A DNA stretch of 64,000 nt from Holtermannia corniformis (Eukaryota; Basidiomycota; Tremellomycetes; Holtermanniales), in contig BCIJ01000028.1 of NCBI GenBank assembly GCA_001599935.1, positions 39,965 through 103,964 of the forward strand, written 5' to 3'. Every line of letters begins with the position of its first letter. Within the stretch, counting starts at the first letter, position 1. The translations under genes were made by a program, and so were the position numbers. The notes under the pieces were generated by a model that searched no databases, was not told the origin of the DNA, and was given only the letters and a program-made list of their open reading frames with translations. Positions 1 through 64,000 of this stretch are shown one piece after another.

Positions 1-34
1 ATCTTAACTTGTTGTACTCTGCTTACTTGTAATT

Positions 35-110
35 AGCGTCGTCTTCCAACAGGTTAATATGCATCGAACCAATCTATCGGTTTGCTGACAGAGAGCGTCG
101 TCTTCCAACA
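35..110 (+). repeat. 17-bp direct repeat flanking a 42-bp intron-like segment
   Basis: The 17-mer AGCGTCGTCTTCCAACA occurs at 35-51 and again at 94-110. The second copy lies in the reading frame of the copia RNase H domain, just before its conserved TAEAEY motif. The 42 bp between the copies begin close to a GT (53), contain TTGCTGAC and reach an AG, so they resemble a short fungal intron. This could be a small tandem duplication or an insertion with duplicated flanks; the window start prevents deciding. Confidence 0.6.
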
Positions 111-217
111 AGTGTCACGCTTGCTACTGCTGAGGCAGAATATGTTGCACTTTCCCAAGCTTCTCGTGAGGCAAAGTGGCTGCGCAGCCTGCTAGAGTCT
201 GTTCATTGTCCCGAGAC

Positions 218-222
218 GCATG
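218..222. repeat. target-site duplication (left), GCATG
   Basis: This is the 5-bp copy directly left of the solo LTR; the matching copy is at 680-684. Confidence 0.8.
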
Positions 223-679
223 TGTGATGGCATGGGTGTCCGGTCCCTTCCTGTGAGGGCTTCGCCGAGAGAAGGCGATAGCCCGAAGGGAAGAGGCGAG
301 ATCGACGCGGCGATCGGCCTCGGGAAAGCGGGACTCTAGATCGCGCGATGCGGAAAGCTAAGTTCCGCACTCGAGGNCTCTGGAGGATCGACGAGAGAGA
401 ATAGGATGAACACTATAATATTCGAGCGATGGAGATACAACAAGAGACGAGAGAAACAAAGGGCGCGCGCAGGCGCGGCCGCACCGCCGCAGCGCACAGA
501 CAGTGGTGCGATAGCACCAGTGGCACCTCGCGAGGCGGACTCCTTCGCACCCCGCACGTGGCACGGCCATAGGCGTGACACTTCCACTACCCTACAAAAG
601 CTCAATATCGAGAGTTACTAGTAACTCTCGATCCGGACATATTCTGATCATGGACTACACATCGGCCGGAGTCGTGACA
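223..679. mobile_element. solo LTR inserted in a copia element
   Basis: A 457-bp segment begins TGTGATGG and ends GTGACA, giving the TG...CA ends of an LTR, and is flanked by the 5-bp direct repeat GCATG (218-222 and 680-684). It interrupts the copia RNase H frame exactly. There is no internal coding region, so it is a solo LTR left after LTR-LTR recombination. It contains one ambiguous base (377) and short palindromes (for example around 601-632). The LTR family was not identified; it is not obviously the LTR of the host copia element. Confidence 0.82.
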
Positions 680-684
680 GCATG
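680..684. repeat. target-site duplication (right), GCATG
   Basis: This is the 5-bp copy directly right of the solo LTR and is identical to 218-222. Confidence 0.8.
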
Positions 685-1175
685 CCACTACCATCTTTGG
701 TGACAACGAGGCCTCTCTGGTACTTGCCCGCAACCCTGTGGCCCATTCCCGGTCTAAACAGGTTGACGTGCAGTTCCATTTCATACGGGAATTGATTGAA
801 CGGCTGGAAGTGTGTGTTACACACATTGGGACGCTTGAAATGGCTGCTGACGGTCTCACCAAACCGCTCACAAAGTCCAAGTTCCTATTGTTCGTGGAAA
901 TGCTTGCTATGGCTCAGGCGAAGAGTGAATAGAAGAGTGTTCTCAAGCGGTGGGAGAAATGGCATTTCTCAGTGTGTTTACGCTAATAGAGTCTGAAGAG
1001 TGTCTTGTTCAACGCGCCTTGCGTTGGGTGGGAGTGTTGCCGTGCACCCCGCAGGCCCGGGGCCTCTCTCGCGCGCTGATCACGTAAACAATGCCAAGTG
1101 GCGTGCATGCAACTTGCAATAGACTTCGGAAATGACCCTCGGCGAAGAGACTGATGGCACATGTTTGAACAGTGA

Positions 1176-2164
1176 CTATGCGCGGCGTTCGACTTTGGCT
1201 GCCTTCTTTTGCTTGTCTGCCTTTGCCTTAGCGATATCAGCCCTACGCAATGGCATCAGCGCGAGTGCCATTCCGAATCAAACGCACTTTTGCTTCTCGA
1301 GTGCGGCTCTGTCTCGCTCTCTTTTGTCTTTGGCTTGGTTCCGAGCTGCCTCGCGTTGCATTTGGGCTGCATAAGCGACCTTTGCTGCGTTGAGATTGGG
1401 CGCCAGGAGATCCACTACAAAAGTCAGCCGTGCTAGCAGACAGGACACGGAGCTCACCTTCTTGTTGCTTTTTATATTTTTTCTTCTTCGAGTCCATCTT
1501 GAGGGCTTGCTCGATGAGTTTGCGCCTCTCCTCTGCGGCTTTCTCGTCCTTGCTCGCGCCTGCGCCAAGACGCGTACCGCCTTCCTCGTGCTGAGAGCTC
1601 GACGGCTCGCCCTCGTTATCCACGTACGCGTACTGTCGCAAGATTGCTGTTTTTTGAGCCGCAGCTAGCTCCTCGGGCGTTAACGTGTCGAGGATATTCT
1701 TGACCGTCAGCCGTTCTGCTCCTTTTGCGTCTGGAGACACTGGTGCGTGAGTCGACCAACACGTAGCACGCTTGTGGAGACGCACTCTCCTCGGGTTCCT
1801 TTTCTTGTGCGTCAGCGGCCTGCAAGCGCTCGTGCTCGGCCTGTATAGTTGCGAATAGGGCGTCCATGTCCTCTGGGATTGTCGCAGAGCTCTGAGTTGG
1901 TTGTTAGACCCAGTGGTCCGTCCAGGAGTCGACTCACATCTGACAAAAGCCCTTCTAGCATGGCCACGAAGCCCTCGCGCTTCTCGTCATGGTCCATATC
2001 CTCTTCGATGAACCGCGCGAGATATTCTGCCTTGACCACAATCAGGAACATGGCCAGCTTCCTAGGCAATTGCTCACATCGTCCTCTGATACGGCACAGC
2101 CAGCTGCTGCCAAGAGCCTCTGCACGATGCTCTCAAGCCGCTCGGCGTTCGTCTCGGTACCCAT
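1176..2164 (-). CDS. CCDC43-like coiled-coil protein
   Basis: This is a protein of about 215 residues of the conserved but poorly characterised CCDC43 family. The supporting features are an N-terminal helical segment (AEYLARFIEEDMD), a central segment with TPEELAAAQKTAILRQYAYVD, which matches the family's LLAQYADV block, and a strongly charged C-terminal coiled coil rich in K, E, R and A. The gene has five introns. Intron 1 is 2031-2077 (47 nt, GTGAGC...AAG). The others start at GTGAGT, GTGCGT, GTGAGC and GTGCGT, and all keep phase. The last exon (KADIAKAKADKQKKAA...) ends at TAG 1176-1178. I chose ATG 2164 because an upstream in-frame codon would cut into the promoter shared with DRE2, which begins 212 bp away on the other strand. 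No biochemical role can be read from the sequence. Confidence 0.75.
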
Positions 2165-2376
2165 GGTGACGGTTGATTGTTGAGCTAAGGAACGGGCTAT
2201 GAAGGGATGTCCGCATACCGCGGGTAACAATGACGTGTCGGTCACATCAGCTTCGGGTTTCAGTCCGAAAGCAGTGGCGAATGAGAAGGCGCCGAATCAA
2301 ACCTGCTTTCTTTGTCAGCTCCACAATCCTCATCCCGAGTGCATTCCAGCGACCAACAACTGACGCAGCTGCTACA

Positions 2377-3353
2377 ATGGTCACCGCTTCTCAGAACGTT
2401 GTCGTGATCGGCAGCCCGAGCAGGCTGGACGATTATCAAAAGCTCCTTCTCGACCTACAGCAGCGTGCTGGAGTGCAAGTGCAAGGCGAGATGGTGGACC
2501 GGCTTGTCGAAGGTGGTGAGTAAAGTCCTGGTGTGCGAAGATTCACGACTCACCGTCTGGCAGCAACCAAGCTGAGGGGTGAGATCCACAGCGTCGAACT
2601 CGTGCTCCCTTTGCCCCTGCCCAACACCTTGCTGCCGCTGCTGCCTCCTTCGACAGGTGTTAATGTCCACCTGCCCGAATCGACGTCAACGCCGGACCCA
2701 CTCGTGTCCGCTCTCCACCTGCAGCTCGCTCAATACTCTTTCACCCCGCGTCTGCCTACGCCGTCATCCTCAGTGATCGCATACACATCACCCCCGGCAT
2801 CGTCATCATCTATCACGGTGCCTCTTCGTCCTCTAGCTCTCCCTCGCCGATCAACTGCCAAGGCCAAGAAGGCTGCCTTGTGGGCCCTCGACTCGCCTCA
2901 GCTCCCGGACGGCGGCAAGTCTCTGCTCGAGCCGTCGGATCTCGTTCGGCCCGAGTGCGTGTACCCAGATGTGTCGGACAAGCCTGTCAAGCGGCGACGC
3001 GCATGCAAGGACTGTAGCTGTGGTCTCAAGGAGCTCGAGGATGCCGAGGAGAAGCAACAACAGGCGTCTGCGCGGCAGTTCTTTCTGGAGGGTGATGACG
3101 ATATACCCGAGGCACTCAAGGTGGCCACTGAGGGTACCGAGGCGGTATGGCCCGAGAACAGACGTGCTGAGGCAAAAAAGACGGGCTCGTGTGGGAATTG
3201 TTCACTTGGGGACGCCTTTCGCTGCCGCAGCTGTCCTTACATTGGTGTGTTGCCCGGAAGTTGTCCCATCGCATGCTAAGCGGTATCACAGGTCTTCCAG
3301 CTTTCAAGCCTGGTGAGAAGGTGCAGATCTCTATTGGTCTGGACGACATCTAG
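2377..3353 (+). CDS. DRE2: Fe-S cluster assembly protein Dre2 (anamorsin/CIAPIN1)
   Basis: Dre2 is an electron carrier of the cytosolic iron-sulfur assembly machinery; with the diflavin reductase Tah18 it feeds electrons from NADPH to the early CIA step. The product is about 290 residues, normal for the family. An N-terminal methyltransferase-like region is followed by a linker and the C-terminal CIAPIN1 domain. Two cysteine motifs are intact: ECVYP...[10 protein letters not shown], which binds one cluster, and [17 protein letters not shown], the twin CX2C motif that binds the second. There are two introns. The first follows LVEG (GTGAGTAAAG...GGCAG). The second lies inside the C-terminal motif between PYIG and [10 protein letters not shown]. 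The protein ends with the expected acidic-hydrophobic tail at TAG 3351-3353. Confidence 0.96.
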
Positions 3354-3516
3354 AGGAGGAGTCTGCACGGCGTGTATAGCAAGCTGCATATGTTGTCATG
3401 TATCGTTTTGGGCTTGGTCTTTCATATGATATCACGCTGATCACGTGTTGCGACGCGTCCTCATCACAAGTGAATCATCATGTTATGTCGCGTCGCGTAA
3501 TAGCTGTCACCATACC

Positions 3517-4755
3517 ATGCCAAAGACCTACGGAGGTTCAAGGCGACCAGCCAGTGCGCCGTACTCGTACGTATAGCTGCTTCGAAGAATCTGATGCTGA
3601 TAGTCCGAAGCGTCACGGCGGCATCATCGACGATCATCGAAACCGGAGATGCGTGAGTCCTCGTATCGATTGCGCATTCAGTTCACAGTTAATACTCCTG
3701 TCGATAGCCCACGGCGCCATTGCTTGCAATCACTGAAGCGAAGCACACTCGACAGCTTTATCTTGCGCGCTTCGCCCGCTTGCAACTTGCCAAACGCTAT
3801 TATTGCCGGTCCCAGCAAACCCAAGCTTGTACAGTCCACCGCCCAAACGCCATCAAAGCTCTGTCAGTTGCAACTCGCACGCCGCTCCCTACTACGAACA
3901 TGCACGTATTGCAACATGTCATATGTGCAAGGCGGTTCCCAAGATGAGACTGCCCATGCTCGTCATCACAAACGAGTGTCCAACGGAGTCACTTGGGACA
4001 ACGGTCGTGGGTTCGTGAAAACAGCACACTTGCCAAATAGGTCTATACTGGACGTTTCTGTCACCACTCGCCATGGCATGCAGGGTAGAATGGTCTGTCT
4101 ATCAGGTGCGGATCCAGGTCTAAAGGTACGTTGTTGTTGTGGACCTCACCTAAACTGACACGTTGCGCGCCAGCTGGCGGAAACCCTGCACATGGTCGAC
4201 ACTGTCCTTTCTGCTCCGCCCCTGCCTCCAAGCATTCTGCGACACTGCAAAGTTTTCCTCTTCCTTACGCCAGACAAACCGCTGAACGGCCGTCGAGCGA
4301 TGGACCGTGTCGGTGGCATGTGCGTTGCCCAGAGAATCAAATGGGCTCTCGAAGTGAACAAGGACACCGAAAGCCATTCACAAACCCAACAAGACAATGC
4401 GGTCGAATGCTAGTCAGTGGCTCAACGGTGGGAATGTTGAGCGTCTACTCATGCCCACCAGTTCAACACCTCTTCCTGCAACGATAGGCATACATCGAAT
4501 CTTCACTTTGCCGACATTGAGAGGTCAAGGAATTGCAGCGTGTTTGCTAGACGAAGCTTGCCGCCGGACGGTGTATGGCTGTCAAGTGAGTTTTCAGGAT
4601 CGCGATCAGGGCATAGGCTGACATAACAGCTGCGGCCCGATAGCGGACTGGTTGCATTCTCACAGCCGACGAGATCAGGCAGAGCAGTCATGGATCACTG
4701 GGGAGGAGGTCATATCAAGGTCTTTGTAGATGACGATACACAAGCGGATGCATAA
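3517..4755 (+). CDS. ECO1: cohesion establishment N-acetyltransferase Eco1/Ctf7
   Basis: Eco1 acetylates cohesin subunit Smc3 during S phase to establish sister-chromatid cohesion. The start MPKTYG resembles the usual MKTYG opening. A PIP-box-like KRSTLDSFI (PCNA binding) follows. Next is the C2H2 zinc finger CTYCNMSYVQG...HARHHKRV. The acetyltransferase fold follows in three exons: LAETLHMVD...KVFLFLTP, then GIHRIFTLPTLRGQGIAACLLDEA with the acetyl-CoA loop RGQGIA, then LVAFSQPTRSGRAVMDHWGG, matching the family's AFSQPTxxGxxLA end. Five introns are needed. The first is only about 37 nt (3567-3603) and the second only 29-31 nt (two phase-equivalent choices near 3652-3682). Those two joins are the least certain part of the model. 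Confidence 0.9.
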
Positions 4756-4841
4756 AAATATGTGACCTAACGTTTTATGCGCCGCTACTACGCCTACAAC
4801 TTGAGACTATGGATGAGCGGGGCTAGGCGTCCTGCAAGGGT

Positions 4842-6934
4842 TCAGCGACGCTCGATGCCAACATCCAATACATACCAGCTGCGATCATTGAGCGACGCTG
4901 TTTTGTGTGTCCCCCAACCCGCAGTCTTGTCCATCGCCTCGGCGCGAGACCGCGCTGGCGCAGGTACTCGGGTAATACCAGATCGGGATGAGGATGGCGT
5001 CAGAGAGCCTTTAGCTGAGCGTTCAAGCAACCGGCGAGCGGCGGGGGTCAAGGAACCAGCGTTACGCTTAGGAGTCGACGAGGGAGGCAGCATCGATCCT
5101 GGAGTTCGTGTCGAGGTGCTTCGATTCGGGCCTGGTGTCACTGCCGGTGTCGCAAAACCTTTCGCACGACGGCGCATTGACCGACTGGCGTCGTCGGCTA
5201 GCTTGCGACCAAGCTGATCTCGACGCTGGGGCTCAGGTAGACGGAACGCTGGACCGCCATCGAGTGCATCCGTGGAAGAACCGAGGGCGCGCGGCGTTGC
5301 CATCAACGTACCCCAAGTCAGGAGCTCGGGCAGTTCTGCAGGGGACGGGGAGGCGTCGACAGGCAACAGAGGATATGAATTTACGGAGGGGAGGGAAGAA
5401 GTCGATTTTCCGGGATCTAAATCAATCAACCAGTGCTCGACCTAGATCATGGTTGATACTCACAGGGTGTTCCACCAATAGCAGCCGCTATTCGACTACG
5501 CGCCGGACTCGAGACAGTCGTTCCCGAGATGCCACCGCGCACCGCAGATTCGTCCTCCATTGACGTGTTGGCGTAGACGACTCGCGGGGGGTCTTGCCGG
5601 GACTCTCGCGGCGCGAACGAGAGAGATGATGCCAGTTCGTTGTTGCGAGCAGCATCTGCATCGGCGGGAAACATCAGTGCGTTACGGGCCTGTAAGCCGT
5701 CAGCAATGCGGCACACTTGACAATCATTGCTACGCACTCTGTAGGCCCAGCCATGTGCGCCCGCTCCAGCATCACTTGATCGTAGGTCCGGCTGCCCACC
5801 CACATCCATAACGGCATCTTCGATAGCTTTACGCCGTTGACGTTCCGTTTCTCCCCGCCCACGAGCATCACCAGCGCCCGCTGCGATTTCGCGAAGTGGT
5901 ACAATCTGACCGTCGATATCAGTCAAAGCTGTTGGCGGCAGTCCGGCAGTCTTGAGAGCTCGCGTCAAATGACTATCGGGCGCGAGGTGGACTTCTCGCA
6001 GAGGTGATTTCGGCAGGAGGGATGGATCGGTGTTGATATCCGGTGCAAAGACTTCGGATCGCAAAACCACAGTGCCGTCTGCACGAGGCTCCTTGGTCTT
6101 AACAAGAGCAGTCGAAGTGGTTGCATGTGCTGTTGTTTGCAAGCTCTCCACAGCGGTGTCTGTCAGACGACCATGTACCGGAGCGGACTCGATCGCCTTG
6201 GTGGGCGAGTCGTCCTTGGCAGTTATACCTCGGGCTGCGACGAGGACACGTTCACGTCTTGCCTCCAGCCTGAGTCGGTCGTCATTTGCCTTGCGCTCAG
6301 CATCCCACGCCCACGCCCATTTCTCGCGATTCTTGGCGTTCTCCTCGTGCAGAATGGTTGAGAACGACGCATTGTCTTCAGAGGTGTACATGCGTTGGAA
6401 ATCATTGAGTGAAAGATCGGTGGCCCGTGGTGCTGGTCTCGGTCGCTTGGTTGGGCGTTGCGAGCGCGAGCGCGATGGCCCGGCCTCCAAGTCGTCATCA
6501 TCGCCAGGTCGAGCATGACGGACGTCTGGTGTGTCAAAGTAACGGCTACCGATAGGCGTTCTTTGAGATCGGGTGTAGGGGGTCCCTTCCAGGTCTCTGC
6601 TCTGCTCAGCAGCCAATGAGGCGGCACCAGACGCAGAGCGCCGTTCAGACTCTCGAGAGAGCGCGGCCAGACGCCGAATTGAGACCGACAACAGCTCGGG
6701 ATCTCGGCTTCTGAGTGCACTAAGGTATGCGTTGGTCGCGTGCAGGTGCGGCAGCTGAGGGAAGAAGTCGCGCGAGATGATATGGGAGAGGGCATCCGTA
6801 TACGTCTCTTCCTACACCACGGGTGAGACACGGCTAATGCACATGGGCACCACACTTACATCGAGCACACTCTCCTGCACGACTGTGTGTGACTGACTTC
6901 CTCCGGTTGGGACTATTGCATTTGATGCAGGCAT
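4842..6934 (-). CDS. ESS2: splicing factor ESS-2/DGCR14 (Bis1 family)
   Basis: ESS2 is a nuclear protein of late spliceosomes, implicated in accurate splice-site use. Exon 1 encodes 25 residues ending VVQESVLD. Exon 2 opens with EETYTDALSHIISRDFFPQL and HLHATNAYLSALRSRDPE, the family hallmark. It also contains LSLNDFQRMYTSEDNASF and NAKNREKWAWAWDAE, the most conserved block. The C-terminal exon has PAFRLPEPQRRDQLGRKLAD, another family motif. Total length is about 660 residues. The two introns (GTAAGT...GTAG and GTGAGTATC...TTAG) preserve phase. The gene is convergent with ECO1 (86 bp between stops) and divergent from the TFIIIC gene (162 bp). Confidence 0.93.
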
Positions 6935-7096
6935 GTTGGTTGACGTTTGTGAGTGCGCGATTGCATATCATCAAGAGGAATAAAGGACAGGTGGCGATGC
7001 GCTAGCACTCAGCTAGCAAGTTCAAGTGCTAGACGGTGGTAGCCAAGACGCTTGTTTGTCCGGTTTTGCAAGTAAAGCTCTGATCTATGTCCAATC

Positions 7097-9341
7097 ATGG
7101 CAACTGCAGACAGCTCACCGACTAGTGAGCCGGATTACCGCCTGGCGAGAACAACGTTCCTGCCAAAGACGGTCACGGACTCAATCGAATTCCCGGGTCC
7201 AGTTACATCCATTGCAGCAGCACAAATGGCGATTGACCAGCAAGACGCAGACAGTTGCTTCAATGGCGTCAACAAAGCCCTAGAACTACGTCTCAAGCCG
7301 CAAGACTCCTACAGCGTTCCAGTCAAAGGCACCGTCGTTCCCGTACAACGCCTGATTCTGCATGTACGGCGTCGCAAGAGACGTGCGGTGGCTGCGAGCC
7401 AAGAGGCAAGTGCTGCTTCCTGACGAGCTGCGACAAGTGCCAACAGTCTGCGAATAGGAACCAACACATGGCATCTTCACGGCGTCTATCATTGGGCCGG
7501 TCAACAAGACCGTGCGTTTTCGGTGTACGTGTATTCAGATCCCGAGTTGCCACCCTGTGCCAATGCTACACAGCTATGGCAGATTATCAGTGGAGCCCGA
7601 ATCCGACCGGCGATGTCCCAAAACTGGCAGAGGCCATGCGATGCTTGGATTGTACGTTGAGACCTCTCCATGAGTCAAAACAGCCTGACGACGCCCTCAG
7701 ACGACGCCATTCTCGGCCACACCTTCCCACAACCCTCCGAAACGTTTTTCGACGTGACAAGTCCCTCTGAATCAGGTTTTGGTGGCAAGTCAAGAATCGA
7801 GCTGTTCCCGCCGCCAATCTCAAGTATTCGAACGATGCCGCATGCTTACAAGTCCGTCAGCTGACGATCCGGGTATGCATGACTGATCACAACACAGCCT
7901 GAAGATCCCTTCAAGCGGTCAAATCGAAGTGGTACCGGATCACATCCACGGAGGCTTCCGTCGGCGGCTCGTGAACCGTGGCAAATACGTCGGCTTGGCC
8001 ATGCAAGTGGTGAACCACATCCATACAGCTACAGATGAGTCTGCACCACTTGTACAATGGTTCGAGCACTCTGCTGACAGGCCATTACATATACCCAAGG
8101 GTCCAGAGAAACTAGCGCCGAATAGGCAGCAGACCCTCCGCACAGACTTGATCGCGAGGTTGCAAGAGGTGCGGCGACTATTGACTTGCATGTGCTATAT
8201 GCTGACACAGTGCTAGTTACTTGAAATGAGGCCGGTGTGGGCTCGGCAAGCTTTATTGAATCAGTTGGATGTAGATGACCAACGAGATCTGATCAAGTAG
8301 GTGACATTTGATGGTTGAACCTAGCTCAAGCTGAAATCACTCGACAGTAACAAGGGCTACCTGCCGACCGTCGGATACACCTTTGCGGATGGACCCTTCC
8401 GAGGCTTGACAGTGCGCTTTGGCTACGATCCGACCATAGATGGAGAGGCAAGAAAGTATGTGGGGTTGGAGCAACGAAGGTCAGTCAGCTCACCCGATTG
8501 CAGATATCAGAAAGTACACTTCACAAACGCCCAAACGATCCGCGCCGCACGTCAGAGAGCAGGAGAAGGCGATACTGGCGACACCACGGCAAGGTTCGGC
8601 GTGGCTACCGCATGGGACGTGGATCAGATGCGTCGTGCTGAACTTGGGCAGCGCGGCCCGCTGCAGCCTTTGTATGTGCCATTAGCGTCCCGATTCAAGC
8701 TGACAGCGTAGGCGCTCACACATCTTTGACGGCAAAGAGCTGCACGGACCTCGAGGTCATTATCAGTGGTGTGACGTTGAGGATCCTTTGATTGAGAGGC
8801 TTGCAAGTGAGGCGCTTTACAGTGACAGTTGCGACGTGAGTCGTCTAACTGGAATACGCGTGTTACTGACTTGCCGTCAGCCGACGGATGGCTGGTACAC
8901 GCCACGACAGCACGACGCACTCAAGGGAATGCTGCGTCTAAAGTTTCGACACCTCGAGCAAGAGTACGCGGCTCCGGACGCGTTGTGCGATGAGCTGCTG
9001 GCCGAGTATCACGCGGCGGCAGCAGGCGCAGCCCCGGTCCGCTCTCGCAGATTGCCCGAAGCCGAGAGTGAAGCCGAGAGCAGTGACGACGACGAGCTTG
9101 CCATGCAGGCAGAAGAAGTTGCACCGCCGCTGCCGCCGCCGCGAGCATCGTCGGCTCTCAGACGTGCCGCGGAAGGTCCCAAGAAGGATCTGGCTCGGTT
9201 AGGGGGTACTCAGCCTCCTTCGCGCTATTGTAGTGCAATGATGCCTGAGCAGCAAATGGTAAGAGAGCATGTTTCTCAGCAGCCGTACTGATCTCGCATC
9301 TACAGGCTACGCGGCTGCGTCGAGAGACGCAGAAGAGTTAG
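7097..9341 (+). CDS. TFC1: transcription factor IIIC subunit 5 (GTF3C5/Tfc1/Sfc1 family)
   Basis: This is a subunit of the tau-A module of TFIIIC, which recognises the A box of tRNA genes and recruits TFIIIB. The N-terminal exon has FPGPVTSIAAAQMAI and ALELRLKPQDSYSVPV, then a basic LILHVRRRKR strand, as in the family's dimerisation/triple-barrel region. The central DNA-binding half spans several exons: RPVWARQALLNQL, LPTVGYTFADGPFRGL, VRFGYDPTIDGEARKY, FDGKELHGPRGHYQWCDVEDPLI and the DGWYTPRQHD block. A long acidic stretch (EAESEAESSDDDE) and ATRLRRETQKS end the protein. About eight short introns separate the conserved blocks; I did not fix every internal border between about 7420 and 7900. 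The length of about 600 residues is normal. Confidence 0.88.
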
Positions 9342-9444
9342 ATGGATGAGGGCGAGATGCCTTATACGTTACGTAAAGCCGATCGATGTATGTCCATAGC
9401 TGTTGCCAACTGTTGCATCAGCGCGCAAGTCGGATCGCCGGGGT

Positions 9445-10423
9445 ATGGACCTGCAGGCGCCGCAGAGCCGTGCCGCAGTGCAACGGCAACCGATGGGCGG
9501 TCAAGAGAACTTCAGACGGGCGTTGGGCGATGGACACCCGCCAACTTCAATCTCGCTGTTTGCCGCGACTTCTGCCAGCTCAGACGCAGCAGCCTCAACA
9601 TTCGTGTTTCCTACTCCGTCGGCATCGGCGAGCGAGCGTACAGCACGCTCGTCTCCTAGCTTGTATCTCATTGTGGGTAGCACCTTCAACGTTTCGTCGA
9701 GTCTACTGAGTGGCGTCATTCCAGTTTCTGGGCATCCTACTCTTCTTGCTGGCTTTCTCGGCCACCTTGACAATACGAGCGGTACGGACGCGACGGCGAT
9801 ATCGGAATGCGGTCCAGCATGCCATTGCTACAGGTGGTCCTCTGCCCGTATGGGATCCTCGTGGGTTCGGGTCGGGACTGCCGCCCGAGCTGTGGGGATT
9901 GCATCGGGATCCACTCCCTTCTGCAAGAAATCGAGCGACCAATACTTTCGGCCCAGTACCAAAGCTATGGGACATACAGAAGCAGGACTGTGGAGAGACA
10001 AGCACTGTTACGGAGGGGCGTGGACTAACTACGGCAATGTCTAGTCTTTTGGTATGTACTCGTCTTCGGCTCGAGTTTCCCGCTCACACCTGGCACTAGC
10101 CTCTCGCTGTCGCCCAGCTTGACTCCCAGCACTCAGCGCCATCAGACAGAGCTGGCGCGGTATCGCTTATGGTACCTCGCCCGCCCAGCAATCCGATGGC
10201 AGACTCCCAGCCCCCCGTGAGGCACGGTGGCCTCGCTGGCGAAGGTCACGCAATGACTACCAGTATCCTTCAACCAGTTGAAAGCCACAAGTTGGTCTGT
10301 GCCGTCTTCATAATACAACTGCCCGCAGAAACGTCGGATTCATCAATTCAGCAGGATGGCCAGGCTATTGCTTGGCAGACTGGCATGGAGTTGGCCGTTT
10401 GGCAAGGACGGACACGACTATGA
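9445..10423 (+). CDS. hypothetical single-pass membrane protein
   Basis: I do not recognise a named family. A polar, Ser/Ala-rich N-terminus beginning MDLQAPQSRAAV is spliced by a 34-nt intron (about 9676-9709, GTAGCACC...CTGAG). The join forms one continuous hydrophobic helix, LYLIVVASFQFLGILLF. A basic stop-transfer sequence RAVRTRRRYRNAV follows, then a cytosolic tail with GPVPKLWDIQ, a motif common in basidiomycete membrane proteins of unknown role. A second intron (GTATGT...CTAG, about 10052-10099) leads to a long C-terminal exon ending at TGA near 10421. The upstream TFIIIC gene ends only 104 bp before. The start codon and first intron are the weakest points. Confidence 0.55.
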
Positions 10424-10481
10424 TATCGTGGCGGCTTATAATGGTCGGTGTTGTATCACATAATAATGTAAGACGCTGCTT

Positions 10482-13117
10482 ATGAACACCGTCAACAGTG
10501 ACTGGTCAGAGCCTGCGGATGAACATGACGTCATTGCCGTCCGTCAGGTTCATTCCCAGACTGCGGAACAGTCGCAAGCAACAACGACCACCATTGGCGT
10601 CATGTCCGATCCTCGGCATCAGCCAGATGCTCTCACTCAGCCAGTCTCTGCCGTATCGGTAGCCGCCTCGCTGTCTACAACACTACCGCCCGAACCCCGA
10701 TCAGTCTTGAGCGCAGGACCGGTATCGTCTGCTGGGGTTCCGCACCCGGATGCTCCAGTTGTCCCTGCCAACCAGGCTTACCAAGAACCCGCCCTGGTGC
10801 TACCTACTGCACCGAATGTTGGCCCTCATGAGCAAGCCGCAGATATGAAAGAGCAGCCGCCATACGTCGTTAACCGTGAAATCGAAAAGGCCAGGGCCGG
10901 CCGCCGAGACATGCTTGGTGCTCCGCCAAAGGGACGCATAGTCGAAGGTATCGAAGACGAAAGACTGTATGCCATGCTCAGGCGCTTTGACATTGTAAGC
11001 TTCCAATCAGTGTGACGAAATCGTACTCAACAGGTACAAGCAAGTCACTCATGTGCTGCACCCTGCCACTGGTCTACCCCCAAACGAGCCAGACCTGCGG
11101 CCGTCAACCTTGCCCGGCTTGGCATCCCATTCCGACGTTCTTAAGGCCAACCTGGGGCGCGTGTACGCCAGCCTGGGCATTGCCGCCATCCGTGGCACGC
11201 GTGAGGCGGGACGACTGATGTCGTGGTCGCCGCGGGAGCGTCACCGTACCGGAGCTTTCTGTGCGGCGTACTTCACTGCGTGGCTGTTTGGCAAGGCGAT
11301 TGCTCTCGTTTTTGCCTTCTTTGCTGTCCTCGTCCTAGTTCCAGAATCCCGCAATTTCTTCTTCCCACCCGTAATGCCCCCGGTGGCTACTCCTCCTTCA
11401 ATCACGGATCCCACAAACACCAAGGGCGATGAAAGTATAATCGGCAACGTCGACAACAGCACTGTGCATCGTTCGAAGGCCGAACAGGCCGAAGAGCAGG
11501 CATGGGAGTTTACGTCTCTCGTCCAAGCGTTTGGCGTCAAAGCCATCATGGGGGGCCGTGAAAAGTCCAAGAAAGGCAAAGGAGCCAATGCTGATGTCGG
11601 CGAAAAGGCGTTTGAATCGTCATCGTGTTCTTCCGACAGCGAAGACCAGGGCGCGGTGGTCATCCGAGACGGAGAGGTTCAGGAATCGCAAGGACTGCAA
11701 AGTGCCGACGTCGTTGTCAATGGAGAAAAGGTCTCGGTAGATGAGCCCATCAGCGACAAGAAGAAGAAAAAGCTCGCGGCGGCCGAAGCCAAGAAGCAGC
11801 GCGATGCTATGGTCGCGCAGTACACCAAAGCTGCCGAAGACGGGCTCGGGAACCTTGCAGACACAATTGAGCGCTTTTCAAAGTGAGCACAATTCGTTGC
11901 CCACAGCACGCCACTGACAGTCAAGCGCGTTGAACCCACCGCGGCCGTACCCAGCGACATGGGCAAGACCTAGGATTGTCGGTGCCTTCATCGCGCCGCT
12001 CATGTTACTAGCTGCATTCGTACCGTCAGACTACATCCTGCGCGGCGCCTCATTCGCTCTCGGTGTTGGGTTCTTCGGACAACCGCTTCTCATTCGGGCT
12101 GTCAAGGAATTTGTCCGCCGAGTGCCCAACTGGCAGGAATTGCTCGATATCCGCAAGTGAGTCGAAGGTGGTTGGTCTTGTATAATCGAGCTGAACATCA
12201 TAGCTCAATTCTCTCCGGTGTGCCGACCGACGCACAGCTTACTCTGCACTTGCTGCGTGTTGCGGAGTCGCTCTCGCACCCGTTGCCGCGTCCTCCCCCG
12301 CCGCCACTTGCTGGCACTCCCAAGGAGGCTATCGGGGATACTTCCGTTACTGCCATGGCTGATCCTGGCGAGCGGGATGCGGAGCTCGAGAATGCCGACA
12401 ATGCGGCGGAGGAGGCCGTTGTCAAAGCTAAGCATTCAGTCAAGGACAAACTTGCGGGAGGCTTCCGATCAGCCGCCAAGAGTCTCGCCAAGGTCGGCGG
12501 GGACGTCAGCGTCGAGGGAAGCCGGAAAAAGGTCAGCGCCAACTCCTTTTTACCGGTCTGAACTGACCATTATCTCGGCAGATTGGCACTCGTGTCGACC
12601 GGCTTCTTTTCCGGGCCAACATCAAGGACGACGACACTTTGGAGTGTGAGTAGGTGTCCGAGGATGTGCCAAACGGCTGACAGCACCCAGCTTATCCATG
12701 CAAGTTCAATGGCACATCAGGCCACATCATTCTCGAACCCATCTCAGTGTCGCTTGCCAGACCACTCATCTCTTTCGTTCCTCTGTCTGGTGAACGCCAG
12801 ACGTTCACGTTGCCGATCGATGACTTGATTGAGATCAAAAAGGTTCGTGCTATGCGCCTGCTGAGAATCAAGACACTGATACCGCAAAGGCGCACGTCGG
12901 CATTACGCGCTCCGCTTTGGGCTGGGCTTCAGGTGCCGATGTTGAGGGCCTCGGCCTGCACCTGCGCTTCAAGTCGCAGACTGAGCGGCGAGATGAGGCC
13001 GCTGGACTCAAAGATCGCGAAGATGGTGAGACAATGGTCTTCAAGAGCGTGGGTCGGCGCGAGCAGCTCTTTGTGCGTCTCATCAGCATGGGTCAGCACC
13101 GATGGGAGGTGCTGTAG
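10482..13117 (+). CDS. DUF3292 family membrane protein
   Basis: This is a large fungal protein of unknown function (Pfam DUF3292 by resemblance). The N-terminus is disordered (Pro, Ser, Gln, Thr). Conserved segments are EDERLYAMLRRFDI, VTHVLHPATGLPPNEPDL and ANLGRVYASLGIAAIRGTRE. The family core WSPRERHRTGAFCAAYFTAW runs into a hydrophobic pair (ALVFAFFAVLVLVP). After a charged linker a second membrane region appears (VGAFIAPLMLLAAF, GASFALGVGFFGQPLL). The C-terminal third looks like a GRAM/PH-type lipid-binding fold (KFNGTSGHIILEP, ISFVPLSGERQTFTLPI, DLIEIKK...). It ends QHRWEVL at TAG 13115-13117. Roughly seven introns of 40-55 nt are present. It is probably an endomembrane protein; its role is unknown. 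Confidence 0.8.
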
Positions 13118-13201
13118 AAGGAACCAAACACAGTTATCTATCCCGCGATGAATTGGGATGACATTACGATGTCTGTGTGTACAGGCGTTTGCGACGACAG
13201 T

Positions 13202-13928
13202 ATGGCAAAGATCGTGCCGCCTATCAATTTCGGCTTAGTTGAGGACGGTGTGTGGTGAATGACCATTGGAGCCATGCTTAGACGGGCACAGGGTTCTACC
13301 GTTCTGCGCAGCCGACCGAGCTCAACCTCAGCTTTCTCGAGAAATTGAACTTACGAACCGTTATCTGGGTTGGAGCCGAGGAGCCATCCGACACATTGTA
13401 AGGCGGATTCTCAACTCCATAAGCATGCTCAAGAATCTAGCCGGTCGTTCCTGCAGGAGCAAGGCATACCTCTCCACAACCTCGCGCCCCAGGTTTCTCT
13501 CAACCCACACTTTCCCCCGCCCATGTCTGGAGGCGGCGTCGTGCCTATGAGTGGACAATGTGGGTTTTGCCTTGACGAAGGACACGTCTGCTAACTCGCG
13601 TAGACCACCTGCCGCCCTTACCTCCCCCGCCGGAACCCCTGATCATCCACGCGTTGACATTGTTGCTGCAGCCGACGACATTTCCCACATTGGTGTGCTG
13701 TCATATGGGTCGGCACCGCACCGGTACCGTGGTTGGTTGCTATCGAAAACTGCAGAGATGGGCCCTCAGTAGTATACTTGAAGAATACCGACGGTACGCG
13801 GGCGTCAAAGTGCGCTTGCTCAACGAGCAGGTTTGTCGCGCATGGATCTACACGCTCGCACTGATAGTCGGTACCAGTTCATAGAGCTCTTCGACACAGA
13901 CCTTGTCTCTATCCAACCACCAAATTGA
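13202..13928 (+). CDS. OCA1: Oca1/Siw14-type dual-specificity protein phosphatase
   Basis: This is a putative tyrosine/inositol-pyrophosphate phosphatase of the Oca/Siw14 family, which acts in oxidant and stress signalling in yeast. Exon 1 (MAKIVPPINFGLVEDG) carries the family's PINFxxVEDGxYRS start. Exon 2 continues FYRSAQPTELNLSFLEKLNL. The catalytic P-loop is CHMGRHRTGTVVG, so the HCX5R-type cysteine and arginine are both present, although the position before the cysteine is Cys rather than His. LQRWALSSILEEYRRYAG and VRLLNEQ, then FIELFDTDLV, complete the conserved C-terminus. Four or five introns are needed, one within NEQ|FIE. It is convergent with the RhoGAP gene (55 bp between stops). 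Confidence 0.85.
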
Positions 13929-13983
13929 TTCGCTCCGCGGACGGTCTGACCTCAATTTCATGTTGTGTGTAACACAGTATGCA

Positions 13984-16900
13984 TTATAATCGCCGATCTA
14001 TTGGAGTCTCTGAGCCCGCATCGACAAAAGGTTTGCAATCTAGCTGAGCATGTTGTGGAGTGTAGTCTGGATCGACTTGGTGTGGTTTCACATGCAAGAG
14101 GAGTTGGTGAATCAGCTTGGCTTCGAACGAAGCATTGTTGATGACGGTGACGAGCGAGTCGGAAGTGGTGCGTAGGATGTTGGGTGCGAGTACCAGAGCT
14201 GTGCAAACGTCAGCGAGCCGTGTTAGGGGCTTCTGTGGCACATACCAAGGTTCTGTGATGTCATCTTGGTCATCTCGATGACTTCCGGCATGAGAAACAG
14301 TTGGGCAAAGCTGACGACGAACAAGAGTACCCGTCGGTTGTACGTGGGAAGCCTGGTGAGGAACGCGATAGCGTCCTCGGGAGATCTCGACGCGCTGAGT
14401 GCTTCGTTGTACAGCTCGGGTGGGATCAAGGGAGTTTCGAGGTCGCGCAAGAAGAGCTTGAAAAGGCTTGCAAGCACATGAGGGTCATCCACGCCAGTCT
14501 GGTCGTGTCAGCTATGAGCCTAAGAACTCCAGGGTAGTCCTCTTACCAGCTGATAGTGACCCTTGTCCATTCGCGACTTGAGTTCCGCGATCGTGTCTGC
14601 ATCCCCCGACACCCGAAACGTCCCTTCACTCGCGCAACCACCGAGGGTCAATATCCCGTCGGCCAAGAAAGGTAGCACAATCGGCACTTTCAAGTCGGGA
14701 TACGACCGTTCCTGATGTCGCATGATAGTCGGCAATGATTCCCCAAAGATGGACGGGTTGAATGCTGCATCCTGTTCGCGGTCAGTCGTGTACAGTGCGG
14801 AGCGAGCAGCTTACCGCAGCATGCTCTATCTCTCCCAAAGTCAATGCCTTGCCTCGACCGCCGCGAGCCGCCATCACTTCCAGCTTCCCCAAGCAATCTG
14901 GACCTTGCGTGAATCGGTGTTGCAGCGTGTGCAAGCTCCACTTACATTTCGCCATGACGCCGACACCATTCTCCGCCTGATGCCGGTTGCTCTTGAGAAA
15001 GGACCGTACGTAGGGTTCAAAGTTCTTGGACGGGCCGAACGAGACGACGAATATGCAGAACAGTTGGAACCCGGCAAAGATCGCTTCGCTGCAGCTATAT
15101 GAGCGCGCATACTGGAGGAATGAGAGGCAGCGCACATGTTTGGGTTTCGTGTGAGCTATCAAGGTGTCAGTGCTGCGTCGCTTACGACTGTAGAGCGCAC
15201 CTGCTTGATGAGCTGGCAATAGATTTCATCCCGGACTTCGCCAGTCGTCGCCGCCAGCTGCACCAGCCAGCGAGCTTCTTGCCAACGCTCTCTGGCAGCG
15301 CTAGCTGCGCGTACTTCATTTGTACCCTCACCCGCAGCGTTCGCGTCTGGATCTGCACTGCTGGAGAGCAAAGTCGAGCTGGCCGAGCTCGAGAGAGGCT
15401 GGGCTCCATCCACTGCTCGAGTTCGATCTCCCATGACATGCTGGATGACCTTGAAAGCAATCAGAGCGTCTCTCCACAAGGCACGATTGATGACCAAGAG
15501 GGGAGAATTGATCGGGGTCTGCTACGGTGAGCGCTACAGCCGTCTCTGCCTGAAGACTGACCTTCTGCCATTCCATGACGCGTTGCAAAGGTACCTTTTT
15601 GCGAAAGACACCTGTACGCCTGGTCGCAAAGTAGCGCTCGGCAAACTCGTCTGCCTGGAATGATTGAATTTGAGTCGAGATATCTGGCGGCAACACGGGA
15701 TGAAGACTGTTTGGGTGAGTACCGACTCGGCTACCGCCAACGGAACGCACCCTGTGCTAAGGCGCTTGGTGTTGACCGGGACATCGACTCGGATGGGTTG
15801 TGTGGGCTCCTGTATCCGCCCATCCAAGTCTCGAGTTCGACCTAGGCTATCAAGTGGTGCCAACGTATCGCCATTCTCGCTGTGCGGTGTAGAGACTGCG
15901 AGTGTCAGTGCTGTCACGGTTGCTCGGCGACTTGCCTTCGACCAAATTAGGATGGCTGATAGATCGTTGACTTGCGAGTGACTTGACTCTCCCCCGTAGG
16001 CGCGTCGGACTGGCGAGTCCCATGCGCTCCAGCCAGCCAGGGCTTGCATTCAATCCAGCGTCCTCCTCGACGCTGAGCTTTGCCGCACCGCCTTGGCCGG
16101 CAACGGTCAGTAGTCGTGGTGTCTGGGGTGTCGCGAGTAACGTGCTTTCGTTCAGACTGTGATCTGTCGGATGACTACCCAGGGACAGACCCGCCGCTGA
16201 AGTCGAGACAGTCATTCGTCGTGATTGTCGATCCGAAGTGCCATTGTGCTCTGTTTTGAGTGCACCTGCGTCATCTCGTTTGTTCAGCGAGGGCGACTCG
16301 CTCGAGGTTGCTGCTCTTGTTCGAGGTTTGGCGGGCGGTGTACCCGGAGCTTGCAGTGTTTGCAAGGCCTGGGCGATAGACGGACTGCGAGTGTGAGACC
16401 CACTGGCGCTACGCTGATGGCTATTCGCCTTTGGCGTGTGCGGAGGGGAGCGATGTGGGAGTGAGTTGTTCTGGGCTGTCAGTCGACATGTCCAGCCAAA
16501 GTCGAGTTGGCCGACCTGAATCAGACCCAGCGGGATGACCATGGCGTCTCCGTCTGGTCGTGTCCATTGCGTCTTGCCGCTGACAGTGTCTGCATGGTAT
16601 CAGTGGTGACACCTTGCCTCGCTGACTCACTGTAATAGTAGCTCCTATTGGACCTCGTACTGTCCGCGAGCTCCCACCATTCGCCGTCAGGGGAACGAGG
16701 GACCCTGGTGTGTTAGCCGGGAGTACAGAACGCTCCTATGCGCTCACACATATGCCCCGACGGGTGGATCCCAGCTGCACTGCCCCGTCGCTGGGTTGGC
16801 GAAAAAGACGGTCTGGTTCTAACAGCTGTCAACGCCGTGTCTCAACCCTCTGCAAGGCAGTCAACACACGATTGGGTCCTGCAGTGTTACCCAGAACTGT

Positions 16901-17112
16901 ATAGACCACGCTAGACTTGCGTCTTCACACTTTGCGAGTGCGCTACGCATGTCGAGGCCGTCTGGCCAACGTTCTGGCCGCATGTCGAGCGTCAACGCAC
17001 TCGCCGTCGACCCCTTGAGCACGGCCGAGGTCTCTTCAGGGATGGTCGATGGCTGGTTTGGTCTGTGACCCGGCTGGAACGGTATAGCTGGAAGGTGACG
17101 AGTGGCCGTCAT
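13984..17112 (-). CDS. WW-MyTH4-RhoGAP protein (ARHGAP39/Vilse-like)
   Basis: This is a Rho-family GTPase-activating protein with the domain order of animal Vilse/ARHGAP39. Near the N-terminus are two WW-like repeats: SIQFW joined to NQTVFFANPATGQCSWDPPV, and WWELADSTRSNRSYYY followed by SGKTQWTRPDGD. A long Ser/Thr/Pro-rich linker (about 16510-15980) follows. The MyTH4 domain shows FAERYFATRR, ALWRDALIAFKVIQHVMGD, ATTGEVRDEIYCQLIKQ and FGPSKNFEPYVRSFL. The RhoGAP domain has LKVPIVLPFLADGIL, then SEGTFRVSGDADTI with the arginine finger in TFRVSG, then HVLASLFKLFLRDLETPLIP and NRRVLLFVVSFAQLF. The first intron (GTAACACTG...TTAG) is longer than usual. I chose ATG 17112; an upstream exon is possible in 17113-17350, where FGGKSIWGDIFAP can be read on this strand. 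Confidence 0.86.
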
Positions 17113-17618
17113 GGCGTGGAAAGCGGTCGAGAGCTGCACGTACCGAGGCGAGACAACAAGCTCGCGTGCGCACAGACCACGCCCGGCCGGACCGTGTTGG
17201 GATCAGAGGCCGGGATGCGCAGGTCCTTTTGGAGCGAAGATGTCTCCCCAGATCGACTTCCCGCCAAACAGGTCAGTCGTCGCTTGTCGCCAAAGCAAAG
17301 CGACAAATCCTACGGCATTGAGCTTATTATCACCACTGAGACCGTGCTAACCATCGGCCGCCGTATGGAGACGTCTCGACAACAGTTCAAGGCTCAAAAT
17401 GCATGGTCCAGAGCACCAGCATTGTCATCCACCCAATCTCTGCTCCCTCGTGCATACAATGTACATATGCCATCTGCCCAGCAAAGAGAGCGATGTTCAG
17501 CTCGCTCGATCGCGTCCACGTGGAAAAAGCACACGCACCAGCGCAACGGACAGTGCGCGACTCTCCGTAGCAGCAGCAAAACTCACACAGCGCCGTGGAC
17601 AGTCTCTTGGCGGCTCGC
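17113..17618. other. divergent intergenic region between the RhoGAP and SRR1-like genes
   Basis: About 500 bp lie between two divergent starts. A minus-strand reading (LFGGKSIWGDIFAPKG) near 17220-17280 could be an extra 5' exon of the RhoGAP gene, but I found no clean splice pair to join it. Nothing else was recognised. Confidence 0.4.
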
Positions 17619-18841
17619 ATGACGGCCGATGGGTTCCAGCAGCAGAGAGCGCCGCGTAGGACAAAGCGCATTGCTCAGCAGAGTCTAGACGAGCAGGTCG
17701 AACGAGCCATTGCGGCCGTGACAGAGCAGCAGAGGCTTCTAGTCGAGACTTGGGCACAAGTCATTGCTGGTACGTATGCTTGACCGACCAGGCTTGATGT
17801 TGATCATTACAGACGTCGCCGACCGTCTGAGTGCACTGCTTCTCGATGTATCTCAAGGAGGGCATGTCGACTCTGTTGCCGACGAGGCAGATGGCACAGA
17901 TCACCTCGCGTTAGCTGGTGGCACCGAAATCCTTGCCGACAGTCTGTCCAAGCTGGAATTGGCACCCGAGTCTCGTACCAAAAGTACGGTCTCCCGAGGA
18001 CCGCGCATCCTATGTCTCGGGCTGGGCAGGCATGCCTCGGACCGTACAGCGCAACAACAACTGGCCCTCCTTCTCGTACTAGCATCAGCGCTCAAGGTCC
18101 GTCACGGGCTGACTCGCAGCAGAACTCTGACGCGAGGACAGATCCCATATGGCGATATCGAGATCTACGACCCCATGTGGGGCGAGGCTGATATCAGTGT
18201 CGTCCAGCGGCTGGGCATGACAATCTCACCGCATAACCTGGTGAATCAGCTTGGACACTCCGTCGTGACCAAACCTAACCCTGCTCAGGCCGGCGCACAT
18301 GATCTCGATTTTACTGCCTCTGGTCACCTCTTGTTCATGCCGCATTGCCCGCGTCCACTGTACGAAGCCATCTTGGCGCAGAATTGGGAGCGGCTCGGCT
18401 TGGCTAGCAGTCGATGGGTGTTGCTCGGCAACGCGCTCGTCGACTACATCCCACATGCCGTCGCTGCCCGAGCCGGTGTAGCGTCCACCGACGCAGACAG
18501 TATGACTGTCGTCAAGTCGCGTCGGAAACGCAAGCCGAAGCATGTCACCCAGAGCGATTCAGCACATCCAAGGGATGGCGCACTCGAGCGAATCGGTAAG
18601 TTTTGTCTGGGTACAGCAACAGACACTGACAGCTCTGGCAGCACCGTGGCTGGACACTCTCGCTCTCCCATCTGCGCCAAGCGGCATAGAGCACGCGTTC
18701 GCATCGCTCAAGTTCCAGTGGCTCAAGCCAGCAGGTCGCCAAGCCATCGAGTGGGAAAAGCCGATACCAAGCGAGATTACCACGACCGAAGGCATGGCCG
18801 AAGTGATTCGCGAGATCAGTCTGCCCGATCGTCCGATATGA
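17619..18841 (+). CDS. SRR1-like domain protein
   Basis: This is a member of the SRR1 family (plant clock/light response regulator SRR1; yeast Ber1, linked to microtubules). The N-terminal exon is basic and helical (PRRTKRIAQQSLDEQVERAI). The SRR1 domain shows RGPRILCLGLGRHASD, then AQQQLALLLVLASAL, then IEIYDPMWGEADISVVQRLG, then GHLLFMPHCPRPLYEAILAQ with the hallmark MPHCP, then RWVLLGNALVDY. The last exon has APWLDTLALP...FASLKFQWL, the usual SRR1 end. Intron 1 (17770 region, GTACGT...TACAG) and the last intron (about 18598-18643) shift frame. A middle intron of 45 nt (about 18091-18135) is a multiple of three, so the ORF reads through it. The ATG at 17619 is used because the frame opens upstream only with GTG. 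Confidence 0.87.
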
Positions 18842-19240
18842 ATCATATGCTAGCTGCGTCAGACTTGCTTGAAGGCCACCGTACGGTGGCCTATGAAAGA
18901 TAAATCCTCGGCGACGAGTGCTTCTCGCGTCTAGCCCAGCCGTCGCGAGATTTCAGACTGTTTGCGTCGGCTTTGTTGGCATCCATACCCTCGACGGGCT
19001 TGAGCAGACGGTGCACGCCTGCCATGTCCGACGGCACCATTTCCGATGATGCAAGCTCGTGGGGTCAGTCTGGCTCGGGCGCTCACAAACGTGCGAAGCT
19101 GACGGCTTGGTTCCTTCCTATTGGTACCCCTGTGTGTCCGTGATCACCTTGCACGACGTCTGTCTGGGGCCTCGATATCTTGATTGCTACTACCACTATG
19201 CTCATGATCGGGTGCTTGTCGCCAACTATCTCTAATCACG
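18842..19240. other. intergenic region SRR1-like to GDT1
   Basis: About 400 bp of 3' and 5' flanking sequence. A 19-nt inverted repeat is present near 18868-18892 (GGCCACCGTACGGTGGCC), just after the SRR1-like stop, and could form a hairpin in the 3' UTR. Nothing else was recognised. Confidence 0.5.
18871..18890. other. perfect palindrome in the SRR1-like 3' flank
   Basis: The sequence GGCCACCGTACGGTGGCC is a perfect 18-nt inverted repeat lying about 30 bp past the stop codon. It could be a 3'-UTR hairpin or a protein site; no function is known. Confidence 0.5.
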
Positions 19241-20371
19241 ATGCCTGTCGCCGACCCACCGTTGACACTCCAAGAGGCCTTGACCCATGCGTTTGTCATG
19301 ATCGTGGTCAGCGAGATTGGTGAGCCGTCTGTCTCATTCGCAACGTCAGCTCAGCATGCGCAGGTGACAAGACGTTTCTGATTGCTGCCATCATGGCGAC
19401 TCGGCATCCTCGGTTGACGGTGTTTGGAGGGGCTTTTGGGAGCTTGGTTGTGATGAGCGTGCTCAGTGCCGCAATGGGCAAAGTGATCTTGGGCCTTGTA
19501 CCAAAAGTATGTCGACCGGAAGCTCATCCAGCGATGATGCTGACTGAGACAGGTATACACGCAATATGCTGTGCGTTGCCCGGTACCCTTGGTCCCCACT
19601 GACACCAGTGCAGGCCGCCATCCTCTTCCTCATCTTTGGCGTCAAGATCCTGCAAGAGGCCATCCGCATGCCTTCGGGCACATCGCACATCCAGGAAGAG
19701 ATGCGCGAGGTCGAAGAGGAGATTGAAGAGGACGATGGGCTGCAGGACGGCACGGCTGCGGTTCGCCACGGACATGTCATCCCACTCGAGTCACTCGAAG
19801 AGGGCGGCGGCGGAAGCCAGACGTCCAACTCGATCACTGCCGCCTACTCGCGTCCTGCGTCTCCGGGTCCGAACAAGGCTCGCTCGCCGAGCATCTCGGT
19901 CAGCCGAAGACGGAACAGCGTGTCGGCAAAGGCTACCGGCAAAGCCAACGATCTCAAGCAGAGCGTTCGCAATGCTTTACAACTTTTGACCAACCCCGTC
20001 TTTGCGCAAGCCTTTGTGCTCACCTTTTTGGGCGAGTGGGGTGACCGCAGCCAGATCGCGACGATTGCCCTTGGCGGCGCCCATGTCAGTGCTTTACACC
20101 CATCATCGGAATACGACTGACAGGACATACAGAGTGTTGCCGTGATTGCTTTTGGCACCATCCTTGGCCACGGTCTGTGCACTGCCGGCGCGGTCATTGG
20201 CGGACGATATCTATCAACGAAAATCTCCGTCAAGCACAGTGAGTGCACTTGTAGCCTGGTACTGCACGGCTGCTCACTCGTCGGCCAGTCTCTCTCATCG
20301 GCGCGAGTGCGTTTTTCATCTTTGCGATCCTCTACTTTTACGAGGCTTGGACTTCGGGCGCCGAGGCCTAG
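19241..20371 (+). CDS. GDT1: Gdt1/TMEM165-type Golgi Ca2+/Mn2+ transporter (UPF0016)
   Basis: Gdt1 moves Ca2+ and Mn2+ into the Golgi lumen and supports glycosylation. The two diagnostic cation-binding motifs are present: EIGDKT (split by intron 1 between EIG and DKT) and EWGDRS. The first hydrophobic half contains LIAAIMATRHPRLTVFGGAF and VVMSVLSAAMGKVI. A central cytosolic loop is acidic (EEMREVEEEIEEDDG) and then Ser/Arg-rich. The second half contains FAQAFVLTFLGEWGDRSQIA, AVIAFGTILGHGLCTAGAVI and the last helix AFFIFAILYFYEAW. Five short introns are needed. The product has about 300 residues, as usual for the family. It ends GAEA at TAG 20369-20371. Confidence 0.94.
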
Positions 20372-20606
20372 AGCATCATTCGCACCCAGTCGCAATCGTC
20401 CCATAGACCGCAATGCATCAGTCGAGCACAGCTACCCGCTCGGTCGTCGCACACCTCGGTTCCCCGCCGGGACTATGCGGGGCTCGTTTGTGCCCGCTTC
20501 TCGCCAACGCGGCGACAGCGATCACGTGCGTTCGCTCAGTCGGTCCGACGTCGCTGTGCCAGCTCGACCATCGCAAGCAACCGTCTCCTTCTTGAATTCA
20601 CTCAAA

Positions 20607-22456
20607 ATGTTGTCTACCCTCACCACCCTCCGTACACCCGTGTCTCGCCAGGCTGCTCGTGTGACCGCTGTTGCGTCGCGATCAGTCTCGGTCTGGAGCA
20701 ACGTACCGGCCGGGTAAGTCCGGCCTACGATGGCCCCTTGACGACGCATGCTGACCGAGTCATAGTCCTCCTGACCCTATTCTTGGTGAGGCCGTGCACT
20801 CATAGAGCTCTCTGGACGCTTATCTTGCGCTCAGGTGTCACTGAAAAGTTCAAGGCAGACCCGTCGGACAAGAAGATCAACCTCGGTGTCGGTGAGTCTG
20901 TTTGATGCTTCGCTTATGACTGCTGACACTGCTCAGGTGCCTACGTATGCATTTGGGTCTGCTTATAAACGCAGTATCCTGATACAACACAGCGCGACGG
21001 CAAGGGCAAGCCCTATGTCCTTCCCTCGGTTCGTAAGGCCGAGGAGATTCTGTACGAGGCCAAGGGCGACAAGGAGTACCTGCCCATCGTCGGTCTTGCA
21101 TCCTTTACCAAGCTCGCTGCCGAGCTCGCATACGGCAAGGACAGTACGCCGTTGAAAGAGGGCCGGGTGAGTCATGCGATGGCAAGGCAGCATTCAACTG
21201 ACGCGTGTGTCCAGGTTGCCATCACCCAGTCCATCTCGGGCACTGGTGCGCTCAGAATCGGTACCGCCTTCCTCGCCCGCCACTACCCTGGCGCAAAGGC
21301 CATCTACCTCCCGACCCCGACATGGGGCAACCACATCCCAATCGCCAAGGACTCGGGGCTCGAGGTCAAGCAGTACCGCTACTTTGACAAGAAGACGGTC
21401 GGGCTCGACTTTGAGGGCATGAAGGAGGATATCAAGGTGTGATGGTCGATCTGAAAGGTAGCCGTGCTGACGACTCCAGAACGCACCGAAGGGTTCGATC
21501 GTGCGTTGGGCGACTCTCTTGCTGGGCCTGTACTCACATCGGTAGATCCTTCTCCACGCGTGCGCACAAAACCCCACCGGTGTCGACCCTACCGAGGCGC
21601 AATGGAAGGAGGTTAGCAACCTCGTCAAGGAGCTTGGCCACTTTCCCTTCTTCGACATGGTATGCGTCACGCACGGCAACCTGCTGGCACTGACATGACT
21701 AGGCCTATCAAGGTTTCGCATCTGGTGACATCAACAAGGACGCATTTGCTGTCCGTTACTTTGTTGAACAGGGCCACCAGATTGTCTTGTGCCAGTCGTT
21801 CGCCAAGGTCGGTCACGTTTCGAACTGGAAGTTGGGGCTGATCGATCCAGAACCTCGGTCTCTACTCGGAGCGTGTCGGCGCGTTTTCGATCGTATGCGC
21901 GTCCAAGGAGGAGAAGGAGCGTGTCGACTCGCAGCTCAAGATCATCATCCGCCCCCTCTACTCGAACCCGCCGGTGCAGTGAGTGATGCGAGCTACGGCT
22001 GTATTCTGCTGACGACGGCACAGCGGCGCTCGCCTCGTGAGCACCATTTTGGGCTCGCCCGAGCTTTACAGCGAATGGTCAGTTGTTCTCGACCACCCCA
22101 CGTCGCTGACCTTGCGCACAGGCTCGTCGAGGTCAAGGGCATGGCCGACCGCATCATCTCGATGCGCGAAAAGCTGTACAACCGCCTGGTCGAGCTCAAC
22201 ACTCCTGGCGAGTGGGGTCACATCAAGAGCCAGATTGGCATGTTCAGCTTCACCGGGCTCAAGCCGGAGCAAGTCGACCAGCTCGCCCAAAAGGCCCACA
22301 TCTACTTGACTCGTGATGGCCGGATCTCCATGGCCGCGCTCAACGAGGGTAACATCGAGGTGGGTAGCAGTGCTGGTATTGCTGCATGTGCGACGACTGA
22401 CGAGACGGCAGTACTTTGCCGACAGCGTGTCAAAGGCGGTCAAGGGAGAGCTCTGA
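20607..22456 (+). CDS. AAT1: aspartate aminotransferase, mitochondrial
   Basis: This is a PLP enzyme interconverting aspartate plus 2-oxoglutarate and oxaloacetate plus glutamate, part of the malate-aspartate shuttle. The N-terminus ([20 protein letters not shown]) is rich in R, S, T and A with no acidic residues, as expected of a matrix-targeting signal. Conserved blocks follow: [89 protein letters not shown] and [19 protein letters not shown], where K is the Schiff-base lysine (an intron lies directly after it). Next come [15 protein letters not shown] and the end [20 protein letters not shown]. About ten short introns are needed. Length is about 425 residues. Confidence 0.95.
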
Positions 22457-24883
22457 GCGGGACGGGTACAGATGTGCATGCGGGATCTTGGCAATGCGAC
22501 CTGTCGGTTGCGAGCATCCCTCAAGGGAAGAGTGGGCTACAGAAGTGCAGGGCCGTGAAGGTCAAGCGAGACTCGGGTGGGCGTCACGGTGCAGGGTCAG
22601 CGGCGGTATGGTAGCCGCGCACCGGGTTGCACTGCGTCATGCGCGGTACAACGGGTACCCTCCCTGGCTGCTCAAGCGAGACCTCAGCCGGGCTCGCGCG
22701 TGGTGAATACTCCGAGATGCCGAGGCCCTGTAGAGTCACAGTGGCATTCGGAAGCAAGATCGGCGTGCGCAAGCACTGCATTGCGCGTCCTTGGCAACGC
22801 GCCTCGGTGTTGTGTACATGCATGGCATGCCCACAAGCCCTCGTCGGCAGCCTCTGTCGGGCGCACTCGAGTACAACGGAGTGGCTGGAGCGAACGACGG
22901 TCGAGGGCCGAGCCCGGGGCACGGATCGAAAGTCGCCGAGCTGTCAAGGGTCAAGCGAGCACGACTGAGCTTGACGTGCTGTTCTCGACAAGCAGTGTGC
23001 CAGGTCGCACTGGCACAGTGAGGGTCGTTGGCGCAGTCTCACAGAGTGCTCGACCCCGAACCTTGCCACTCGGGTTAGCGTGAGCTCGGTGCGCCACCAA
23101 ATTTGCCGAATTTTCCACCTTGCGTTCGCGCGCTTGCCGCTTTGTGGGCGGCGGCGGGGAGGTACGAGCGATTGGAGCTCCAGAGAGAGCACCGAGGCCT
23201 CCGCACCGAGCCGTAAAGTGGCGGTCGAGTGGGCTCGGGCGATGCGACTGATGGTTGCTTGACGGCGGTCTCTCGCTACCGTGCGACCCAGCGCAAACGT
23301 GCCTCCGGGCTTGCTCATAGCCATCATGATCTACGTCCGAGCCATCTCATTGACAAGTTCCCGCCCGAAAGTCTGTGGATTGGCCCGCCAATACCGACCG
23401 AGGGATCGCCCAGTGGCACCGAGACGATCCCTGTGTCTATCGGGTGCAGTCAAGCTGCGAAGGTGCTGGCTTGCCCGTCGGGCGGAGCGAGTCAACTGAG
23501 CCATAAGACTAATTCAGTAGTTTAGTGAGCTCTGACAGGGGTGCGGCTGATCGCAAGACCCAATGTTCTGACGCCGCGGTCGGATCAGCGGCCGCTGGAC
23601 AATGCGGCCTGATAGGGGCTCTTGCTCGAGGGCACGGCAGGACGGCCGCGCGTTCATTACGGGGGCATCGACGCCGCAGAGGAGACGCGGGCGGGCGGGC
23701 GTGTCACGGTGCACGGCGTAGCGTGTTGGAACCCCGCCTCGAGGCTCAAAGGAGGCCCCTCGGATTAGTGCGTGTGCGTGACATCCCCTATCGGAGCTTG
23801 AGGGTGAGGGCACGCACAGAGGCAGCGAGGAGATGCAGCACCGAGCCTGCGTCTAGCTCGGTCTGCACCCTGGCCGCTGTCACTGCTCGGGTCACGCATC
23901 TCATCAGTCGCACTGCATGGCTGAAACGTCGGCCGACAGGGGTGCGAGCTCGACCAGGTAGGAGCAAAGAGTGGTCTATGCATCCCATTAGACGACCCGA
24001 GCTTGAGCTCTGTTGCTGCAGTGGGTTAGCTAGATCCGTCCGGCTCGCTGCCTGCGCTCGCGTCGACGATCTGTACTGCAGCGTGTGGGTGAAACGCTCA
24101 GGCGATAGTCGCATCTCGTCAGAGGCGTGACACACAACCTCCTTGGACCGTCACTGTCGATCCCTGGCCTGCTTTTTCCTCGCGGCGATCGCGGCCACGG
24201 TCGACCCCTGTGCACCAAGAGGACAGCAAAAGCACAGCACGCCAGGTGCAGGCGACGACGACCAGCGCCACCCCACCCTGGCGCTCCCCCTCCCGTCGTC
24301 CTCGCAAAAGCCAAGCAGCAGCAAGAGCAGCAAGCTCGGACAATCACTTGGCCAAAAGTCCACACGCGCAGAGCACACGCCAGCACCTCTCCCGCCCAGC
24401 GGCCTGAAAACGTTGGTCGATCCCAGTCGCAGAGGCAAACGGCACACGCTCACCGCCATCCTCTGCAGTCTCCGCCAGCAAGGGCCTCCGGAACGTAGAT
24501 CCTGTTCAAGCTCATCAATACCTATACACCGCGGCCTCAACAACCCAAGCTCGCCTGCCGCCCGGCATCTCTCGTGTGGCCTAGCAACGAGGTCAAGTAG
24601 ATCACACACATCAGCGCTCGGATCCCTCTGCTCAGCCGGACGACCCGACAGCCGTCAGGAGCAGGCGATCGCCAGCCAGTGTCTATACACTGTTTCGTCG
24701 CGCAACAGCAATACCTTTGGCTCTGTCGCGGCCCTAGCTCCATCTGAAAAGGGTACGTCGACACCTCGTGCCCCTCACCGCCCCGTCTCGCCATATAGCG
24801 TCCACACGCGCTCGCGCACTCACATTCTTTCAACCATCACTGACAGCCTTGGGCAGACAGCATCAAGCAACAGCACTGTGCAT

Positions 24884-24960
24884 AGCATCATCTGCAGCAC
24901 GCACCAGCAAGCATCATCTGCAGCTCGCGTTAGCAAGCATCATCAGCTCCGCATCAGCGT
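24884..24960. repeat. 26-bp tandem repeat, three copies
   Basis: Units begin AGCATCATCTGCAG at 24884 and 24910 and a diverged AGCATCATCAGCTCC at 24936, giving a regular 26-bp period. It lies inside the long region upstream of the cyclin. Confidence 0.7.
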
Positions 24961-25914
24961 GCCCGCGACCGAACAAGTCGTTGATTGAGGGCCGCTCCGC
25001 CTTCGCGTCGCGTCAAAAAGCTCACGGTGAGTTCAATGTGCTTTCAGGACAGCATCAAGCTTCCATCGTCGAGTGCCTCAATTGCGTTGCTGGAAGCCTA
25101 AGCGCGTTCTAGACCTCATGCATGCTCTGCGTGCTGCCCCGCCCTGGCGTTAGATCGCTTCGCGAGCCCTCACCGGTGCCAGCGGCCCCGGGTCGAGTGA
25201 CGTCGGACCCCGGTTTGCTGGCGGCTGACTGGCCAGGCTGCATACGCCAGAACGCACCGCGGCTGCTGGCGCCAGGGGAGGTTTGGCACATTCTCCCCCG
25301 GTGACTGGCGGTGCGGGAATCTGGGAACGCCCGCGCTCGCGTGGCCATCCGATGAGGTTTTCTGGGATTTTGGCTCAGGGAAGAGCGTGACAGCCCGACA
25401 TGCCTTGGCCCTCGCACATTGCACCCCAGCTTCAGCACTCTGCCGCACGCACACCGGAGGCTCGCTCAGTGGGCAAAATCGCATGGCAACGCGGCGTGGG
25501 CGTGCTCGGACTGGCCCGCTTTCGCGGCCGAGCATGTACTTTGTCTATCGCCAGGGCGTCGAAACCCTGTATTCAGACCGATGGCGTGGCACGTCCTGGT
25601 GCAGGGCAGAGTGACCGGTAGCCGCGCACAGTGCCATCATAATTGGCGTCGTTCGCGTCGCCAGAGTCGCGCGCTGCAACCTGGCTTTAAAGGTCCTCAC
25701 TGGTGCCGTGCCCATCCCCACCACCTGCCCGAGCAACCTGTCAATGCTCTGACCCGCTTCGCCTTGTCGCCCTTGCAACACTACAGCCGCTGACGAGCTC
25801 TACCATTTCATTCCCGTCTGCTTTACAACGCAACCGACGATCGCATCCGACCATTTGGCCCGACAACACGGTCTCGCCCGCGACAAACAATCCATTAAAC
25901 CGGCACGGTCGTCT

Positions 25915-26057
25915 ACAATAACCCGCACCCTCTTTCTCCGTCTTCACCCCTTTTTCACCACGAGCAGGCCTCTCCCCGTCGTCACCGGCACCTTTGTGAT
26001 TTCTTCGCTTCACTTCGCATTTTCTTCTCCTCCTTTAATCCCTCTCGCGCTCTTACC
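25915..26057 (+). promoter_or_regulatory. pyrimidine-rich leader of the cyclin gene
   Basis: Directly before the cyclin ATG there are long CT-rich runs (for example CCCTCTTTCTCCGTCTTC and TTTTCTTCTCCTCCTTTAA). Such tracts are common at fungal core promoters and transcription starts. This is an inference from composition only. Confidence 0.45.
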
Positions 26058-27501
26058 ATGCCTCCCACTGCGGCCACCAAGCCGTCCCGTCACTCGTTTT
26101 ACCAAACAAAGAAGCGCACCTCGATGTCGCCCGCTTCGACGTCTGCCGGTGTCTCAAAGCGCGTCGCGCCGTCGCCAGCCAAGCCGGTTGTGCAGCTCGC
26201 TCGCACGCCTGCTGCCGTGCCCGGCGAGAACCGTGCGTTGTTCGAGGATGAATACAGAGAGGAGATTGTGGCCTACATGCACACCATGGAGGTGAGCCAT
26301 TTTGCGGCGGAGAGTGCAACATGCTAACGAGCTGCAGAACGTAACTCTGGCCTCTGCCGACCTCATGGACATGCAACCCGAGCTCCAGTGGTACATGCGC
26401 CCCTACCTCGTCGACTTCCTCGTCGAGATCCACCAGCAGTTCCGCCTCCGGCCCGAGGTCCTCTACCTCGCGATCAACATTGTCGACCGCTACGTCTCGA
26501 AGCGTGTCGTCTACAAGAAGCACTACCAGCTCGTCGGTTGTGCCGCTCTCTGGATCGCCGCCAAATTCGAGGACGCAAAGGACCGGGTGCCGACCGTCAA
26601 GGAGCTCGCCGAGATGTGCTGCAAAGCCTACGACGAGTCTGCATTCATCCAAATGGAGGGTCACGTCCTGTCGACGATTGGCTGGACTGTCGGGCATCCC
26701 ACGGCCGAGGCATGGATGCGTCTTGCCTGCATGGGCACCTGCCTCGAGGACACCAAGACGCAACACGTCGCTCGGTTCATCATGGAGATTACCCTCTTCC
26801 ACCGCGAGTTTGTCGGCGCCGCGCCTTCGCTCGTTGCCGCCGGTGCTTTGATGTTGGCTCGGTTCTTGCTCGGCAAGCCACGGCGTGTAAGTCTGGATTG
26901 AACAAGATCGGGACATTGTACTGATCAACTGCAGGCCCTGGAGAAGCACGACGCTGTTGCCGTTGGCATCGCCCAGGCTCTCGACGCTCAGCTCGGTGAT
27001 CACCTCGAGGCCGTGTCCGACATTGTCATCCGCAAGTACGCGCCCGCGTACTACTCGCGCGCATCGACCGTCACCCGCGAGTGGTACCTGTCCGGCCGGC
27101 GCTTTGTCTACGTTGCGCCTCCCTCGCCCATCACCCCGGTCTCGGGCAACCTGCCAACGCCAGGCCTGGTGCCGAGCTCCAACTGGCCTCGGAACCGCCC
27201 ACCTTACGCGTCGAGCCCCGGCTACGTCTCTTCGTCGTCGTCAGAGTGCGGCGACGAGCCGCTTACGCCCATCACGCCGGTGCACTCGCAGCACATTGAC
27301 CCCTTCTTCTCGGCTTCAGCCAAGGAGAACGTCGCTCCCGTTCCCGACCACCGCGTGCTCCAGGCCAAGCAAGCCGCGGCCAAGCAAGCCGGTCCCCATG
27401 CGCACGCCGTCTACGGTCACGCTCGGCCGGCTCTGCACGCCATCAACTCGATGGTCGACCAGGTCATCCCCGGCCGCGCCATGCGCCGTCTCAGCAATTG
27501 A
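26058..27501 (+). CDS. CLN1: G1/S-type cyclin (Cln1-like)
   Basis: This is a cyclin expected to activate the main cyclin-dependent kinase at Start. A short basic N-terminus precedes ENRALFEDEYREEIVAYMHT. The cyclin box follows in the next exon: MRPYLVDFLVEIHQQFRLRP (MRxxLVDxL motif), VLYLAINIVDRYVSKR, then YQLVGCAALWIAAKFED and VPTVKELAEMC. The second cyclin fold (MEGHVLSTIGW, EITLFHREFVGAAPSLVAA) continues across an intron into the third exon (ALEKHDAVAVGIAQALD). The C-terminal third is Pro/Ser/Thr-rich (SPITPVSG, PLTPITPVHS), with several S/T-P sites that would suit CDK phosphorylation and PEST-like turnover. Two introns are present, at 26292 and 26887. No destruction box was seen. Length is about 445 residues. 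Confidence 0.9.
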
Positions 27502-27872
27502 GCGCGCACTCCCCCATCTCCTTTTCGACTTGCATGGCGACGCGAAGCATTGCATCAGCTCTCGGACTATCATTCATCAGCATCATTGGCCTCTTTGGCC
27601 CGCACTTTCATCTGCATTCGACACTTCGGGCCCATCATTGGCATCATCCGCGTCGGCGCGATCCTCCTTCGGACAATATCATACCCGTCATACGACTTTC
27701 GATCTATCATGTGTCACTATCGGCCTCGTCCATACGCCTCCATCACGATTAGATAGCACCATAGATATTCGACGGGACCCACTGGGCCGTCTTGATGACA
27801 TACGCTGTATGATACGCTAGAGCGCTGCGCTGCTGCACTGTTGTTTGGCATTGCCTTGAACCTACAAACAGG
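27502..27872. other. convergent 3' region between the cyclin and WHI2
   Basis: About 370 bp of 3'-UTR-type sequence lie between two genes that end toward each other. No further feature was recognised. Confidence 0.5.
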
Positions 27873-29376
27873 CTACAACCTGGGGTTCACTATTTGACCG
27901 CGGCGCTGTCGTTGCGGCCTCGACTTGGACCCGGCACCGAGACGAGCTGCATGAACGTCGTGCATGTCGCCTGGCTGCATGGAGCCTCCAGTTGGACGAC
28001 GGCATGACGACATGGCATAACGGGGCGTAGGGTACAGCACGAGCACAATAATGCAGAACATGGTTGAGACGGTAGTAGGTTTGGTCAAATCTGGGCGAGT
28101 ACGTCAGCTTGCACTTGAACAAGCGCAGAACACAACCGACCAGCGAGAGCTCGAGCGTCCATACGCGCCTAGCCCAGACTTTGGCGTTTTTCATCCCAGT
28201 AGCCGGTTTCCCATCGACGTCCGAGAGCGGGACCTCGACCTCTACGCCGTCCCACCAGCATTTGCGCTGCGGGATATCAGTCTCGCGTTGGATAGCAGGT
28301 TACAGAGACTGACCGCTGGCTTGCGCCAGAAGAGGAGTAGCTTTTGGGCCGTTGCCATCTGGTTTGAATCGATCGTCGGGCTCGCGGGGCTCTCGGGTTT
28401 GCCGTCTGCGTGGATGATGCCTGTTTTGAGGAGGACGAGGGCGATGGACGAGATGCAACACCTGTTGGGCTCGACGGCGCGGTAGCCCCATTCATCTTGG
28501 CGTGAGAACCCGCTGGGGTGTGTCAGCCGCGCGGTGTTGGTAGAGGACAGCACGGACCTCATACAGAGCATATCGATCAGATGCTGTTCGGCCTGGTTGT
28601 TCTCCTTGTTGACGTTGCGCTGGAGCGCGGTGAAAATCTGTCTACGGTCAAGCAGCGCGTTGCCGCAGTCGCGCTTCAACTGCTTCAATTCGGGATTCGC
28701 CGCGCCCGTCTCGAGCTCGGTCCTCGGCCCACCCGAACCATCCGGCTTGTCGGCACCCATGAACCCGTTGGCTTTCGCCGGGGTGATTGAAAAGTATTCC
28801 AGTTCCTCACGGAGCACGATCACGGCTTGTTTGGAGAGCAGAGGGTTCTGCTGCGGGTCGTATGTCTGCGCGATCGCTTGTGCTTGGCTAGGATCGAGGG
28901 TTGGATCCGCGGGCGGGAGAGGGATCGCCTGCTGCAGGTGGAACAAGCCTTGTTGCGATGCCGTACCGTAGAAGGCTTCTTGAGCATCGCGCCAAAAGTC
29001 CAAGACGTAGTGAAAGCACTCTGGGTCAAACTGCCGGGTCGTTCGTTATCAGCGGCTTGAACTACCCGTGCGCACAAGCACGTACATCAACGCCATACAC
29101 TTCCTCGTCGATACCATCCCAGCTCTCGGGCCGACTCAGCACTAGTCCGTTTGGGAAGAGACAGAGCAGCACGCTCTCCGGCAGCAACATGAGCGTCTCG
29201 CGCTCGACGATGAAGCGGACGCCGCGGAGATCGAGGTGGAGGCGAGCAAGGAGCTGAGCATTGTTTTGCTGGTGGTAAGACGGCAGGCCGTTGCTTGACG
29301 AGTACGGGACGGAGGTGATGGGTGAAGACGAGGGTGCGACGGACGAGATGGGGTTGGAAGACGTGGCGACGGACAT
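27873..29376 (-). CDS. WHI2: Whi2-like BTB/POZ-family protein
   Basis: Whi2 works with Psr phosphatases in the general stress response and restrains TORC1 under low amino acids. Exon 1 has a Ser-rich leader, then LARLHLDLRGVRFIVERETLMLLPESVLLCLFPNGL, which is the conserved BTB start (quoted in part). The next exon gives FDPECFHYVLDFWRDA, EAFYGT and VLREELEYFSI. Later blocks are QHLIDMLCMRSV, WGYRAVEPNRCCISSIALVL and TAQKLLLFWRKPA, joined to RKCWWDGVEVEVPL and VWARRVWTLELSLV. Four introns are needed. The last exon adds a hydrophobic stretch (STMFCIIVLVLYP) and a basic tail; that join is less certain and the protein might instead end near 28100. It faces the G1 cyclin tail to tail. Confidence 0.88.
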
Positions 29377-29899
29377 GGTGGTTAGGGGTGGTGAAAGGAC
29401 CGTGGTGACACAAGTGATCTAAAGACCAGGCAACTCGATCGGCTTGTCACGCAGCTAGTGTAGTGCTGCTGCACTTTGCGTTGGTGCAACTCGATGTGTC
29501 GACGTTGATGAGCGTGTTGATGGATCGCCAGCTGCAGAGTTCCTGCTCAGTTTGGTTCCGCTCGGTGGCAGGCGCTCAACAGAGTTGATCCAGCACAACC
29601 CTCTATGCTCTTGGCAGCAGAGCTAGCCTGGAATTGAGAGGGTGATACGAGCCAGGCTGGATAGGCAAGTCGCAGACTATTGACAAAACAGACACGTCTC
29701 ATCCCCACTTGATCCGAACAAGTCGAGAGACTCCAAACAAACAACAAGTCGAGAGACAACCACCGCCAGGTCGTGAGTCTTGGTTTACGTGGCATTGCGT
29801 CGGCGCAAAGTGGTGTCAGGCCAGTACCTCATCACGCAGCCGGCAGCTCAAGAAAGCGATTATGAATGCGATGCATGCTCCCGCAACCTACAACACCGC
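29377..29899. other. intergenic region WHI2 to QCR8
   Basis: About 520 bp hold the WHI2 promoter and the QCR8 3' flank. The direct repeat CAAGTCGAGAGA occurs at about 29719 and 29745. No gene was recognised. Confidence 0.45.
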
Positions 29900-30588
29900 C
29901 TAGTGGTGCTCAGCCATGTCGTGGTGGCCCTGCTTCGAGTTGTAGTACGCCGACCTGTGCATCCGTCAGCTTGTGTCGCCCGAGTCGACCAGCCATTCCG
30001 ACGCACTTGTTGCCGGCCCACACGTAGACGGCGTACGCTATCGTTCGTCAGCCACGTATCACCCACAGCGCAAACAAATGAAGAGGCGCACCAGTTGCAA
30101 AGGGGATGGTAAAGTAGGGGATCTGCGTCATGATGCGCTTGTAGCCGTTGAAGACGTAGCCGTGGAGGGCGCCGGCGAACGCGCGCTGCTTGAAGGGCGA
30201 GAGCGCTGGTGGGGCGGGTCAGCGGTAGTGAGGTTGAGTGGGAGATGACGGACAGTATTGGATGACACCCTTTTGCTTGGGTCCGCCCATGTCACCCCAC
30301 CATCCGATCTGTTAGCGTGAGGGAAGGGAGAGTCAAGAGGTAGTGGTGTAATGCGGGCGTTCAGACAAGACGCGGCATCGAAGAAATAAGAGTAACCATC
30401 AGCATATGCTCGGTAGCGCGCTCGCCACCACTCGGATCGAGTGGCCTAAAGTGGCTCTGGAAGCACTCACGTAGCCCTTGCCTGCAAGATTGTGATCAGC
30501 TCCATCGGCCAGACGGGCCTCAGCCCGTCCCCTAGCCAAGCTACTCACCGCCTGGCATGCCGCTCCGAGTGACTGCTGATGGCCTCAT
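29900..30588 (-). CDS. QCR8: cytochrome bc1 complex subunit 8 (Qcr8)
   Basis: Qcr8 is the ubiquinone-binding-type small subunit of mitochondrial complex III. The reading is built from five exons. Exon 1 starts MRPSAVTRSGMPG. A tiny exon of 11 nt encodes GKGY. The third exon gives IGWWGDMGGPKQKGVIQY, the fourth ALSPFKQRAFAGALHGYVFN and YKRIMTQIPYFTIPFA, and the fifth AYAVYVWAGNK and SAYYNSKQGHHDMAEHH. The motifs GWWGDMG and SPFxQRAFAGA are diagnostic, and TIPFATAYAVYVWA is the single membrane span. Length is about 100 residues, as expected. The stop TAG is at 29900-29902. It is divergent from the small gene at 30764 with 175 bp between the start codons. Confidence 0.9.
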
Positions 30589-30763
30589 GGTCGTTGAATG
30601 CTAATAGGAATCGATACACCAATCCAAGTGAGCGGAAAGGAGCGGACGGTGAGCGAACGGGGGTTATCATCTCAAATTCCCGTAACGCCGATGGTGAAAC
30701 CCCCTCCCTTCACCCTCCGAGTATGCACTATACCGAGCGCAACAGTGCTCAACTCGGCCAACA
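30589..30763. promoter_or_regulatory. shared promoter between QCR8 and the small mitochondrial-type gene
   Basis: Only 175 bp separate two divergent start codons, so both genes must use this interval. It contains no recognised binding site. Both products look like respiratory-chain components, so co-regulation is plausible but inferred. Confidence 0.5.
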
Positions 30764-31119
30764 ATGTCCCTCCTCGCAAACGTACTCGGGTTCTCTGCGT
30801 TCGGTTTCGGCGCACGCTGCTTCCAGCTCGGTCTGCAAAAGCGCGGCATGTTTGACGGTGAGTAGCTGATCTTCTGCGGTCACTCTGCAGCTACTGATCA
30901 CTCGCGCAGCTCCCGTCGGCCATCTCGTCGCAGTCGGCGCTTTCGGTCTGCTAGGTTGGGGAGTGTACGAGGCAGAGCAACGACAGTGCGCCTTTCCTCG
31001 CTCAGCTCGTGGCGGTGCGCTGACACCACCACAGAACCGTCCTGCTCGATGCGCGGAGAAAGGTCCTGCTCGAGAATAGGGAACGAGAACAGACGGCTCA
31101 TCTGGCGAGGGCGACATGA
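30764..31119 (+). CDS. small single-pass protein, likely mitochondrial inner membrane (complex I NUXM-like)
   Basis: A protein of about 87 residues comes from three exons. Exon 1 is MSLLANVLGFSAFGFGARCF with QLGLQKRGMFD. Exon 2 is APVGHLVAVGAFGLLGWGVY with EAEQRQ, containing one glycine-rich membrane helix. Exon 3 is TVLLDARRKVLLENREREQT plus a short tail, an amphipathic basic helix. The layout (two small hydrophobic segments, then EQRQxxLLxARRKxLLENR) resembles the small fungal complex I accessory subunit NUXM, but I cannot confirm the family without a search. Introns are GTGAGT...GCGCAG (about 30858-30908) and GTGCGC...CACAG. It shares a 175-bp promoter with QCR8. Confidence 0.6.
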
Positions 31120-31425
31120 CGATGGATCTCATGACATGATGATGCGGCAGGCTTGTGTGCTGCCGAGGCGGCCGTGGCTGACTTGTGGCCGTGAGCAACG
31201 AGGTCAATGACTCTTCCACACGATGACTGTCTTCCGAGGCTCGAGTGGCCTCCGACGAGCAACGCTGAATGTTAGCGGCTGATCATGCATCCCGGTCTGG
31301 TTCGAGTATGCCGTGTCCCGTACTTGACCGTCAGCGACCTATCTCAGGCGCGCTGCATGAGTCGACTGATCCCATGTGCCGCCCGCCCACAGTCTGCGTG
31401 TCATAGGCGCTGCATCTCTATACGA
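31120..31425. other. convergent 3' region
   Basis: About 300 bp lie between the stop of the small mitochondrial-type gene and the stop of eIF3i. No gene was recognised. Confidence 0.45.
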
Positions 31426-32939
31426 CTACGCCTCCTGCTGCTCCGGCTCGACTTCAGGCTCCAAATCGCCATAAGGCCTCGAACGAAAGTACGACTCGTC
31501 AAACTGATCATCTGCGCATCAGCTCGTTTCCCTCTGCAGAGGCGACGACGACGCACCCAGTGCACACGGATGAAACCATCCTCTGCGCCCGAAGCATAGC
31601 ATTTCCCAGCCGGGTGGACGGCAATCGTGTTGATCGGACCGAAATGACCCTTGACGCGACCAATCTCCTCTTCGAACACGCGGTGCCAGAACCGGCTTTC
31701 AAACTTGCCGCTGCGTGCAGACGTAGTCGTGACCGACATTGCGTCTTGGCCGCCACCGATGATGATCTGACAGTGGTTAGCCGTGAGCGGCAGCGGTGGA
31801 CAGGGAGCTTACGTAGGGACGGAGGGGGGTGATGGCGGCACTGTTGAGCGGTGTCTCGGTCGCAAACACCTTCATCTCCTCCAGTGTCTCCGAGTCGAAT
31901 ATCTGTCACCATCAGCACCGCATTCGTTCCGCTCGAGACGGCCAACACACCCGCGCAGTCTTATCCTTGGACGCGGTGATAAAGTAGGTCCCGTCTGGAC
32001 TGAGCTGAATGTCCATAATCGTCCCCTGGTGCGCCTTTTCCCGCGCGGCAACCTCGTCACCCGTCTTGACAGAGTACAGCGCAACCTTGCCCGACTCGTG
32101 CGCAGTGATAATGTTGTCGCCCAGTGGCGCGAACACGGCAACGGTCGCTTTGGACCCGGTCGGGGAGAATTGAATTTCAGGCTCGTCGGGTTCTGAGCGG
32201 CATCAGCATCAGCAGAGATCGCCGGGCTTGGCCATGACTCGACGCACGGTTCTTTGGCTCATCTCGGTTGATCCGGAATACCCTGTGCATGTCAGCACTG
32301 CCCGTGGTATGGCTCGCGCTAGACATACCGGACGGCACCAGCATAACCACTTCTTTGCTCTGTCACCGCCAAGATTGACTTGTCGTCGTCACTGCGCCGC
32401 GTTGGCACCGATTACCCACCCATCCTACCACACGCACCTCCACGCCACCCGCTTGATCGCGGTTGGAAACTCCCACCGCTTGAGCTCGGCGCCCGTCGCC
32501 ACCTCCCAGAGAATCAAACAGTTGTCGGCCGCGCCGGACAGCAGGTACCGTGATTGAGCTGGGCGAGTCAGCTACCAGCTGCCTCTAGGAGATTCCAGCC
32601 ACTCGAGGCTGTAGTCCCAGAAGCAACTCACAATCACAGGCGACGGTCCAGACCGCTCCTTTGTGACCCTGGTACGTGCCCAGCCGCTCGCCATTGCTGG
32701 TATACCACACATTGATCACATGGTCCTTCGAGGCGGTAAACAGCAAGTCGCCCTCGGCGTTGAAGACGATCTGGTTGAGCGAACGCTCGTGCCCTGTGTA
32801 GCGACAGCGTCAGTCCGAAATTCGGATGCAGGATAGGCAGCAAGCGGACCTTGCAGGATGATGGGTTTCTATTAGACGACCACAGTGTCAGTTGCCCATG
32901 TCTATGCGATACCATGAGTCACGTACCATTTTGTGGGTT
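31426..32939 (-). CDS. TIF34: translation initiation factor eIF3 subunit i (Tif34)
   Basis: This is a seven-blade WD40 scaffold of the eIF3 complex. The first exon is only the initiator ATG (32937-32939). It is followed by an intron of about 58 nt and a second short exon, KPIILQG. The third exon starts [20 protein letters not shown]. Further blades include [12 protein letters not shown] and [20 protein letters not shown] readings, [20 protein letters not shown] and [20 protein letters not shown] with [17 protein letters not shown]. The last exon ([20 protein letters not shown]) is the family C-terminus. At least seven introns of 45-60 nt are present. Length is about 340 residues. The stop TAG is at 31426-31428. 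Confidence 0.94.
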
Positions 32940-33112
32940 GCTGGCAAGCAATCGCTTCGAGATGAACACCAAGTCCAACAAAAGCAAGATCGGGGGTTTA
33001 CGCTGCATCGGACTTTCGGAGATTGCGCATCGCAGGGTTTGGCACCCGACTTTGACCCAGCGTGACCCGTGGCAGCAGGCCGTGTGTACCTACTCGCAGC
33101 CCATGCACAGTC

Positions 33113-34617
33113 TCATAGCTTACTAGATACAAAGTCGCCCTCCCAGAGCTTCACAAGCCTACGTAGATATCAGCACGGTCATCGAGCACACGACAGACCA
33201 ACGCACATCTTGCCTTCATTCTTGCCATCAAACAGATCCTGCAGAGCGCCAACGCAGTGCTCAACCCCAGGACCCGCAATCGTATACTCGTACGCGAGCT
33301 TGCCCTTGACCTTGAGATCAGCTAGGTAGGCGACCGCTTCCGGCTTGCGCGCGAGGTAGTCGAGGTAGATGAACCCCTGGAGCGTCGCCTTTTGGGAGAT
33401 CAGGTTCGTGTAGGCCTTGAGTCCGTAGGGTTCTTTGGCGCTGTAAAGGTTGATGTGTGAGCGATATGCTTGACCTCTGTACCAGACTAACTTGTAGTCG
33501 GCAATCGCCCCACACAGAGCTATGCGCGCATGCGGGTTCAATTGGCGCAAAGCCATGTCAAGGATCTGGCCGCCAACTATGCTCAGTCAGGACACGGCTG
33601 AGCAGTATGCCACGCACCATTATCGAAGAAGACGTCAATCAGACCAATAGCTTTAAAGTCCTTCTTGAAACTCGGGTCCTTGTAGTTGAGAACAGTATGG
33701 CAACCCAGCTTGCGCAGCTTGTCACACTTGGCAGCTGAGCCGGCGATGGCAACCACTTGGCACTTTGGGTGTGCAAGAGCAATCTGCGTTGCAACCTGTG
33801 TAGTACATTAGTCGCTCGTCTGCTGAGGGGTCGGACGCACGAGACCGACAGAGCCGGCCGCACCGCTGATCAGCACTTTATCGCCATCTCGAAGTCGAGC
33901 AACGTCGAACAATCCCTGCTCTATTCAGCCCATCTCTCGTATCGTTATGACAGCCTCACAAAGTATGCGGTCGGGCCTGGTGAATCGTCAGCTGAGAATT
34001 GGCGAGCTCCGCCCCGCCGTGCTTGCCTGATGAACCAAACAGTCCGAGGTGATCATGAGCCTGCCCGCCCTGTGGCACTCTGCAGCGAGTCAGCACGAGC
34101 TCGGACCACATCAGCACGACTCACGTCAAGGTCTCCAGCTTCTCGGCGGGCCCTTGCCACCATTCTTGCCAACCGAGCAGGCCGGTCACCTGAGCCAGTC
34201 AGTGTGACTCGTACGCCGGTGAAAACCTTACCAGTGTTCCAGCAGGTAGCTTCTGTGCTCGCGAGCTTGCCACATACCCAATGGCCGCTGCCCGCATGAC
34301 AGCGCCAATCTTGACAGGCGGCAGATACCCTAAGACCTCGCTCAGTCGCGTCCGTGCTGCAAATGCACTAATTGCACACCTCGCACATCGTTGATCCATC
34401 CTCGCATGGTTGGGTCCTACTCCGCATCAATCACTGCAGCCGATGTGATCTCACAGCATCACTGACCACGCTGACATATTCTACACGGACTCGGACCTCG
34501 CCCTCTTGCAACGGTCGCAACCGTACGGTGTCCACCTTGAACGTGTCATTCTGTATGGGTCCTGCCGCTGGTCTCTTGGCAAGAACCACACGCCTGTTCT
34601 GTGCTGGCTGCGACATG
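33113..34617 (-). CDS. MDR-family NADP-dependent alkenal/prostaglandin-reductase-like oxidoreductase
   Basis: This is a zinc-free medium-chain reductase related to 2-alkenal (leukotriene B4/prostaglandin) reductases, which reduce the double bond of reactive enals. The start is MSQPAQNRRVVLAKRPAAGP. The N-terminal fold includes VRLRPLQEGEVRVRVEYVSV and a DPTMRGWI-type segment, then YLPPVKIGAVMRAAAIGYV. The nucleotide-binding motif reads VLISGAAGSVGLVATQIALA with AIAGSAAKCDKLRKLGCHTV. The substrate part has DVFFDNVGGQILDMALRQLN and RIALCGAIADY. About seven introns are needed. If the last intron (about 33133-33180) is not removed the protein stops at GLSCAR; splicing gives GKMLVKLWEGDFVSSKL, the better family end. 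Substrate is unknown. Confidence 0.85.
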
Positions 34618-35017
34618 ATCAGACGAAGCACTGGTCGCTTTGCAGGAGCGCATGAGTGGACGACCGGTTATTGACGCACGGCTATACAGGAACCGGCGTT
34701 GGCCGGTGTGGCACACAGAATTATGCAACTGCATCCCCTCGTCTCCAGCTAGCTGATCTGATCACCGCCATTGACACTCAGACCTCTGCACGCTGCGAAG
34801 CAGACTTCTTCATGGTTGCAGACTCATCCGGACTTGGGCTGCCAGGGTCAGCGAAAGGGAAAACAACTCCGAGATGAGCTACCCAGCCTCCATCGAGTAG
34901 CGCAAGCTATCGTGGGCGATTGCAACTCGGCTGATGGAGCTACCTGTCGCTTCCATAGCTTGGGCCACGTCTGCAGTGGCCCGACTGTGGTTATCGTCAG
35001 CAAGTGTGACAGGTTGG
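34618..35017. other. intergenic region between transporter and reductase
   Basis: About 400 bp hold the reductase promoter and the transporter 3' flank. No gene or clear site was recognised. Confidence 0.45.
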
Positions 35018-37833
35018 TCACATCGCGCACCGATCGCCTCTTGCAGCTGCCAAGTAGAGCTCGGGCTCGGTCGCTTTCAACCGGCTGACAGCCTCGGAGC
35101 TTTTCCAGACAAATACAGATGCCGAGCTGAAGACTGCACGTGGTCAACCGATGGGACAATGTAGTCGTTCAGTCAACGCACGAAGATCAATCTCTTCCAG
35201 TGGTATGTTGGCGACTTCGGGCTGATTGCACCACGGTCAGCCGAGTTGACGTAAGGTGATGCCTGGCTCACGTAGAAAGCCCATACGATCGGTATGCAGA
35301 TCACTGTCATTGTGCCGAACAAGAAGAACGTATTGTAAGAGATGGCGCTCTGACACGATGTCAATGCGCGAACCTCTGGGTCTTGCGCAAAGAAAGCAAC
35401 TTACCAGTAAGAAAGGAGTGATTTCAGTCTGCCACGTATGATCAGTCGTGACGTGTCTCTTGCTAGATGACTGACCACTACAGCATTCCCTGAGAAGTGA
35501 GCGGTGGACTGAGCTAGAACGCACCGAGGCTCACCAATCGACCAGCCAGCCACGGAGAACGCTGATCCCTTCATACGGATCACCGTGGGGAAGATCTCGG
35601 TTGGATACAGCCTGAGCACAGGTCAGTCGCCACGGCAGCACGAACTCTTAAGACTAACCAAGGCACGGTGAGCCATGTAGCCCCGAAGGAGGCAGTGTAG
35701 CAGAAGACCGAGGTAGCGACCACTGCACCCCACTGACGCGACCGGTGACCTGCCTGAGCTGCACGGGTCGAGAGCACCATTCCCGCAGTATCTCGAGCGT
35801 GTGACTCGGCAGAGTAGTACAGCGCATACTTTGCAGACACGCCCATGAGGAAGAGAAAGACACTCATCACGATCGCGCCGGAGATGAGGGTGAAGCGTCG
35901 GCCAAGACGATCAAGCGTGAAGACGGCAAAGATGGTTGACAACCTGCAGTTCTATGAGCCTCCGGGCCGGCACGGAACAACGGCACTACTGACATGTAAG
36001 TGACGTTATTAATGCCTGACAGTAGCTGTGCAAATTGCTCGTTGAAGCCCGCCTGTTGGAAAACTGCGCTTTTCAGCACATGGCGATCCGGTGCCGTCGA
36101 CTCACCGACAGGGGCATAGACTGTAACGACTCCGATACCCACGATCTCTTGCATGAGTTGCAGGCTGACGGTGATCAGCCTGTTTCCAAAGACAGGCAAG
36201 CAACTCACCCGACGGCGAGCCAAACGCGACGGCGCGTTTGGAACGCATCTGATCGGAACAGCATGCTCCAGTAACCAGTGTTTCGGACCGTGTTTCGCTC
36301 TGCCTCTGTTCGTACGAGTTCAGCCATGTCTTGCAGCCTCTGATTCCATACTCACGGACGACCTGTCAATGTGTCAGTCCTCTTCGGTTGCTGATGCGAC
36401 CCGAACGCACCTCTTCGATCACCAACAGCTCAGCAGCTACAGCCGCGCATGCCTCGTTGTCGTCAGTCGTCCTCAGTGCGGCAAGGACAGTCCTGGCCTC
36501 GTCACGACGCCCGACTTTGACTAGCCATCTGTGTAGACAAGTGGTCAACCGAGTCCCGTAATCATAGAGGACACCGCACCTCGGAGACTCTGGGAAGAAC
36601 TGGATCGCGTCAGAGCAAGACTGATTCGATAACGGATACGAACCGGTACCAAGCCAGCCAGAATGATGAGGAACACAAGCTGTATGGCCAAAGGAAGTCG
36701 CCAGCGCACGACTTGGTTACCGCTCACGAGGCCATATTCGATCCTAGGATCATACATTAGCTTTCGGTTCAAGCAATACAGACGACCCACCAGTATGCAA
36801 GCGCCAATCCAGCAATGTTGAGGAAGAACTGAGTACGTCAGTGTCTGTGACAAGGAAGCCATGTACCTCGATCGCGAGGACCGCACCGCGGCCATCGTGG
36901 GCAGAGACCTCGGCGCTCCACACCTATCGCAGCGATCAGTCTTGTACATTCTATCACGTCTCCGAGCTTACGGGGATGATGGCGTTTAGGTGGCTTGGCG
37001 GCGTCAGCTGGATCTCGTGTACCTCTTCCTGTAACGTACCCGCAGCCGAAGCCAGTGATGATCCTGCATCAATGTCAGTACAAGCGTCATCGACGGGATC
37101 AGACGCACCTCGCGAGACACATCCAGATGTAACTCTGAGCACTGGCTTGCAGCACAGCACCCACAAAGGCACAGATGCAGCCGACAAGAACGGCTCTCAA
37201 GCGACCGGCACGATCAGCGAGCGGAGCGGCGACGAGACAGCCAACAAATGTTCCAAGGTAGTACTAGTGACTGTTCAGCGGTTGAGCCCAACCGTTGGTG
37301 TCTACATACAATCCTACGATCATCAGCTGAATCGTCGAGCTCGGGACGGTATACTTACGAGACCACACCGCCAATCGCAGCCGCGTCGGCCGAAGTCTGG
37401 GGTCTACTGCCGATGCCCATGGTGTTCAAGAAATCCGGCGTGATAGTGACGCCACTCATGACACCCTGATCAAAGCCAAAGTAGGCGATCTGCAGTGGTC
37501 TCAGCAGGTGTTCGTAGCCGATGCAGAACTCACGGCTAGACCGCCAAACCCATTGATGGCCCACATCATGGATTTGCCCCGCGCTGGGATCATGCGCTTC
37601 GGGTTGAATGAGCCTGGTAGACATTTCAACCACGGAGGCTCGGCTTCAGTAGCCAGCGGTGAAGTGGTGCCAGGCGGATGGCTAAGGTGTTTCTGGATGG
37701 AGCTGAATTCGCTTTGAAGAGTCCCGTCGCTGCCTTTGCGCGGGTAGGCTAAAGTGTTCAACAGCTCGGTGTTGCTCGCCGCCGCTTGCTCGGGATTCGG
37801 CGCTGCTGATAACGCACAGCCCAGTCTCGCCAT
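35018..37833 (-). CDS. MFS sugar transporter
   Basis: This is a twelve-helix sugar porter of the major facilitator superfamily. The polar N-terminus (MARLGCALSAAPNPEQAAAS) precedes helix 1 with IAYFGFDQGVMSGVTITPDF. Helix 2-3 shows YYLGTFVGCLVAAPLADRAG, then ARGASDPV-type linker exons. The middle loop has the FPESPRWLVKVGRRDEARTV motif across an intron. The second half has TLDRLGRRFTLISGAIVMSV (the RxGRR loop), then ASFGATWLTVPWLYPTEIFP, RMKGSAFSVAGWSIG, SYNTFFLFGTMTVICIPIVW and an end EVANIPLEEIDL-LFSSASVFVW. At least twelve short introns are present. The substrate cannot be told. It sits between a reductase and two membrane-protein genes, all on the same strand. Confidence 0.88.
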
Positions 37834-37899
37834 TGCTGCGCTGGGAACCGGATGGCAACTCAGTCATCGTCTCGATCAAGCGCATCGCCTAGATGTAGG

Positions 37900-39737
37900 T
37901 CAGATTGCAATCGCGGCGGGCTGGGATCGTCGTCGCAAGACTGTCCAGGATCTGACAATCAACCAACATATCCACCCAGTCGTGGAACGCCAGAGAACAG
38001 TTTGGAAGACGTCGTATAGGCGCCTGCCATTTTTATAACGCGGTGGCAGGAGTGCGAGTGGAGCAGCTGGCAGGCTCAAGAGGTTGAACGGGACGACGAG
38101 ACGCGGCGGGGGACGTCGGATCGCGATAGCCGAGTGCGCTTGGCCGTTTTCTAACGCTCCATAGCGCAGGTCTGCCCGTCTCTCCATGTCAGTCTGTTGC
38201 CATCCAGCGCCGGTACCGACGATTTCGCGGAGCACCGTACGGCGGGCATGGATGGCAATGTCGCGACCGAATGTTATTGTCCAATAATCTTCCGAGAGGT
38301 CTGTCGGTGACGGCGTCTGATGTAGAGCTCTCGCAAGCGACAAGGTAACACAGAACACCAACAGAAGCAACAGCGTAGCTGCAAGAGCGACCCGCGCTTG
38401 ATAAGGTGCCACGCCGTCTTCAGGAGTGATCAGCCCGATATCGCTAGGTTGATCTGGAAGCTCGATGAACCCGCGGTAAATGTCGCCATTGAGTGAGTAG
38501 CTTAGGAGTGCAAACACTGCTAGTGTCAAGGGGGCGACAAGAACGGCGGCGCGCAGACTCCGTTTGATGACTTGCTGTAGGATGATGGCGAGCGGCAGTA
38601 GGTCTGAATCCGGTGTGACGGCGAGAAGCGGTAGCGAAGGGTTTAAAGGCAGGATCAAGGTGATCACTAGTGGCGGTATCGATGCGCACAGAAGCGAGTA
38701 AGTCGTTCCTCCGGGTATCCATGTGCCGGGGAGACAGGCCGAGGTCGCGGCGAGCCACACGGGAAACGAGATAAAGGTCAGCAGTGGCTGTCGGGGGCTT
38801 GAAAGAGCCTGCAGGTGATCAGCGCTCCTATGATGGACTAGATGGGCCTCACCTGGGACAGACTACCAGCGCTGAGCGTTAACCAGGCGACAGTGCGGAT
38901 AGTCCATGATGCGCCTTCCTCGTCCAGCCCGCCTAGTCCAAGCTCACGGCTAGGACTCAGCGCCAGACTGATAGTCAAAGCGATCCAGGCTACGTGCGAG
39001 GTAAAAGCAAGCATGTGCGCGATCCTTCAGCTGCATTAGTACCTTTGCTGCAGAGGTCACGGCACTCACCACGGCACATTCGCATCATCAAGAGCGACAG
39101 CTATCTTGCGCCAGGCAGTGCTCGAGCCCGTATCCGTAGGACACGGGACTCCTGTTTGCCAAGCATCATGGATAGCGTTCTTTATCCGTGGTGATGCCAG
39201 CAGCTGAGCGGACGACGTGCTGGCGCTAGGCAAGGCTGCTACAAGACTCATGACTGTGTGGCTTAGCGTTGGTCGAGCACCAAAGCATGGCTTACAGCTT
39301 TGGGAGTCTCTTGTATTCCCGACCGGCCAGCGGCGCCAGAGCATCTCATTCACCTCGTCGTTGCTCACACCCGTCGACCCGTCTCCGCCAAGAGCTCCAT
39401 CGACCAGAGATAGCAAGCTGCGTTCGGCCCGGCTACGCAGCTCGTTTGCAACACCGCCATGCAACAGCCTGAATGCGAAAGCGTAGATTGCAAGACGGTT
39501 GGGTCCTTTCGGTTGATCGATCTGTCGTAGCTCGTCGGGCGATCCAAGAGTGTCGAGCAAGCGGCTCGCTGCGGTTTCCAGCTCGACATCACCCTCCTCT
39601 AGTCCTGCACTCGGCAGTATAACCTCTGTTTCCGACATTGTGAGCTTGGATGCACCACTCGACTGGAGCAGCGGGGAGATTGCGCGGGGAAGACTTCGCC
39701 GTGGGAAAGCGCGCTGACCATATGTACCATACCGCAT
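37900..39737 (-). CDS. hypothetical multi-pass membrane protein
   Basis: I do not recognise a family. The first exon (MRYGTYGQRAF... or the downstream MSETEVILPS at 39638) is soluble and acidic, with RLAIYAFAFRLLHGG. After introns near 39060 and 38810, hydrophobic helices follow: HVAWIALTISLALS, SFPVWLAATSACL, TTYSLLCASIPPLVITLILP, AAVLVAPLTLAVFALLSYSL and VALAATLLLLLVFCVTLSLA. The C-terminal part (DYWTITFGRDIAIHARRTVL, LRYGALENGQAH) is cytosolic-like and ends with another hydrophobic stretch. Stop is at 37900. Only 66 bp separate it from the sugar transporter start. The gene may be lineage-restricted. The choice between the two start codons is open. Confidence 0.6.
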
Positions 39738-39792
39738 CCTAAAGCTACACTACAGATGCCAATCCCAATCAATGTCCGTCATCTAGAACCGC

Positions 39793-41900
39793 TCAGGTAT
39801 CCCTCAAGGGCCGTAACGACTCGCTGTCCCAGTCCATCTCCTCATACCGCGGTGGGAGTTCGAGCACGCGCGCGTCCGTGACGGGGCCCGGTGGTCGTAG
39901 TCTGCCAGCATCACGATGCACGACGTAGCGCGTCTCTGCTTCGTCTGTGCGTCGCCGTCGCGGTATCGAGGGCCCGGGGGTACCGAGGAATGCCAGGGTG
40001 TCGCGCTTCAGTTCCGGCCCGTCTTCGTGTTCGCGCTGGTCCTGGTCTGGACCCGTTGGTTCCGGGTTGTGCAGTACAAGAGGCCCCCGGGGTAGTGGCG
40101 GCTGTGCCTCGTTTTCTCTCAACGGCGTCAGAGTGCGCGCAGGCGCAAGCTCTGTCGCGGCCCAATCGGTTTCGTCTCGCCACGGGGCGTTGGCGCGCGG
40201 ACTGACAGGTGAGCGCGTGTCATCAGACGACAGTGTCGTCTCCCTGCTCGGGCCACCTGCACGAGCGACAAACGGCCGCTTTGCGTCCAATGGGTCCTGG
40301 AACGGGTTCTGCCCGTGCGCAACGATTGGCGACGGTGCAGTCGACGAAGTGGCCGTCGCGAGACCATAGCGTCCGTTTGGGTCGAGCGCCGTCTGGTCCG
40401 TTGGGCTCGCCAAGCCCGTCGACGAGTGCGAGCGGACGGGCTGAAGCGGCCCGAGGATATCGAGCGGGGTCCCTTGGGCATCGTATCGTACCGGCTGCTT
40501 GCCCTTTGCAGGCCTGCCGAGGGCGCGTCCGATAAACGACTGAGATTTCCCCGACTTGGCCCCGTCCTCGCCTGGCATGTATTTCCCACCGGCACTGGCG
40601 CCTGCTCTCGCGGCTTTGCGGCGATTCCGGATCCGGACAATGCAAAAGCACAAGGCGACGGCGAGTAAGGTTGCGAGCACGGAGAAGACGGAGGCAAGGG
40701 TGATGGCGACGGTCGAGACGGCTTGATTGCCGCTCGAGTGCGGAATCTCGCGCCCGTCTGTACCCGTCTGGACTGGCCCGTCGGTCGTCGTGAGCGTGAC
40801 CGACGGCACGGTGGTGGATTCGCCCGAGTTGCCGCCGGTGAAGAAACAGTCAAAGGCGCCCTGACCGACCGTCATGAGGCTCGACGAGCCGCCGCTCGCC
40901 CAGTCTTGGTTGGCGCCGATGCCCATGACGAGCACAAAGCGCGTGCCCTTTGTCATGGCGACTGTAAAGTTGAGCGACGTGATCCCCTGCGAGGTGTGGG
41001 TTGTCGGGGTGTCGGAGAGGGAAGAGGCCGGGAGGGAGAGAGCGAGTTTGGATCGGTTAGAGTACGTGATGGGGACTGAGAACGAGTTGCCGAGTGGGAT
41101 GATCCCAAACAGGGTCGGTGGGTACGTCGTGTTGCCGCCTTTCTTGGTACTGCTCGATGCATCGAGCGTTTGGTACTCTCGGTCTGTTGGGTCGCCACTG
41201 TCGACCGACTGCCGGCGTGCCAAGGCGCCAGTAACGTTGGATTCGAGCGAAGAAGGCCACGAGAGGGTAATGTTGGAGCACTGGGGTGGGAACTGGGGGT
41301 TTGAAGACGACGCGTTGAAAGAAAACGCATAGCGATCGAGGATCTCTTGGTCGGTCAAGAAGCACGACGTGTCTTCAGGCGTCGAGCTCGACGGGCCAAC
41401 GGCTGCGAGGGGACGGTCAGCGTCTGGCTAGGATCCGACAAGAGACCGACTCATGACGTCGGTCGTGCCAGCTGACAAGATGCCCGACTTTCCCCACATT
41501 GTGAGCAGCAACTGCAGTCCGGCCGGCTGGCGGATCGTGAGGTTGTAAGAGTTTGTGCCGGCCGGGATGGATTCGATCCAGTCATTGTAACCGTGTTCGG
41601 CGAATGTCGTCTACACCGGCGTCAGTGTGAACCGAGGGAGTGGGACGCACGGGGGTGAGCAAGAGCTGGTACGGTCCCTCGTCTCCCGACCACCGGACGA
41701 TTGACGTCCCACACTGCCGTGGCCTGTCTGGGTCAGTAGCTGATCGCGATGGTCCGCACGGCACTGGTCACGCACGTCGTAATGTTGACCCCTAGGACGA
41801 CGGCGCCCGCTTGAGCGGCCATGGTGATTCCGACCACGAGCGCGAGGAGGTGAACGCGTTCGAGCCGGCGTCGTCGTCGTCGACGGTGGGGTCGAGCCAT
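39793..41900 (-). CDS. secreted/surface single-pass membrane protein, basidiomycete type
   Basis: The first exon encodes an Arg-rich start (MARPHRRRRRRR) and a hydrophobic signal-anchor LLALVVGITMAAQAGAVVLG. The ectodomain follows over three introns: PRQCGTSIVRWSGDEGPYQL, WIESIPAGTNSYNLTIRQPA, TMWGKSGILSAGTTDVM, SCFLTDQEI and many N-glycosylation sites (NASS, NITL, NVTG, NTTY, NRSK, NFTV). A transmembrane helix lies near VAITLASVFSVLATLLAVAL followed by RIRNRRKAARAG. The long cytosolic tail is Ser/Pro/Arg-rich and ends LPPRYEEMDWDSESLRPLRD, with a PPRY motif that could bind WW domains. The domain plan (signal, QCGxxxxxWSGGxxPY domain, TM, disordered tail) is common in basidiomycete surface proteins of unknown role. 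Confidence 0.72.
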
Positions 41901-43012
41901 GGCTTGATCGCCTGGTAGCGTTTGGCAGTGTGCGGGTTGAGTAGCGCGGTCCGTGCGTACTGTCGCCACGATGCCACGGTGTCCTTTGGTTCAATCTCGG
42001 TCTCTGTGCTGGCGTGCGCGTGCTTTACTCTGGTGCGCCAGTGTCTAGCATTGTGCGATGAGTGCTATCCACTACGGTGCGAGACCAGCGCCCAACGACA
42101 TCTCATTCCGGCAATCGCACACGGCGACGCTTGCCCGCCGGTCTCATCGTCACCGTCGTGCGATCACTCGAGCATGGAGCGATGGAGCGAGCGCGCTGAG
42201 CGTGGTAGAGCCATGCACGCAGCCCACGCCAAAGGGATGATGCAGCCCTGTGCGAGTGCGAGTGCGAGTGCGATGCTTGCTGTGGCTGTCGACGGTCCAG
42301 CCGGGCCGACTGCTGGCTGCATACGATGCAACAGCAGCTGACTGCTCGTACAAGCAAGCGTTGAGCGCTTGGCATGGCTTGCCCTGCGCCCGAGCAGCGC
42401 CAAGAGCGAGCTGGGCGCACGACGGGGGCGACCACTCGAGCACTTGTGATTGGCACGGACAGTGGTGATGACAGCGATGCATGCGACCTCTACACTGTCC
42501 ACGGCTGTTGCTGCTCGCTACGTGCTGACGGGTGCTGTGGTGCTCGCTGCCCACCTGGTCTCTGCTGCCGACTGCTCGGCACGCTCTCCCGGCCGCTGTT
42601 CCGCTCGGCGTTTTCTCGAGCCCTCGTCATCGGTCACCCCGTCAGCGCCGTCGCCGTCGCCGTCGCCGTTCAGCACGCACAGCTCCGTCGTCGATTGCCA
42701 TCACCGGTACCGAGCCCAGTGCGAGTCTACACTCGAGACTGGCGCTAGACTGAGGCCGAGTGCTCGACGCCGAGTCGCCAATCACCGCAGCGCCGAACCC
42801 CGGATTCTTGCATCCGTAAGCTGGGAACGATCCCCGCCGCAACCGTCGTCAAGCAACGACAACAGCCAGCTTGAGCGCAACAAGCACCAACANCCTCGAN
42901 TGTAGCTTGCAGACGACTGCATCATCTTGCCACTCCCGCGCGGTAGCTTGGTAACCGCACTTGAAAACGTCCCAGTCGCCAGCCATCACTCGCGTCCCCA
43001 ACCACCACCACC
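41901..43012. other. 1.1-kb divergent intergenic region
   Basis: The region lies between the surface-protein gene and the Hal4-like kinase. It contains a GTGCGA-type microsatellite near 42248-42276, a short GCCGTC repeat near 42648-42668, and two ambiguous bases (42893 and 42900). No gene was recognised. Confidence 0.5.
42248..42276. repeat. 6-bp microsatellite (TGCGAG)n
   Basis: About four copies of TGCGAG occur in a row. A related 6/12-bp repeat (GCGAAT/GCGAGT) encodes the Ser-His run in the Gag-like gene at 56236-56290. Confidence 0.6.
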
Positions 43013-46000
43013 ATGCTGTCCTCGGCCCCCGCCGTCCCGCTCTCGTCCATCTCGTTCACTTCCGATCGCAGGCTCAGCCTCGTGACAGCAGGCGGCCGCG
43101 AGATGTTTGCAAACCACGATGCGTTGCCGTCCCCAGAGCACCTCACCCCCCAGTCGTCGGCCCCACCGTCGCGTGAAGGCTCACGGCCGCCCACTCGCAA
43201 CGCATCCGTCGGTTGGGACACCTACGAGCTCGCACACGGGCCGGGTGGGACTCACGGTGACCAAGGTATGGGCGCACCATTGACAAAGGTGGACTCCAGG
43301 GGGGGTGGGATCTGGGGAAAGTACAATGGCGACGGCCCGAGTCCGGTGAGTGCATTCCTTTTTATTTCTGGCGAAAAGGCAGGACAGTGTGAGCGTTGCG
43401 TTGGCAGACACTCGTGCGAGCACTGCACATCAGCATGGACAGATCGCCACGACGTTACTTTCAACCTTGGGTCCAGTCGGACATGCTTGAAGCCTAGGGC
43501 CGATTGCCGGCGTGGAGCGATATCCCAGTGCCGCACCATGACGACTGCATCTCTGGCTCGCACCAACCATAAAGGAGACGCACAGCTCTGGCTGACGTCG
43601 GCCGACCGGGACGATCTCCCGGTCAGCGATCCCGCGTTGCATCGCACCCAGGCGGGATGCGCAGACCAGCAGTGACCCCTCGGCAGTCTGACTCTTGTCC
43701 GCGCAGAGCTCTGTTGACAGTGCGTGCAATCGAACGAGGTAGACTGTCACTCGCTGGCCTAGACTCGACGCTAGCCCGTGCTGGCTCCCTTTCTCCCACT
43801 CGCGGCGGGGTTTCTGAGTTTGCTCGTGTGCTGCTGCTGCCGCCGCCCCCGCGCCAGGGCTAGTGACACGACGCCCACAGTTTTCACTGCCGCACAGGTG
43901 GACAATGCCATGGCCAGACCGGGACCGAGCGAGCGTCCGTCGAGATGGCTCCTGCGCCGTCCGGCTCACGATCGCTTCTTCTCGTTGACGGCACTGGACC
44001 CGTTCACCCAGCGGACAAAGCATCCGGACGTTGTCCTGCTCGAGGATCAAGGTGGAGACGCGCTCGCTCCACCCCCCGTCCGGCCCTCGTTTCGCCAGCG
44101 TACACTCTCCGTCGTCTCTGCTCGCCATCGCCATCGCACTGCACCCGTTCAGCCATCACCCCTTCGCCAGAGCTATGACGCTGACGCTGTTCCCTCCCTC
44201 TCTTCCTCTATCACCACTGCAAACTCTGCCGCTCATCTCTCACCGCCCCGGATCGTCCTCATCACACCGACACAGTCTGCACCAGGGTCCGGCACCGTCT
44301 CACCGCAACACGTCGAACCGCCATCGCAGACCGTCTTCTCCCCTCAACCACACCGCCATCTACCGGCCGCGCTCTCCATCACCCCCGCCACGCCCGTCAA
44401 CGCCGACCCAAAGTCTGCGCTGCCAAGTCCCAAACCCGCACCGTCACGAACAAAGTCGTCACGCACCGCGCCGTCCACCCCGCACTCGAGCCCTCCACCG
44501 ACCCGGCACGTAAAGCACCACGCTGGGCCACTGCACGACCTCAAGCGGTTCTTGAACCACCATATCGGACACCACGACAAGCACGACAAGCTTGCGGTCG
44601 CTCAGGCGCACGCTCACGCCCACGTGTTGGAGACGCCAGGCGCAAGTACGCCTGCGAGCCCGCATGCGGCAGGCTACGCTACGCCGGGCATGCAGCGCCG
44701 CGGCAGTGGCTTCTTTGGTGTCGGTGCGGGTGGTACACCGGGCACGACGACCGGTGGTACGGTCACGCCCCAAGAGGGTCCCACCGTCCCGCATGGGCAG
44801 ACCAACCACCCGCCGCCCCACAAGGACCGAGACCACCACGGTGATCACCCGAGCCATCTGATCGGGTTCATGCGCCACCACCACAAAGACAAGGAAGGTG
44901 AAAAGAGCTCGAGTTCGCTCGCGAGCTTTTTCGGCTCAAACAAGGACAAGAAGCGCGAAAAGGACAAGCACGCGCACGCGCCGACAGACTCGCAACCTGC
45001 CAGTGCGCTGCCCTCGCGCACACCGACTGCGACTCTGCCACCGGCCCCTGGCACCGGGACCTCGACCCCGACGCACGCGCACCCGCCGATCAATTCCGTC
45101 CTGGCCCATCCCGAGCTTCCAGGGCCTGTCGCCGCGCTCGCTCACCCTTCGCTGCAAGAAGCGACGCAAGCCCACCTGTCCAAGAAATACGGCAAGTGGG
45201 GCCGCGTGCTCGGCTCTGGCGCAGGCGGTACCGTCCGTCTGATCAAGGCGAATGCAAAGCAGGGCGGCACGACATACGCCGTCAAAGAGTTTCGCCCGCG
45301 CAAGAATGGCGAGAGCGAAAAGGAGTACCAGAAAAAGGTCACGGCAGAGTTCTGCGTCGGCGTCACGCTCCGCCATGTCAATGTGATTGAAACGGTCGAT
45401 ATCGTGGTCGATCACGGGCACTATTACGAGGTGGGTTGTAATCATGTAGAGATTCGGCTGATGCCCGCGCTAGATTATGGAGTACGCACCGTACGACCTC
45501 TTCTCGGTCGTCATGTCGGGCAAGATGTCGCGCCCTGAAATCTACTGCGTCTTTCGGCAGATTATCGATGGTGTAGACTACCTGCACGGTATGGGGCTCG
45601 CACATCGTGACCTCAAGCTCGACAATTGCGTCATGACGACGGATAATATCGTCAAGCTGATCGACTTTGGCACGGCCACCGTGTTCCATTACCCCGGCAA
45701 GCACCAGATCCCGGCTTCGGGCATTGTCGGTTCCGATCCGTACCTTGCGCCCGAGGTGCTAGCAAAGGACACGTACGACCCGCGCTTGACCGACGTCTGG
45801 TCGGTCGCCATCATCTTCATGTGCATGATCCTCCGCCGCTTCCCATGGAAGCTGCCGGACCCCAAGACGGACATGAGCTACAAGCTCTACTGCAACACGC
45901 ATCCCGAGCTGTGCCGCAAGCCCCCGGTACCGACCCCGGCCCCGTCCATGATCAACGGCCACGCGGGGCATCAAAAGTCTGGTGGCCTCCATGGCCTTTT

Positions 46001-46910
46001 GCCGGATGGTTCGAGCGCGTTGCCGTTCCGCGCGACGTCCAACCACTCGACGACCAGCACGGCTGTCGGCGACAGCAGTGCCGTCTCCACGTCCGAGGCC
46101 GGCGAGGCCCATGACGGCAACGGCGTCGATACGGCCGAGCGAAGACGGATGCTCAACTCGCTCAAAGTCACAAAGATACCGTCGAGGGATAATTCCGCCA
46201 CCTCTGGCTCGACAGAGTCGGCAGAGTCGCACACGCCACGGCTCGAGCAGCTATCGCTGCGGAACAGCCCGGGCGAGATGGACCCGAGCGTGCTGCAGTT
46301 TCAGCGCCCGGGCGACTCGACTACTAGCTTGCCTGCATCTCGGTACCCGACCAGCTTACACCCCAACCCTCCCCCTGCTCAATCCCAGCAAGAGCTCGGT
46401 GACAAGCCGACCACGACTCAGACTCGGACTCGCGCCGTCACGAGCCCGATGCCGCCCGGGACCCCGACCGTCGAAGTCAAGGCGGTCGATCTCAAAGCGC
46501 CCACAGCGACCGACAGCAAGCTCGCCCGAGCAGAGTCCATCTCGTCGTCCAAGACGTTCCAGGCGGGCAACGCAGAATCCATCTTCCGCCTCTTGCCGCG
46601 CGAATCGCGAAGCGCCATCACGCGCATGCTCGCCGTCGAGCCCATGCTCCGAGCGACCCTCGCCGATCTCTTGCGCGGCAAGGGCACAGACACGCTCGTC
46701 TGTCGCTGTGGCAGTGAAGAATGTGGCGCGTTCAACGCTTCACCCCCCGGTGAGCGCGAGCGCCTCAAGGAGCTCGGGCAGGACGTCGACGAAGGCGACG
46801 AGTGGATCAAGAACATCGAGTGCTGCAGCCATCACCCGGGCAAACCGGCACAGCATTCTCACATCAAAGTCGTGTCAGAGGAAAAGCCAAAGAAGCGCCT
46901 GTTCCACTAG
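43013..46910 (+). CDS. SAT4: Hal4/Sat4-type Ser/Thr protein kinase (NPR/Hal5 family)
   Basis: Yeast Hal4/Hal5 kinases stabilise nutrient and K+ transporters at the plasma membrane. The kinase domain begins in the exon ending near 45429: [20 protein letters not shown] (glycine loop), then [10 protein letters not shown] with the VAIK-type lysine, then [17 protein letters not shown]. After a 43-nt intron come [46 protein letters not shown] (DFG), [25 protein letters not shown] and RRFPWKLP, all typical of this family. A long insert interrupts the C-lobe. The end [19 protein letters not shown] is also family-like. The N-terminal region of about 400 residues is disordered with unusual His-rich stretches. 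The first exon ([12 protein letters not shown]...) needs an intron of about 550 nt, far longer than others here, so the start could instead be near 43909. Confidence 0.88.
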
Positions 46911-47063
46911 GATGCTGTAGCGGAACAATCGTTTGTATGTATCTTAGCTGCGATGGACAGACTGCGAAACGGGATTGCGAAAGGTCATACATTGCGTGAG
47001 AGCTACAATGGGTATCATTTACAACGGCTTTATGAGCGTTTGCCGGCTGCAAAGTCAGTCCTG
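46911..47063. other. convergent gap between two kinase genes
   Basis: Only 153 bp lie between the stops of the Hal4-like and FRAY-like kinase genes. No terminator element was recognised. Confidence 0.5.
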
Positions 47064-49510
47064 TCAGCTGGCTTTGAGGAATGACAGACCGAGACGTGCA
47101 AAGAGACCGTGCGGCTTGAGCTTGTCGCCCTTTTCCGTCTTTTCGTTGGGTTGATTCGCTTTCACGCTCCCACGCCGGCTTAGCCAGCCGCGCTTGTCGT
47201 GCTTGGGCTCTTCGCGCGACTTGGGCGTGCCAGGGGCCGAATCGAGCGATGTGCGCGTAGAATCGACAGAGCTCGGAGCTGTAGGTTTGACAGCTTCAGT
47301 AGGCGCCGTCTCGAGCTCGAGACCAGCCACTTCGCTTGGCTTGCCGATGGTGTGTTCCAGCACGGGGCTCATTGGACCGCCGGTCGCTCTCGCGATCTCA
47401 TCCCGTGCTTCTTCGCCGACGCTCGGTCGCGCCAGTGGTGCTTCTGGACTGTACGGCGAGGCCGAAGCCACGCCCATGGATGGCGCGCGCAGACTAGAGT
47501 CATCAAAGGACACACTTGCCCCCCTCCGAAGACGTCGCTTTGATGGCTCGCTCACCGTCCTCGGTAACGTCCCCAGCATGGTCTCCGGTGAGTCGGAAAC
47601 GATGGCTGGAGACCGCGCCGTGCGAAAGTAGCCCGAGCCAGTAAAGGACCGCATCGAAGGTGAAGGCGACGTAGCGGTACTTCGACTCGGTGTCGGCGGT
47701 AACGACGGATGAGGGGTGGCATTAAAGTCCCATGAATCAGTACGAGAAACCATGCTGGATATCGTCGGTGCTCGGCGGCGTTCTTGGCGCTGAACGAGGA
47801 GCGGCAGGTCCGCTGTGGTTCGCGTTTAGCTTTGCAAAGCGCGTATACGCCAACAACTCACCCAAGAGACTGTCGGCCAGAAAGCTAGGCTTCTTGGCGT
47901 GGCTCAGCCAGGAGTGGGATGCAAGTTGGCTTGCCGACGGGCTACATGCATCAGTACGCACGCACACAAGGACGTCAGAGCACAACCCACCGCCCGACTG
48001 GGTCTTTGCACAGGCAGCTGTCCACAAACTCCTTCATGAGCTTTGAGCACCTGTGCCCCGTCTGCTCGCGGTCCAGTGTCGGCGCCGACTCCATCACGCT
48101 GTGATCTGTAAGCGTACACACAGGAATGACCACGGGCGACTTTCGTGTTGACGAGAATCTTCTTGGGCTCAAGTCGCGCCCCAGGCACCTGGCCATATGC
48201 GAGCTCTGGCAGTAGTGTGGTTAGCCAAGCTTTTGTAGATCCCGGAGACGACCAACCTAGCAAAGTAATACCGAAACTCCATATATCTGCCTTGGCGTCA
48301 TAACGCTGGCCGACTACCACCTCGGGCGCCATCCAGCTGGGCTGTGTTGGTGTTTAGCGAGTAGTCATTGGGCCCGGAAGCCGCACCGTTCCAACAAAAC
48401 TCTTGCGCTTGCCCCAGTCCACGTCGTTCTCGCGCAGCGGTCGAGCTCTTTGCGTAGCCGCCTGAACCACGCCGATGTCGGCTATTGCTACCCCGGCCGA
48501 CGGTCTGTGCTCTGCGTCTGGGCTAGTAGGCGTTGCGTCGTGATCGTTGACGTCGCCTGCGACACCTAGGTCGGCGAGCAGGATAGTGCCATCCGCGTTG
48601 ATAAGCAGGTTGGCAGCTTTGAGGTCTCTCTGTGTGTCCCTCAGCGGCCAAGGCGAGGACTTTGATCGAACCTACATGCAGGAAACCTTGCTCGTGGAGG
48701 TAGGCAAGGCCATGCACAACCTGGCTTGACACACTTTTGATCTCATCTTCATTCAGGCCGGGTGCCGCGTCAAGCTGCAGCTGCCGGTACTCTAGGACGC
48801 CAGCCAGGGAGCCACCGCTGATCAGGGGCGTCACCAACGCCACTCGGTCGTGGCGCGGAGGGACAGTATACGTCGCCAAGATACTGATGCCGGGTAAGTC
48901 TGATTTTCTTGCCACTGACAGACCTACCGCAGTACATTGACATGCCGACTGAGGCCCAGCATGCGCGTCTCCTTGATGAGTTGGGCGATGGGCGAGCGTG
49001 AGCTGGATATCTTGACGGCGCATGGCAAGGGGGTTGAGGAGTTTGGTGGGTGGAACAAGGCCGCGTAAACGGTCGAAGATGCTCCAAAGCCTGCACCTGT
49101 TCAGCCCGCTTTGCTAAGTGATAATGTAGCCCACCTATGGGTGCCCCGAGCTCATAATCATCAGGGTTGCTCGTAAACACCTGCCAGTGAGCGTCATCGA
49201 GCATTGACGGCTGCTTGGCATGGTGCATCCCGCCACTAGCTGAGAGCGAGGTGCTGTCTACCTTGGCAGTGATCTGCCGATCTCTTGTAGCTTGCGTGGA
49301 CGATGTCGATGAGATCTTGTTCACCCTTTGTTGGTCGCTTTGTCCGGTCAAGGTGGACATTGCATCCACGTGGGCGACGGGTGGCAAAAGCACAGACCGT
49401 GGCAAACTCGGTATCGCAGCATCGCCAGGGAACAGCACTGCAAGCCGTAGATGGTGCCAGGCAATGTGTTCTGGCTGGACGTCCCCGCCGTTGACGTCTC
49501 TGCTTGACAT
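47064..49510 (-). CDS. STE20-class FRAY/OSR1-SPAK-like protein kinase
   Basis: The N-terminal part ends DAHWQVFTSNPDDYELGAPI and joins GAGFGASSTVYAALFHPPN (glycine loop), PLPCAVKIS (catalytic lysine), QLIKETRMLGLSRHVNVL, then VTPLISGGSLAGVL, GLAYLHEQGFLHRDLKAANL (catalytic loop) and LLADLGVAG. SFVGT followed after an intron by PSWMAPEVVVGQRYDAKADI and WSFGITLLELAYGQVP matches FRAY/OSR1-SPAK kinases, as does KEFVDSCLCKDP and AKKPSFLADSLLG. The metal-binding motif is DLG rather than DFG. The C-terminal exon of about 230 residues is Ser/Pro/Thr-rich. In animals these kinases control cation-chloride transporters; the fungal role is unknown. The start is uncertain: ATG 49510, or an internal ATG near 49360 after PVAHVDA. 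About seven introns are present. Confidence 0.82.
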
Positions 49511-49615
49511 TGGATCGCTGTTGTAGCGGAGTGGGTGCCTTCCCCAGTCTCTCACAGCCGTATATAGGCCCATCCGTGTGTCATCGCTCCATACCCAGTA
49601 CACACATCAAGCAGA

Positions 49616-49891
49616 ATGAGCGATCAAGAACTCGTGAGCGATCAAGCACTCAAGAAGACATACGGCGAGCCCCCCAGAGTGCAATCCCGCAAGGAGCCTT
49701 CGGATCATACATTCGACATCTACGTCCCGGCGTCGTATAGTCTGCAGCAAGTCCAGGACGAGGTGAATAAGCACACTACGTTCTTCAGCATGAGCGAAAG
49801 GACAGTCACTTTTGACCAGATGGACAAATTTACGCCCATTGGCACTTTTGGCAAGTTCGCTCAACTCAATTTGCCACCGACCTCGGGGTAG
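49616..49891 (+). CDS. small hypothetical protein (91 aa)
   Basis: An uninterrupted ORF runs from ATG 49616 to TAG 49889-49891: MSDQELVSDQALKKTYGEPP then VQSRKEPSDHTFDIYVPASY, SLQQVQDEVNKHTTFFSMSE and a TFDQMDKFTPIGTFGKFAQL end. It has balanced composition and no membrane helix or known motif. It starts 105 bp from the kinase start on the other strand. I do not recognise a family; it may be an orphan gene. Confidence 0.45.
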   Translation: MSDQELVSDQALKKTYGEPPRVQSRKEPSDHTFDIYVPASYSLQQVQDEVNKHTTFFSMSERTVTFDQMDKFTPIGTFGKFAQLNLPPTSG

Positions 49892-50142
49892 TCGCAAAGT
49901 GTTGTGCGTAACGTCCCTGTATCTGACAGATCATGCATGGTTGTCGCCTTCCTAGCTACGACCTATCAGCAAGCTGCACTGTCCGGCTGCTACCAATGGA
50001 CTCTGGGCGATGTCGGGAGCTGCAACTGGCGTACGGTGGTCTAGTACATTTGCCCTATCGCACCAAGGATAATGGTGTGCTACACTTCGAACAAGTACAA
50101 AGATCTCGTGGATACGAGCGTCGAGCGGCAACTGTCGTGGTC

Positions 50143-50150
50143 GAGCCACC
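50143..50150. repeat. hAT target-site duplication, left (GAGCCACC)
   Basis: The 8-bp sequence directly left of the transposon is identical to 55015-55022. Eight bp is the duplication length of the hAT superfamily. Confidence 0.88.
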
Positions 50151-50175
50151 CAAAAAAATCAGCGCGGATATCCTT
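50151..50175 (+). repeat. hAT terminal inverted repeat, left
   Basis: The repeat begins CAAAAAAATCAG and continues CGCGGATATCCTT. It pairs with the reverse complement of 54990-55014 with four mismatches, all at positions 8-11. Confidence 0.85.
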
Positions 50176-50313
50176 GATTTGAGCTGCCGTAAGAAAAACG
50201 GGTGTATATCCCTGTTTATCCGCGCGCTGACCCTCGCCAAGGAAACAAGGATCTGCACGTGAGTGGCAAGGATCAAAACGCGGATACAAGATCAGCAAGC
50301 AAGGATATCCGCA

Positions 50314-50858
50314 NNNNNNNNNNNNNNNNNNNNNNNNNNNNNNNNNNNNNNNNNNNNNNNNNNNNNNNNNNNNNNNNNNNNNNNNNNNNNNNNNNNNNNN
50401 NNNNNNNNNNNNNNNNNNNNNNNNNNNNNNNNNNNNNNNNNNNNNNNNNNNNNNNNNNNNNNNNNNNNNNNNNNNNNNNNNNNNNNNNNNNNNNNNNNNN
50501 NNNNNNNNNNNNNNNNNNNNNNNNNNNNNNNNNNNNNNNNNNNNNNNNNNNNNNNNNNNNNNNNNNNNNNNNNNNNNNNNNNNNNNNNNNNNNNNNNNNN
50601 NNNNNNNNNNNNNNNNNNNNNNNNNNNNNNNNNNNNNNNNNNNNNNNNNNNNNNNNNNNNNNNNNNNNNNNNNNNNNNNNNNNNNNNNNNNNNNNNNNNN
50701 NNNNNNNNNNNNNNNNNNNNNNNNNNNNNNNNNNNNNNNNNNNNNNNNNNNNNNNNNNNNNNNNNNNNNNNNNNNNNNNNNNNNNNNNNNNNNNNNNNNN
50801 NNNNNNNNNNNNNNNNNNNNNNNNNNNNNNNNNNNNNNNNNNNNNNNNNNNNNNNNNN
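50314..50858. other. assembly gap (545 N)
   Basis: A run of N starts immediately after a GGATATCCGCA motif inside the hAT 5' region. The transposase 5' exon or exons and leader may lie here. Confidence 0.98.
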
Positions 50859-50893
50859 CTTCTCAGCCGCACGCCAGTCCCAAGCTAAAGACA

Positions 50894-53800
50894 ATGGGAG
50901 AACGTAAGCTGCATCGCGGATACGCCTAATCACGATCCTGACGAGCTTGTAGTGCACCGCGAACGCCTTCGAGCTCAGGGTAAGGGATCGCCTGGCAAGA
51001 AGAACCCTCGAACACCCGCCAAACCGCCCGCGCCGTCAACCAGAACGTCCCCGCGATGGGCATCTTGTAAGTGCGGATCCGCGGATATCCGCGGATATCC
51101 GTGGATGGTGCGATCCTTTCGCTAATATCTACTCAGCATCGCAGCCAAACCCTCCCGCCCCTCGCGTTCCACGTCCATCTACACCAGTGGCGCCGTCCCC
51201 ATTAAAGCGCACCCGGGCTGAAGCCCAACCAGAGGGCGAGGACGAGCTCGAGGCTGAACCGCCAGCTCAGCGGACGCGAACAAAGACAGGCGATGTCCCT
51301 GCCAGGCCACCGGCACCCAAAAAGCCATCGCCAAAGCCTCGCACACCTCGAAAGACGCCGGGCAAAGCCAAAAACCCTGATCCCAAGGGCAAAGGCAGGG
51401 CTACAAGTCCCTCGCCGCCGCCGAGCCCGTCTCCGGCNGCCGACAAGTCCAAGAGCAGTACTAGCGGCTCGTGGGTCTANACNGCGCGCAATTGGCCGGG
51501 CAAGANTGCAGCGCTTGATNGGCTCATCAAGACGCAGGCGAAGTCCAAGAGCCCGTCTTGGTTGACGATGTTTCCCGCTGAGTTGCTCTCCGACGAGCAG
51601 GCCAAGCACGCTGGACGTGTAGTGGANCCCTCGCTGCCTGAATGGGACCGTACATGGGTGCAAGTGGCTTGCCGGTGAGTAGAATGATGATTCGAGGATC
51701 CGCGGATATCCGCGGATATCCGCGGGTCCTCGAATCATTCTAGCTTTGATGAAGGCTCATACAGTTCAGGAATTGCCCCGCAATCATCATTCGGCACATC
51801 ACCGAGGGCATGTCTGGCGGCCAGGTCCGAAAGCACTTCGACAGGTGCAAGGGCAGGGCTATCGACGCCGACGGTGCTCAAGTCGTCCCCACCGACCGTC
51901 CGCGTTCGATGAACCGCTCCCAACTCCTCTTTATCCTCATTACAAGCTTCGCCAAGCACAACAGGCCTTTTAATCTTGTCAAAGACGATTGCGTGAGTCT
52001 TCACATGATCGGTCCACCGCGGATCGGCGCGGATCGGCACGGATACTGATGTAGTTTCAGATCCAACAACTTATAATGTCCATCAGCCCCCTCATTCCTC
52101 GTCCGCCCTCCCCCGCGAGCCTGTCTGCGTTGACAGTCGAGTTTTTCCACTTCATTCGACCCATCGTGATGGCCAAGATCCGCGAGCAGGTCAATCGTGG
52201 CCTGCACTTGGCCGTCGATGGCTGGACGTCGGGGAACCATGCCAGCTTCGTCGGAGTGGTCGCCAGCTGGGTGCATCGCGAGCCTGGCAAGTCTGTCATC
52301 GAGTCGGCAGTCACCGACTTCATCTAGTGGGTGATATGCACGCTCTTGAACGCCGCTGACGTGCTCTGCAGTGATGACTCGGCTCATACGGGCGACCGAC
52401 TGGCGGAATTGGTGTACGAGTCCCTCAAAGAGGCNAACTTGAAAGATCACGTGAGCAAGGATCATCACGGATTCCGCGGATATCCCTGATCCCTGGTTTA
52501 GCTTTTCACGTTTGTGGGCGACAATCACTCAGTCAACGGCAAGCTTTGCCAACGTCTCGGCGGCATGGGACTTCCCATGTTCAAGGGCAAAACACATCGG
52601 GTGCGGTGCTTTGCTCATACGCTCAATCTCGTCGTCAAAGTCAGTATCCGCGAGATCCGCGAATCATACCTTACTCATCAAACATTGCGCAGGCCTTCCT
52701 CACGCCCTTTACGTCCAAAGCCGATATGGCGGAACTGCAGGCGATGGCTGTTGAAGGCTCTCGGCTCTCTGCCGGCGAGTCTGAGCCAACAACTGAGGAG
52801 ATCTTGCATCTCCGCGACGCGTATTCCGCCCAGGCGGCTGAGATGACTGCTGCCGAGCGCCAGCAGCTCGAAGACGACGCGCCTGACGAGGTCGAGGCCA
52901 TGGAAGAGCTCAAAACTGCGGCATCGTGGGAACAGGCGCGACTTGATCACCAAGCGATCATNCCCGTTTTGCAGAACCATGATATCTCGGTCGGCAATTA
53001 CCACGTCCTGCCATCATGGGACCTNCTCTTCGACAGNTTGAAGGACTCCGAGCTGCATGCAGCTCGCAGGTTGATCCTGAAGGTAAGTGCGGATACAAGG
53101 ATCCGCGGATATCCGCGGATCCTTTNGGATCCTTGATCGGCTTTTGATGACTGACGCTTCTTCAAGGCTCGTGTACTGGCCAAGACAATGGCGCTGGGTC
53201 CCAGGTATCGCAAGGCCTGGTTCGAGGCTATCGAGGCCTGCATAGCGACCAAGAAAGTGGACAGCTCGATCGGATCACGCCTCATCAAGCGTGATGTCAT
53301 CACGCGATGGAACTCGACGGGCGAGATGCTGCAAGACTGCCTGCATTTCCGCCTTGTCATGTAAGTCTGCGCGCGCAAGCTTACATTATGGCTCATATAC
53401 GCAGCGAGCACTTCTACGCGATGCCGTTGGTTGCGTCGCTCGAGGGCAAATCGCTCTTCACCGATGCCATCCGCTTGACCGACCTCGACTTCACGATCCT
53501 GGAGCACCTGGCGCCCACGCTCGCAGTGAGTCACAGCGAGGATATTCAAGGATATCGCGGATATCCTTGGATCCGTGGATATCCTTTTGGTCTTCGCTGA
53601 CTTTGACTTGCATTAGTTTTGCACGGAACTCGTCGACATCTTCCAGTCAGCCGCCGGCACGCTCACGATGCGAGCGTCGGTCGCCACGGTCGTTCCCTGG
53701 ATTGATCAGTTCTCGGGTCATTTCGCCGCAATCGCTCAAGCCAATGGCCATCCGACTTCGATACGCATTGGCGCTCGCATGGCACTGCTCACTCTGAACA

Positions 53801-54734
53801 AGTACTATGCGAAGACCGACAAATCCGTGCTGTATCGCGTCGCCATGCGTGAGTTTCTCAAAATAAGCCGTAAATGATCTTTCAGGCTGACATGATGCAG
53901 TGCTGCACCCGTCTCTGCGCATGGCTTACCTGGAGAAGCAAGAGTGGGAGACAGAGTGGAAAGACGGGGCTGTCCGCGCACTCCGGGACTTGTACGAGCT
54001 TTACCGACCGGCTGCGCCCGTCCCGCAGTCACAGGCAAGATCCACCGCCAAGGTTCGTCCACATGACTAGCCTGATTGTTACGTGCTGCGCTGACTAAGA
54101 TCTCTCCCTTCCAAACATCAAACAAACCCACAAACGGCGTATCCGCTCAAATCCCTGCATATCCGCGCATATCCGCGCGTATCCGCGTGTATCCGCGGAT
54201 ATCCTCGATTTCCGCGGTCGATTTCTACCCCAGGTCCCAACACTGCTCAAGCCGCCTCAAGCAGCGGGAACCAGTGACCCTCTACTCGATCCCGTGTCTG
54301 CCTGGATCCATGGCGAGTGTGTCTCGGTCGAAGGGACGTCGTTGGTCGACCCCATCGAGTGGTGGACGCGCGAGGCTCCCGAAGGGTCGCTCTGGCACCG
54401 AAACGGCATGGCACAGCTGGCTCTGGACGTCTTGTCGGCTCCAGGTGTGTTTCTCGCCGTCTGCAGCCGTCTGCAGCCGTCTCTGACATCTGCAGCGACC
54501 TCTGTCGAACCCGAACGGGCATTCTCGATGGGCGGCTTGACCGTCTCGTACCGCCGCCACAGGCTCAAGCGCGAGACGATTCGAGCCCTCATGTGTCTGG
54601 GCTCGTGGTCGAAGAAGGGCTTGCTGTCAGAGGACGACTGGCACAAGTTCGAGGCTCAGCGACAGCGGACACGGTCGATCAGCCAAGCGACGGTGTCTGG
54701 GAGTATCAGGGCAGAATCTCCAGAGCCTGAGTGN
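50894..54734 (+). CDS. hAT transposase with BED-like N-terminus and C-terminal hAT dimerisation domain
   Basis: This enzyme would cut and rejoin the hAT element. The model has about 14 exons. A Pro/Lys/Arg-rich N-terminus is followed by a BED/zinc-finger-like RNCPAIIIRH...GGQVRKHFDRCKG. The RNase H-like core has HLAVDGWTSGNHASFVGVVA (first Asp), LFTFVGDNHSVNGKLCQRLG (second Asp), THRVRCFAHTLNLVVK (CxxH) and RDVITRWNSTGEML (RW). A helical insertion (EEILHLRDAYSAQAAEM...) sits between. The C-terminus has SAPATSVEPERAFSMGGLTV with the catalytic Glu in the PERAFS context and hAT dimerisation motif. The stop is probably TGN 54732-54734 read as TGA. All 13 introns keep phase, so the gene may be intact. 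Some exons may lie in the gap. Confidence 0.88.
51067..51136 (+). repeat. transposase intron made of the palindromic motif (intron 2 of the model)
   Basis: The 70-nt intron begins GTAAGT and at once runs into GCGGATCCGCGGATATCC and GCGGATATCCGTGG, then ends CTACTCAG. Removing it joins WAS to SQPNPP in frame. Confidence 0.8.
51675..51769 (+). repeat. transposase intron with a long perfect-type hairpin (intron 3)
   Basis: The 95-nt intron GTGAGT...TTCAG contains, at 51680-51743, two arms of about 32 nt (AGAATGATGATTCGAGGATC... and ...GGTCCTCGAATCATTCT) that are reverse complements apart from a 3-nt insertion and one mismatch. The centre is GGATATCCGCGGATATCC. Splicing gives VACR joined to NCPAIIIRH in frame. 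Confidence 0.8.
52451..52501 (+). repeat. transposase intron with the palindromic motif (intron 6)
   Basis: The 51-nt intron GTGAGCAAGGATC...GGTTTAG contains ATTCCGCGGATATCCCTGAT, flanked by GGATCA and TGATCC half-sites. It joins NLKDH to LFTFVGDN. Confidence 0.75.
53083..53166 (+). repeat. transposase intron with the palindromic motif (intron 8)
   Basis: The 84-nt intron GTAAGTGCGGATAC...TTCAAG contains AAGGATCCGCGGATATCC and GCGGATCCTT, forming an inverted repeat with GGATCCTTG next to it. It joins RLILK to ARVLAKTM. Confidence 0.78.
53527..53616 (+). repeat. transposase intron with the palindromic motif (intron 10)
   Basis: The 90-nt intron GTGAGTCAC...GCATTAG contains CAAGGATATCGCGGATATCC and CTTGGATCCGTGGATATCC. 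It joins LAPTLA to FCTELVDIF. Confidence 0.78.
54053..54233 (+). repeat. transposase intron with a tandem array of the motif (intron 12)
   Basis: The 181-nt intron contains, at about 54139-54212, a run with a period of about 10 nt: CATATCCGCG, CATATCCGCG, CGTATCCGCG, TGTATCCGCG, GATATCCTCG. It joins RSTAK to VPTLLKPP. A shorter alternative intron at its 5' end cannot be excluded. Confidence 0.65.
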
Positions 54735-54834
54735 GTGGATGGACGTGTAGTTGTATGCATAAACTACTGTATCCATTGCAGCGGCAGAGCTTTAGTCAGA
54801 CGCAAGTTGTTNCTGCTCGGGTCNAAATCAGNNN

Positions 54835-55014
54835 NCAAGGATNCGCGGANNCNAGGATATCCGCGCNTATCCTTGNATCCTTNGANGNGCGGAAGGGATA
54901 TCCGCGACNCATGATCCTTGAGGATGCGGATACGGATAAGGATGTCTGTGCAGAGCGAGGATATCCCTCTCGAGGATAAGGATGCTCGAAAGGATATCCG
55001 CGCCACATTTTTTG
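54835..55014. repeat. hAT 3' subterminal motif array and right inverted repeat
   Basis: After the transposase stop, at least seven GGATAT/ATATCC/GCGGAT motif copies in both directions lead up to the right terminal inverted repeat (54990-55014). Several N positions fall inside the motifs, as expected if copies differ. Confidence 0.82.
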
Positions 55015-55022
55015 GAGCCACC
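55015..55022. repeat. hAT target-site duplication, right (GAGCCACC)
   Basis: The 8-bp sequence directly right of the transposon is identical to 50143-50150. Confidence 0.88.
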
Positions 55023-55336
55023 ATCAACCGTCAACGACACTTTTCTTCAATGATCCCGCGGGTAGGAACGGGTTGTTGTCGCATGTAGTCTTGCTCTCTG
55101 ATGATGCCGCTGTGTTGCTATAGTACATCTCGCTGACATGTACAGGGGTGGTCTTCCTACTGCGCCCGTATCTCTCGCAATATACCCTTCGAAGACCAGA
55201 AGGGTTGCTCTCCTTTCGCCAAATCAACACTACTTGAACCGACGTTGGTCTTCGCTACTACGGGCACAGGAGAGCGGCGACTCTCTTCAAAGTCTGCATC
55301 TGCCACCACGTCAGTCCAACTCACTTCCAAACGACG
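55023..55336. other. right flank of the hAT insertion
   Basis: About 310 bp between the transposon and the next ORF. Joined to the left flank across the insertion, no clear reading frame of a host gene is seen, so the insertion was probably intergenic. Confidence 0.45.
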
Positions 55337-55672
55337 ATGACCTCGACTTACTCGTACCAGCTTGAACAGGATATCACCGTATTCAGCAACCGACGAATCA
55401 CTCACCAGACCACATTCCAAGACAACGACTTGGAGGGGGTGTATGCCCAAGCGAACCACTACAAGCGGGCGCACAGTGCCATCTCCTATGCCAACCGAAG
55501 ATATCGATCTGACCACAGTCTGCCGCAGCTGGTCTCGACGATTGATCAACGAGTCTACAAGCGAGTTGATGGGAATTGGGTCGAACTAGACATGAGCGGT
55601 AGGGTCGAGCAGCGCGCGCATATGCGGGATCGGGTCACTTGCGACCGGTGCCGTCCGAGAGATGCGGCGTGA
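55337..55672 (+). CDS. small hypothetical protein (111 aa)
   Basis: An uninterrupted ORF starts MTSTYSYQLEQDITVFSNRR and contains NHYKRAHSAISYANRRYRSD, RVYKRVDGNWVELDMSGRVE and an end CDRCRPRDAA. It has no membrane helix and no known motif apart from one CDRC pair. Composition is protein-like but I have no independent support. It lies between the hAT element and the Gag-like gene and could be an orphan gene or a TE remnant. Confidence 0.38.
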   Translation: MTSTYSYQLEQDITVFSNRRITHQTTFQDNDLEGVYAQANHYKRAHSAISYANRRYRSDHSLPQLVSTIDQRVYKRVDGNWVELDMSGRVEQRAHMRDRVTCDRCRPRDAA

Positions 55673-55910
55673 GTCAAAGTGCTTTGAAAGGCACCGAATG
55701 ATACAAGATGCATGACCCATACGACTTTAGCTGGATACACAGAGCATCGAGAGTGGTCGAGTAGTTTACGCTGCTGCTCTAGCAAGTCGGGGTGGCAAGG
55801 CTTTCACTCCAAGCCGGGCTGCCTGCACGACGGATTGCAAGCCCTGAAGCACACCGGTCCATCAGTACCAGCAGCACAACGCAGTCTAGACAAAAGCCAC
55901 CAGGATGCAT

Positions 55911-56813
55911 CTAGAGCTGTATCCCAAGCCCAACGATGCCCGCCACGGCCTCTCTCTCGTCCTCATCCAGGCCCGCGTCCACATCGGCCAACAGAGTCGA
56001 CAGGTCTGGCCTCACCGGCTCGAAGTGTGCCGGGACGGGCACTGGCGACATTTCCTCGAATCTCGGTCTTGAGTCGAGCACAGGGCTCCTAGGCGGTGGG
56101 GAATCGCGCGGGAGAGGTGGTGCAGCGTTGGATGCGCCCGTGGCGGTGCCTGGGTGTGTGGAAGGCGGTGCGGTCGAGCCCGTACTAATGAGAGAGTGGG
56201 ATGAATCGGGACGAGGGGATGCACGGAGGTAAGAGAGTGGCGAATGCGAATGCGAGTGCGAATGCGAGTGCGAATGCGAGTGCGAACGCGGGCGGGACAA
56301 GCGCGAGCGCCGCTTTGCATGGAGGAGTTGAGACATCCTTTGCTCGGTGCGTTCGAGGACGACGAGGTATTCGGCGACGGCTGAGAGGCGTGCGTTGGGG
56401 TGGAGCGACATAAAGTGGTCTGCAGAGGCGCGGCGGAGAGGGGTGAGGGAGCGCATGAACAAGTGGTGTTTGAAGCCGTCGGGGATCAGTGGCAACGCCG
56501 GATGAAGCGTTAGGTGGGTAAAGTGGTGGATATACGCCTGCATCTGCTCGCCGTGCTCCTGCGTGGGCTAGTCAGCATGACATGTGTGTCCCCAGCACGC
56601 GCGACAACACACCATCCGTAGATCGAGTAGAGTGTCGAGCGCCGTCCACGCGTGAGGCCCAACGTCACGATACGCGCCATCCATGCCAGCGCTCGTAGCC
56701 CGATAGACGGGCGAGCACACACCGTCCCTGGATACGGGCCGGGACTTGGGCGAAGGGTACGCTGCGGCCACAGTCGAGTCCGAAGGCGAGGTGGAGTGAC
56801 GTGGGGTGAGCAT
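55911..56813 (-). CDS. Gag-like protein (retrotransposon capsid-type domain), possibly domesticated
   Basis: Two exons give about 280 residues. Exon 1 starts MLTPRHSTSPSDSTVAAAYP and ends AWTALDTLLDLRM. A 54-nt intron (GTGTGTTG...GCAG) joins it to EHGEQMQAYIHHFTHLTLHP, then DGFKHHLFMRSLTPLRRASA and LSAVAEYLVVLERTEQRMSQ. The order W..L...F..R, QEx-Y..HF..L, F..SL.P..R, A...E matches the capsid region of Ty3/gypsy Gag proteins. A run of about nine Ser-His repeats follows, then a Pro/Ser-rich and acidic tail. No zinc knuckle, protease or polymerase is present, and the ORF is open, so this may be a host gene derived from gag. The family call is by pattern only. Confidence 0.55.
56236..56290. repeat. 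12-bp microsatellite coding a Ser-His run
   Basis: Tandem GCGAATGCGAGT-type units on the plus strand encode alternating Ser and His on the minus strand inside the Gag-like protein. Confidence 0.75.
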
Positions 56814-57079
56814 TGTCCGTGTGCGTGTGGAAAAGGCAGAGAGGGAGTGCGACAGCCTCTTGTAGCTCTTTGGAGCGAGCTCGCACCCGCACCCGCCGGG
56901 CCTGCGGGTGACCAGGCGGCGGACCAGCCGAAGCGGGTTCAACCAACGATCCCACCAGCTGGCGGGAATCTGAATCGGGTAGCGTTGGCCGAACCGGCAC
57001 GACTGATTGAAAACTGGGCGAACCCGCGACACGGTGACAGCGATACATACAAGTTACAAGCCATACCCCGGGACCCGCC

Positions 57080-57841
57080 TCAGATGACCTGATCAACACG
57101 GCGTGAGTTTGTAACGCTCGGCAAAGCAAAATGGACGGACCTTTTGAGCCAGTGTGAGGATCTTGCCCCAACGGCCGCCGGCGCCTTTGGCACCGCCGGG
57201 AGCGTCGCGGAGCTCGGCCGCGACGAGACCGTTGACGCGTGTGCCGATCATTTCACCTTTTGGGTTTAGCAACACGCAGGCGTTGTCGTCGAATCTGGAT
57301 GAAGTGGTTAGCAACCGAATGTCACCGTGTACTTTGGCGTCGACTTGCCGTATTGTTCGACCATCGGCGCGGCGAATGGGAAACCGGGTGCGGACGACGA
57401 CGGCTCGGCGGACATCGCCTCTTCGCACTTTTTGAATCGACGACGTCGAAGCGGCTTGCGGTGAAGAGGATGAAGATGAGGCGAGGGGGATCGGCCGGGC
57501 CTTGTTGATGACGACGACGACTTCGTCGCCTGTCAAACGTCAGTCGAGGCTCCGAGCAACGGATGGGAATGCAAGATGAATGGACAGGGTCGACGACGGT
57601 GTGCTTCCTGAGCGCACTCGACGGCCTCTGCACGTCTCCACTCACCGACTCTGGCCATACCCTGGGACGACTTTGCCTTGAGCACGTTGATGCATTCAGC
57701 AATCAACCCGCCCGAGTTGTCGATGACCTGTGTGGTGCACCGGAGGGAAAGTCGGATGGAATCATAGCTCAATCAGCTGCGGCCCTCGCTCGTCGTCTGC
57801 CTACCCCTACGTACGTTCATCGTCGCCTTGAGTCCGATCAT
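57080..57841 (-). CDS. MRPL38: mitochondrial ribosomal protein uL14m (Mrpl38)
   Basis: uL14m is a large-subunit protein of the mitochondrial ribosome, binding rRNA near the inter-subunit bridge. Exon 1 is MIGLKATMN and exon 2 starts [20 protein letters not shown], the family start. The third exon has [14 protein letters not shown], a serine-rich insert, [20 protein letters not shown], then [20 protein letters not shown] and AAELRD, then [10 protein letters not shown]. The last exon adds only VI before TGA 57080-57082. The spacing is that of bacterial L14 apart from the Ser-rich loop. Four introns are present; the one after exon 1 is about 85 nt. The gene starts 227 bp from the Clr2-like gene on the other strand. 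Confidence 0.92.
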
Positions 57842-58068
57842 GCTTGCTGTCCCTGCTGCACCCGTATAGACTGCTGTCGCTGCTGGCTGACTTTGCTATG
57901 GCAATGCTAATAGCGATTAGGATTCCAGATTGTAATTGATTTGAATTTATCCACCCACGTGACTGGGTGTAACCGCGCCTCTCACTTTAGCGAAACGAGC
58001 GACATTGTTGACACTGAGATCTTCTTCTTGGCCTGTTCCCATCGTGTTCAACGTCGACAGCGTCCACC

Positions 58069-60776
58069 ATGCCTGTCATAGAGTTCCCGCGCTCCGACGG
58101 GACCGAGCGCAGTCACCCCGCGACCGGGTCAGAGACAATCGGCGGCTGGTACGAAGCACTGCCACTGTACGCTCGGTCAGGATGCGCACGTCCCACTGAC
58201 GCCAACTCGTCCAGGTCGGATACAAAGTATACGCTTTACCAAGCAAAGATCGGCCAGTACCTCGCAGAACGGCAGGGAAAGCCGAACTGTCAGTGACAGA
58301 TCAGCTCGAGTGCTGCTAGCAAGCTGATCCATGTCATTAGCCGCTTCGTGGACGGCAGCTCTCCCGGCAAATTATGCACTCTACGCCCACCGGAAACTTC
58401 AGGGCGACGAGGCAACCAAGAACGGGATCAGGACAGACGTCTACCTCTACGTCAGTCTGGATTCGAGCGATCACCCCAGATGGTAGCTGACGTGTCCCAG
58501 GGCTCTGCGAACGCACTCAAGTTTCGCTCGCCGGCCGAGTTCCTGCCCCATGCGGGTGTGTTGGATGTGTGCTGGTGGTGATCCGGCGCTGACTACGCAC
58601 AGACTGGCTGATGGATCAGTCGCAGAGTTTGCAAGACCACTCGACAGTGAGTCGTCGGCTACTCGTCATACCTCGAGAACCCGTGCTGACGCCCACAGTG
58701 CCAATGCAAATACAACGGCTCTGCGCGCAAGGCCATTGGCGCATCCTCGAGCAGCCCCGCACCGTCGAAACGCCCCGCGTCATCCAGCTCGACCCCCAAC
58801 AAAGTCAAGCGCGTCGCCAAGCGGCCTGTCCCGACCGCAGACGAAGAGGAAGACGAGCCCGAGGCGATTGAGCCCCAGCGCGTTGCGGATCTTAAGATTC
58901 AAAACCAACGGCCGTATCGCAAGGGCGAGCTCGTGTGGTGGGCGATCCCCGTCATCTCCTCGCCTGCCGTAAACCCGCCGCTGCCCAATATCACTCACTG
59001 GCCGGCGCTCGTGACGGACACGACGTACAAGACGAAGAATTCAGTCTACCCTTCAGGCCACCCGCGCCAGGGCGAGACAAAAGTCGTGCAGTACCAAGCG
59101 TACACTTTGCGTCCGCTCGGCTTCTTCAACGGCAACGATGCAATCTCGGGCGAAGCAGAGGGCTTGCTACCCTGGCAAGCCGGCGAGCAGATCATGGGTG
59201 GCTCCGGTCCGGCCGGGTGGAACCGCTTCATGCAGGCCAGCGAAGACGTGATGCGCGCCGCGATGCCGCCCGTCGAGCCAGTGCAACCGAATGAGAAGCG
59301 CAAAATCAAGTACGACTACGAGACCGAGATGCTGGCAGACGACAGCTGGAAAAAGCACTATGGAAAGAGGATCAAGTTTAGCAAGATGGCGAAAGATTGG
59401 GATTACCAAGTCGTCAAGATGGGCATGGCTGTCAAGCAGGGTCTGGTACGTTGTGTCTGCATGTAACGCTGGCGAGTGCTGATCGCATCAGGCGTTTGCG
59501 GATTGCTACTGCTTGACCGACAAGATTGAACCATCGGCCGAATGGCTCGCCGACCCGGAAAAGCGGAAGTTGACAGCATGGCAGGTCAGTTGGCTTTGCT
59601 CTCGCCTTGAGAGCCAGCATACTGACGAGGATGCTTCGCAGGGCGTGTTCTGGGGCGGCGAACGGCTATGGGCAGACGATACTGTGCGCGTGAGAAAGGA
59701 TCGGCTCGAGCTCCCGAGTGATGTCTTGCCCGCCCCGATGCCGGGTGCTGAGGATCTGGCCGTCGTGATGCGTGTTCAGTACGTTGATTCCCTTCTGGTT
59801 CTGATGTTTGCGTCTACGTCGGTTTGGCTTGTCGCACTTGCTGGAGGGTTGCATCGCCGCTCGTGCGCTGAAGGGGTTGGCGAGCGAGTTGACCCTCGGT
59901 GAACTCAATGAACCGACTTGTTGGCCTCGATGAGGAACAAGCTCTGCTTGTACACCTTTCCGCCTTCTGATTGTCAATGTCCCCGTCTGCTTGGCTTTGC
60001 GCCCAAACCGCACCACTTCCGCTCTTCGTTTCTCTTCTCATCCCCTACCGCCCCAACACCCGCTGACAGCCGCAGCTCTCTGATCGTCCACGTCCTCGCC
60101 ACACCCGAAACCGTCACCGGCCAACACGAATGGCTCCTCAAAGCCTCTGGCGACCTGCACGAGCTCTACCCGCTGCCCAAAACCGCGACCCCGCTTGAAG
60201 GCTCAACCCCGACGCCCGTCCCCGCACCGCCCGAGATCGTAAAGCCCGGCGCGCTCGAAGTCGGTTTCACTTTCCCAATGATCACGCCGCCAAAGGGTTT
60301 TGCGTTCCGAAAGTTGAATCCGGATGGCGTCGAGGCCGTGCTCGACATGACAGGTTTGTGCTGAGTAGATGGACGAAGAAGAGGCTAATGCCGTGGCGCT
60401 GGATAGATATCTCGGGCAGGATCTACCCCAATCTCCTGACCGGTCCGCACTTTAAGAACCCGACGGCCGCCAGGGACAAGGGCGAGCTCATCCCGGACGC
60501 TTCGACGCTCAGTCTCGCTGGTTTGGCGTCGGGCAAGAGGAACTGCAAGCAGCCCTCAATCTTTGATCGTGCGTTGTGTTGCGAGATCTGCGTCAGGCAC
60601 TGACGACTTTCTCAGACAGCCTGTACCATATCATGGAAAACCAGACGGCCGTTGTTGAGCACCACTACAAGTGGCTTCATCGACGGCTCTACGCCGCTGC
60701 TCACCCAACCAAGCAGTCGACCCCAAACACACTGGGCGAGGCCATGGCGAACGGCAACGGCACGAAAAAGGCATAG
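58069..60776 (+). CDS. CLR2: Clr2-like transcriptional silencing protein
   Basis: Clr2 is a subunit of the SHREC histone deacetylase complex in fission yeast heterochromatin. The first exons give IEFPRSDGTERSHPATGSET, WYEALPL, YTLYQAKIGQYLAERQGKPN, LPANYALYAHRKLQGDEATK and DVYLYGSANALKFRSPAEFL, then PHAxWLMDQSQSLQDHSTCQ with a CxC, typical of the Clr2 silencing-protein domain. RKGELVWWAIPVISSPAVNP begins the second conserved region, followed by ITHWPALVTDTTYKTKNSVY and VQYQAYTLRPLGFFNGNDAI. Later blocks are GVFWGGERLWADDTVRVR, an MBD-like segment, and DISGRIYPNLLTGPHF. The end is YHIMENQTAVVEHHYKWLHR. About nine introns are present. Length is about 700 residues. Confidence 0.84.
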
Positions 60777-60834
60777 AGCAAAGATCGAGCGGTAGTGAAA
60801 TGTTGTTGCTACATAGGCTATATCACACGCCAGA

Positions 60835-63795
60835 CTAGGAGGCCGGCTGTCCATTAGCGAATTTCGACAAGATGTAGTTGAGAAACGCCGTTTCGTCATC
60901 TGGCACCACGTCGACGCTGAACGAATCAGCTTGCTGACAGGAGACTGGCAGCGACTCACTCGCCGTCGGCCTCGGTTGGCCCCGCTTGAGCCAGCGCAAA
61001 CGGGTTGAATGGAGCATTCTCGATCTGGCTCTGTATTGAAGCTGACAGATTGCTGAAAGCATATGGGTCGACCATGGGTGTGCCGAAAGCCTGCTCAACC
61101 GGAGGGTTGAAGCCACCCTGCTGTTGAGCTTGGGCAACTTGGAACGCGTTTTCAGGCGATTGCTGAGTCGATTGGAAGGCAGCGTAGTCATCGGGCCGCG
61201 GCTGGACGTTGGGGATCGCAGGCGGGCCCATGTCGCCAAACGGCCGACGGGGAGGAGGCGGCTGTAGCGGACGGGGGATCCGTTGTGATTGTCCAAATGG
61301 CTGATGAACATCCAAGCCGGGCATGGCCGGTGCGACAAAGTCCCACGGTGACGATGAGTCGGAGCGACTGGCATCGGATGGACGTCGGCCCGCGCGCCGC
61401 TGCTCCTCCAGTTCGCGACGTTGTTGCAGTTGAAGCTGACGTTGCTCTTCTTCAGCGGCTCGCCTACCACTAGCTGTCCGTGCCAAGTTGAGCAGCAAGT
61501 CGACGGGCGCCGGACCGTCGTCACCGCTCAGAGAGTCGGCTCGCCCGCTTGGCGTCCTGCGGTGTGCCTGTGAAGCTTTGACGCTATCCACCTGCCCGTC
61601 CGTTGGCGCCTTTTGGGTGAGGAACTCGACAATCGCGAGTTCTTCTTTGACAATCGGTTCGGACAAGCGGCCTTCAGCATCGCGTGCTCGACCAGACACG
61701 ACGTTGAGCAGGTGCCGCAGCTCGTCGGCTTGCGGCGAAAGTGGGTCCACTGCGGCGTCAGAGGCGAGAGCGACCACAGGTACGACTCACACTTGATGGT
61801 GACACCCAAGACCATGTACGAGTTGAGACTGCGCCGAGTCAGTCACCCCCGCGATGCAACTCGCAACTCACACGCGGTAGCCTCCACTGTTGACGATGAG
61901 ATCGCCCTTTTCCATGACAAACGCCCGTCTGCCCCACAGATCCGCCGTCGCCGACTCGATCGCGGCATTGCGCGAGTAGGCATATCTCGAGTCTTGAGGT
62001 TTTCTCCGGAGCAAGTATGGCCTGGAGGTCAGCCAAGGCTCCACGAAGACATCCCACCTACCTGTTCAGCGTGATACGAGTGTAGTACCACTCGCAACTG
62101 AGTAGATGCCGTTGTACGAACAGGTACGGATGGTCGGCATCGAGACTCGTGTCAGGGTTGGTCAACGAGAAAAACGACGGGAGGTTGTCACGCCACGCCA
62201 GCAACTCGCGGTCGAGATTCAGAACCGTCTGGTACTCGGGCAGCTGGATGGAAAAGGTGTGGTACGCGATGCGACCCATGATGTGTGCAAGGCGGTGTCT
62301 GCGGGAGTGAACAATGAGCAGCACCAAACGCCGAACTCACCGTAGGATCACGTAGGTGTAAGTCGTCGGCGTAGTCATTGGATGACCGTTGGGGTCGAAA
62401 TCGCCACTCTCAATCTCTTCATCGTCTAGGTTGGCCGGTGCCCTCGTATCCGTGTGAGCATCGGAGATTGACGCCGGTCGACCGACAAGCAGGGAAGTCG
62501 TCCTACCGGGTCTCAGTCTCAGTCTTGGAGGCAAACCGTCACGCACCTGTCGAGATGATACAGCATGGCCCATGCTCGCCGTCGGATCTCGATCTCGCGC
62601 TTGTCCGCCAGGTTGATGACTGTGCCGTCACGGTAGAGTCCAAGCTGAAAGGCAGTAGTGAGCGGGGTCGATCCCTCGGCCGGCCGTCTGGTCAGAAGCC
62701 TGCCGTTGTCAATCCACGCTCCCGCGCATCAGATCCACGCACATGTACCGCGCAGCGAGCAATCCTGCAAACAGAACATCGAGATTATCGCTTTGCAGGG
62801 CTTTTGCATACTCCAGCGCCGATCTCGCCGAGCCATAGAACCGCCGTGACCATGCGACTTGTTGATCTGGGGGACCAACGAGATCCGGCGAGGCAGACAG
62901 GGTAGCGATCGCGAGCTGGGAAGAGTGATAGCGGTGGTCAGCGAGGCGTAACCACCGACACTGCTCAAGCAGCTGTTGGTGCGACTACATGGTCGCACCC
63001 ACGATATACGCACCACGATGAACAGCAGCGGCAGCCACTTGAGAGTCTCTTGATCCAAAGTTGGGTGCTGGGGATCCCTTTGCAGCGCGTCGTAGAAGGC
63101 TATATAGCGTTTTTGAAACGTCGGTCGGTACATCTTGTACCGTGTCCAGCTTTACGAGTCAGCACACGATCAAGTGACGCAAATATACGTTGCGAGGGCT
63201 CAACTCACTCAATTTCCCTGCACCCGACGTCAGCTCGAGTCATCATCGAGGTAGCCTACACTGACCTGAAATACAGTTCGACCAACGAATCCGCCATGGA
63301 CCGCTCCGGCACACTGCCCATCAACCACCTCAGATGCTCGAGACCGATCCCACTCTCCTTGAGCGTGCCAAGCATCTCCTTGAGACCCCTGTTGTCCTCT
63401 GGGCGAAACTCGATCGGCGGAGGCGAATGCGCGATAAAGCCGGACGGTGGAGGCTTTTTGAGCGAGATGGAAGGCGGTTGGGGCTGTGGATGGAACAGGT
63501 CGTCGCCGGATGCTGTGGACAGGAGGGTTTGGAATGTTGGTTGCGCTTGCGACTGTGCGTGGGGCAGGGGCACATTCGAGTGAGGCGAGTGGACGAGCTG
63601 TGAGAGTAGGGTCTCGATGGCCGTTAGTCGCGAGCGGACGTCTTGATCGTATCTAGGGGTGGGTCAGCTGCGAGCGGATATAGCATATGATCCGAAGGGT
63701 GGGAGGCGGACACGACAACTCGCAGTACAGAGGGCGATTCCCACTCATCGGCGTACAGGCATACACGAGTGTGGTATCGTGTACGGCCCTTGAGT
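60835..63795 (-). CDS. fungal-specific transcription factor domain protein (5' end unresolved)
   Basis: This is a regulator of the Zn(2)-Cys(6) superfamily by its central domain. Reading from the 5' side: CEYDQDVRSRLTAIETLLSQ (the linker/coiled coil that normally follows the last zinc-cluster cysteine), LGTLKESGIGLEHLRWLMGS, ADSLVELYFR, MYRPTFQKRYIAFYDALQRD, LKWLPLLFIVV, SALEYAKALQSDNLDVLFAG-type and AWAMLYHLDR-type blocks, MGRIAYHTFSIQLPEYQTVL, SLTNPDTSLDADHPYLFVQR and HLLSCEWYYTRITLNR. A Gln/Pro-rich C-terminus (PPVEQAFGTP) with activation-domain character ends at TAG 60835-60837. I could not see an intact six-cysteine cluster; it may be split over small exons in 63720-64000 or lie outside the window. 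Targets are unknown. Confidence 0.75.
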
Positions 63796-64000
63796 CTAGC
63801 ATGGGCAACATGCTCCCGACGCGCCACAGTTACACCAAGCCCCTTGTGCGAATGACAGTTGTGACACTCGACGTGGTCGCGTGGTTAGATCTCGCTTCGT
63901 ACCGTGCTGCGGTGGTGTAGCAAGAACTCGTTCTCATATAGATGCGGTACGTAGGCTGCCTGAGCTGGAATTCCGGCCTCCCGCGCCAGGTGACCAACGC

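Follow-up and report, generated by a model that had tools for sequence, protein, structure and literature searches.

The DNA analysed here, referred to as the window, is a 64-kb stretch of the Holtermannia corniformis genome, and it contains a transposon of the hAT superfamily, which we call family A, together with its transposase gene (Table 1). The terminal repeats of the window element run into GCGCGGATATCC. Terminal inverted repeats of hAT elements begin with CA, and those of family A (starting CAAAAAA) and of a second family in the genome, family C (starting CAAAGATG), are short and have CA at the tip. The 8-bp target site duplications likewise fit a hAT element, both in the window (GAGCCACC) and in family C (GTCTAGAC), as well as in a complete family A copy on contig C10 (TGCGGATT, read by eye).

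The transposase gene was predicted in the initial annotation to have 13 introns whose removal joins the conserved blocks in frame, and this is borne out by the spliced frame, which encodes 968 amino acids and is open up to its last codon, which reads TGN. Its product contains, at the C-terminus, the Pfam hAT dimerisation domain PF05699 (E 1.7e-12), a domain that is matched in three of the four members of our transposase alignment, and the Hermes chains were matched, at an E value of about 1e-11, by a profile in which three relatives were included, reflecting C-terminal homology. Other hallmarks of hAT transposases are an RNase H-like catalytic core and, towards the N-terminus, a BED-type zinc finger. 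Conserved blocks in the alignment include DGWTSPNH and DNAS; a C-x2-C ... H pattern is also visible, and Pfam zf-BED has no match at E 0.1 in the four members. Beyond this genome, two protein searches with about 8000 scored candidates each gave 1 and 31 matches, and 12 of the 21 organism-named matches in the second search are basidiomycetes, among them the six best named. No relative was found in the viral contigs searched. The H. corniformis genome itself was searched as 20.2 Mb in 55 contigs, in which parts of several element copies read N.

Table 1. Features of the family A element in the window (positions are those of the window).
Feature	Position	Strand	Description
hAT transposon, family A	50151..55014	+	4864 bp; terminal inverted repeats CAAAAAAATCAGCGCGGATATCC (left) and CAAAAAATGTGGCGCGGATATCC (right, reverse complement)
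Left target site duplication	50143..50150		8 bp, GAGCCACC
Right target site duplication	55015..55022		8 bp, GAGCCACC; identical to left
Left terminal and subterminal region	50151..50313		GGATATCC at 50166 and 50303; runs on into N stretch
Right subterminal array and terminal inverted repeat	54830..55014		four GGATATCC
Transposase gene	50894..54734	+	13 introns in readable part; open frame once spliced; PF05699; 5' end incomplete in window
Intron 1	50904..50952	+	weak motif (GCGGAT)
Intron 2	51067..51136	+	strong motif array
Intron 3	51675..51769	+	strong motif array inside inverted repeat
Intron 4	51993..52060	+	weaker; variant unit CGCGGATCGG in tandem
Intron 5	52327..52371	+	no motif unit
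Intron 6	52451..52501	+	strong motif
Intron 7	52640..52692	+	weak motif (ATCCGCGAGATCCGCG)
Intron 8	53083..53166	+	strong motif; 24-bp core common to family B
Intron 9	53361..53404	+	no motif
Intron 10	53526..53616	+	strong motif
Intron 11	53849..53900	+	no motif
Intron 12	54053..54233	+	longest array, 10-bp period
Intron 13	54445..54495	+	no motif; non-motif 10-bp tandem unit

The introns of family A and the distribution of the end unit

Nine of the 13 introns in the window contain the GCGGAT or ATCCGC units that are present in the element ends. The grading of the introns in the initial annotation, with strong copies of the motif in introns 2, 3, 6, 8, 10 and 12, weaker ones in 1, 4 and 7, and none in 5, 9, 11 and 13, was confirmed; in two introns a border is moved by one base (52327-52371 and 53526-53616). 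The complete C10 copy has one additional motif-free 5' intron, located where the window reads N, and the family A gene thus has at least 14 introns, GCGGAT or ATCCGC being present in 9 of the 14. The same introns are found in the other family A copies (C10, C13, C39, C3 and C4) wherever sequence is available.

The array units, written here as GGATATCCGCGG for family A and TTTACGGG for family C, usually repeat with a period of 10 bp in the former and 8 bp in the latter. Among the family A copies, introns 2 (60/70), 4 (68/78), 12 (171/181) and 13 (41/51) each occur in lengths exactly 10 bp apart, with a further difference of 16 in intron 8 and of 1 in intron 1. The arrays therefore gain and lose length mostly in whole-unit steps. 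The tandem unit of intron 13 is not the motif, which indicates that unit duplication also occurs without it.

Within the window, GGATATCC is present at 15 sites, compared with a mean of 0.34 in shuffled sequence, and all 15 lie inside the element: nine in introns, two in the left end and four in the right end. It is absent from 2907 nt of family A exon and from the 59110 nt of the window beyond the element, so that the original observation of a motif confined to the element holds. Near both of its ends, each of the A and C elements has a short repeated unit, with a total of seven GGATATCC in A (counting the left end in the C10 copy and the right end in the window) and 20 copies of TTACGGG in C, as is characteristic of subterminal arrays. 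The earlier claim that one and the same motif builds the introns and the ends can be retained for the unit GCGGATATCC / GGATATCCGCG but not for the perfect 18-mer GGATATCCGCGGATATCC: the 18-mer occurs at four places in the genome, always within intron 2 or intron 3 of a family A copy, and the ends have only the unit in common with it. Genome-wide, GGATATCCGCG has 85 matches on both strands as opposed to four for the reversed control. By our sorting, 79 of the 85 are in or within 50 bp of element-matched stretches or in short array-bearing stretches, and the remaining six are lone sites at six places; no motif arrays outside such elements were seen among the outlying GGATATCCGCG sites examined.

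Short gene-less derivatives of these elements keep the end arrays. Four of the five examined (C12, C24, C15 and C43) are flanked by identical 8-bp sequences, and those flanking the fifth (C21) are not identical. Three short derivatives of family C carry 18-19 copies of TTACGGG each, none of them farther than about 175 bp from a tip. Gene-less derivatives with identical flanks indicate that mobility does not depend on the intronic sites, and it is more likely that such sites would regulate, restrain or compete.

Comparison of families A to F

Family B, on contig C8, is about 70% identical to family A at the DNA level and shares its unit, which is present in introns 1, 2, 8, 10 and 12 and absent from 0, 9, 11 and 13 (5/9); the split into loaded and unloaded introns is therefore the same in A and B for all nine that can be compared. 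The 24-bp core of intron 8, GGATCCGCGGATATCCGCGGATCC, is identical between the two. Global alignment of the motif introns gives A-B identities of 0.91 for introns 2 and 8, 0.83 for intron 1, 0.78 for intron 10 and 0.77 for intron 12, and that of the motif-free introns 0.71-0.77 for 9, 11 and 13 and 0.98 for intron 0, so that conservation of the array sequences is suggestive but uneven across introns.

The comparison that weighs most is that with family C. This family is known from a single full-length copy of 4641 bp (C33), and its transposase is 38% identical to that of family A over 880 aligned positions. The readable gene has 14 introns (intron 1 is 54 nt) and one stop-free frame of 1063 codons, and ten intron positions are common to A and C with identical column and phase. 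Ten of the 14 introns contain TACGGG or CCCGTA, and the tandem unit, TTACGGG, is the end repeat of family C itself. It occurs 27 times in the introns (802 nt), 20 times in the ends (366 nt) and not at all in 3191 nt of exons, with six occurrences in 59 kb of host sequence, and it is absent from family A introns and ends. Conversely, GGATATCC is absent from family C introns, ends and exons; at the level of whole introns, the C unit is in none of those of A or B and the A unit in none of those of C. The tandem word TACGGGNTTACGGG has 17 places in the genome, 15 of which fall within the introns of the single complete family C gene, and the control has none.

The same relationship is seen when introns are scored for coverage by 7-mers taken from element ends. 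Own-end coverage is 0.46 for the A introns (0.17 in shuffles) and 0.47 for the C introns (0.46 with an earlier border of intron 1, versus 0.17 in shuffles); of the motif-free A intron 5, 20 of 45 nt are covered. Coverage of A introns by C-end 7-mers is 0.07 (shuffle 0.12), that of C introns by A-end 7-mers is 0.21 (0.22 with the earlier border, versus a shuffle mean of 0.14 and maximum of 0.22), and that of A introns by 7-mers of the D and of the E ends, two further families described below, is 0.28 (shuffle 0.13). K-mer coverage, exact words and intron counts each show the intron unit following the end unit in A, B and C. The motifs thus differ together with the ends: the introns of A and of C each match the ends of their own family but not those of the other. 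Agreement between A and C as to which introns are loaded has a P value of 0.015 without the weak intron 1 and 0.095 with it, and shared occupancy is not a robust proof of descent.

The transposases of families D (C3) and E/F (C34 and C22) are more distant, with 26-28% identity to that of A. With A, family D shares nine intron positions and E/F eight, identical in column and phase and all motif-free in these families. Neither the A unit nor the C unit is present in any of the 23 D, E and F introns examined (39-58 nt each; one further D intron, found in the alignment, was left out of these counts), which by Fisher's test differs from A with P 1.6e-5 and from C with P 2.9e-6; the background rate in random host stretches of 50-70 nt is 1.5-2.5%. 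When 7-mers are taken from the end regions of these families themselves, they cover the D, E and F introns to about the extent seen in shuffles (0.11, 0.15 and 0.08 versus 0.10, 0.10 and 0.08); for D, whose tip was not located, a 220-bp stretch downstream of the gene served as the end region. A chance origin of the motif pattern in A and C is rejected by the shuffles, the reversed control, the tandem-word control and the random host stretches.

The intron positions and phases shared with motif-free families show that the introns are older than the motifs. The introns are ancestral, and the arrays would most simply have been added in the lineage of A, B and C; the freedom of the D and E/F introns from both units indicates that the arrangement is not general.

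Possible roles and origins of the intronic arrays

Subterminal repeats are viewed as signals of the element ends. The presence in A, B and C introns of the unit of their own ends lends indirect support to the second alternative raised in the initial annotation, namely that these are putative extra binding sites for the transposase, and we consider it probable, with some reservation, that the A and C arrays are additional sites of the subterminal type that co-evolve with the transposase. In the course of events that we propose, an ancestor of A, B and C would have picked up the unit within introns that were already old and short, where the gene body can accommodate it; the intronic arrays would have expanded as whole units were duplicated in tandem; and as the DNA specificity of the transposase drifted, ends and intronic arrays would have changed together, because the same protein would read both. 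Least certain is the role of the arrays. Transposase bound along the gene body might damp its own expression or mobility, or, alternatively, full-length copies might recruit transposase better than short derivatives that consist only of ends. We put forward, tentatively and with less than even confidence, a selfish cis-acting platform, in which ancient introns have been turned into arrays of the element's own binding sites that are rewritten at each change in transposase specificity, such that the autonomous copy may gain control over itself or an advantage over the short parasites that lack introns.

Several characterized transposons offer partial parallels. The Ac transposase binds AAACGG repeats, and maize Ac/Ds, like the elements described here, is a hAT system with many short transposase-binding repeats in its ends (PMC3260210), binding being putative in the present case; for Ac/Ds, the description places these repeats in the terminal ~200 bp (PMC3260210), whereas here homologous introns carry them too, with family-specific sequence. 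Hermes, whose transposase has C-terminal homology to that of family A, binds subterminal repeats through its BED domains (PMC10368747), and the Herves transposase binds a subterminal motif (PMC3143072), so that both likewise read short subterminal repeats, but the main text of these two papers makes no mention of introns (PMC10368747, PMC3143072), unlike the intronic arrays seen here. A precedent for restraint is provided by piggyBat, which is held back by an internal transposase-binding site (PMC11707139), much as an extra internal site is postulated here on the basis of sequence, although piggyBat belongs to another superfamily and its site is in the left end and not in introns (PMC11707139). 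In the open-access literature, at the level of titles and the beginnings of abstracts, and among the matches listed, no earlier description was found of transposase introns loaded with the element's own end repeats.

The main rival explanation, which we judge unlikely although it is the strongest of the alternatives, is that the arrays are debris from the ends without a role: repair following excision would copy end repeats into the body of the element by template switching, exons would purge them, introns would tolerate them and slippage would add units. Consistent with this are the zero count in exons, the dispensability of the intronic arrays for mobility, and the one-unit length changes between copies, which extend even to the non-motif unit of intron 13. 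A intron 3 and C intron 12 also have palindromic arms, flanked by non-motif sequence, that resemble snap-back copying (read by eye), and between A and B the array introns 10 and 12 are only about as similar as motif-free ones, with motif-free intron 0 the most similar of all. However, the units in the introns are variants that have been homogenised locally, and the ends lack the perfect A 18-mer, so that there is no sign of recent copying from them. Passive spread also sits poorly with the loading of the same five introns, and not of the same four, in A and B, with the closer alignment of motif introns 2 and 8 than of motif-free introns 9, 11 and 13, and with the absence of either unit from the 23 introns of D and E/F.

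Other explanations are far less probable than additional binding sites. A very improbable one is that the units, both of which contain CpG, are targets for methylation and silencing, or sites at which bound transposase keeps the gene body unmethylated; several array differences among the family A copies are changes of CG to CA or TG (by eye), but methylation by itself gives no account of why the units match the ends of each family. More improbable still is that the arrays act on RNA, either as splicing signals or as foldback structures that aid intron splicing. As foldback would have it, inverted repeats are seen among the introns, in intron 3 of A and intron 12 of C (read by eye), but among the ten loaded C introns the unit is sense-only in four, antisense-only in four and mixed in two, so that the RNA sequence differs from intron to intron. 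The occurrence of family C arrays in both orientations points to DNA and not RNA, and fits double-stranded DNA sites. In addition, the unit is missing from five A and four C introns in the gene models, and a role in RNA leaves the match to the ends unexplained.

Least probable of all is the proposal in the initial annotation that the introns originated, in the manner of introners, when terminal-type sequence inserted. Despite the unit common to introns and ends, this proposal is rejected, since the same columns and phases are occupied in C with another motif and in the motif-free families D and E/F, the latter being the outcome that the annotation itself had named as speaking against it; in addition, the outlying sites examined showed no arrays in host genes. 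Introners do resemble the present case in placing transposon-type sequence within introns (PMC9860276), but differ in that here the introns predate the sequence, and the arrays are seen only in the element's own gene. Nested insertion of short elements was also rejected as a source of the arrays, there being no CAAAAAA-type terminal repeat in the intronic arrays (by eye).

If additional binding sites have been kept through many introns, and have changed with the transposase, then the introns of this transposon would be its own regulatory DNA. Under the cis-acting platform, if true, introns and ends would constitute one co-evolving code that is readable from sequence. Families A and C would then represent natural matched pairs of transposase and site with which the evolution of hAT DNA-binding specificity may be tested, and the same pairs would also allow tests of how autonomous elements cope with their short derivatives.

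Intron phase and the end unit in family A

In the readable family A gene of the window, the GCGGAT/ATCCGC unit is present in all six phase-0 introns (introns 4, 6, 7, 8, 10, and 12) and in two of the seven introns of other phases, a difference (P 0.016) that comes from a post hoc comparison in which intron 1, with its weak motif, is left out. Inverted-repeat introns are present in both family A and the related hAT family C.

Loci and introns of the hAT families and other repeats
Feature	Location	Description
Family A intron 3	window 51675-51769	inverted repeat; arms reach past motif into unrelated sequence
Family C intron 12	L065:3390-3490	inverted repeat; arms reach past motif into unrelated sequence
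Complete family A copy	L036, C10:186127-191232	LTR-like insertion within right subterminal array
Short derivatives with family-type ends	L083, L084, L085, L064, L081	431-489 bp
Additional relative	L069, C23 near 283400	last exon 61% identical to family C
TACGGG-rich repeat	L073, C4 near 42534	different tip; read by eye
TACGGG-rich repeat	L074, C10 near 69714	different tip; read by eye

Additional copies and a third end unit

The 8-bp flanks are identical in four of the five short derivatives, which are gene-less elements that keep the end arrays. The LTR-like insertion in the family A copy on contig C10 has TGTCAAGAGTG at its start and ATCATGACA at its end.

The relative on contig C23 has ACGGATCCGTAA as its end unit, a third one besides those of families A and C, and this unit is found again at identical spacing close to the end of contig C34 (near 179046). 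The sole visible intron of the C23 relative is without ACGGATCCGTAA, and the contig stops before the remaining introns.

TACGGG-like units in other repeats

Because the repeats on C4 and C10 are TACGGG-rich but differ at the tip, their sequences suggest that a unit similar to that of family C is also carried by elements possibly of a different type.
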